A stretch of DNA of 34,245 nt from an uncultured Mycoplasmatota bacterium (GTDB lineage: Bacteria > Bacillota_I > Bacilli_A > RF39 > UBA660). The notes beneath the pieces were generated by a model. That model made no database searches, had not been told where the DNA came from, and saw only the letters and a program-made list of their open reading frames with translations. Within the stretch, counting starts at the first letter, position 1, and every line of letters starts with the position of its first letter. Shown in pieces: positions 1 through 34,245 of the stretch. Position numbers and translations under genes: made by a program. The stretch spans positions 1-34,245 of the forward strand of contig CAMYYH010000008.1 of NCBI GenBank assembly GCA_947303405.1, in the 5' to 3' direction.

Positions 1-796
1 GTTGTCTATTATCCTTGCCTATACTAATCCTACCATATGCAGCTTTTTCTTCTGGTGTAAAAATATTGAAGTTTAATGAATAAATAGGTTCTATTAGAGT
101 TGCAACGCCAATGAAACCAATACTACCCACGTCTACTATACGCATTAGGTGATAAAGCGAATTTCGATCATGGAAATAATGAATGTTTTCAAGACTTTGT
201 TTGTTTTCTCTTCTAGTAAGTCTTTTAATATAATGAAACTCTTGTTTAGCAAATTCACTGTCAAATACGATCCCCCTAGAATGGCTTCTCATGTTAATAC
301 TTTTGTTATCTCCAGTATGTACAATTATGGCACTATTATTATAAGTTTCTCTTCCTAAATCGGGTATTTCTTCAGCAAGCGGTTCGTTTATATACTCTAT
401 CCAATAATTACCGTCTTTTATAGTGAGAGCATCATGAGAATTGTTGTCTATTTCCGAACTATAAGGATATGACACGCTAGTTGAATTAGAATCTTTTTGG
501 GGATTATACAAATAAGTCCTAGTAGTAGAGTATTCTTCATTTAGACGGTACGTAGCTATTGCGAAGCCATATGACATAAGAATTATATTGATAGCTTTAT
601 TTTTATAAAAAATAGTTATCACTTTACATAGGTCATTATTCATGACTGTATAACCTTTATTAACAGATAAGCAGTCCTCATATCTTGGCAGTCTTAATAT
701 CTTACACAGCTTTCTTATTGCTTTTTCGTTGGCGTTGAGATCCTGCCCTTTTATCTCATTGTATTGCGTTTCTAGAAAAGTTTTGTATACGTTCAT
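1..796 (-). CDS. Unrecognised protein, partial (C-terminus beyond window edge)
   Basis: An open reading frame of at least 265 codons runs off the left edge with no stop, so the C-terminus is missing. It starts at ATG 796-794 behind a strong AGGAGG Shine-Dalgarno sequence, and begins only 25 bases after the stop of the CPBP protease gene, so the two are probably co-transcribed. There is no signal peptide and no clear membrane segment. The N-terminal 80 residues are charged and look helical; the rest is mixed, with many Asn, Tyr and Ser. I recognise no domain or catalytic motif. The coupling to a membrane protease is the only hint of role and is weak. Confidence 0.8.
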   Translation of the reverse strand, partial: MNVYKTFLETQYNEIKGQDLNANEKAIRKLCKILRLPRYEDCLSVNKGYTVMNNDLCKVITIFYKNKAINIILMSYGFAIATYRLNEEYSTTRTYLYNPQKDSNSTSVSYPYSSEIDNNSHDALTIKDGNYWIEYINEPLAEEIPDLGRETYNNSAIIVHTGDNKSINMRSHSRGIVFDSEFAKQEFHYIKRLTRRENKQSLENIHYFHDRNSLYHLMRIVDVGSIGFIGVATLIEPIYSLNFNIFTPEEKAAYGRISIGKDNRQ

Positions 797-821
797 AAAA
801 ACACCTCCTCTATAGTATGAT

Positions 822-2855
822 TTATTCTATTGTGGTACTAAAGTAGTAATAGTTATCAGTCTCTTTGTTATATTTAAAGGTATGTTTAAATGTAACAAAA
901 GAATCTATATTTTTGGTAAAGTAGTTTTTTAAGCTTTCTATATCTTCATTTTGATATATAGCACTATTAAGATCACTGTATTTGTTAATTGTATCTCCAT
1001 ATATAAATCCTGCTTTTTCTTCAATAATGAAGTCTTCGCTACTAAAATAACTATTAGTAATTTTACTTACTTTTTCTTTTATAGGCAAATTTTCGGTTTG
1101 GGTATATACCCAGTTATTATCGATTAAGTTTACTAAACCATTATTAATATTAAAACTAGTTATATCCCCTATTTCTATATTATAGTCATTTTTTAGTGAA
1201 GAACGTAGTTCTTCATTAGATATATTTGTGTATTTGTTAGTATCTTGCCTTTTAGCAACGGCTTGAGAATAAGTATAACTTAATATAGAGTTTGTAGTAA
1301 GAATTTTTTCTTGATAAGCATCAATGTACTCGTCGTTATTAAAATTAATAAAAGGTATAATACTTTGATATTTGTTGGTTAGTTCAAGTAGATTTGCTTT
1401 GTTTTGTTTAGTAACTAAGTCGCTTTTTTTCTTGGTATCTATTGTTACCAATCTAACGACATTCTCTTCATCTATAAGGAAGAAATTATTATTATAATCC
1501 TTTACCATAGGAAAGATATAATCGTAATTACTTTCTTTTATTGTCCCTAACGTACTAGCTATTGACATACCATAAGTAGTAAATGATTGTATGAATTCTT
1601 TTATATAGTTTTCTTCTAATGATATTTGGTCTTTTACTATGTATTTAGAATAGTGAATAATTGTGTTACTACTATTTTCTTCACTAGTAAGGTAATAAAC
1701 AATATAGTTATCATTGTTATTAACAACATTTAGAGCTACGATATCTTTATCTATTTCATATGATTTGTTATTAACTTTTAATATTAGTTTTTTATTTTTA
1801 TTTTGTATTATATAGTTAATATCATTATTGTTAATAGTATAACTTTTATAATTATTATAAGTAGTTTCTATATTATTCATTATTATTTTCGGATAATTAT
1901 AGCATATTTCTTTCTTAATTGATTCTTCTTTATTTACATTGAATAAACTAGTTGGTAGACTAATCATTATGAAATATAAAACAATACAAGCAAATATAGA
2001 TTTTACTTTAAAATTACTATCTTTAGATTCAATTAACTCAGTTGTCTCTATTTTAAAGAATTTATTAGTTTTACTTTTTCTTATAATTACAAAGCCTGAT
2101 ATTACGAGTATTAAACTTAGTATGGTGGTTAATGTTAAACTATACATACTTACATTAACACTTACTGGCAGCGAGGTACATTCTCTTATCTTATTAATAT
2201 CTTCCAGTAAGATACTGAAGTCATAGAAACCATGTAGAAAAGCTAAAGCTATGATGTTTTTAGTTCTAAAGTAGGCAGCACCAAAGAAGAAACCGGCACC
2301 AGTTGCAAATACTATTTGGGCTATAGTTTCTGATAAGGTTTGGCCTCCATACCATAGATTAGTAATGTGCATTCCTCCAAATACTAGGGCACTAAAAATA
2401 ATAGATAAAATAACTTCTTTTCTATTCTTATTATACTTATCAAGAAACAAATTTAATATCCAACCACGAACTAGTAATTCCTCGGCTAGACCAATAGAAA
2501 AACTATAAAGCATTAAGCTAATTACGTGGACTGCTTTAGCATCTAAGAGCTGTTTACTACTGATAGAAAAATAAACAAGAGCTATTAATGTTAAAGGGAA
2601 ACATATAAATAGCGTTTTAAAAAAGCCCTCTTCTTTATTAGAAAGTATTTTTTCTTTTTTAAATAAGAATATGGTGCAAATAATAATAAATAACCAACAT
2701 ACTTCACTTAGGAGATGTACGCTGTATTTTCCGTTTTTAATTACGAAAGCGAATGGCTCCATGAAGATTGTAGTGAATAATTCGAATAATAAATATAGTA
2801 TTAATACTAATATAAAGTATATGAATATATTTAGTTTTTTATTGTTATTTCTCAT
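822..2855 (-). CDS. CPBP-family (Abi/CAAX-like) intramembrane protease with large extracytoplasmic C-terminal domain
   Basis: The N-terminal ~260 residues form a multi-pass membrane domain carrying the three CPBP (CAAX protease/bacteriocin-processing) motifs: EExxxR (E125, E126, R130), FxxxH (F159, H163) and HxxxD (H208, D212). These residues form the glutamyl-type active site in the family. Another membrane segment at about 285-308 is followed by roughly 370 residues predicted outside the cell, rich in Asn, Tyr and Lys and with no family I recognise. Typical CPBP proteins are 200-300 residues, so 677 is unusually long. Substrates are unknown; relatives cleave prenylated or secreted peptides or give bacteriocin self-immunity. 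The start lies behind AAGGTG. It is divergent from the surface protein gene at 2987. Confidence 0.85.
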   Translation of the reverse strand: MRNNNKKLNIFIYFILVLILYLLFELFTTIFMEPFAFVIKNGKYSVHLLSEVCWLFIIICTIFLFKKEKILSNKEEGFFKTLFICFPLTLIALVYFSISSKQLLDAKAVHVISLMLYSFSIGLAEELLVRGWILNLFLDKYNKNRKEVILSIIFSALVFGGMHITNLWYGGQTLSETIAQIVFATGAGFFFGAAYFRTKNIIALAFLHGFYDFSILLEDINKIRECTSLPVSVNVSMYSLTLTTILSLILVISGFVIIRKSKTNKFFKIETTELIESKDSNFKVKSIFACIVLYFIMISLPTSLFNVNKEESIKKEICYNYPKIIMNNIETTYNNYKSYTINNNDINYIIQNKNKKLILKVNNKSYEIDKDIVALNVVNNNDNYIVYYLTSEENSSNTIIHYSKYIVKDQISLEENYIKEFIQSFTTYGMSIASTLGTIKESNYDYIFPMVKDYNNNFFLIDEENVVRLVTIDTKKKSDLVTKQNKANLLELTNKYQSIIPFINFNNDEYIDAYQEKILTTNSILSYTYSQAVAKRQDTNKYTNISNEELRSSLKNDYNIEIGDITSFNINNGLVNLIDNNWVYTQTENLPIKEKVSKITNSYFSSEDFIIEEKAGFIYGDTINKYSDLNSAIYQNEDIESLKNYFTKNIDSFVTFKHTFKYNKETDNYYYFSTTIE

Positions 2856-2879
2856 TGCCTAACACCTTATTTTTATTCT

Positions 2880-2888
2880 ATTATATCA
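2880..2888 (-). promoter_or_regulatory. Predicted extended -10 promoter of the CPBP protease gene
   Basis: The minus strand reads TGATATAAT here, a consensus -10 hexamer with the upstream TG extension. It lies about 25 bases before the ATG at 2855. No good -35 hexamer is seen at 17 bases. Confidence 0.5.
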
Positions 2889-2897
2889 AATATTTGA
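2886..2897. promoter_or_regulatory. 12-bp perfect palindrome in a divergent intergenic region
   Basis: TCAAATATTTGA is self-complementary and lies just upstream of the -10 of the CPBP gene, between it and the divergent surface protein gene. It could be an operator, but AT-rich palindromes of this length also occur by chance. Confidence 0.3.
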
Positions 2898-2946
2898 GAC
2901 AATTAAAGAATTATATAAAATTTTTATATTAATAATGGGATTTATT

Positions 2947-2955
2947 TGTTATAAT
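2947..2955 (+). promoter_or_regulatory. Predicted extended -10 promoter for the gene at 2987
   Basis: TGTTATAAT is an extended -10 element. It would start transcription near 2962, which rules out the upstream in-frame ATG at 2954 and supports the ATG at 2987 as the true start. Confidence 0.55.
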
Positions 2956-2986
2956 GTATTTATATGATAGAAAGAGAGTGAAATGT

Positions 2987-4807
2987 ATGAACGAGGAGAA
3001 TAATACAAATAGTGTTCCTACACCAGAAAATGTAGAAATTACCCCTGTAGGGAGTGCTAATCCAACAGTTACACCTACTCAAGTAGATAATATCGGAACA
3101 ACTTCTGTTGTTAATGAAGCTCCAATAGGAAATGATAGTCCTGTTGGTGATATTTCTACCAATATTAGTGGAGTTGTAAATCAAGAAGTAAGTCCTACTC
3201 CAGTTGAGAGTGAGCCAATTACTTTAACGCCAGGGGAGCCTAGCAATGGAGGTGTTGAAATACAAAATATGACAACTAATAATACTGTCCCTGAACCAGT
3301 ACAGACCGATTTGAACCAAATTCCTCCGGTAGCGGGTACTGCTATACAAAATCCTGTTAGTGGGGATACTAATCCACAGCCAGAAAAAAAGAAAGGAATT
3401 AAGAAACCTATTATAATAATAGGAATTCTAGTAGTTTTAGCATTAGTTGGATACTTTGTAGTATATCCTATGATAAAGGGTGCTTATATGAGTTCTCCAA
3501 AGAATGTATTTGAGAGTACCATTAAAACAATGAGAACTAATGTAGGAAAAGTATTAAATCAAGTAAATGTTGGAACAAGTTCTACAGAGATTACCTTTAA
3601 TGTAGATTCTAATGTTGATGGAATAAGTGATTTTAAAGACTATACATTTAGTTTCAGTGGTGGAATTGATGCTCAAAACAAAAAAATGGAAGCTAAAGCT
3701 TCTATGGTTGACAAGAATAAGAAAGAAATCGGTGGAACTGCTTACGTAAAGAATGATTATTTATACTATAAATTATCTGGCGATGAAAGATTAGTAAAAT
3801 CTGTTAATCTTGCTGAGCAAGAGGGTTATAGCGAAATGTTTGACATTGTTGAAAACGCTAATACTAGTGATTATATATACTTAATAGAAAATGTAACCAA
3901 TAGTATAATTGCAAATTTTAAAGAAGAAGATTTTGTAAAAGAGGATTCTGCTTTTACTGTTAATGGTACAGAAGTAAAAGTAGTTAAAAATAGTTATGTT
4001 ATTAACAAAGAGAGAATGATTACTCATGTTAAAGCTATATTTAATGGACTATACGAAGATAGTAAAGCAATGGAAATAATCGAAAAGTTAGGCATGAGTA
4101 AAGATGAGTTTAAAAAAGAAATGGACTCTATTGCTGATGATGATTTCGATGATGATTTAAAAGTAACTATTAATATTTATACTAACAAAAAAAATGACGT
4201 AGTTGGCTTTGACTTATATGGAAATGACGAAGGAAAAGATGTTGAATTATTATACTTCTATTATAATGAAGGTAATTTTGAAGGAAAAATACTTGATGAT
4301 GGATCTGATGATAATATTTCAATAACTGGTGTAAAAGATGGAGAAGTTACTAATGCTAGTATCAAATATACTGACGAAGAAATAGCTACACTTAAGATAA
4401 CTAAGTTGGAAGAAAATGCGATTGATTTCAGTTATGTAATTAAGAGTGATTCTGAGAGCATTTCTGGAGATATATCATTATCTACTGAAACAAGTAATTC
4501 TTCAAGCAAGTTAAGATTTACTGGATCTGCTAAAAATGGTGATGAGTTTATTAAAATCAACTTAAATATGAATACAACATATAATGCTAAAATAGCTGAA
4601 TTTGATGAAAGTAAAGCTGTTGAATTATCAGAAGAAGAGCAAAATGCAATTATGGAGACATTCGTTTCTTCACTAGAGGATACCCCATTTGCTTATGTTA
4701 ATGATAGTTTAGGTGGTTATGATGCTCCTGTAGTATATGATTATGATAAAGATAGTTCTTATGATATATCTGATAATGCGACGCCTGAAGAAGGTAATAG
4801 TTTTTAA
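2987..4807 (+). CDS. Single-pass membrane-anchored surface protein, unknown function
   Basis: A 606-residue protein. The first ~140 residues are low-complexity, rich in Pro, Thr, Val and Asn, and end in a Lys cluster. One strong membrane segment follows (PIIIIGILVVLALVGYFVV), then about 430 residues that would lie outside the cell. That domain is acidic and rich in beta-strand-like stretches. I recognise no enzymatic motif. The proline-rich cytoplasmic N-terminus, single helix and long extracellular part suggest an envelope sensor or structural role, but this is inference. I chose ATG 2987, with a GAAAGAGAG ribosome-binding site, over the in-frame ATG at 2954, which overlaps the predicted -10. 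The gene stands alone and ends in its own terminator. Confidence 0.75.
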   Translation: MNEENNTNSVPTPENVEITPVGSANPTVTPTQVDNIGTTSVVNEAPIGNDSPVGDISTNISGVVNQEVSPTPVESEPITLTPGEPSNGGVEIQNMTTNNTVPEPVQTDLNQIPPVAGTAIQNPVSGDTNPQPEKKKGIKKPIIIIGILVVLALVGYFVVYPMIKGAYMSSPKNVFESTIKTMRTNVGKVLNQVNVGTSSTEITFNVDSNVDGISDFKDYTFSFSGGIDAQNKKMEAKASMVDKNKKEIGGTAYVKNDYLYYKLSGDERLVKSVNLAEQEGYSEMFDIVENANTSDYIYLIENVTNSIIANFKEEDFVKEDSAFTVNGTEVKVVKNSYVINKERMITHVKAIFNGLYEDSKAMEIIEKLGMSKDEFKKEMDSIADDDFDDDLKVTINIYTNKKNDVVGFDLYGNDEGKDVELLYFYYNEGNFEGKILDDGSDDNISITGVKDGEVTNASIKYTDEEIATLKITKLEENAIDFSYVIKSDSESISGDISLSTETSNSSSKLRFTGSAKNGDEFIKINLNMNTTYNAKIAEFDESKAVELSEEEQNAIMETFVSSLEDTPFAYVNDSLGGYDAPVVYDYDKDSSYDISDNATPEEGNSF

Positions 4808-4832
4808 AGGTTCATATTGAACCTTTTTCTTT
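4806..4832 (+). terminator. Rho-independent terminator of the surface protein gene
   Basis: AAAGGTTCA and TGAACCTTT form a 9-bp stem with a TAT loop, followed by a T-rich tail. The stem overlaps the TAA stop of the gene at 2987. Confidence 0.8.
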
Positions 4833-4849
4833 GTGATAATTTATAATAA

Positions 4850-4860
4850 CAAGTGCAACA
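4850..4860 (+). repeat. Left terminal inverted repeat of the IS30 element
   Basis: CAAGTGCAACA is an exact reverse complement of 5930-5940. With the next four bases it also folds on itself (CAAGTG, loop CAA, CACTTG), which gives a small hairpin at the left tip. Confidence 0.85.
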
Positions 4861-4899
4861 CTTGAATAATTTTAATCAAAAAAGTTCATATATTACTCA

Positions 4900-4908
4900 T
4901 GATATAAT
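4900..4908 (+). promoter_or_regulatory. Predicted extended -10 promoter of the IS30 transposase
   Basis: TGATATAAT is an extended -10 element inside the left end of the element. Transcription would start near 4915, ahead of the AAGGAG ribosome-binding site and the ATG at 4943. Confidence 0.55.
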
Positions 4909-4942
4909 GTTGGTGTCTAATCAAACATTAAGGAGTAAATAT

Positions 4943-5941
4943 ATGAACTATATACATCTTACCATAGAAGAACGTGCTTGTATAAGCAAATTTAAAGAAA
5001 TGAAAATGAGTTTAAGAGAAATGGCTAAACTTTTGAATAGGAATGTTTCTACCATTTCAAGAGAGTTGAAAAGGAATTCTTACAAAACAGGAATTCATTA
5101 TTCAGCGACAAGATACGTTCCAACTGATGCAAACAATAAATATAAAATGAGAAGACTTAAGTGCCATAGGAACTCTATTATTAATTGTTCAACAGTAGAA
5201 TATATAAAGAATAAAATAGAGTTACACTGGTCACCGGATCAAATAGTTAATAGAATTGATGAAAATAAACCATTAAAATTCCCATCGATATCGACCATTT
5301 ATAGATGGATTCATTATGGCTACATTCCTAAGGTTTCGATTATTCATTTAAGAAGAAAAGGTTCATTTAAAAGACCAGCTGAAACAAGAGGAAGATTTAA
5401 CTTAGGTAAAACAATTAAAAAAAGACCTAAAGAAGTATATAAAAGGAATACATTCGGTCATTGGGAAGCAGATACTGTTGTATCAGGTAAATTAGACAAC
5501 TATACATTAAAAAGTAAATATTGTTTTGTTTCACTTGCAGAAAGAAAGTCTAGACTATATTTAGTCAAATGGATTCCAGATAGAAAAGAAGAGACAGTAA
5601 CTAATGCAATTATTGAATTATTAAAGGATTTTCCAAATGAAGCCATTAAAACAATTACTTGTGACCGTGGGAAAGAATTTGCAGGTTGGAAACAGATAGA
5701 AGAAGAGCTAAATACAAATATGTATTTTGCAGATCCATATTGTGCATGGCAAAAAGGAACAAACGAAAACTCAAACGGACTATTAAGAGAGTTTTATCCG
5801 AAGCATATGGATTTATCTAAAACGAATGAAAAAGAAGTTCAAGATGTACTTAAACTTCTAAATAATAGACCAAGAAAATGTCTAGATTATAAAACACCAA
5901 ATGAAATATTTAATGAGTATTTAACAAACTGTTGCACTTGA
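4943..5941 (+). CDS. IS30-family transposase
   Basis: A 332-residue DDE transposase that cuts and joins the ends of the element. The N-terminus carries a helix-turn-helix (SLREMAKLLNRNVSTISREL), typical of IS30 proteins. The catalytic core shows the three acidic signatures in order: GHWEADTVV, then TCDRGKEF, then a Glu in NENSNGLLREFYPK. Length is normal for the family and the frame is intact, so it may be active. The start is ATG 4943 with AAGGAG seven bases upstream; the frame extends upstream to 4853, but that part lies in the inverted repeat and before the predicted promoter. The stop codon overlaps the right inverted repeat, and its last base comes from flanking DNA. Confidence 0.95.
   Translation: MNYIHLTIEERACISKFKEMKMSLREMAKLLNRNVSTISRELKRNSYKTGIHYSATRYVPTDANNKYKMRRLKCHRNSIINCSTVEYIKNKIELHWSPDQIVNRIDENKPLKFPSISTIYRWIHYGYIPKVSIIHLRRKGSFKRPAETRGRFNLGKTIKKRPKEVYKRNTFGHWEADTVVSGKLDNYTLKSKYCFVSLAERKSRLYLVKWIPDRKEETVTNAIIELLKDFPNEAIKTITCDRGKEFAGWKQIEEELNTNMYFADPYCAWQKGTNENSNGLLREFYPKHMDLSKTNEKEVQDVLKLLNNRPRKCLDYKTPNEIFNEYLTNCCT
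5930..5940 (+). repeat. Right terminal inverted repeat of the IS30 element
   Basis: TGTTGCACTTG is the exact reverse complement of 4850-4860. It overlaps the last codons of the transposase. Confidence 0.85.
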
Positions 5942-5960
5942 TTTGACAAATAATCTTGTA

Positions 5961-5995
5961 AAAAAAACATTCACTAGTTAAAGTAGTGAATGTTT
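5961..5995 (-). terminator. Rho-independent terminator of the 84-aa gene
   Basis: On the minus strand, AAACATTCACTA and TAGTGAATGTTT form a 12-bp stem with a 7-base loop, followed by a run of T. Confidence 0.85.
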
Positions 5996-5996
5996 A

Positions 5997-6251
5997 TTAT
6001 TTAGGTCTTTTTTTTAGAGTAAGCGTTCTTCCTCCTTCTGAAGGCATATAATTAGTACCTCTAGGACTTTTATATAGTCCATTGGCTGCATTTAGACTAC
6101 CAGCTTGCAAATCCCCAGCAGCTTCATAAAATTTTTTCAATTCTATTTGGTCTTTCATAGCTTGATAAGTATATTCTAAACTTTTTTTTCTCATCTCAGG
6201 AGTCACATAAATTATAATTTCGTTTATCTTTCTGTCAAATAATCTGCTCAT
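5997..6251 (-). CDS. Small basic protein, 84 aa, unknown function
   Basis: A short protein with no signal peptide or membrane segment. The first half looks like a charged helix (EMRKKSLEYTYQAMKDQIEL); the second half is rich in Gly, Asn, Arg and Lys and ends in KKRPK. I do not recognise it. The start is ATG 6251 with GGTGAT four bases upstream; an in-frame TTG at 6263 is possible but lacks a ribosome-binding site. It has its own predicted promoter (6268-6296) and a strong terminator, so it seems to be a single-gene unit. The positively charged tail is compatible with nucleic-acid or ribosome binding, but nothing shows this directly. Confidence 0.65.
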   Translation of the reverse strand: MSRLFDRKINEIIIYVTPEMRKKSLEYTYQAMKDQIELKKFYEAAGDLQAGSLNAANGLYKSPRGTNYMPSEGGRTLTLKKRPK

Positions 6252-6267
6252 ATAAATCACCAATTAG

Positions 6268-6296
6268 ATAGTACCATAAATAATAAATATATACAA
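6268..6296 (-). promoter_or_regulatory. Predicted promoter of the 84-aa gene
   Basis: On the minus strand TTGTAT (6291-6296) lies 17 bases from TACTAT (6268-6273), with a TG extension before the -10. Confidence 0.5.
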
Positions 6297-6323
6297 GGAA
6301 GAACATTAATACTAAATAATAAT

Positions 6324-6875
6324 TTATTTGTTTTCTACTATAGTAAGCTCGATTTTCATATCATCGATATTAACATCTATATCTTCTTTTACATTAGGAC
6401 CATTGTTGTATATTATAGCAGCGTTTATGGGGGTTATACTATTAGCAAATAAGATATCCCCTTCTTTAATTTCTTTATTGCTATTATTATAAAATAAATC
6501 AATAGAAATATTCTTACAGATAGATTCTAGTTCTTCTTTAGAGTAATCTCCTGTACAGTTTATTCCTTTAGTAGTTATTTTGTCTATCCTGCCATCTATA
6601 TTACTTATATTATCAATGCTAAAAGTAAAACGAATATAGTCTCCAGGGTTATGAAATGAAAAGTCTATATTTTCAATACTATTATCGATTATTACTGGAC
6701 TAGACAAACTCTTAGCGGTTTCTACCTCTTCTACTTCAGATATACTTGATAAACTAATTTTTAATTCTTCTATATTATCATCATCTTCTTTAAGAGAATA
6801 TGAGTTACGAGTAATAGTAAATATAACAACAAATACTATTAGTATACTTCCTATTAAAATCATTTTTTTAGACAT
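6324..6875 (-). CDS. Membrane-anchored paralogue of the neighbouring surface protein's N-terminal domain
   Basis: A 183-residue protein with one N-terminal hydrophobic segment (MILIGSILIVFVVIFTI) that could be a signal anchor. The mature part carries a segment, NPGDYIRFTFSIDN then DGRIDKITTKGI, that lines up with IPGDYYEFTVDIVN then PGEISLVTVSGV in the 662-residue protein encoded two genes upstream. I read this as the same beta-sandwich-like domain, resembling the secreted TasA/camelysin-type proteins of Bacillota (inference). A pair of Cys residues (ginCtg, siCkn) could form a disulfide outside the cell. It starts at ATG 6875 behind GAGGTGAT, 14 bases after the HAD-like gene, and is the last gene of this envelope operon. 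Confidence 0.7.
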   Translation of the reverse strand: MSKKMILIGSILIVFVVIFTITRNSYSLKEDDDNIEELKISLSSISEVEEVETAKSLSSPVIIDNSIENIDFSFHNPGDYIRFTFSIDNISNIDGRIDKITTKGINCTGDYSKEELESICKNISIDLFYNNSNKEIKEGDILFANSITPINAAIIYNNGPNVKEDIDVNIDDMKIELTIVENK

Positions 6876-6889
6876 TTTATCACCTCTAT

Positions 6890-7375
6890 TTATTCTAAAA
6901 ATGAAGATATGTGCATTGTAGAATATTCAGAATTAAGCATTACATAATTTAGTGTATCTATACTATCTTCGACAAATATTATATATTTATCATCTAAATC
7001 AGGATATTTTTCTTTTATTTCATCTATAAGTAGTAATTTATCTTTATCTTTAAAGACCATATAACAATTATCTTCTTTAATATTATAATTACTTTTTAGG
7101 AATGATAGTTTTTGTAAAAACTCCTTATTATTAGTTACTTTAGTAATTACGTATATGTTATCCATATTTTTACCTTTTAAAAAGTTTTGCATAGTTTTAA
7201 ATGGTCTTACATCTTGGTATAATTCTATACCTGATTCAATTAATTTATCCCAGGTCTCTTCATCATTTATAGAATGGGTATGTTCACCAAATTCCATGCG
7301 GGCTAATACCCCATCTACGCCAAATATTATAACACTTTTTTTATCTTTTAGTAAGTTTTGTATTTTAGATTGCAT
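6890..7375 (-). CDS. HAD-like protein lacking the catalytic nucleophile
   Basis: A 161-residue protein with the outline of a haloacid dehalogenase fold. Motif I reads VIIFGVDGVLARM, where active enzymes have DxDG(V/T)L: the first Asp, the nucleophile, is Gly19 while Asp21 is kept. A YVITKVTNN strand fits motif II and IIFVEDSIDTLNYV fits the motif IV region with its ED pair. Without the nucleophile a normal phosphoaspartyl mechanism is not possible, so the protein may bind a ligand or partner rather than hydrolyse phosphate. I chose ATG 7375 with AAAGGA seven bases upstream; the frame is open to 7396, where an ATG overlaps the stop of the upstream gene. It sits between two genes for envelope proteins that share a domain. 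Confidence 0.7.
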   Translation of the reverse strand: MQSKIQNLLKDKKSVIIFGVDGVLARMEFGEHTHSINDEETWDKLIESGIELYQDVRPFKTMQNFLKGKNMDNIYVITKVTNNKEFLQKLSFLKSNYNIKEDNCYMVFKDKDKLLLIDEIKEKYPDLDDKYIIFVEDSIDTLNYVMLNSEYSTMHISSFLE

Positions 7376-7392
7376 ATTACTGGTCCTTTCTA

Positions 7393-9381
7393 TCAACTAT
7401 TACTCGGCGGATCGACAATCCAAGGTTCAGTTTCAGACCCTGTTCCACTAAAAATAGTTGTGTTAGGTCCTAAAGATACTACAGGACGAACTCCTCCATT
7501 TTGACTAGTTGAAACATAACCTATGGAACCATCTACATCAACAACATAGTCGAAACCAGAGGCACTAGCATAGTAATTAGGTGTTAAATTATGATACCAT
7601 GTTCCGGTTCTTCGTAGTGAATCACTGGTAATATTAGCTAGTTCTTCTGTTGTTGCTAAAGATACAGGATATGTTAATTTAGCTTTATTATTACTTACGG
7701 CAAATTGATCTGTTAAATTGTTGCAAACTAGTGATGTAGTTTGATTATTGTTTTTAAATGTCATCCAAAAGTTATCATAGGTATTTCCACCGTTAGGATT
7801 CATAGCAGCTAAATCAAGTATAGTTCCATCATTACAATAAACTACATCTTCTAACATATCAGTATAAGATGCCATTTTTTGAGCATACCAAGCATCTACT
7901 AAGCCTTTAATTGTTGAATTGTAACGATTTACATTATCAGCATGTAACATCTCAGTTAAGGCGTCGCTTATATTTTTACCATCCTTTAAGTCGAAATATC
8001 TAGCAAGTTCATCGGTTGTATAGTAAATATAAGAAATTGTATTACAAGTTCCACTGGTATTCCAGCAGGTATAATGAGTATTATTGATAGTATTATAGCC
8101 TGTTGACCAGTTACTTACCGTTTTAGTAGTACCAGATAAAGTATAAGTATTTGTATTTGAATCATAAGTAAAGTTATTACCATATTTTATTGGTGTCGTA
8201 GTTAAATATCTTTCTAAGGCATGATAGGTTTTATTAAACATATAACCTATTTTAGAAGTTGAAGCATATTGAGCATTAAATGGACTTGTACCTATCTCAT
8301 AATAATTTACATAACCAGTTGTATAATCAGATCCATAGCCTGTAGTATTAGATTTATAACCATTTATACTATAAAGAGTTGTACAGGTAGTAGAATTAGT
8401 ATAACAAGTATATGTACCTATTATATCTTCATATGTAGAATCACTCCATGTAGCAGTAAATGTATTTTGTAATGTAAAAGTATTTTCGTTTGGATTGTAT
8501 GTAAAATTATTACCATATAATACATTATTAGCAAGATATTTTTCGTCACCTTCAGTTCCAATAATACCCCGTTGTTCCACTCTAGTACTTTCACATTTAT
8601 CATTTTGTGGTAGACCATTATAGATCATTTTTATACCACCTGTTTCGGTAGTACGTATTATTTGCCAGCAGTAGCCACCAAATATTACATTTCTTTTATC
8701 TAGGCAATTATCAAAGTAGATATTATTAGCTGTTACAGTTTGTCCAACTTGTTCTGTTACTTGACCATTATATTTTGTTATACAACTATTATTTGGTGCT
8801 AAATCTTGTAATAAAGTGCTAGATGTTGTTTCTCTATCATCCGCTTGAACATAGTTTATTTCTAAGGCAAGATTTAAGATAAAATTGTCGGTAGGCAAAT
8901 CTTCACTATCTATATCAGGTTCAAAATAAATTTTAACTTTAATAGTTTTAGTTGCCCCATCGTTTATGATATCTCCTTCCATAACAGGAACCCCATTTAT
9001 ATAATTGACTGAGTATATAATTATATCCGCATAATTTGGATCTACGCCACTTACTGTAACTAAAGATATTTCTCCTGGTAAGGTACCAGCATTTACTATA
9101 TCAACAGTAAATTCATAATAGTCTCCTGGTATATTTAATTTAATTGCATAATTAACTTTTGTATTATCTTGGGGATTAATTGTAGCAGGGGTTGTAGCTT
9201 CTACTGAACCACTAGCTACTTGAACATTAGCAAAATGTATATCCCAACTATTAATGCCAAGATTTGCTAAGCCATTTAAGTTTAAATTAGTTTGTAATAA
9301 AGCGTAGCCTAAACCAATACTTAGTATTAATAGGAGAAAAGTATATATAAAATAATTTTTTTGGTTACTTCTTCTTTTCAT
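7393..9381 (-). CDS. Large secreted surface protein with camelysin/TasA-like N-terminal domain and internal repeats
   Basis: A 662-residue protein with an N-terminal signal or anchor segment (FIYTFLLLILSIGLGYALLQ). Residues about 30-180 form a beta-rich domain of the kind seen in TasA/camelysin-like secreted proteins. Further on, two copies of a unit starting YGNNFTY occur, at about 290-345 and 400-455, each followed by a Cys-Tyr-Thr rich stretch. The C-terminus holds a GGVRPVVSLGPNT segment followed by a GTGSETEPWIV tail, a pattern I associate with firmicute surface proteins. There is no sortase motif. Many Asn, Thr and Tyr and several Cys pairs suggest an extracellular, disulfide-stabilised protein. 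It starts behind AGAAGGA and heads an operon with the next two genes. Confidence 0.8.
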   Translation of the reverse strand: MKRRSNQKNYFIYTFLLLILSIGLGYALLQTNLNLNGLANLGINSWDIHFANVQVASGSVEATTPATINPQDNTKVNYAIKLNIPGDYYEFTVDIVNAGTLPGEISLVTVSGVDPNYADIIIYSVNYINGVPVMEGDIINDGATKTIKVKIYFEPDIDSEDLPTDNFILNLALEINYVQADDRETTSSTLLQDLAPNNSCITKYNGQVTEQVGQTVTANNIYFDNCLDKRNVIFGGYCWQIIRTTETGGIKMIYNGLPQNDKCESTRVEQRGIIGTEGDEKYLANNVLYGNNFTYNPNENTFTLQNTFTATWSDSTYEDIIGTYTCYTNSTTCTTLYSINGYKSNTTGYGSDYTTGYVNYYEIGTSPFNAQYASTSKIGYMFNKTYHALERYLTTTPIKYGNNFTYDSNTNTYTLSGTTKTVSNWSTGYNTINNTHYTCWNTSGTCNTISYIYYTTDELARYFDLKDGKNISDALTEMLHADNVNRYNSTIKGLVDAWYAQKMASYTDMLEDVVYCNDGTILDLAAMNPNGGNTYDNFWMTFKNNNQTTSLVCNNLTDQFAVSNNKAKLTYPVSLATTEELANITSDSLRRTGTWYHNLTPNYYASASGFDYVVDVDGSIGYVSTSQNGGVRPVVSLGPNTTIFSGTGSETEPWIVDPPSNS

Positions 9382-9401
9382 ATAAATCCTTCTACTCTAT
9401 C

Positions 9402-9410
9402 ATTATACCA
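9402..9410 (-). promoter_or_regulatory. Predicted extended -10 promoter of the surface-protein operon
   Basis: The minus strand reads TGGTATAAT, a perfect extended -10, about 20 bases before the ATG at 9381. Confidence 0.6.
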
Positions 9411-9459
9411 AAAGAGTATTTTTATTTATATAATTTATTTATTTTTGTTACAATTATAT

Positions 9460-10677
9460 CTATTTAAAGGTAAACATTAACCATCCTGGTTTTAGTATTA
9501 ATAATATACCTATTATAAGCATTATTATTCCCCCTATTAAGTGAGAATACTTATTGTATTTACTTGATATACCAGTAGATGTCATAGTTATTACAGCTAT
9601 TGTGAAGACGATTAAGTCATCTATTAAGAAGAATAATATATATAATAATACGTACAATAGCGATTGAATCCCCGAGATATTATTAATAGTTAGTAGTTCT
9701 GAGAATACTAATGGTAGTCCTGCGGAACAGGCTAGTTCAACTATGTTAATAGATATAGCTAATCCCACGGCGCCTAACATAGCTAATACAAGACTCTTTT
9801 CTCTAGTGAAAGTTTTAATCTTAGTAAATATTTTCTTTCTTTTTTTGTCATCTACAACATCACAGCCATCTTCTTCTTTTAAAGACTTAAGATAACTGCG
9901 TAGATTAATTAAACCTCCTATTATAGCTACTACGGCTATAATATTTCTAAATAGTATTGAAGTACTTACTTTAACAACAATATTGATCCAAGATAGGAGA
10001 ATACCTAAGTATACTAGTCCTGAAGTAAGAATAAAGGTAAAACCTATGATAAACATTCTCTTTCTATCTTTCATACCTAGTAAAGCACTTATTAGGAATA
10101 ATAGAACCCACATAGCACAGGGATTAAAACCATCTACTAAACCTATAATAATTGTAGCAAATGATAATGATACTTTTTCTAAATCTACCTTGCCTATAAT
10201 GGGAATAGTTATAGTATGAGTAGATTTTTTCTTTTTATACTCAGTAGCTTTATCATTTGTTTTAACCACCTCAGTATTTCCTTCTAGTAATTCTTGAACA
10301 TAATCTGTATAATCATTATCTCGATAGTAATTAATCATGTTTAATATTTTTTGTCCAGTACTAGAATCATCTAAGTACCCTTTTACTAGGGTATTACCAA
10401 CTATGTTAACTGGCACACCTGTTATTTCTATATCAAATTTCTTACCTATTTTTTTTAGTAAATCTCTATTTTCACTATTACCCCATACTTCGTATTTAAC
10501 AATATTTATATCTTTCAATTCATTTTGGTGATTTTCTAGGAAGGTTTCTTCTGCTGCGCAGTGAGGGCAACCATCTCCATGAAAGAAGTATAAAGTTATG
10601 TCCTTAGCATAAGTACTGGGTAATAATAAAATAAAGGACAATACTAAGACAACTAGATATTTTAGATACCTATTCAT
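9460..10677 (-). CDS. Thioredoxin-like/CcdA (DsbD-type) fusion, transmembrane thiol-disulfide protein
   Basis: A 405-residue fusion that would pass reducing equivalents across the membrane. After a signal-like segment, an extracytoplasmic thioredoxin-like domain carries CPHC (residues 37-40) and a GVP cis-proline (87-88). A multi-pass CcdA/DsbD-beta domain follows from about residue 170, with one Cys in NPCAMW (C187) and its partner in ELACSAG (C316), the membrane cysteines typical of the family. Classical DsbD has its thioredoxin domain at the C-terminus; here the order is reversed. The start overlaps the mini-thioredoxin gene by 8 bases, so the two are translationally coupled and that protein is the natural cytosolic electron donor (inference). 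Confidence 0.85.
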   Translation of the reverse strand: MNRYLKYLVVLVLSFILLLPSTYAKDITLYFFHGDGCPHCAAEETFLENHQNELKDINIVKYEVWGNSENRDLLKKIGKKFDIEITGVPVNIVGNTLVKGYLDDSSTGQKILNMINYYRDNDYTDYVQELLEGNTEVVKTNDKATEYKKKKSTHTITIPIIGKVDLEKVSLSFATIIIGLVDGFNPCAMWVLLFLISALLGMKDRKRMFIIGFTFILTSGLVYLGILLSWINIVVKVSTSILFRNIIAVVAIIGGLINLRSYLKSLKEEDGCDVVDDKKRKKIFTKIKTFTREKSLVLAMLGAVGLAISINIVELACSAGLPLVFSELLTINNISGIQSLLYVLLYILFFLIDDLIVFTIAVITMTSTGISSKYNKYSHLIGGIIMLIIGILLILKPGWLMFTFK

Positions 10678-10933
10678 TTTCTAAATCACTCACAATCTTT
10701 AGCATATCTTCGTAAGAGTGTTCCCCTACCACCCTTTTTATCTCTTGATTATTATTCATGAATATAAATACAGGTAGTTTTTTACCTACTTGGTACCCTT
10801 GTACTTCTTCTTCATCCATATCATAATCCAAACTAATAGTCTCTATATTCTTTTCTTTTAATACTTTATTCCATGTCTTATTCATTATTAGACATGTACC
10901 ACACCATACGGCTGTAATTTTGATTACTTTCAT
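10670..10933 (-). CDS. Small thioredoxin-like protein (CGTC)
   Basis: An 87-residue minimal thioredoxin fold. The N-terminal strand leads into AVWCGTCLIM, a CxxC redox site placed as in thioredoxins, and a KLPVFIF segment gives the cis-proline loop. It has no signal peptide, so it should be cytosolic. It is shorter than ordinary thioredoxin (about 105 residues). It overlaps the upstream cysteine desulfurase by 4 bases (ATGA) and the downstream DsbD-like gene by 8, which makes a three-gene coupled unit. Likely roles are feeding electrons to the membrane protein or reducing persulfide on the desulfurase; sequence alone does not decide. Confidence 0.85.
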   Translation of the reverse strand: MKVIKITAVWCGTCLIMNKTWNKVLKEKNIETISLDYDMDEEEVQGYQVGKKLPVFIFMNNNQEIKRVVGEHSYEDMLKIVSDLENE

Positions 10934-12045
10934 CTCTTTAGCTCCTTAATATTTTTTTCTAAAGAAGATATAAAGGTATCAATTTCTTCTTTAGTAGTTA
11001 GATGAGATATACTTACACGCATACTAGATGAAGATCTTTCTTTATCTTTAGTAATTGCGTAGACTGCTCTTGAATAATCACCAACAGCACATGCTGTTTG
11101 GGTAGAAATAAATATATCATCTTTTTCTAAAGCATGTAACATAGTTTCGGCTTTAATATTAATTAAAGAGAAATTTAATATATGTGGTATAGCGTTAATA
11201 GGGCTATTGATATGAACATCTAGTTTACTCATTTTTTCTCTTAAGTATTTATTCATTTCTTCTACTTGTTTATACTTATTAGAAAAATCTTCATATGCTA
11301 ATCTTAAAGCTTTAGCTATTGAAACAACTAAAGGAAGAGCCGGGGTCCCGCTACGATATATTGTAGTACTCTTACCACCATGAATTAATGGTTCTATATT
11401 AAGTCCTTCTCTTTTATATAGTATGCCTATGCCTTTCATGCCATAAAATTTTTGAGCAGAAAAAGACGCTAAATCTACTAAAGATAAATCTATTTTTTCT
11501 TTTCCTACACTTTGAGTCATATCACAATGGAAAAAGCATTTAGGGTGTTTTCTAATTATATTACTTATCTCTTTGATAGGTTGTTTAATACCTATTTCAC
11601 TATTAACAGAAGATATACTTACTAAGATAGTATCATCTCTAATAAGATTTTCTAATTCTTCTAAGTCTATTTCACCATTATCTTTTAAACTAACGAAGTC
11701 TACTTCGTAACCAAGTGATAATAAGTAGTTTAATGGACCAATAATAGAAGAATGTTCTAACTCAGTACTTATTATATGTTTGCCTCTATTAGCGTATTTT
11801 AGAGCAATACCTTTTATAGCTGTATTATTAGATTCAGAAGCTCCGCTAGTATATATTATTTCTGACGTTTTAATATTAAGTATATTGGCTATTTGTTTTG
11901 TAGAAGCATCAATTACTTCTTTTGCTTCAACACCTAGTCTATGTAGTGAATTAGGATTACCTATAAACTTCTCACAAGCAGTAGTGTAAGAAGCTATTAC
12001 TTCTTTGTTAACTGGTGTTGTAGCACTATAATCTAAATAAATCAT
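10930..12045 (-). CDS. Cysteine desulfurase (IscS/NifS family)
   Basis: A 371-residue PLP enzyme that takes sulfur from cysteine as an enzyme-bound persulfide. It opens with the family start IYLDYSATTPVN. H98 in ELEHSS, D175 and Q178 in FHCDMTQ, and Lys199 in SAQKFYGMKG form the PLP pocket; Gln198 replaces the His that usually precedes the lysine. The active Cys is C319 in TACAVG, and SSSSMRVSIS near the end is typical of the C-terminal domain. No IscU/SufU scaffold is adjacent; it is followed instead by a thioredoxin and a DsbD-like protein. I chose ATG 12045, with AGAGGG upstream; the frame is open to 12069. Confidence 0.9.
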   Translation of the reverse strand: MIYLDYSATTPVNKEVIASYTTACEKFIGNPNSLHRLGVEAKEVIDASTKQIANILNIKTSEIIYTSGASESNNTAIKGIALKYANRGKHIISTELEHSSIIGPLNYLLSLGYEVDFVSLKDNGEIDLEELENLIRDDTILVSISSVNSEIGIKQPIKEISNIIRKHPKCFFHCDMTQSVGKEKIDLSLVDLASFSAQKFYGMKGIGILYKREGLNIEPLIHGGKSTTIYRSGTPALPLVVSIAKALRLAYEDFSNKYKQVEEMNKYLREKMSKLDVHINSPINAIPHILNFSLINIKAETMLHALEKDDIFISTQTACAVGDYSRAVYAITKDKERSSSSMRVSISHLTTKEEIDTFISSLEKNIKELKR

Positions 12046-12138
12046 TTTTATCCCTCTTTTCATTAACAATTCTATCTAATTATTATATTTTTAACAATAA
12101 AAAGTTCGTTGAAATGACTCAACTATTAGTTTATCTTT

Positions 12139-12165
12139 ATAAAAAGGACTTTATGAGTCCTTTTT
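12139..12165 (-). terminator. Rho-independent terminator after the cyclophilin-like gene
   Basis: AAAAAGGACT and AGTCCTTTTT form a 10-bp stem with a 5-base loop that overlaps the stop codon of the gene at 12151. The T run is part of the stem, so it may work in both directions. Confidence 0.7.
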
Positions 12166-12624
12166 AGTTTTAAGGGTAATAGTTTGGATACTATTAGTAC
12201 TAGGTATATTTTCATTTATCGATCCTAGATATACTAGTTTTTGCTTTTTAAAGGTGTATTTCTTGTAGGCTATTACAATACTTTGCCAACCGGTGTGATA
12301 GTATACGCCCTTTTCTTTAACTGTAGATACTATTTCTCCATCTACATCAATATTCTTATTAAGTTTAGCGTAGTAAACACTATCAGCATACTTAGTAAAA
12401 AGTGTAGAAAATGGTAATTCTTTTTGAATAGCTAATACAGTATCGTTATTAGCTAGATTTACAATACACTCTTTTTCATCTACTATTATTTTTAAACCTA
12501 TTCTAGTTATATTTTCTCTTTTAATTGTTTCTTTTTTATTATAAGTAACTATAGTAAATATTATTATACTTATTACAACTAATGATAGTACGATAGTCAC
12601 TACTTTTAATCTCTTATTATTCAT
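12151..12624 (-). CDS. Membrane-anchored cyclophilin-like-fold protein
   Basis: A 157-residue protein with an N-terminal anchor (VVTIVLSLVVISIIIFTIVTY) and an extracytoplasmic domain of about 115 residues. That domain reads like the small cyclophilin-like fold: a strand with DEKECIVNLANNDTVLAIQKELPF, then YYAKLNKNIDVDGE and a YYHTGWQSIVIAYKK strand. Proteins with this fold are usually free and cytosolic, and their function is poorly known; prolyl isomerase activity should not be assumed. The assignment is by pattern only. The gene starts 9 bases after the rhomboid stop, with AGGTAAAT as ribosome-binding site, so the two form an operon. Confidence 0.6.
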   Translation of the reverse strand: MNNKRLKVVTIVLSLVVISIIIFTIVTYNKKETIKRENITRIGLKIIVDEKECIVNLANNDTVLAIQKELPFSTLFTKYADSVYYAKLNKNIDVDGEIVSTVKEKGVYYHTGWQSIVIAYKKYTFKKQKLVYLGSINENIPSTNSIQTITLKTKKDS

Positions 12625-12633
12625 AATTTACCT

Positions 12634-13200
12634 CTATAATAGATAGAAACCAAAGGCTATACCACATATAGCTCCAGCTATATGGGATAGATGACTTATA
12701 TTATCATTTAGATGTAATAACCATTTAATTATTTCATCTACTACGTAGAATAGTATTATTAATACTAGAGTAAGAGGTATTCTACCATCTTGAATATTAA
12801 CTATAGAACTTAAGACTATCATCATAAAGGTTATATCACTAGCTCCTAGAGCTCCTTTATTGGAAAATATATAGACAGCAATACTACTAACTACAGAGGT
12901 TATTAACATCATTATTAATAAGTTTATACTACCATACTTTTCTTCTAGCATAGGGCCTAATAATAATATATAGACAAAGTTACTACGAAAGTGATTCCAA
13001 TCTTTACTTACAAAAGCATTAGTAACAAATCTTATATAGGTCATAGGGTTAAATATACTACCCTTATGAAGAGCTAAAAAGTCACTTAGTTTATGCATAG
13101 ATATATAGTCCATTATCAAGAGAACGAAACATATGAAAAAGAAACTAAGTGTTACTGTAGAGTTATAAGAAAAGTATTTACTCATACCTGCTAATTTCAT
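12634..13200 (-). CDS. Rhomboid-family intramembrane protein (probable serine protease)
   Basis: A 188-residue multi-pass membrane protein with the rhomboid layout. The Asn of HFRSN (N74) fits the oxyanion position, GALGASD holds the candidate catalytic Ser (S121), and LSHIAGAICG holds the catalytic His (H173). The usual GxSG reads GASD, so the Gly after Ser is replaced by Asp, which makes activity less certain. The NPMTYIRFVTNAF stretch before the first conserved loop is typical. I chose ATG 13200 with GGTGAT at normal spacing; an open frame extends to 13239 but overlaps the upstream terminator. It is likely co-transcribed with the anchored cyclophilin-like gene, a possible partner. Confidence 0.8.
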   Translation of the reverse strand: MKLAGMSKYFSYNSTVTLSFFFICFVLLIMDYISMHKLSDFLALHKGSIFNPMTYIRFVTNAFVSKDWNHFRSNFVYILLLGPMLEEKYGSINLLIMMLITSVVSSIAVYIFSNKGALGASDITFMMIVLSSIVNIQDGRIPLTLVLIILFYVVDEIIKWLLHLNDNISHLSHIAGAICGIAFGFYLL

Positions 13201-13215
13201 ATTATCACCAAATAT

Positions 13216-13224
13216 ATTGTAGCA
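13216..13224 (-). promoter_or_regulatory. Predicted extended -10 promoter of the rhomboid gene
   Basis: The minus strand reads TGCTACAAT just after the pta terminator and about 15 bases before the rhomboid ATG. No good -35 is seen. Confidence 0.45.
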
Positions 13225-13225
13225 C

Positions 13226-13251
13226 AAAAAAAAGGACAATTCTATTGTCCT
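13226..13251 (-). terminator. Rho-independent terminator of pta
   Basis: AGGACAAT and ATTGTCCT form an 8-bp stem with a 3-base loop, followed on the minus strand by a long T run. Confidence 0.85.
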
Positions 13252-13257
13252 ATATAA

Positions 13258-14247
13258 CTATTTAGATTGTAAAGCTGTAATTGCTACTACGCCCACTATA
13301 TCATCGGCTGTACAACCTCTAGATAAATCATTTACTGGTTTATTAATACCTTGAGTAATTGGTCCATAAGCTTCTGCTTTAGCAAGTCTTTGAACTAGTT
13401 TATACCCTATATTGCCGGCATCTAAGTCCGGAAAAATTAAAACATTAGCACGACCAGCTACTTTAGATTCAGGAGCTTTTGATTCGGCTACTTCTGGTAC
13501 AATAGCGGCATCTAGTTGGAGTTCCCCATCTATAATTAAAGTAGGATACTTTTCATGAGCTATCTTGGTTGCTTCAATTACTTTATTCACATCATCATGC
13601 TTAGCACTCCCCTTTGTTGAATGGGATAGCATAGCAGTTATAGCTTTTTCTCCCGTTAGTAATTCAAAAGATTTAGAGGAAGAGTAAGCTATATCGGCTA
13701 ACTTTTCCGGGGTTGGGTTTTGTTCTAATCCACAATCAGCAAATATAAAGGTACCATTAAAACCATAATCTGAATCGGGTACAACCATTAGAAAGAAGGC
13801 TGAGACTAATTCTACACCTGGAGCGGTTTTAATTATCTGTAAGGCTGGTTTTAAAGTATTAGCAGAAGAATGACAGGCACCGGATACTACCCCATCTGCC
13901 AATCCCTCTTTAACTAACATACAAGCATAGTACATATAATCCGTTAGTAATAGTTTATGAGCATCTTCTAGAGTTAAACCTTTTTCTTTACGTAATTCAT
14001 ATAATTTATTAGCTAAGTATTCTGTCTTATTATATTTTATAGGGTTTATAATAGTAGCTTTAGAAATATCTAAGTCGTGACTACTTTCTTTTATTTCATT
14101 TTCGCTACCAATAAGTATTATATTAGCAATATCTTCTCTTAGTATCCTGGCAGTCGCCTCTAATACTCTTCTATCATTACTTTCTGGTAAGACGATAGTC
14201 TTTTTATTTTGTTTAGCTCTAGTAATTATGGTATTTATAAAACTCAT
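13258..14247 (-). CDS. pta: Phosphate acetyltransferase
   Basis: A 329-residue enzyme that interconverts acetyl-CoA and acetyl phosphate, normally paired with acetate kinase for ATP formation from acetyl-CoA. It matches the short Pta type throughout: KTIVLPESNDRRVLEA at the start, then GLADGVVSGACHSSANTLKPA, NPTPEKLADIAYSS, a SHSTKGSAKH segment, the LQLDAAIVPEVAESKAP stretch, and GPITQGINKPVNDLSRG near the end. Length is normal for the family. No acetate kinase gene lies next to it. It starts behind GAAGGA, has its own promoter overlapped by a dyad, and ends in a strong terminator, so it is a single-gene unit. Confidence 0.97.
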   Translation of the reverse strand: MSFINTIITRAKQNKKTIVLPESNDRRVLEATARILREDIANIILIGSENEIKESSHDLDISKATIINPIKYNKTEYLANKLYELRKEKGLTLEDAHKLLLTDYMYYACMLVKEGLADGVVSGACHSSANTLKPALQIIKTAPGVELVSAFFLMVVPDSDYGFNGTFIFADCGLEQNPTPEKLADIAYSSSKSFELLTGEKAITAMLSHSTKGSAKHDDVNKVIEATKIAHEKYPTLIIDGELQLDAAIVPEVAESKAPESKVAGRANVLIFPDLDAGNIGYKLVQRLAKAEAYGPITQGINKPVNDLSRGCTADDIVGVVAITALQSK

Positions 14248-14273
14248 TTATAATCCTTCTTTCAGTATTTATT

Positions 14274-14307
14274 ATTATATTTTGAATAGATTACGACCAA
14301 TCTATTC
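14274..14307 (-). promoter_or_regulatory. pta promoter with an overlapping dyad
   Basis: TATAAT lies at 14274-14279 on the minus strand. A 9-bp inverted repeat (GAATAGATT, 6-base spacer, AATCTATTC; 14284-14307) covers the spacer and -35 region. There is no T run after it, so it looks more like an operator than a terminator. Confidence 0.4.
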
Positions 14308-14351
14308 TAAAAGTAAATGTATTATTAAATCTTATATTCCAAATAATTCGT

Positions 14352-14747
14352 TTAATCTATTTTTATTGTTTTTGGTTCTTCTGTAAAAGAATAGATAGTA
14401 GCTTCTAAATTAGTAAAGAATAGAACACTAGTATTAGTATCATTTTCATCATACATATTTCTTAATTCTGGATAGTTATCTAACATAGCTTTTTTAGCTT
14501 CTATTCTATCATCATTTGCTAAACATCCTGATACTCTTATCCATTTACCATCTTTAAAAGCACATATTTCCACATTACCATTGGCTTCTATTTGTTTATA
14601 AACTTTTTTAGATTTACCAGTTTGAATATATAACTTATTATCATATATATTAACTGTTCCAAAAGGTCTTACTCTTGGCTTGTCTCCTTCTATTGTAGCT
14701 AAGTAATATGTACCACAATCCTTTAAAAATTCATATATTTCGTTCAC
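14352..14747 (-). CDS. Pyridoxamine 5'-phosphate oxidase-like (PNPOx) flavoprotein
   Basis: A 131-residue member of the split-barrel FMN-binding family. Typical features are the start helix followed by TYYLATIEGDKPRVRPFG, then a strand with KLYIQTGKSKKVYKQI and the barrel strand VEICAFKDGKWIRVSG. In this family FMN phosphate is bound by the Arg-Pro-Phe region and by the Lys-Ser-Lys stretch. Members of this size are often small general stress proteins with unknown substrates; a role in vitamin B6 synthesis should not be assumed. It starts at GTG 14747 with AGGAGA eight bases upstream, with no alternative ATG nearby. It is monocistronic by spacing. Confidence 0.85.
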   Translation of the reverse strand: MNEIYEFLKDCGTYYLATIEGDKPRVRPFGTVNIYDNKLYIQTGKSKKVYKQIEANGNVEICAFKDGKWIRVSGCLANDDRIEAKKAMLDNYPELRNMYDENDTNTSVLFFTNLEATIYSFTEEPKTIKID

Positions 14748-14879
14748 AAAATCATCTCCTATTAATATTTTACTAATTTTTTTATTATTTTTCTACAACT
14801 AATAAACAAAGAATTATTTATTCTCCTCTCACTATATATTTCTTTTTCAAGTTCAACTCAGCCTTCAATTTTACAACCA

Positions 14880-14906
14880 CAAAAAAAGGATTATTTGTCT
14901 AATCCT
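14880..14906 (-). terminator. Rho-independent terminator of the 350-aa exported protein gene
   Basis: AGGATTA and TAATCCT form a 7-bp stem with a 6-base loop, followed on the minus strand by seven T. Confidence 0.8.
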
Positions 14907-14917
14907 CTATTGGTTAA

Positions 14918-15970
14918 TTAAAATTTATTAGCACCTATAGTAATTGAATCTAATTCCTTATATGATATTTGGGAAGCGTCTTTTAGATCTCCCTCCCTTA
15001 TTGCCCAAGAGAGTGGAATAGCAATAACGGTTTCTCTAATTTGATATGACATCTCATCTTTGCTGTTATTACCAACTAGTTGATAACCTACTTCTGCAAT
15101 CTGTTTTCTTTCTCCAGTTTCTGGATCAATTTCTGGTTCTGGAGCAGGTTTTACCTCATGGAATGTGACAACATAATATAACATTCCATCTCTTTCAACT
15201 ATTGTTCCAGCAGGTATGCCATCTAGATATTCAGGCGTTATTGTTGCGAAATCTAATACTTCATACGGAACATCTGCTTGATTTGTTGGAATATAGATAT
15301 CTTTATCACTATTTAAAACATCTACTACTCTATACCATTGACCAGACAATTTAATATATCTTGATCCATCTTTTGCAGTTATTTTATCATTACTTTTAGC
15401 TTTTAAATACGGATTATCAGTTGGAACATATACATATTTTACTTCTCTAGTATTTTCATTTGATTGGTAAGTCATGATACATTCAACACATTCTCTACCC
15501 GCTATAGTAATTTTCTTTATTGGATAGTTAATATTAAGTGTACAACCCATATCGACATCTGATAATTCCTTGTCTGGAACTGCATCTTCATCTAGCTCCC
15601 CTACTATTAATATGTTTCTTTCGCCCACAGTACCGCTCTTAGCAAATCCGCCAGGTGCTCGGTATGATATATTTCCATCGTCATCTATATCTACTAGAAG
15701 ATTTACTGTTTGCCTAAAAGTGGTAAGCGAGAAGTATTGACCATCAATACAATCATACCTTACATCAGTAGGCTCTCCTAGTGTCTCTTTTTTATTATTA
15801 AATATCTGATTTTCACCCTGTTCTTGCTCTGTTGCGCTCTCTATAGGTTGTCGTCCTGACATGTAAGATTTATATCCGAAAGTTCCAGCAAATCCAATTG
15901 CTGCTACAAGAAAAGCACTAAGTGCAGCCTTTTTTGTTATTCCATTATTATTATTTTTTTTATCTATCAT
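14918..15970 (-). CDS. Exported or anchored protein, member of a three-gene paralogous set
   Basis: A 350-residue protein with an N-terminal hydrophobic segment (AALSAFLVAAIGFAGTFGY) preceded by lysines, probably a signal anchor, then an acidic linker. It has no lipobox. The C-terminal third, PAGTIVERDGMLYYVVTFHE and later SYQIRETVIAIPL, lines up with the C-terminal modules of the two lipoproteins encoded next (16045 and 17177). A related DGSRYIKLSGQWYRVVDV unit lies further upstream, so the module may be repeated. I recognise no known domain. Four Cys residues outside the membrane could form disulfides. It starts behind AAGGGG and has its own terminator. Confidence 0.75.
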   Translation of the reverse strand: MIDKKNNNNGITKKAALSAFLVAAIGFAGTFGYKSYMSGRQPIESATEQEQGENQIFNNKKETLGEPTDVRYDCIDGQYFSLTTFRQTVNLLVDIDDDGNISYRAPGGFAKSGTVGERNILIVGELDEDAVPDKELSDVDMGCTLNINYPIKKITIAGRECVECIMTYQSNENTREVKYVYVPTDNPYLKAKSNDKITAKDGSRYIKLSGQWYRVVDVLNSDKDIYIPTNQADVPYEVLDFATITPEYLDGIPAGTIVERDGMLYYVVTFHEVKPAPEPEIDPETGERKQIAEVGYQLVGNNSKDEMSYQIRETVIAIPLSWAIREGDLKDASQISYKELDSITIGANKF

Positions 15971-16044
15971 TTTTAAAACCCCTTTTCTATAACTTTTTTA
16001 TTTATACTATGTAATTCTATCAAATTTCGTACTAAAGAAGATTG

Positions 16045-17073
16045 CTAGCGCAATACTCTTCCGCCCTGAATCTCTGCGGCTGCTCTCTCTAAAGCTGCGG
16101 CTGCTAATTCATCTATGTATGCCTGATCCATTCTTCTCTGTCTTTCTGCTAGTTCGCTTTGGGTAAGAGGTACTGCCACTACGTGTGTAGTTGTTTCATA
16201 TACTTCACCATTTGGTGTCCACTCTTGAGGAATCAATTCCCATCCAGCAGATGGATCATACGTTGGTCGTACACTAGCTGGCCAGATATGACCATCCTTT
16301 TCTTCAGTGTTGCCGTTTAATACTCCGCCATGAGTCGCGACATTTCGATAATGTGGTTCCACTTGTCTTAATCTATATATTTCATGAACCTCATAAAATT
16401 TTTCGTCTTGCCCTTGAAAAATAGTTCCATCTGGCAAATGCTTTATCTTGTTTACTGAAGCAGATCCAGTCACGATGTCTTGAACCCCTTTTGATTTTTG
16501 TTCAGCGTATTCATTGCCCTCTAGAAAATACACTTCTGTTACCAAGGCTACTTTTTTATCTTCGCCAGGTATTTTAACGAAACGTGAAGGATCTTCGCTT
16601 AAAACCCTCCCCACAGCTATATATTCAGTTAAGTCTATTGGTTGGAGAAATAAATATTTACGATATATTTTTCCATCTACGCTAATTGTCTCATCTTTTT
16701 TTATTAAAGAAAGATTCGTATCGTTTCTATCTCTTGCTTGCAAGTAGTCTACTTTTGATAAGTCTGCATTTATTTGATAGGCCTGACAAATTCTTTTATA
16801 ACCTTCATTTTCTCCGCCTTCTGCTTGGACAAATTCTGAAAACATTTCGTAGTATTTTGTTCCCCCATTTGGTTCCTTTATATGGTCCCATGCGACTCCT
16901 CGAATAAAACCATCAATTATGAAATCGTCTCCCTCTCCAACACGATGGTATTCCTTAGGTGCTTTGCTTAGTCCTTTTTGGGTTGCCCCTGAACATGAAA
17001 CTAAAAGCACTAAAGCCACAAATCCTGCAAATCCCGCGCATGCCTTTCTTTTTGCTTGGTTTATAGTACTCAT
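16045..17073 (-). CDS. Lipoprotein, member of a three-gene paralogous set
   Basis: A 342-residue lipoprotein. The signal peptide ends in the lipobox LLVSC (Cys27), so the mature protein should be lipid-anchored outside the membrane. The middle is unrecognised. The last third carries a module also present in its neighbours: LPDGTIFQGQDEKFYEVHEI, then GWELIPQEWTPNGEVYETTT and VVAVPL. The C-terminus is a charged Ala-rich helix. Base composition is visibly richer in G and C than adjacent genes, which suggests recent acquisition or different selection. It is a single-gene unit: a near-consensus promoter lies at 17099-17127 and the ribosome-binding site is GAGGGG. Confidence 0.8.
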   Translation of the reverse strand: MSTINQAKRKACAGFAGFVALVLLVSCSGATQKGLSKAPKEYHRVGEGDDFIIDGFIRGVAWDHIKEPNGGTKYYEMFSEFVQAEGGENEGYKRICQAYQINADLSKVDYLQARDRNDTNLSLIKKDETISVDGKIYRKYLFLQPIDLTEYIAVGRVLSEDPSRFVKIPGEDKKVALVTEVYFLEGNEYAEQKSKGVQDIVTGSASVNKIKHLPDGTIFQGQDEKFYEVHEIYRLRQVEPHYRNVATHGGVLNGNTEEKDGHIWPASVRPTYDPSAGWELIPQEWTPNGEVYETTTHVVAVPLTQSELAERQRRMDQAYIDELAAAALERAAAEIQGGRVLR

Positions 17074-17098
17074 ATTTAATCCCCCTCTTCACATTATG

Positions 17099-17127
17099 AT
17101 TATATCCTACTCCTGTAAATACGTCAA
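17099..17127 (-). promoter_or_regulatory. Near-consensus promoter of the 342-aa lipoprotein gene
   Basis: On the minus strand TTGACG (17122-17127) is 17 bases from TATAAT (17099-17104), one of the best sigma-A-type promoters in the window. Confidence 0.8.
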
Positions 17128-17132
17128 TTTTA

Positions 17133-17160
17133 GCTAAAAAATGGATTGTAACTACAATCT
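17133..17160 (-). terminator. Rho-independent terminator of the 164-aa lipoprotein gene
   Basis: GATTGT and ACAATC pair around a 4-base loop and are followed two bases later by six T on the minus strand. Confidence 0.7.
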
Positions 17161-17176
17161 CCTTAATTATTATGTA

Positions 17177-17671
17177 TTATAGACTTTTTTTAAAACAATC
17201 TAATTCTTGAATGGTTTTTTCTACTATTTTTTCTATTGTGTTTGCAAAGCTATTATCATAGAATGGTTCTGCTATTTTTTTGGTGGTTGATTCATATACT
17301 ATTCCTTCACTTGTCCACTCTTCAGGATTCAATGTCCATCCGTCTGATGCTTTTATTACTTCTTCTATTGTAGTTACGCCATCTTCATTTAGTACCTCTT
17401 GATATTTAGGGTAGACGCGCTGGATATAGTGATACTCTTTTACGATGTATTCACGCCCGTCTGGGCCAATAAAAATATCTCCATCTCTATAGTTTTCAAT
17501 CATCGAAGCAATTAATTTTTCATTTCTTTCTTTTACTTCATTTTTAGTTTTAGCGATATAATTATCGGAATATTGATACAAGCCGATTGGCGTTACTTTA
17601 GAGCAAGCGTTAAAAGCTGTTAAAAGAAGTGTTGCCATTCCTATATATTGTATTTTTTTAATATTCTTCAT
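17177..17671 (-). CDS. Small lipoprotein, member of a three-gene paralogous set
   Basis: A 164-residue lipoprotein with signal peptide and lipobox AFNAC (Cys23). Almost all of the mature protein after a short Lys/Glu-rich helix is the module shared with the larger neighbours: GDIFIGPDGREYIVKEYHYI, then GWTLNPEEWTSEGIVYESTT and KKIAEPF. This makes it the minimal form of the family and defines the module at about 90 residues. The function is unknown. It starts behind AGGGGG, has a strong promoter (17697-17725) and its own terminator, so each of the three paralogues is a separate transcription unit. Confidence 0.8.
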   Translation of the reverse strand: MKNIKKIQYIGMATLLLTAFNACSKVTPIGLYQYSDNYIAKTKNEVKERNEKLIASMIENYRDGDIFIGPDGREYIVKEYHYIQRVYPKYQEVLNEDGVTTIEEVIKASDGWTLNPEEWTSEGIVYESTTKKIAEPFYDNSFANTIEKIVEKTIQELDCFKKSL

Positions 17672-17696
17672 TATTTATCCCCCTGTTTATAACGTT

Positions 17697-17725
17697 ATTT
17701 TACTGCCGTAGGGATAGTTAGTCAA
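17697..17725 (-). promoter_or_regulatory. Promoter of the 164-aa lipoprotein gene
   Basis: On the minus strand TTGACT (17720-17725) is 17 bases from TAAAAT (17697-17702). Confidence 0.75.
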
Positions 17726-17728
17726 TTT

Positions 17729-18484
17729 TCACTCATTGTTATCTTCTTCTAGTTTAGCATGTAATACCACTCTTTTGCTTCCATCTCCTATACAACTTGA
17801 TAGAGTTAGAATCTTATTATTGGTAGATATATCCACATTGTAGTTGTAGATAGAACGAGATTTTATAGTATTGAGGAATGTTTTATATTCACTATCACTC
17901 GAGAAAGTGGTTTTAATGTAATAATCTTCCGGAGTGATGGAATATGTCGAAAACACAATATACTTATAGGTATTATTCTCTGTTACTAAGGTTATAGTAT
18001 GGTTATCTTTATTTTCATACCAAGATTTATTAAGGGTATTTTTTAAGGAATCAAACATACTACCATCTTTTATATTATGACCATAAATGATTATGTTTTT
18101 ATCTAAACCATCTAGTTTATTTCGATAATCTACAAATATCCAACCGGCTACATTCCATTTCTTATCAAAGTTATGATTTAAATAGTAACTATTATCAGTT
18201 CCTTTTACAACTATATAATCTATATTAGTATTATTTACTTCTAGATAAGCTACTGTGTCTTTGTTTCTTTCTTTTAAAGATTTAAAATTTATGCTATATT
18301 CTTCTTTATTACCTGGAATTTCCTTTATAGTAATATTTTTTACTATACTTTCTTGTATCTTATTGTTAGCATTTAAGTGTATTTTTCTTGTAATAATCTT
18401 ATATGAAGAGTATATTACACCAAGTAAACTAATTATTATTATAGCTTTTATTACCCATGGTTTCAGTTTTCTCTTTGTTTTCAT
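17729..18484 (-). CDS. srtB: Class B sortase
   Basis: A 251-residue transpeptidase that cleaves sorting signals on secreted proteins and joins them to the cell wall. An N-terminal membrane anchor (VIKAIIIISLLGVIYSSY) is followed by the sortase barrel. The triad is present: His136 in YGHNIKDGSMF, Cys231 in TLSSC, and Arg238 in GSKRVVL. The GHNxxxGxMF signature and a long helical insertion before the last strands indicate class B. Directly upstream is a surface protein with an NPNTG sorting signal, its likely substrate. A hairpin lies in the 42-base gap, so the sortase may be expressed by readthrough. It starts behind AAGGAG. Confidence 0.93.
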   Translation of the reverse strand: MKTKRKLKPWVIKAIIIISLLGVIYSSYKIITRKIHLNANNKIQESIVKNITIKEIPGNKEEYSINFKSLKERNKDTVAYLEVNNTNIDYIVVKGTDNSYYLNHNFDKKWNVAGWIFVDYRNKLDGLDKNIIIYGHNIKDGSMFDSLKNTLNKSWYENKDNHTITLVTENNTYKYIVFSTYSITPEDYYIKTTFSSDSEYKTFLNTIKSRSIYNYNVDISTNNKILTLSSCIGDGSKRVVLHAKLEEDNNE

Positions 18485-18502
18485 ATTAGACTCCTTATGA
18501 TA

Positions 18503-18525
18503 AAAGACTAGCTATGCTAGTCTTT
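18503..18525 (-). terminator. Hairpin between surface protein and sortase genes (weak terminator or attenuator)
   Basis: AAAGACTAGC and GCTAGTCTTT form a perfect 10-bp stem with a 3-base loop. Only four T follow on the minus strand, so termination may be partial and set the ratio of substrate to sortase. Confidence 0.65.
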
Positions 18526-18526
18526 A

Positions 18527-20059
18527 TTAATTATTTGAATATTTCTTTTTATAGTAGATTATTCCACTTGATAGTCCTAGTATACTTACTGATAACATGA
18601 TTATACTAGATATAATATTATCACCAGTATTAGGGTTATTAGTGTTTGTTTGTTCTTCCTCTATATATTCACCTGTTACAGCATATACACTTAGGTGTGG
18701 TAATGTACCTATTAGATAATCTCCTTCAATTCTTACATCAACGAGATCTCCTACTTTAAAGTTATTATCTTCATCAACATAAACGAATTTAAACTTATTA
18801 TATTTTTTCATCGATTCAGTCATTTTAACTTTTATCTCAACAGAACCAGTATATTGTTGTCCACGATGATCTACTTCGATTACGAAAACATTTAATAAGT
18901 CTCCATAGTCTTTTGTAGCTTCAATTATTTGGTCTTTTATTTGTTTAAACTGTTCTTCAGTAACGCCAAGTTCAGATATTTGATCATTAGATAGTGTAAG
19001 AACATCGACTACTGTAAGACCATATTCTTCGTCTTCTTCGCCTTCAAAAGACACTGTGAATCCAGAACTAGTTGTTATTTCAACTTCATTATTCTTTTCA
19101 GAACCACTCCAAATATAGACAAAAGTTGTATCTTTATTTAATTCATAACCTAAATCTTTATCAATTTCGTAAATCTTACCATTTATTTTGATAGCTACTA
19201 GCGTTTGTCCTTCAGGAGGAATAACTCCTACTTCATCAATAAAGTTTTCGGTTACAATAAATGGAACATAACCAACTGAATCAGTTTCTATTCTAGTATG
19301 TCCTTCTTTATCCTTAGCACCATTAAAGTCTAGTACTACGTGATAACGAGGTTCTTCACCATTATCTGTTGTTTCAGGATTTTCTTTTGGATCTTCCCAT
19401 TTTGCATAAACAAATACATGTCTATCTTCATCAACATCAAAGTGATATTCATCAGTTAGTTCTTCATTCTCATACCATCCAGCGAATATTCTATCACCAT
19501 TCTTAATTTGATCTGATGATGGAGGTGGAGCGGGATTCCCACACACGAATTCAGCATCCGGTATTTCTTCACCACCATTCATGACGAAAGAAACTGTGCA
19601 GGTTCTTGGTTCGTCCGGATTATCGGGGTTATTGTTGATTGGCTCATCTTCAACCAAATCAAAGGTTGTAAAGTCTTGTTCAGGTTCAGTAATAGTTACT
19701 GTAAAGATATATTTTGATCCTGATTCTTCCTTAACAACATTAAAAGCCTTTCCACAATCATCTCCACAATAAGAAATGCGTGGAATATACTCTCCTTTTG
19801 GTGTTACTTCTAGAGTAACAATTAGTTTTCTTTCATCTACCATGTAAGTATCTTGCGCACTCGTCCATGGGAATTCGTTGTTTATAGTTATACTATCTAC
19901 TGTAAACTTGTCTTCCGCTTGGTTTTTAAATTCTAGTTGCATTCCTATGGATCCATTACCATAGTCTTGAGCATTTACTATTGCTGGAATATAACATGTA
20001 AATAGCATTACCAATAATACTAAAGCTGCTTTTAGTATATTAGTATTCTTTTTTGTCAT
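18527..20059 (-). CDS. Sortase-anchored surface protein with NPNTG signal and InlB-type repeat
   Basis: A 510-residue wall protein. It has a signal peptide (AALVLLVMLFTCYIPAIVNA), a first domain with a Cys pair (SYCGDDCG), and at about 150-215 a unit resembling the Listeria-Bacteroides (InlB B) repeat: CTVSFVMNGGEE, then IFAGWYENEEL and VYAKWED. Further domains look beta-rich and acidic. The C-terminus is a classical sorting signal: NPNTG, a hydrophobic stretch, and KKKYSNN. The adjacent class B sortase is the likely anchoring enzyme. The protein is strongly acidic, consistent with surface exposure. InlB-type repeats suggest adhesion, but the ligand is unknown. It starts at ATG 20059 behind GGAAAG. 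Confidence 0.88.
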   Translation of the reverse strand: MTKKNTNILKAALVLLVMLFTCYIPAIVNAQDYGNGSIGMQLEFKNQAEDKFTVDSITINNEFPWTSAQDTYMVDERKLIVTLEVTPKGEYIPRISYCGDDCGKAFNVVKEESGSKYIFTVTITEPEQDFTTFDLVEDEPINNNPDNPDEPRTCTVSFVMNGGEEIPDAEFVCGNPAPPPSSDQIKNGDRIFAGWYENEELTDEYHFDVDEDRHVFVYAKWEDPKENPETTDNGEEPRYHVVLDFNGAKDKEGHTRIETDSVGYVPFIVTENFIDEVGVIPPEGQTLVAIKINGKIYEIDKDLGYELNKDTTFVYIWSGSEKNNEVEITTSSGFTVSFEGEEDEEYGLTVVDVLTLSNDQISELGVTEEQFKQIKDQIIEATKDYGDLLNVFVIEVDHRGQQYTGSVEIKVKMTESMKKYNKFKFVYVDEDNNFKVGDLVDVRIEGDYLIGTLPHLSVYAVTGEYIEEEQTNTNNPNTGDNIISSIIMLSVSILGLSSGIIYYKKKYSNN

Positions 20060-20103
20060 ATAATCATCTACTTTCCTATGTTAATCTTATCATACTTAGT
20101 ACA

Positions 20104-20138
20104 ATAAAAAAAGAAGAAATGAATGGACATTCTTCTTT
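20104..20138 (-). terminator. Rho-independent terminator of the DUF362 gene
   Basis: AAAGAAG and CTTCTTT pair, extended by ATG/CAT around a single bulge, and are followed by seven T on the minus strand. The stem overlaps the stop codon of the gene at 20137. Confidence 0.75.
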
Positions 20139-21033
20139 ACTCTACATTAATTAGTTCGTATTCTCTAGTTCCGAAACCTAGTTTTTCAGCAGCTTCAATA
20201 GTATGTATACCATTTCTAGAGTTTACTCTTTCTAGGAAATGCTCTTTACCAGGATCATTTGATTTTTTAACTAAATCTATACAAGCTTGATCGATAGCTA
20301 TTGGATCTAAACTAGCTAAAATACCAATATCTTTCATGCATGGATCTTCAGCTGTTGAACAGCAGTCACAATCTACTGATAGATTAACCATCATATTAAT
20401 ATAGACAATATTTCCTTCAAATAGTTTTACTACGCTAGAGGCTGCATCGGCCATACTTTCTAAGAATGAATTTTGAGGTGTTTTACACTTCCAACATTCT
20501 ATTCTATCACCGCTTTGACCTGCCGAATGGATTAAAGCTTTACCTTTTGATGAAGCACAGCCTATAGATAATTGTTTTAAGGCACCACCATAACCGCCAT
20601 TTGGATGCCCTTTAAAATGGGATAAGACTATCATTGAGTCATAGTTTATTATATTCTTACCTACATAGTTTTCTTTTAGTTGAAATCCATTTTTAATATC
20701 TAGTTTTAAATCTGGTCCCTCGGCATCTAGTAAATCAACGTTAAAATACTTGTTCCAACCATGTTTTTCAATTAGTTTTAGATGAGATTCGGTTGTATCT
20801 CTAACACCAGAGAAAGCATCGCCATAAGCTGTATTACATTCAACTACAGTAGCGTTTAATTTATCAATAATAGGCTTAACAAATTCTGGTTTAACATAGT
20901 TTTGATTACCATCTTCTCCTGAATGTAGTTTGGCTGCAACTTTACCTTTTAGTTCAATACCTAGTTGTTCATAAACTTTAATTAAAGATTCTGGACTTAC
21001 TTCTTTACAAAAATATACTTTAGCTTTTTCCAT
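20137..21033 (-). CDS. DUF362 family protein
   Basis: A 298-residue cytosolic protein of the DUF362 family. Recognisable segments are the KVAAKLHSGEDGNQNYVKP start, VLSHFKGHPNGGYGGALKQL with GCASSKGK, and the DPIAIDQACIDLV end. Many family members carry a ferredoxin insert with two CxxCxxCxxxC clusters; this one has only IECWKCKT and a VDCDCCS segment with a later Cys, so any metal site would be smaller. The biochemical role of the family is not settled. It is preceded by AAAGGAG and ends in its own terminator. It has no functional link to its neighbours that I can see. Confidence 0.85.
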   Translation of the reverse strand: MEKAKVYFCKEVSPESLIKVYEQLGIELKGKVAAKLHSGEDGNQNYVKPEFVKPIIDKLNATVVECNTAYGDAFSGVRDTTESHLKLIEKHGWNKYFNVDLLDAEGPDLKLDIKNGFQLKENYVGKNIINYDSMIVLSHFKGHPNGGYGGALKQLSIGCASSKGKALIHSAGQSGDRIECWKCKTPQNSFLESMADAASSVVKLFEGNIVYINMMVNLSVDCDCCSTAEDPCMKDIGILASLDPIAIDQACIDLVKKSNDPGKEHFLERVNSRNGIHTIEAAEKLGFGTREYELINVE

Positions 21034-21116
21034 AGTATCACTCCTTTTTGTTTATTATATATTATGATGGTTAGTTTGTCTTTTTTATTTTGTAAATTGT
21101 TATACTGGTATAGTTA

Positions 21117-21653
21117 TTATGTATCTATTTCTAGGTAATATAAGTGTTCTGTAGCACTATCAAAGGCAATTAGAGTAAAATTGAATGCTGGTCTATTCTC
21201 GTCTATTAGTTTTTCTGGACTAGAACAGTCTTCTATATCGTTATAAGCACTACAGTAATCATCATTGAAGTAGTAATAGCCTCTATCTATTTTAGGCATA
21301 CCATGTTTAGTACCAAATTCATAACCATATATTACATCATTTATGTTATTTTCATATAAAGCTAGTTCTATATTATTAGGAAAAGGAAGCTTTTTCATCG
21401 TATTAGTATTTATTTTTTGTCTAGTATTGGAACAATCCCATTCTATATAGTTATCTCCATCAGCAGGAAATCCTTCATGAGTATCTTCATATTTAATTTC
21501 TTTACAAACAGATATATCAATACCGGTTATATCTTTGATATTGTTATTGAATTTATGAACTAAGATAAAATTTAAGATAGCCGTTATAATAGCCATTATT
21601 AATAATATACCGGCTATTATACCTAATACTTTAATTACTTTATTAGTATTCAT
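21117..21653 (-). CDS. Membrane-anchored protein of unknown function, 178 aa
   Basis: One strong N-terminal membrane segment (VLGIIAGILLIMAIITAILNFIL) is followed by about 145 residues predicted outside the cell. The extracytoplasmic part has four Cys (SVCKEI, EWDCSN, DYCSAY, EDCSSP), which could give two disulfides, and is rich in Asp, Asn and Tyr. I recognise no family. It begins 18 bases after the stop of the small membrane protein gene upstream, with AAAAGGG as ribosome-binding site, so the two are probably co-transcribed. The Cys content fits the presence of a DsbD-type system elsewhere in the window, though no direct link is shown. Confidence 0.7.
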   Translation of the reverse strand: MNTNKVIKVLGIIAGILLIMAIITAILNFILVHKFNNNIKDITGIDISVCKEIKYEDTHEGFPADGDNYIEWDCSNTRQKINTNTMKKLPFPNNIELALYENNINDVIYGYEFGTKHGMPKIDRGYYYFNDDYCSAYNDIEDCSSPEKLIDENRPAFNFTLIAFDSATEHLYYLEIDT

Positions 21654-21671
21654 GTTATTACCCTTTTCTTA

Positions 21672-21908
21672 TTATTTCTTGTTCTTTAAGATGTTTATTA
21701 TAGCTGCTATAGCTACTATTCCCCAAACAACCTCTAAGGCAAATGAGAACCAAGCGTTTTTAGGAAATAAACCTATTGCCATAAATAAAGCTCCTAAAAG
21801 ATTTAATGATTGATATAATACACCATTTTTAACTCTATTTGTAGATAATAAGGCATAAGCAGTCAATATTAAAATCATTCCAATCCATCCAGATATATCA
21901 AAAAACAT
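21672..21908 (-). CDS. Small CBU_0592-like integral membrane protein
   Basis: A 78-residue protein with three hydrophobic segments. The opening DISGWIGMILILTAYALLS and the following NGVLYQSLNLLGALFMA match the pattern of the CBU_0592 family, small membrane proteins of unknown function found widely in bacteria. Length is typical. The start lies behind a strong AGGAGG, with an extended -10 promoter at 21936-21944, making it the first gene of a two-gene unit. Confidence 0.8.
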   Translation of the reverse strand: MFFDISGWIGMILILTAYALLSTNRVKNGVLYQSLNLLGALFMAIGLFPKNAWFSFALEVVWGIVAIAAIINILKNKK

Positions 21909-21935
21909 ATTATTCCTCCTTTATATTACTTATTT

Positions 21936-21944
21936 ATTATAGCA
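21936..21944 (-). promoter_or_regulatory. Predicted extended -10 promoter of the CBU_0592-like operon
   Basis: The minus strand reads TGCTATAAT about 28 bases before the ATG at 21908. The -35 is weak. Confidence 0.55.
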
Positions 21945-21967
21945 TGTATCTTTAAGATAATAAAACA

Positions 21968-21995
21968 TGAAAAAGAGGCCAAATTATTTGCCTCT
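21968..21995 (-). terminator. Rho-independent terminator of the HD phosphohydrolase gene
   Basis: AGAGGCAAA pairs with TTTGGCCTCT around one bulge, and five T follow on the minus strand. It overlaps the last codons of the gene at 21984 and closes the CYTH/HD cluster. Confidence 0.7.
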
Positions 21996-22868
21996 CTTTA
22001 AACAAAGTTGATTATCTTTTACTACTTCTCCTATTTTTATAATATAAGGTAGTATACGTCTTATAAAATTAAGCTTTATAGACTCTAAACTATTTTGTCT
22101 TTTGTCGTTGTCTTTCTTGCCTACGTTAGGATTACTAAATCCTAGAAGGGCTATAGTAGATTCTAAGTTCTCTAACTGATGTACTGATACATATTTATCG
22201 GCAACAGATACGACGTTACCTTCTGGGTACATACTTGGGCATAATGAAACTTCCAGTTTATCTATTTTACATCTTTGACAACTTTCATAGATTATAGCTA
22301 AAAGCTCAGGATTAATCTCTTTGATAGTTTCATAGTTATCTATTTCAAATTTATTCTCAAGAGAATCATCCAAACTAGCAACTGGAAGAATAAACATATG
22401 ATGGATAATCCCATCTAGTATTACTCTACTCTTAAATATGTCTATCTTACCATCTGGGGTTTTAAATAAGTGTTCATACAATTTACATGTATTAAGAGCT
22501 GCGGGAATAGGATGAACAAAACCATGTTTATGTAGAAAACTCTTTTTCTTTATACCAGTATTTTGCCATGGCCTAGTATACATATCGTGTAACATGGCTA
22601 TTAATAAAGCATATTCCATGTTTACATTTAAATTATACTTTTTAATAAGTATGTATGTTACAACTGTAACTTCCATTATATGTTCTCCAACAGTTATATT
22701 ACCATGATGGGGAAATTCGTCAGTAAGTCTTCTTTGGAATTCCTCATGGAAGAAGACATCCCCAATGATGGAATAGATAGCTTTAATGTCACTTTTTCTT
22801 AAATGATATTTAAGAAAGATGGGGTTACATTTTTCATTATAATATAATGACTTAACAGTTTTCTCCAT
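21984..22868 (-). CDS. HD-domain phosphohydrolase
   Basis: A 294-residue protein with the spaced His/Asp residues of an HD metal site: His in GEHIMEV, HD in AMLHDMYTRPW, His in HGFVHPIP, the pair in GIIHHMF, and a late Asp in VVSVADKYVS. HD proteins of this size hydrolyse phosphoester bonds in nucleotides or other small molecules; the substrate cannot be read from sequence. I chose ATG 22868 with GGAG upstream. The frame is open to 22952, but that stretch contains the predicted promoter. It lies about 100 bases downstream of the WG-repeat gene and may be partly independent of the CYTH operon. Confidence 0.85.
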   Translation of the reverse strand: MEKTVKSLYYNEKCNPIFLKYHLRKSDIKAIYSIIGDVFFHEEFQRRLTDEFPHHGNITVGEHIMEVTVVTYILIKKYNLNVNMEYALLIAMLHDMYTRPWQNTGIKKKSFLHKHGFVHPIPAALNTCKLYEHLFKTPDGKIDIFKSRVILDGIIHHMFILPVASLDDSLENKFEIDNYETIKEINPELLAIIYESCQRCKIDKLEVSLCPSMYPEGNVVSVADKYVSVHQLENLESTIALLGFSNPNVGKKDNDKRQNSLESIKLNFIRRILPYIIKIGEVVKDNQLCLKRGK

Positions 22869-22893
22869 ATTATCAACTCCAGGTATGTAAAAT

Positions 22894-22922
22894 ATACTAT
22901 TATATATAGAATAATATGTCAA
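22894..22922 (-). promoter_or_regulatory. Predicted promoter of the HD phosphohydrolase gene
   Basis: On the minus strand TTGACA (22917-22922) is 17 bases from TAGTAT (22894-22899). An overlapping TATAAT lies at 22899-22904, at a short 12-base spacing. Confidence 0.55.
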
Positions 22923-22968
22923 AAATAACATAATTTTAAATAGTTTTGCCAAAGTGTGGAGATTTGGC

Positions 22969-23763
22969 TTAGCTTATGCTTTGGGGGTGTAATGGTTGGT
23001 TTTGGAGTGTTCTTCCTACCCCATTTAGATTTCTTTTTGCTTCTTCTATGATATCCCCAATAAGTCCTTTTTTCATAGCCTTTTCTATAATAGTTTCAGG
23101 TGATAGCAAAATACCATTTTCAGATAATAGATAACCATTAGCCGATGCATAACCATCTTCATCAAACTCTGTGCCACTTGAAAAGTGGGTATAGGGATAA
23201 CTACTAACCTCTTCACCATCATATTCATAAAACTCTTTTAATCTTCCTTCTATTTCATAATAAGCTATAGTGCCAAACCTACCTCGTCCATCATATAACA
23301 TAGATAATGGTTTAACGCCCTTACTAAAAGCCCCTATGCCTTGCCATCCATCATCTTTAGTCCACGTTTTACCCGGTTGTTCCTCCACCATTTTACCTTT
23401 GCGATTAAGATGCTTAAATTCTTTATTTATCCATGAAACAGTTCCATCTTTACCAACCATTGCATAACCATATTCATTAAAATCAAAGGCAACATCAAAT
23501 CTAAATGGTAACAAAGAATTGTCAGCTTCTCTTACATATGCATACTCTCCGTTTACTGTTTTTACAACTTTAAATCCATTTATGAAATTGGCATTGCTAG
23601 CAACTATTTCATCTGATCTTTTTGGTCTACCAAATTCTGGTAATTGAACTGTAATTCTTGTTTCTTCTTGATTAATATCATAACTAATATATCTAATACC
23701 TTTAGTAATAAGAATTGCACTCACGCGTTTTATACTTTTAATTTCATTTACGATTCTATCCAT
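22969..23763 (-). CDS. WG-repeat-like protein in the CYTH operon
   Basis: A 264-residue cytosolic protein with no signal peptide. Its middle contains units such as FNEYGYAMVGKDGTVSWINK and FDEDGYASANGYLLSENG, the pattern of WG (KWG) repeats, which build beta-propeller or beta-sheet platforms. The N-terminus is an unrecognised strand-rich segment; the C-terminus is helical. WG proteins generally act as binding scaffolds and are often found near signalling or conflict-related genes. It begins 30 bases after the HD-CYTH gene behind GGAGAG and so belongs to the same transcript. A role as binding partner or ligand sensor for the HD-CYTH protein is inference. Confidence 0.7.
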   Translation of the reverse strand: MDRIVNEIKSIKRVSAILITKGIRYISYDINQEETRITVQLPEFGRPKRSDEIVASNANFINGFKVVKTVNGEYAYVREADNSLLPFRFDVAFDFNEYGYAMVGKDGTVSWINKEFKHLNRKGKMVEEQPGKTWTKDDGWQGIGAFSKGVKPLSMLYDGRGRFGTIAYYEIEGRLKEFYEYDGEEVSSYPYTHFSSGTEFDEDGYASANGYLLSENGILLSPETIIEKAMKKGLIGDIIEEAKRNLNGVGRTLQNQPLHPQSIS

Positions 23764-23792
23764 AATTTTCTCTCCTTCTGATTATTATTTTT

Positions 23793-26156
23793 TTAATTTA
23801 AACGAAGACTAGGTATATTATCACAAATCATTTTGTTATTACTGATGATTGTTGCTTTATTAGTCTTCCTATTAATATAAGTAAGAGTACCATCGTCAAT
23901 ATCTACTATTTCTATGTTGTCAATCTCTTCAAAGGGAATTTCTATACCATATGCTAAAAGTATGTTCATTTTTTTATATCTATCCCTATTAAGAGTTTGA
24001 TACCCATTATTATCTTTCCACCATCTTACCCATGCTTCACAAAGTTTTCTAGTATATAATTCTTTAATGGAAGATTGTTTTTTTTGTCTTTGATATAATT
24101 CTGCAGTATGATTTATCCCTCTTTCATATTTACTTTGAGTATTTATTTTTAAGTTAGGAAAGGCTTCGGAAATTATTTTATTTATTTCTGGAAGAATATT
24201 TCTATTAGTGGCAGCTCCTTTTGCCTCTATTTCAATCATTGTATCGTAGCCTTTTGTACCATTTAGTACATGATTGGTATATTCGCTTTCGTCAAATGAT
24301 AAGCAAACTACAACTCCATTTTTTTCTTGTTTTAATATAACATCCGTTCTTTTCGTATGAGAATTTAAAATAGGAAATCTTAGAATCTTATCGAATTCTA
24401 TATTTACTCCGGCATCAGCCATAGTTTGGCATAGAGTGTTAAAGTCTCCTCTCTTTAACGATTCTTCAATTTCACTCCTTGCCGAGTAGAGCTCACGCTC
24501 TCCAAGAGGTGTTTTATAAGTGCCTTTTATTTTTACTCTACCCGCTTGGTTGGCCTCTCTTATTCTTAATGATCCACCTGTTCTATAAAGGTCTAAAGCC
24601 TTTGTGTCATAATAATTATCATCATTTTCCTTTTCTATTCTTGATACAGCATTATGTCCCTTTTTTATCGCAGATAAATCACTAGCTTCATCTTCTTGTG
24701 ATGGTTCTTTGTATCCCCATTCATTTAATGAGCTTACAATTGCTTCGAGTAAGGTCTTCGGATCCACAGTTTCTTTCTCATCTGGGTCCAAAATATATTT
24801 TAGTTCGAATTCTACCCTATTTTCATCTAGTTCATTTAACATTTTTCTTATATCCCCTCCATATCTTTGAAGTTCTTCTGGTGTCAAACCCAACTCTAGC
24901 CTCAACAACTCGGGGCTGAAGAAGCAATGCGTTTGATTCAAAACTTCTTCTCTTCTTATTAAACTGCACTCAGCTATATCCATTATTTCTTTACCATCAC
25001 GAATTTTTAATTGTTGTTCTTTTTTATACAGTTTTGTTGTTGTATTGATTCTAGCAATGGATAGAGTATTATCCAGATTAATATCTCCAAATATTTCTCT
25101 TAGTTTTGATTTTATTTGTTCTGGAGATACACCTTTCTTTATCATGATATAGTCTTTTACGTTACTAAAATCACACAAGTAAGCCATAATAGGGTCTATT
25201 TTTTGATTTGCGAGAATTTTAAAAGACTCTTTAAAGTCTATGTCTTTCATTTTGAGGAAATCATCTAGAGTACTAGTGTTTGGATACATGGCTAGATTTT
25301 TAAAACTTGGAGAAACAGGAATTCCCCCTAAGCATGTGGAATTCTTATATCGTTCAATAATCTTAGCAAATATATAATCTCCTAGCATAGAGATAGAGCT
25401 CATGTAAACATCTCTATACATTTGAAATCTTTGAATTAAGACACTTTCTATACTAGATAGACCCATCCGATCAATTACTAGTTCATATTGGCCTCTACTG
25501 TTAACAACTACATTAACACTAGCTAAAATAGCTTTTAAATCAATATTTGATGGTTTTTTGGCATAGTAAGCATCTCTCTTTAAATAATCAATACGATCAG
25601 CATCCAATTGGTTGGATACTAGATTTTTTAATAATAGTGTAAAACTATCTTGTGGTGGTTTATTTTCGTCATTAATCTCAGCTATAAAACTGGCTATTTT
25701 ATTTACTTTTTCTTCGCCGAAGAACTTTGTTATCATTTTATTGATTTTTGTATCTCCCAGTAAGATTTCGGTGGTTCTTTTCTCATGGGAATAATCTGTT
25801 ACAAATTCTAAAGAGTGCGAAAATGGGCCATGTCCTACATCATGCAAAAGCATGGAACATAAGGCAACATTTTTATCATCTTCACTTAGTTCAATATTAA
25901 ACTCTTTTAAAATTTCCTCAAGTCTTTTGAGAAATAGCGACATTACATGAAAAGCACCTACACTGTGACTTAACCTATCATTATTTACTAATCCAGGAAA
26001 TTCTAACTGAGAAAAACCATTTTGCGAAATGTACTCTAATCTTCCTAATCCTTCTATGCATATTTTGGAAAAGGGATAAGGTACAATTATCTCCCCATAT
26101 ATTGGATCGTCCACTATTAGGGAATTGTTATTACCAGTTTCATATTTAAATGCCAT
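23793..26156 (-). CDS. HD phosphohydrolase (SAMHD1/YwfO type) fused to a CYTH domain
   Basis: A 787-residue fusion. The N-terminal ~440 residues follow the SAMHD1/YwfO-type dNTP triphosphohydrolase layout: DRLSHSVGAFHV (His64), LLHDVGHGPFSHSLE (His105, Asp106, His109) and NQLDADRIDYL. Residues about 448-680 are a CYTH (triphosphate tunnel) domain: VEFELK gives the ExExK signature (E449, E451, K453), YYDTKALDLY precedes GSLRIRE, RVKIKG supplies basic residues, RSEIEES the acidic strand, MIEIEAKG the next, and KYERG the end. The last ~105 residues are unrecognised. All catalytic-type residues seem present in both domains. It starts 3 bases after the XRE-CYTH stop, its AGGGGG ribosome-binding site lying in that gene's last codons. 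Confidence 0.85.
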   Translation of the reverse strand: MAFKYETGNNNSLIVDDPIYGEIIVPYPFSKICIEGLGRLEYISQNGFSQLEFPGLVNNDRLSHSVGAFHVMSLFLKRLEEILKEFNIELSEDDKNVALCSMLLHDVGHGPFSHSLEFVTDYSHEKRTTEILLGDTKINKMITKFFGEEKVNKIASFIAEINDENKPPQDSFTLLLKNLVSNQLDADRIDYLKRDAYYAKKPSNIDLKAILASVNVVVNSRGQYELVIDRMGLSSIESVLIQRFQMYRDVYMSSISMLGDYIFAKIIERYKNSTCLGGIPVSPSFKNLAMYPNTSTLDDFLKMKDIDFKESFKILANQKIDPIMAYLCDFSNVKDYIMIKKGVSPEQIKSKLREIFGDINLDNTLSIARINTTTKLYKKEQQLKIRDGKEIMDIAECSLIRREEVLNQTHCFFSPELLRLELGLTPEELQRYGGDIRKMLNELDENRVEFELKYILDPDEKETVDPKTLLEAIVSSLNEWGYKEPSQEDEASDLSAIKKGHNAVSRIEKENDDNYYDTKALDLYRTGGSLRIREANQAGRVKIKGTYKTPLGERELYSARSEIEESLKRGDFNTLCQTMADAGVNIEFDKILRFPILNSHTKRTDVILKQEKNGVVVCLSFDESEYTNHVLNGTKGYDTMIEIEAKGAATNRNILPEINKIISEAFPNLKINTQSKYERGINHTAELYQRQKKQSSIKELYTRKLCEAWVRWWKDNNGYQTLNRDRYKKMNILLAYGIEIPFEEIDNIEIVDIDDGTLTYINRKTNKATIISNNKMICDNIPSLRLN

Positions 26157-26159
26157 AAA

Positions 26160-26891
26160 CTACCCCCTAGTTTTCTCTATCATTAGTTGGGGATATCTTT
26201 TAGGTTCTATATTATTCAAATTTAAGCCTATATATTTAGCTTCTTTTATTAGTTCATCATATTCTTTAGAATAATCATCTATGGAATCTTTTACTTCAAT
26301 TTCTATAAAGTATCCTAAGTCTTCTACTTTATCTATAGATACTTCATATTTATTCTTATATGAATAGACTTTTCTTTCTTTGGTTATTTCTATAATCTTT
26401 TTTAAACCTATGAAACTAAATATCTTTTTTAGATTATCACCATTATCTACTTCGACTTCATATTCTTCAGAGTACATTTTATTACTATAATCTTTATAAG
26501 TTAATATTTTCTTATTGCCACTAGTTCTAATCCTTAGAGATTTATTATTGTCCATACAATTAGATTGATAATAAATATCTTGCTGATTACTATCTAATAG
26601 AAGTCCCCCCTTAGCTTTCATGTATTTATTTAAATTGTTATATTCTTCTTTAGTTAGTCTAACTTTAATTTCCATTTCAATATTATCTTTAAAGTCATCT
26701 CCATATATTATATAACTGGGGTTACACTCTAATACTTCTGATAATTTGACAACCATTTCTAAACTTGGTTCTGTTCTCCCCATTTCCCAACTTGAAATAG
26801 TTCTATCAGCCACATATAGCTTTGCTGCTAGTTCCTTTTGAGTTAGTCTTTTGTTTTGTCTAAGTTGACTAATCCTTTCACCATAATTCAT
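26160..26891 (-). CDS. XRE-family regulator fused to a CYTH domain
   Basis: A 243-residue fusion. Residues 3-57 are an XRE helix-turn-helix (RISQLRQNKRLTQKELAAKL then DRTISSWEMGRTEPS). From about residue 70 comes a CYTH domain: IEMEIKV (E72, E74, K76), DIYYQ, SLRIRTS, KKILTYKD, EEYEVEV and YFIEIEVKDS, matching class IV adenylate cyclase/thiamine triphosphatase-like proteins. The tunnel residues look intact, so it may sense or hydrolyse a triphosphate and change DNA binding in response (inference). I chose ATG 26891 with AAAGGAA upstream; the open frame to 26969 runs through the promoter and operator. It heads a tight operon with the HD-CYTH and WG genes. Confidence 0.85.
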   Translation of the reverse strand: MNYGERISQLRQNKRLTQKELAAKLYVADRTISSWEMGRTEPSLEMVVKLSEVLECNPSYIIYGDDFKDNIEMEIKVRLTKEEYNNLNKYMKAKGGLLLDSNQQDIYYQSNCMDNNKSLRIRTSGNKKILTYKDYSNKMYSEEYEVEVDNGDNLKKIFSFIGLKKIIEITKERKVYSYKNKYEVSIDKVEDLGYFIEIEVKDSIDDYSKEYDELIKEAKYIGLNLNNIEPKRYPQLMIEKTRG

Positions 26892-26919
26892 GTTTTCATT
26901 CCTTTCACAATTAAATGAT

Positions 26920-26948
26920 ATCATAATTACAAGGGCTCTATCTCTACA
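26920..26948 (-). promoter_or_regulatory. Predicted promoter of the CYTH operon
   Basis: On the minus strand TATGAT (26920-26925) lies 17 bases from TGTAGA (26943-26948). The -35 hexamer is poor and falls inside the proximal arm of the dyad at 26938-26962. Confidence 0.5.
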
Positions 26949-26962
26949 TTTTGTAGAGATAG
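26938..26962. promoter_or_regulatory. 25-bp inverted repeat, probable operator of the XRE-CYTH regulator
   Basis: Two perfect 11-base arms (CTATCTCTACA and TGTAGAGATAG) are separated by TTT. The dyad covers the -35 region of the operon that encodes an XRE repressor-like protein. There is no T run next to it, so it is not a terminator. Confidence 0.7.
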
Positions 26963-26975
26963 TATTCATAACAAT

Positions 26976-27003
26976 CGAAAAAAAACTAATCTTGCGATTA
27001 GTT
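26976..27003 (-). terminator. Rho-independent terminator downstream of tRNA-Met
   Basis: AACTAATC and GATTAGTT form an 8-bp stem with a 4-base loop, followed on the minus strand by a run of eight T. It isolates the CYTH operon from upstream transcription. Confidence 0.85.
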
Positions 27004-27012
27004 ATTTATAAA

Positions 27013-27089
27013 TGGTAGCGCCGGTGTGATTCGAACACACGACCTACCGGGTATGAACCGGTTGCTCTAGCCAACTGAGCTACAGCGCC
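27013..27089 (-). tRNA. tRNA-Met (CAT), elongator type
   Basis: A 77-base cloverleaf with encoded CCA. The acceptor arm starts GGCGCTG and pairs with CGGCGCT, allowing two G-U pairs. The D arm has AGTTGGCTA, the anticodon arm ACCGG-TTCATAC-CCGGT shows anticodon CAT, and the T arm has TTCGAAT between GTGTG and CACAC. The first pair is G-U, not the C-A mismatch of initiators, and the body resembles Bacillus elongator tRNA-Met. A lysidine-modified tRNA-Ile2 also has a CAT anticodon but is less likely. Confidence 0.95.
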
Positions 27090-27093
27090 ATGA

Positions 27094-27116
27094 ACTTAGT
27101 CAAAAAATGACTAAGT
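27094..27116. other. Hairpin between rseP and tRNA-Met
   Basis: ACTTAGTCA and TGACTAAGT form a 9-bp stem with a 5-base loop. No T run follows it on the minus strand, so it may be an RNA-processing or weak termination signal rather than a strong terminator. Confidence 0.4.
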
Positions 27117-27163
27117 AAATAATAGCATAATATATTTGTTTTTGCAAATACTTTTTGCTTATT

Positions 27164-28225
27164 TTAAGTAAAAATCCTTATAACATCGTTTATAGAGACG
27201 TATATCATTAAAGCAATTAATAACATGAAGAAGATTGTTGTAATCTTACTTTCGATTCTAGAGTTAATCTTTTTACCAGTTATCATTTCTATAACTAGGA
27301 ATAATACATGCCCACCATCTAAAGCCGGAATAGGTAATATATTCATTAATCCTAGGTTCATACTTAGGTAAGCAATTAGGAATAGAACACTTTCAATTCC
27401 CGATTTTCTAGAGGCACCAACAACTGTATATATGCCAACTGGACCAGATAGAGCCTTTACTGATAGCCCACCAGTAAATAAGCTTTCTAATGTTAACCAC
27501 ATCTGTTCAACTGTAGAGCAAAATTTATTAAAGCCATACTTTATAGCTGGTAATAATCCTCTTTTTACTATAGCTTTAGTTTGAATGCCAAATACTTTTG
27601 ATTCATTACCATCTTTGTCTTTTATTATTTTAGGTTTAATTTTTAATGTTTCGGCCTTACCATTTTTATGTTCTACTTTTATTTCATAAATTCCATCTTT
27701 ATCTTTTAGTAATAGTAATAATTGCGCTTTATCCCAAGTACCTACTTTAGCACCGTTTATAGCAAGAATTGTATCTCCAGCTTTAAGTCCGGCTTTTTCA
27801 GCTGGATACCCTTCCATAACAGTACCTACTACTGGTTTTAGAGAAGGGCTCCCCCATATAGCGCCAATTACTATTAATAATACTATAGCTAGTAAAAAGT
27901 TATTAAATACTCCCGCTACTAAGATAACTAATCTTTGATACCATGGACGGTTACACATAAATTTATCTTTAGGTATTATTTTGGTGTCATCATCCTCATA
28001 TATTTCTCCGGCCATTTGAACGTAACCACCTAGTGGTAAAGCTCTTATAGAGTATTTTACACCATCTTTTCCTTTAAAAGATTTTACTTCTGGTCCCATA
28101 CCAATAGAGAATTCATAGATATAAACTCCACTTCTTTTCGCAGTCATAAAATGTCCAAATTCATGGACAAATACTAAAATACCTAGAATAAATATAAACA
28201 ATAGTATATTTAAAATTGTTCCCAT
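27164..28225 (-). CDS. rseP: RseP/RasP-type site-2 zinc metalloprotease
   Basis: A 353-residue intramembrane protease that cleaves anti-sigma factors and signal-peptide remnants within the membrane. The first membrane segment carries the zinc site VHEFGHF (His21, Glu22, His25). A central PDZ domain lies in the extracytoplasmic part (PAEKAGLKAGDTILAINGAK). The LDG-type motif NILPIPALDGGH near the C-terminus supplies the third ligand. Length is normal. It begins 16 bases after cdsA behind AAGGTGAT, so cdsA and rseP form an operon, as in many Bacillota, but without the usual uppS or dxr. Confidence 0.95.
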   Translation of the reverse strand: MGTILNILLFIFILGILVFVHEFGHFMTAKRSGVYIYEFSIGMGPEVKSFKGKDGVKYSIRALPLGGYVQMAGEIYEDDDTKIIPKDKFMCNRPWYQRLVILVAGVFNNFLLAIVLLIVIGAIWGSPSLKPVVGTVMEGYPAEKAGLKAGDTILAINGAKVGTWDKAQLLLLLKDKDGIYEIKVEHKNGKAETLKIKPKIIKDKDGNESKVFGIQTKAIVKRGLLPAIKYGFNKFCSTVEQMWLTLESLFTGGLSVKALSGPVGIYTVVGASRKSGIESVLFLIAYLSMNLGLMNILPIPALDGGHVLFLVIEMITGKKINSRIESKITTIFFMLLIALMIYVSINDVIRIFT

Positions 28226-28241
28226 TCAATCACCTTTTTCA

Positions 28242-29051
28242 TTATAACATGTTTAAGATACTTATGATAACAGTATAACCAATCATTATGAAAGATAAAC
28301 TATCAACACGATCCAATATACCACCATGACCAGGCATTATATTAGAATAATCTTTTATTTTATTTTCTCTTTTAATCTTACTAAAGAATAAGTCACCTAT
28401 TTGACCTAGGGCAGATAATACAAAGGACATAATTATTACTACTACTATATTAAGATTACTTGGTATTAAATTAATATAGTAAATAGTAGGTATAATTGTA
28501 CCAGCTATAGCTCCGGCGATTGTTCCTTCTACACTTTTCTTTGGAGATACTTTAGTAAATTTATGTTTGCCCATTGTAACACCTACGAAATAAGCAATAG
28601 TATCTGTAGAGATAGCTATTAATAGTAAGTATAATAAGATTTTTTTACCATCAAGTACACTTCTTGTTACTATTAATAGATTAAAAAATAAACCAAGGAA
28701 AACTATATTTCCTATTAAGTATAAGGCATCTCTAGTTTCATATTTACCAGTTTCATCAAAGATGGAAGGTATTAATAGTAATAAACAAGTTATACCTATA
28801 GATAAATAAGAAATACTATTACTACTAAAGCCAATATTGAAGTTACTTAGAGTAATAAGTTCTAACCCAAGAAAGCCCATTATTCTAATAGCACTAGGCA
28901 AAGTATTGTGACTTACTTTTAATTGTAGTATTTCTAAGTATGCTAAAGCAGCAAGTATTACAACCCCAGCATTAAAGAACCAACCTCCAAGTAAAAATAA
29001 TGGTACTACTATAATAGCTGCAATGATAGCGCTAATAATTCTTGTTTTCAT
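28242..29051 (-). CDS. cdsA: Phosphatidate cytidylyltransferase
   Basis: A 269-residue multi-pass membrane enzyme that makes CDP-diacylglycerol from phosphatidic acid and CTP, the branch point of phospholipid synthesis. The C-terminal signature is clear: SPKKSVEGTIAGAIAGT, then FFSKIKRENKIKDYSN followed by MPGHGGILDRVDS. About seven hydrophobic segments precede it. It starts behind TAGGAGGTAAAT, has its own promoter at 29085-29113 and is followed closely by rseP. Confidence 0.95.
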   Translation of the reverse strand: MKTRIISAIIAAIIVVPLFLLGGWFFNAGVVILAALAYLEILQLKVSHNTLPSAIRIMGFLGLELITLSNFNIGFSSNSISYLSIGITCLLLLIPSIFDETGKYETRDALYLIGNIVFLGLFFNLLIVTRSVLDGKKILLYLLLIAISTDTIAYFVGVTMGKHKFTKVSPKKSVEGTIAGAIAGTIIPTIYYINLIPSNLNIVVVIIMSFVLSALGQIGDLFFSKIKRENKIKDYSNIMPGHGGILDRVDSLSFIMIGYTVIISILNML

Positions 29052-29084
29052 ATTTACCTCCTAAATATAATCTTCACAATAAAA

Positions 29085-29113
29085 ATTATACTATTAATAT
29101 AAGTATTATTCAA
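29085..29113 (-). promoter_or_regulatory. Promoter of the cdsA-rseP operon
   Basis: On the minus strand TTGAAT (29108-29113) lies 17 bases from a consensus TATAAT (29085-29090). It follows the terminator at 29118-29151 directly. Confidence 0.75.
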
Positions 29114-29117
29114 GGAA

Positions 29118-29151
29118 AGAAAAGGTTGATAACTTGGTAGTTATCAACCTT
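29118..29151 (-). terminator. Terminator of the 352-aa gene; hairpin arms identical to those of the truB terminator
   Basis: AAGGTTGATAAC and GTTATCAACCTT form a 12-bp stem with a 6-base loop, followed by a short T run on the minus strand. The same 12-base arms recur at 30299-30328. Confidence 0.8.
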
Positions 29152-29161
29152 ATAGTACTAT

Positions 29162-30220
29162 TTATGGTTTTAAAGTAGAACTTGTCCCATCTTGAGCAAA
29201 TGTTGATGCAACAAATAATTCTCTAAACTTTTTCCAATCTTCCTCTCGGTTTTGAGCCGAGTCATCATTCCATCCTCCAAGTTCAGGTATTGCAACCTCG
29301 TTAGGATTTGGTTTCCAACCAGGACTCTTTTCGACATATTGTACTTTGCTACATAGCAAGTCATATAACGGATCTATAATTGATGGGGCAACTAAACTAT
29401 TTGTAACCTTTTCAAATTCGGAGATTTCTGGGTCTTTGATTTTATTTGTTTTTCCGGCTACGCTTCTGATAATAACTCGTAAGTGTTTGTCAAACCGACT
29501 AGTTCTGTCACGCAATTGATAAGAAATGCCTTCATATTTACCATTTATTAAGCAACTCCAATAGATACCAGTGCCTACTGTTATTAAGACACTTTTTTCT
29601 AATTGACAAATTTGAATATCTCTTATCCGCTTTTTTACCTTTATTCTCATCCCTCCCTCATTGCATGAGGTTTTACCACTTAAAGCGTCCACGTTTTCCA
29701 CCTTGGGATAAAAAAGCGTTTCAACTATATATGGGATACCATCAACATCATATTCTTTATTATCTAAGCGATAACGGGTGTAGGGGCTTAGATAACGTTC
29801 GTCTTTGCCCGCCGTTAAAACAATACTTGTTCTAGCACGAAGGTCCTCAATATATTGTGTTATGATTCTCTTAGTTACATCTACACTCTCTTCAATTGTT
29901 AAATCTCTTTGATTAATATATTCGACTTCAACTATATCTTCGCCGTCTATAGTTTTTGAAAAGGAGCGTACCCTAAAAATTTCTTCCAATTCAGTCCAAA
30001 CCATTTCGTTTGTTAGCCATTCCCAAGAATAGCTGAAAGCTTCCGTTAAATCCACGGGTTCTCCCTTGAGACCTCTAGAACACGCTGCATTTATTATAGC
30101 TTCAAGTCTAAATTCGGGAACTGAGTCTCCAAACCTGATAGTTTGGAGTATATGGTTTTCGTCAATTTCACGTTTGCTATTTGCGATTATATCTTGTGGA
30201 TTTATACATAGTATTTGCAT
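29162..30220 (-). CDS. Unrecognised 352-aa protein inserted between truB and cdsA
   Basis: A 352-residue protein without signal peptide or membrane segments, so probably cytosolic. I recognise no domain. A segment YDVDGIPYIVETLFYPKVEN faintly recalls the DGxxYxV unit of the exported proteins at 14918-17671, which may be chance. The C-terminal part is rich in Pro, Asn and Trp (SPGWKPNPNEVAIPE). It starts at ATG 30220 behind GGTGAT, with a TATAAT just upstream. It breaks the core run truB-cdsA and is bracketed by two copies of the same terminator hairpin, which makes it look like a cassette. Base composition is somewhat richer in G and C than the flanking core genes. Confidence 0.75.
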   Translation of the reverse strand: MQILCINPQDIIANSKREIDENHILQTIRFGDSVPEFRLEAIINAACSRGLKGEPVDLTEAFSYSWEWLTNEMVWTELEEIFRVRSFSKTIDGEDIVEVEYINQRDLTIEESVDVTKRIITQYIEDLRARTSIVLTAGKDERYLSPYTRYRLDNKEYDVDGIPYIVETLFYPKVENVDALSGKTSCNEGGMRIKVKKRIRDIQICQLEKSVLITVGTGIYWSCLINGKYEGISYQLRDRTSRFDKHLRVIIRSVAGKTNKIKDPEISEFEKVTNSLVAPSIIDPLYDLLCSKVQYVEKSPGWKPNPNEVAIPELGGWNDDSAQNREEDWKKFRELFVASTFAQDGTSSTLKP

Positions 30221-30234
30221 CAGCTATCACCTAC

Positions 30235-30240
30235 ATTATA
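30235..30240 (-). promoter_or_regulatory. Predicted -10 of the 352-aa gene
   Basis: TATAAT on the minus strand, about 15 bases before the start codon. The nearest TTGAAA is 21 bases upstream, too far for a standard spacing. Confidence 0.4.
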
Positions 30241-30256
30241 CTTCTCTTGTAATATA

Positions 30257-30272
30257 GCATATTTCAATATGC
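30257..30272. promoter_or_regulatory. 16-bp dyad upstream of the 352-aa gene
   Basis: GCATATT and AATATGC are separated by TC, 17 to 32 bases upstream of the -10. The position suits an operator, but nothing identifies a regulator. Confidence 0.3.
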
Positions 30273-30295
30273 ATTTCAACCAGTTTTTATTCAAC

Positions 30296-30328
30296 AAAAA
30301 GGTTGATAACTTTTTTGTTATCAACCTT
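30296..30328 (-). terminator. Rho-independent terminator of truB
   Basis: AAGGTTGATAAC and GTTATCAACCTT form a 12-bp stem with a 6-base loop, followed by five T on the minus strand. It overlaps the truB stop codon. Confidence 0.85.
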
Positions 30329-31175
30329 ATAACATTATATATGGTTTAGCTTTAGTAATATCTTTATCATAGGTTTGATAGATAGCTATAATAGTATCCT
30401 TGTATTTTATTAGGGCTTTATCATTCTTAAATATCTTAGGAATAATGGCTCCATTAGATACTTGTTTATATAGGTTATCATCTATATTTATTATTTCATA
30501 ATTACTTAAAGCTTCTTCATAACTTATTATTTTATAGTTATTACTAGCTATATCATCTATTGTATAGGAATCTTCAATATTAAATATACCTTGTTTAGTT
30601 CTTATTAATTTAGTCATAGTAGCTACAGTATTTAATTTATAGGCTATGTCTCTTATTAGACTTCTTATATAAGTGCCTTTAGATACTAGACATTTAAAAG
30701 TAATAAGATCATCTTTATAAGATATTAAATCAATCTTTTTAATATTTATTTCTCTTTTAGGCAATTCTATCTTTATATTCTTTCTAGCGTATTCATATAG
30801 TTTTTTACCATTTACTTTTATAGCAGAATATAAAGGAACTTCCTGCATACTATTACCTAAAAAAGAATTCAATACTTCTTTTATTTGGTCTTCCGTAATA
30901 TTATAATCTTCTTCTTTAGTAATAGACCCAGTAATATCTAAAGTATCTGTTTCTATACCTAGTTTCATAGTAGCAATATATTCTTTATACTCACTAGTTA
31001 ATAAATCACATAGTTTAGTGGCTTTACCAATAGTTACTACTAATACCCCAGTAGCTATAGGATCTAAAGTACCTGTATGTCCTATTTTTTTTGTATTTAA
31101 TATTTTTATTAATTTATTAACTACATCTCTTGATGTATAGTCTTTTTCTTTATTAACTATTAAGATTCCGTTCAT
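30327..31175 (-). CDS. truB: tRNA pseudouridine-55 synthase
   Basis: A 282-residue enzyme that converts U55 in the T loop of tRNAs to pseudouridine. The start NGILIVNKEKDYTSRDVV and the catalytic motif GHTGTLDPIATGVL (Asp38) are diagnostic; KGTYIRSLIRDI lies at the expected later position. It is slightly shorter than many homologues and shows no extra C-terminal domain. It begins 11 bases after the HTH/phosphoesterase-like gene behind AGGTGAT, so it is read from the promoter at 32051 or by readthrough from infB-rbfA. The downstream neighbour often seen in other genomes, ribF, is absent. Confidence 0.96.
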   Translation of the reverse strand: MNGILIVNKEKDYTSRDVVNKLIKILNTKKIGHTGTLDPIATGVLVVTIGKATKLCDLLTSEYKEYIATMKLGIETDTLDITGSITKEEDYNITEDQIKEVLNSFLGNSMQEVPLYSAIKVNGKKLYEYARKNIKIELPKREINIKKIDLISYKDDLITFKCLVSKGTYIRSLIRDIAYKLNTVATMTKLIRTKQGIFNIEDSYTIDDIASNNYKIISYEEALSNYEIINIDDNLYKQVSNGAIIPKIFKNDKALIKYKDTIIAIYQTYDKDITKAKPYIML

Positions 31176-31186
31176 TTAATCACCTA

Positions 31187-32032
31187 TTAGTACTTTTTTC
31201 TTTGATATGGTTCTATTGGTTGTAACACAAATTCTCTCTTACTTTTTATTTTACCATCCGTAAGTATGTGGGGTGATACTATTGCGTGGTTATCTCTTTG
31301 GATAACCTCTACGAATCCCGGTTTATCCCCCGGTCTATATTGAGCGTCTGATGGTGTAGGTAAATAAATTGTTCTTCTTCCGTTCATTTTGTAAAAATTA
31401 TGTCCACCCTCTAGAGTTATTATTCCTTCACCTGGGAGTCCCTTCGGTGTTGGTATTCTTAAAGAATATTGAGGAATATCATTTGTTAATAAAACATTTA
31501 ACGTCCCACATCTAACATAAGCTTGGCTTACTCCTAAATACTTAATATCAGGTCTTTCTTTCGTTAGTTTTCTAAGTGGCGATGCTGTTCCGGCAAACGC
31601 GTTATACTCGTTAGCTCCACCCAATAAAAATGTAGTTAGGCCATTAAAACTTGGATAGTGCGAAATAATCCTTTCTACTTTCTCGTCGGCCGACAAATTC
31701 CCAGCACCTAGTAAGTTGCCAACAACAATTAATTTGGAAATATTATGCTCAACAGCATAGCAATATATACTACGTATGTTATCTAGATTTTCTGTTTGTG
31801 GATCTCCTATCGAAGCCCCTGTTAAAAATATAAAACGCTTAGATGATATATCATAACGAAGTAAATGTTTATCACTAAGTTTTATTTTAGAATATGCTAA
31901 CGCTACTAAGACGTCATTATAAGACCATTTTAGTTCTTTACCTATTTCATGTATGGTTTTTCCGCTTTGAAATAACTCTTTAGCTTTATTTATTTCCCAC
32001 TTAAGGAAATGTGTCATCCTACTCTTTATCAC
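31187..32032 (-). CDS. HTH plus degenerate metallophosphoesterase-like protein
   Basis: A 281-residue protein. Residues 15-50 form a helix-turn-helix (INKAKELFQSGKTIHEIGKE). Residues 67-280 follow the calcineurin-type phosphoesterase layout, including HYPSFNGLTTFLLGG, but the metal ligands look lost: the DxH motif reads TGASIGD (71-77), GD reads VVGN (102-105), and GNH(D/E) reads GANE (138-141). This suggests a pseudo-enzyme that binds nucleic acid or a partner. I chose GTG 32032 with six G as Shine-Dalgarno; the frame is open to 32071, but that part contains the promoter. It sits between rbfA and truB and has its own promoter after a terminator. Confidence 0.7.
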   Translation of the reverse strand: MIKSRMTHFLKWEINKAKELFQSGKTIHEIGKELKWSYNDVLVALAYSKIKLSDKHLLRYDISSKRFIFLTGASIGDPQTENLDNIRSIYCYAVEHNISKLIVVGNLLGAGNLSADEKVERIISHYPSFNGLTTFLLGGANEYNAFAGTASPLRKLTKERPDIKYLGVSQAYVRCGTLNVLLTNDIPQYSLRIPTPKGLPGEGIITLEGGHNFYKMNGRRTIYLPTPSDAQYRPGDKPGFVEVIQRDNHAIVSPHILTDGKIKSKREFVLQPIEPYQRKKY

Positions 32033-32050
32033 ACTAATCCCCCCTACGGC

Positions 32051-32059
32051 ATTATACCA
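32051..32059 (-). promoter_or_regulatory. Predicted extended -10 promoter of the HTH/phosphoesterase-like gene and truB
   Basis: The minus strand reads TGGTATAAT, a perfect extended -10. Transcription would begin close to the GGGGGG ribosome-binding site (32039-32044), giving a very short leader. Confidence 0.6.
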
Positions 32060-32073
32060 CTTTTTAATCATTT

Positions 32074-32097
32074 GTAAAAAAATTCCCTATTGGGAAT
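32074..32097 (-). terminator. Rho-independent terminator after infB-rbfA
   Basis: ATTCCC and GGGAAT form a 6-bp stem with a 4-base loop, followed by seven T on the minus strand. It overlaps the rbfA stop. Confidence 0.75.
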
Positions 32098-32440
32098 CTT
32101 TTTCGTGTATTTCTTTTATCTTTTGTTCTATGTTTTCTCCATATTCAATAGACTTATCATAAATAAATCTAATCTTAGGAGTATGCCTAATATCAATTCT
32201 ATTAGCTAATTTAGTTCTTAAGTAACCAGCTGTATCATCGTTTAAGCTCTTCTCTAGTGTAGTTTTATCTATTTCTAAAGGAGAAGTAAAGTATACTCTG
32301 GCTAAGGATAAGTCGTTTGTTACTTCAGCCCCTGTGATGGTGATATTATGAAGTAAGGCATCATGGGCTTCAGTTGCACATATTTGACTAAGTTCTTGAC
32401 TAATAGATGAGGCTATTCTTTTTAATTTTATTTGATTCAT
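32087..32440 (-). CDS. rbfA: Ribosome-binding factor A
   Basis: A 117-residue assembly factor for the 30S subunit, acting on the 5' end of 16S rRNA. The family pattern is visible: KRIASSISQELSQI at the start, ITGAEVTNDLSLARVYFT in the middle, and LRTKLANRIDIRHTPKIRF with a YDKSIEYG ending, which form the KH-like fold. Its ATG overlaps the infB stop by four bases (ATGA), so translation is coupled. Length is normal. Confidence 0.95.
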   Translation of the reverse strand: MNQIKLKRIASSISQELSQICATEAHDALLHNITITGAEVTNDLSLARVYFTSPLEIDKTTLEKSLNDDTAGYLRTKLANRIDIRHTPKIRFIYDKSIEYGENIEQKIKEIHEKDSQ

Positions 32441-34242
32441 CTTTTTATTTCAACCTCTTCATATACTTCTATTATATCATCTACTTTAATATCAGAATAT
32501 TTATCTAGTGTTAATCCACATTCATAACCATTTTTTACTTCTTTAGCTTGATCTTTTTCTCTTTGTAGAGAGGCTATTTTAGTTTCAACTACTACTATTC
32601 CATCACGAATTAGACGAGCATTAGCTCCATTTCTAACTACACCATCTGTTACGTAAACACCTGCAATAGTTCCAACTTTAGAGAATTTGAATAATTGTCT
32701 TACTTGAGCAGTACCAATTACTTTTTCTTCGTATTCTGGATCTAATACACCTTTCATAGCTTGTTCCATGTCTTCAACTAATTTGTATATAATAGTATAT
32801 AGTCTAATATCTACACCATATTCTTTGGCCATATCTTTAGTTGAATTGGAAGGACGTACGCAGAAACCTAGGATTATTGCTTGAGAAGCTTGCGCTAGAA
32901 CAACGTCACTTTCCGTAATCGTTCCTATACCACTACGAATAACTTTTATTTTTACACCTGAGACATCTATCTTCTCTAGCGAGTTCTTAACAGCTTCTTC
33001 AGAGCCTTTTACGTCAGCTTTTAATACTACTTTTATCTCCTTAACGCCAGAATCAATAGAAGCGAATAAGGTTTCTAAAGATACTGTTTGCTTAGCAAAC
33101 TTTTTATCTTTAGCTTTAATAGCTCTTTTAGTAGCTACGTTCTTGGCTTCACTTTCAGTTTCAAAAGCCATGAATTTATCCCCGGCTGACGGATTATCTT
33201 GTAAACCAGTTATTTCTACTGGAGTTGATGGCCCAGCTTCAACGATTGATACTCCTTGATCATTTTTCATTGTTCTTACTTTACCATGTGTAGTTCCAAC
33301 TACTATTGGATCTCCTATACGAAGGGTTCCGTTTTGGATAAGTAAGGAAGCAACTCCACCAATATTTTTATCCATCTTACTTTCTATTACTGTACCTAAA
33401 GCATAACGGTTTGGATTGGCTTTAAGTTCTTGTACTTCAGCAATAGCAAGTAATGTTTCAAGTAACAGGTCTATTCCTTCACCAGATTTTGCGGAAATAT
33501 TTACAAATGGTACACTTCCACCCCATTCTTCTGGTGTAATGTTATGTTCTGCCATTTCAGTTCTAATTTTTTCGGGATTAGCATCTGGTTTATCGATTTT
33601 ATTTACAGCAACAACAATTGGTACATTAGCAGCCAAGGCATGGTCTATAGCTTCTTCCGTTTGAGGCATTACACCATCATCGGCCGCAACAATTATTATT
33701 ACAATATCAGTTACTGAAGCTCCACGGGCGCGCATCTCAGTGAAAGCAGCATGTCCTGGAGTATCAATAAATGTAATCTTATGTCCATCTTTTTCTATTT
33801 GATAAGCACCAATAGCTTGAGTAATTCCACCATATTCAGTATCAACAATAGCACTTTTTCTAATAGTATCTAGTAATGTTGTCTTTCCATGGTCTACATG
33901 TCCCATAATAGTAACCACTGGAGGTCTTAAAGTAAGATTTTCTTCGGCATCATTTATCTCATATTCTTCAAAGTTACTAATGTCCTGAGTTTCTTCTTTT
34001 TTTAGAGTTTTGTTATAATCCATAGCTAGTAAAGAAGCTGTATCAAAATCTATAATTCCTCCTAAAGGAAGCATTATCCCTAAACCAACTAGTTTTTGTA
34101 CTAGTTCAATTCCGTCAACATTTAAACTATCAGCTAATTCTCTAACAGTCATTCCTTCTTTATATAGAGCAATATTATCTTCTCTAGATTCATTACCCAT
34201 TAGTTTTTCTTTGTGTTTATACATTTCTTTTCTTTTAGACAT
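32437..34242 (-). CDS. infB: Translation initiation factor IF-2
   Basis: A 601-residue GTPase that places initiator tRNA on the 30S subunit. A short IF2_N helix region ([20 protein letters not shown]) leads into the G domain with [15 protein letters not shown] (G1), [16 protein letters not shown] (G3) and NKIDKP (G4); the IF2-specific C-terminal domains follow. The long N-terminal extension of many bacteria is missing, as in other short-IF2 Bacillota and Mollicutes. The first ATG in the window is at 34242; the frame stays open to the window edge, so the true start could lie further out. It ends in TGA that overlaps the rbfA ATG, which shows UGA is a stop here. Confidence 0.96.
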
Positions 34243-34245
34243 GTA

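Follow-up and report, generated by a model that had tools for sequence, protein, structure and literature searches.

We find that the window, which is the whole stretch of DNA analysed here (34,245 nucleotides of contig CAMYYH010000008.1, GCA_947303405.1, with all coordinates below given as window positions), carries a two-gene unit on the reverse strand, in which a gene for an XRE-CYTH protein (26160-26891) is followed, after a gap of 3 bases, by a gene for an HD-CYTH fusion (23793-26156). The source assembly, of 1.1 Mb and 65% complete, belongs to a small-genome bacterium. An earlier note on this DNA had described an adjacent gene pair with a CYTH domain in each and a stop-to-start spacing of 3 bases; both points are confirmed, with Pfam CYTH matched above the curated cut-off in the two genes (1.7e-22 for XRE-CYTH and 4.3e-9 for HD-CYTH) and the domain residues intact. 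We propose a model, which is put forward tentatively and on the grounds of sequence, that the pair may be an autoregulated dNTP-hydrolase unit, where the HD domain would cut dNTPs, the CYTH domain joined to it would destroy the PPPi and XRE-CYTH would sense triphosphate. The features of the locus are as follows.

27013-27089, reverse strand: tRNA-Met(cat), with downstream content that differs between congeners
26978-27003, reverse strand: terminator-like hairpin AACTAATC-GCAA-GATTAGTT plus T run, read by eye, parting the tRNA from the operon
26938-26962, no strand assigned: operator dyad CTATCTCTACATTTTGTAGAGATAG
26915-26923, reverse strand: extended -10 TGATATCAT, 21 bp past the dyad core, without a -35 box
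26160-26891, reverse strand: XRE-CYTH regulator, 243 amino acids, Pfam HTH_3 and CYTH
23793-26156, reverse strand: HD-CYTH fusion enzyme (predicted), 787 amino acids, Pfam HD and CYTH
24810-26156, reverse strand: EF1143/SAMHD1-type dNTPase part of HD-CYTH, residues 1-449, with R61, H64, H105, D106, H109, H114, H124 and D187
24087-24818, reverse strand: CYTH part of HD-CYTH, about residues 447-690, with E449xE451xK453, R531, R533, K544, E562, E564, E642, E644 and R679
22969-23763, reverse strand: third gene, 264 amino acids, with weak WG-repeat similarity, not conserved as a partner
21984-22868, reverse strand: fourth gene, 294 amino acids, a divergent HD protein with a possible promoter of its own at 22894-22922
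21970-21999, reverse strand: terminator hairpin at the end of the fourth gene (-12.3 kcal/mol, z -2.8)

The HD domain of HD-CYTH passes the curated Pfam cut-off (1.7e-7), as its CYTH domain does, and the HD half matches EF1143 (1.1e-25), an HD dNTPase of COG1078 (YwfO) in the SAMHD1 superfamily. The metal ligands of EF1143, which are H66, H110, D111 and D183 (PMC8177086), align with H64, H105, D106 and D187 of HD-CYTH, and R63, H114, H119 and H129 align with R61, H109, H114 and H124, with the metal and catalytic residues being invariant in eight homologs, six from the window's family and two from distant Clostridia. The likeness extends to the fold, because residues 9-448 of the AlphaFold model superpose on the entire EF1143 chain (Z 36.2, 2.7 Å, 399 residues, for a chain of 436), which bears out the earlier assignment of a SAMHD1-type HD half. 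Since the EF1143 chain is covered as a whole and ends where the CYTH part begins, the CYTH domain is appended behind a complete dNTPase. The dNTPases of the SAMHD1/EF1143 fold release triphosphate from dNTPs (PMC7045340), and the HD half, as predicted from its sequence, should cleave dNTPs to nucleoside and PPPi. The substrate could also be a nucleotide other than a dNTP.

In the CYTH half of HD-CYTH, the ExExK motif, the RxR strand and the pairs E562/E564 and E642/E644 are invariant among the homologs of the window's family, and glutamates at matching positions hold two metals in the TTM sites of ygiF and AtTTM3 (PMC4641920). The ExExK motif and the basic and acidic strand residues are common to both window genes and to the CYTH/TTM proteins SaTTM, ygiF and BH2851, the last of which, from Bacillus, is the nearest solved relative of this CYTH half by profile comparison (1.9e-4). 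CYTH enzymes hydrolyse PPPi (PMC3440374). In the HD-CYTH model, strands are present in the CYTH region at modest confidence (block pLDDT about 44-84), and the two structure-match lists obtained with the model are filled by HD matches, with the CYTH fold not among them. The last 98 or so residues (23793-24086, reverse strand) find no counterpart, the tails of the homologs being short. Most simply, the fusion can be read as a dNTPase that clears away its own by-product, and in second place as a dNTPase gated by triphosphate. The PPPi-cleaving role is a prediction, and the CYTH half could be allosteric instead of catalytic. It is noted that the two halves also occur apart, with the HD part bearing another C-terminus in L049:2710-4044 (G236) and stand-alone CYTH genes near to that of HD-CYTH in L031:2947-3690 (G050) and L048:7796-8464 (G316).

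The XRE-CYTH protein matches Pfam HTH_3 (2.7e-15) in addition to CYTH. From the sequence, its start codon is taken to be the ATG at 26891, which has a ribosome-binding site in front, and the starts at 26962 and 26969 are rejected in favour of it. Its single-sequence structure model, with a pLDDT of 33, is useless for the fold. The protein passes the NCBIfam model TIGR00318 cyaB (86 against a cut-off of 58), which would fit the proposal of a pair that makes and reads cAMP, with class IV adenylate cyclases in both CYTH domains. By contrast, the solved protein nearest to it by profile comparison is the archaeal SaTTM, at 96 bits as against 38 bits for CyaB, and SaTTM is a triphosphatase that makes no cyclic nucleotide (PMC8233210). 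The label 'class IV adenylate cyclase' given by NCBIfam is thus probably misleading, and the class IV cyclase named in the earlier note is disfavoured. Moreover, BH2851, to which the CYTH of HD-CYTH is nearest, lies in a cluster that includes a member unable to make cAMP (PMC8233210). On this balance we consider the cAMP proposal very improbable.

We now turn to the promoter of XRE-CYTH, where the operator-like dyad that had been ascribed to the operon is upheld by its conservation. The dyad has perfect arms of 11 bp, CTATCTCTACA-TTT-TGTAGAGATAG, with the core TCTACAAAATGTAGA at 26943-26957. The 17-bp core, CTCTACAAAATGTAGAG, recurs with 0-3 mismatches in XRE-CYTH genes of different genera, namely in 16 of the 20 compared, where it lies 43-51 bp ahead of the start codon, while shuffled sequences give a best match with about 6.7 mismatches and a core with three mismatches or fewer would be expected by chance 0.18 times in the window. 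In all 16 genomes having the dyad, a TG-extended -10 comes 21-22 bp past it, and a good -35 box is absent from the 16 promoters (mean best match 2.7 of 6). In the window's genome there is one exact copy of the site. Because the dyad is conserved in the gene's own promoter and has no second exact copy in the genome, XRE-CYTH is very probably its own regulator and that of whatever is joined to it. Two other operator-like sites with 1-2 mismatches were found in the genome, one of them within a gene; such sites are fewer than in the reversed-pattern control, and a wider regulon is rejected.

With the hexamer taken as -12 to -7, the centre of the dyad lies at -42 or -43. A centre near -42 is the position of a class II activator. 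It is from this position, together with the extended -10 and the missing -35 box, that activation is favoured over repression, so that positive autoregulation appears the better reading of the site, although position by itself does not tell an activator from a repressor and repression is a lesser possibility. The earlier suggestion that the regulator releases the operon, i.e., derepression, is by the same features unsupported. The same arrangement, an XRE protein whose own promoter has a site at about -42, is found in XRE autoactivators such as lambda CI at PRM. Lambda CI has the usual C-terminal domain, whereas XRE-CYTH has a CYTH domain of the ligand-binding type and its promoter is of the extended -10 kind.

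Based on these features, the proposed pathway can be described as follows. The HD half would convert a dNTP to deoxynucleoside and PPPi, and the CYTH half would then convert PPPi to PPi and Pi, pulling the reaction forward and clearing the by-product. The CYTH domain of XRE-CYTH would bind triphosphate, either PPPi or a nucleotide, and set the activity of the promoter, with XRE-CYTH most probably activating from a position immediately ahead of the extended -10. Where XRE-CYTH is encoded alone, its own CYTH domain might be both the sensor and the enzyme, giving a self-regulating enzyme. The cellular role would be an accessory control of the dNTP pool, with a phage-triggered role being possible. 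A narrower version, which we regard as having a limited chance of being correct, is that the operon responds to PPPi: XRE-CYTH would be a triphosphate-tunnel sensor (for PPPi or NTP) beside a two-step HD-CYTH enzyme, so that the product, the sensor and the scavenger would all concern the same triphosphate.

The unit is rare and patchily distributed. Of the 386 genomes of the family, about 7 have the HD-CYTH fusion (G000, which is the window's genome, G369, G108, G291, G263, G110 and G046, the last counted although its gene is cut by the contig end), at varied positions, and about 23 have XRE-CYTH, mostly alone. No fusion was found outside the window's family in 395 genomes drawn from the class; in the phylum sample, the matches listed from outside the family are HD-only proteins of about 400-470 amino acids; and two distant HD-CYTH homologs occur in Clostridia contigs. 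Most of the genes of both kinds stand single among ordinary genes. The two genes might then be chance neighbours, namely independent accessory genes with separate work such as nucleotide sanitation, as could be expected where each gene is usually alone and where genomes with HD-CYTH only have no operator. The numbers speak against this, in that genomes with both would be expected about 0.4 times (7 x 23 / 386) and two are observed, with the genes adjacent in both: in the window's genome with the 3-bp gap and in G108, of another genus, with an 11-bp overlap. The paired XRE-CYTH proteins are moreover sisters, forming a clade with 100/100 support, and an analogous operon of XRE-CYTH with AAA-CYTH exists in G394. 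The neighbourhood survey called for in the earlier note shows the pair to recur, and with CYTH matched in both genes neither of the outcomes that the note named as refuting its proposal was obtained. We thus consider chance neighbourhood rather unlikely. The other HD-CYTH genes have neither an adjoining XRE-CYTH nor an operator site, from which it follows that HD-CYTH can do without the regulator, a point against the proposed unit.

Some further arrangements of XRE-CYTH are noted here. In G394 (L097:2171-4001) the XRE-CYTH gene, preceded by a perfect 15-bp operator core, overlaps by 14 bp the gene of an AAA_28 P-loop protein, and this protein has a C-terminal CYTH-like region below threshold (20.3 bits). 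Divergent XRE-CYTH genes directly precede a gene family of about 190-220 amino acids ('MKKSELI.L+...'), found at L094:7341-7967, L096:5488-6153, L098:3797-4357 and L100:2695-3255, of which the two members scanned have no Pfam match.

As to the surroundings, the hairpin at 26978-27003, with an 8-bp stem and a T run between tRNA-Met and the operon, agrees with the insulating upstream terminator described before; it is a by-eye reading, unlisted by the terminator scanner because of low G+C. Each of the 14 other genomes searched from the same genus has the gene rseP, and in 8 of 10 fetched stretches from the genus tRNA-Met lies downstream of that gene, usually close, with the following genes differing each time; no relatives of the operon genes were found in the ten stretches. 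It is because the content after tRNA-Met differs and the operon genes are without relatives in these stretches that we place the operon in a variable accessory spot. The same variable region near rseP, with other genes in each genome, is seen on comparing window positions 26160-27100 with L236-L245. No tRNA-derived attachment repeat was seen when looked for at the locus. Read by eye, the window also has an IS30-like transposase gene (4853-5941, forward strand) and a sortase-like gene beside a surface protein with a C-terminal sorting-type end (17729-20059, reverse strand), both of the latter having relatives in G014.

Such a setting raises the possibility of an anti-phage system, in which HD-CYTH would be the effector that depletes dNTPs, in the manner of bacterial dGTPases or of CloA in Clover, and XRE-CYTH would control it in answer to the nucleotide changes of infection. 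The SAMHD1-type fold, the patchy distribution and the variable site after tRNA-Met are consistent with this, and so is the precedent of Clover (PMC12265719), in which a nucleotide-based controller accompanies the dNTPase. Two homologs point the same way: the distant one in L104 has a dGTPase and a fragment of AbiH for neighbours, and after the one in G046 comes a HerA ATPase that is a remote relative of anti-phage HerA (163 bits, where the cut-off is 800). However, no recognised defence genes adjoin the operon in the window, HD-CYTH has weak matches to PADLOC (18 bits) and to the NCBIfam anti-phage dGTPase model (17 bits against a cut-off of 400) and most homologs are single among ordinary genes, so that the defence setting envisaged in the earlier note is unsupported in the window. 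Furthermore, the full-length fusion is absent from the viral, phage and plasmid sets searched. With HD-CYTH alone as the query, close-relative scans over viral contigs and genome contigs gave nothing, as did a first profile scan of viral contigs; a second such scan yielded proteins with an HD domain in which no CYTH end could be recognised; the phage-record matches to the HD half are unannotated records with coverage of 40% or less; and matches of XRE-CYTH to viral and plasmid sequences are mostly to the HTH part, with no full-length match. We hold the anti-phage role to be doubtful. For the record, in L104:8466-12043 (UBA4916, Clostridia) HD-CYTH lies 17 bp behind the dGTPase gene (TIGR01353, 243 bits), a linkage that also speaks for the dNTP-hydrolase reading, with the AbiH fragment downstream and a UvrD-like helicase nearby, and HerA-like ATPases are next to HD-CYTH in L030:1-3778 (G046) and near XRE-CYTH in L087:194-3227 (G206).

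Downstream of HD-CYTH, after 29 bases, comes the third gene, which had been taken for a WG-repeat scaffold of the operon. It has a single WG stretch below threshold (PF14903, E 0.007, 16.8 bits against a cut-off of 25.6) and is no fixed member of the module. The fourth co-oriented gene, which the earlier note missed, has an HD match of 0.0022 (18.7 bits against a cut-off of 22); it is a possible member of the operon, ending in a hairpin terminator but having a promoter-like sequence of its own. Both genes were dropped as parts of the core unit, their homologs lying elsewhere.

With regard to known systems, the closest working parallel to the dNTP-hydrolase unit that we prefer is Clover, where, as proposed here, two genes unite a dNTPase (CloA) with a nucleotide-linked controller (CloB), although the controller is of another kind: a Pol-beta nucleotidyltransferase in Clover, of which the domain scan found none in the window's operon, and in the window a CYTH protein of predicted DNA-binding type. 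The large CYTH clusters carry CHAD or kinase-type domains, which are the only partners named among the ten large clusters of the CYTH network study (PMC8233210), whereas the CYTH domains of the window are joined to XRE or HD. In our literature search no paper describing an HD-CYTH or XRE-CYTH protein was found, an older mention being possible, nor any regulator of inorganic triphosphate. What appears new, at the level of sequence, is thus the union of known domains together with a well-supported autoregulatory site.

Finally, we note that SAMHD1-type dNTPases generate PPPi and CYTH enzymes break it down, and that only a minority of CYTH proteins have an assigned purpose. A gene in which nature has joined the two activities, with a regulator in front that itself bears a CYTH domain, would allow such a purpose to be addressed through a pair of proteins and a single short DNA site.
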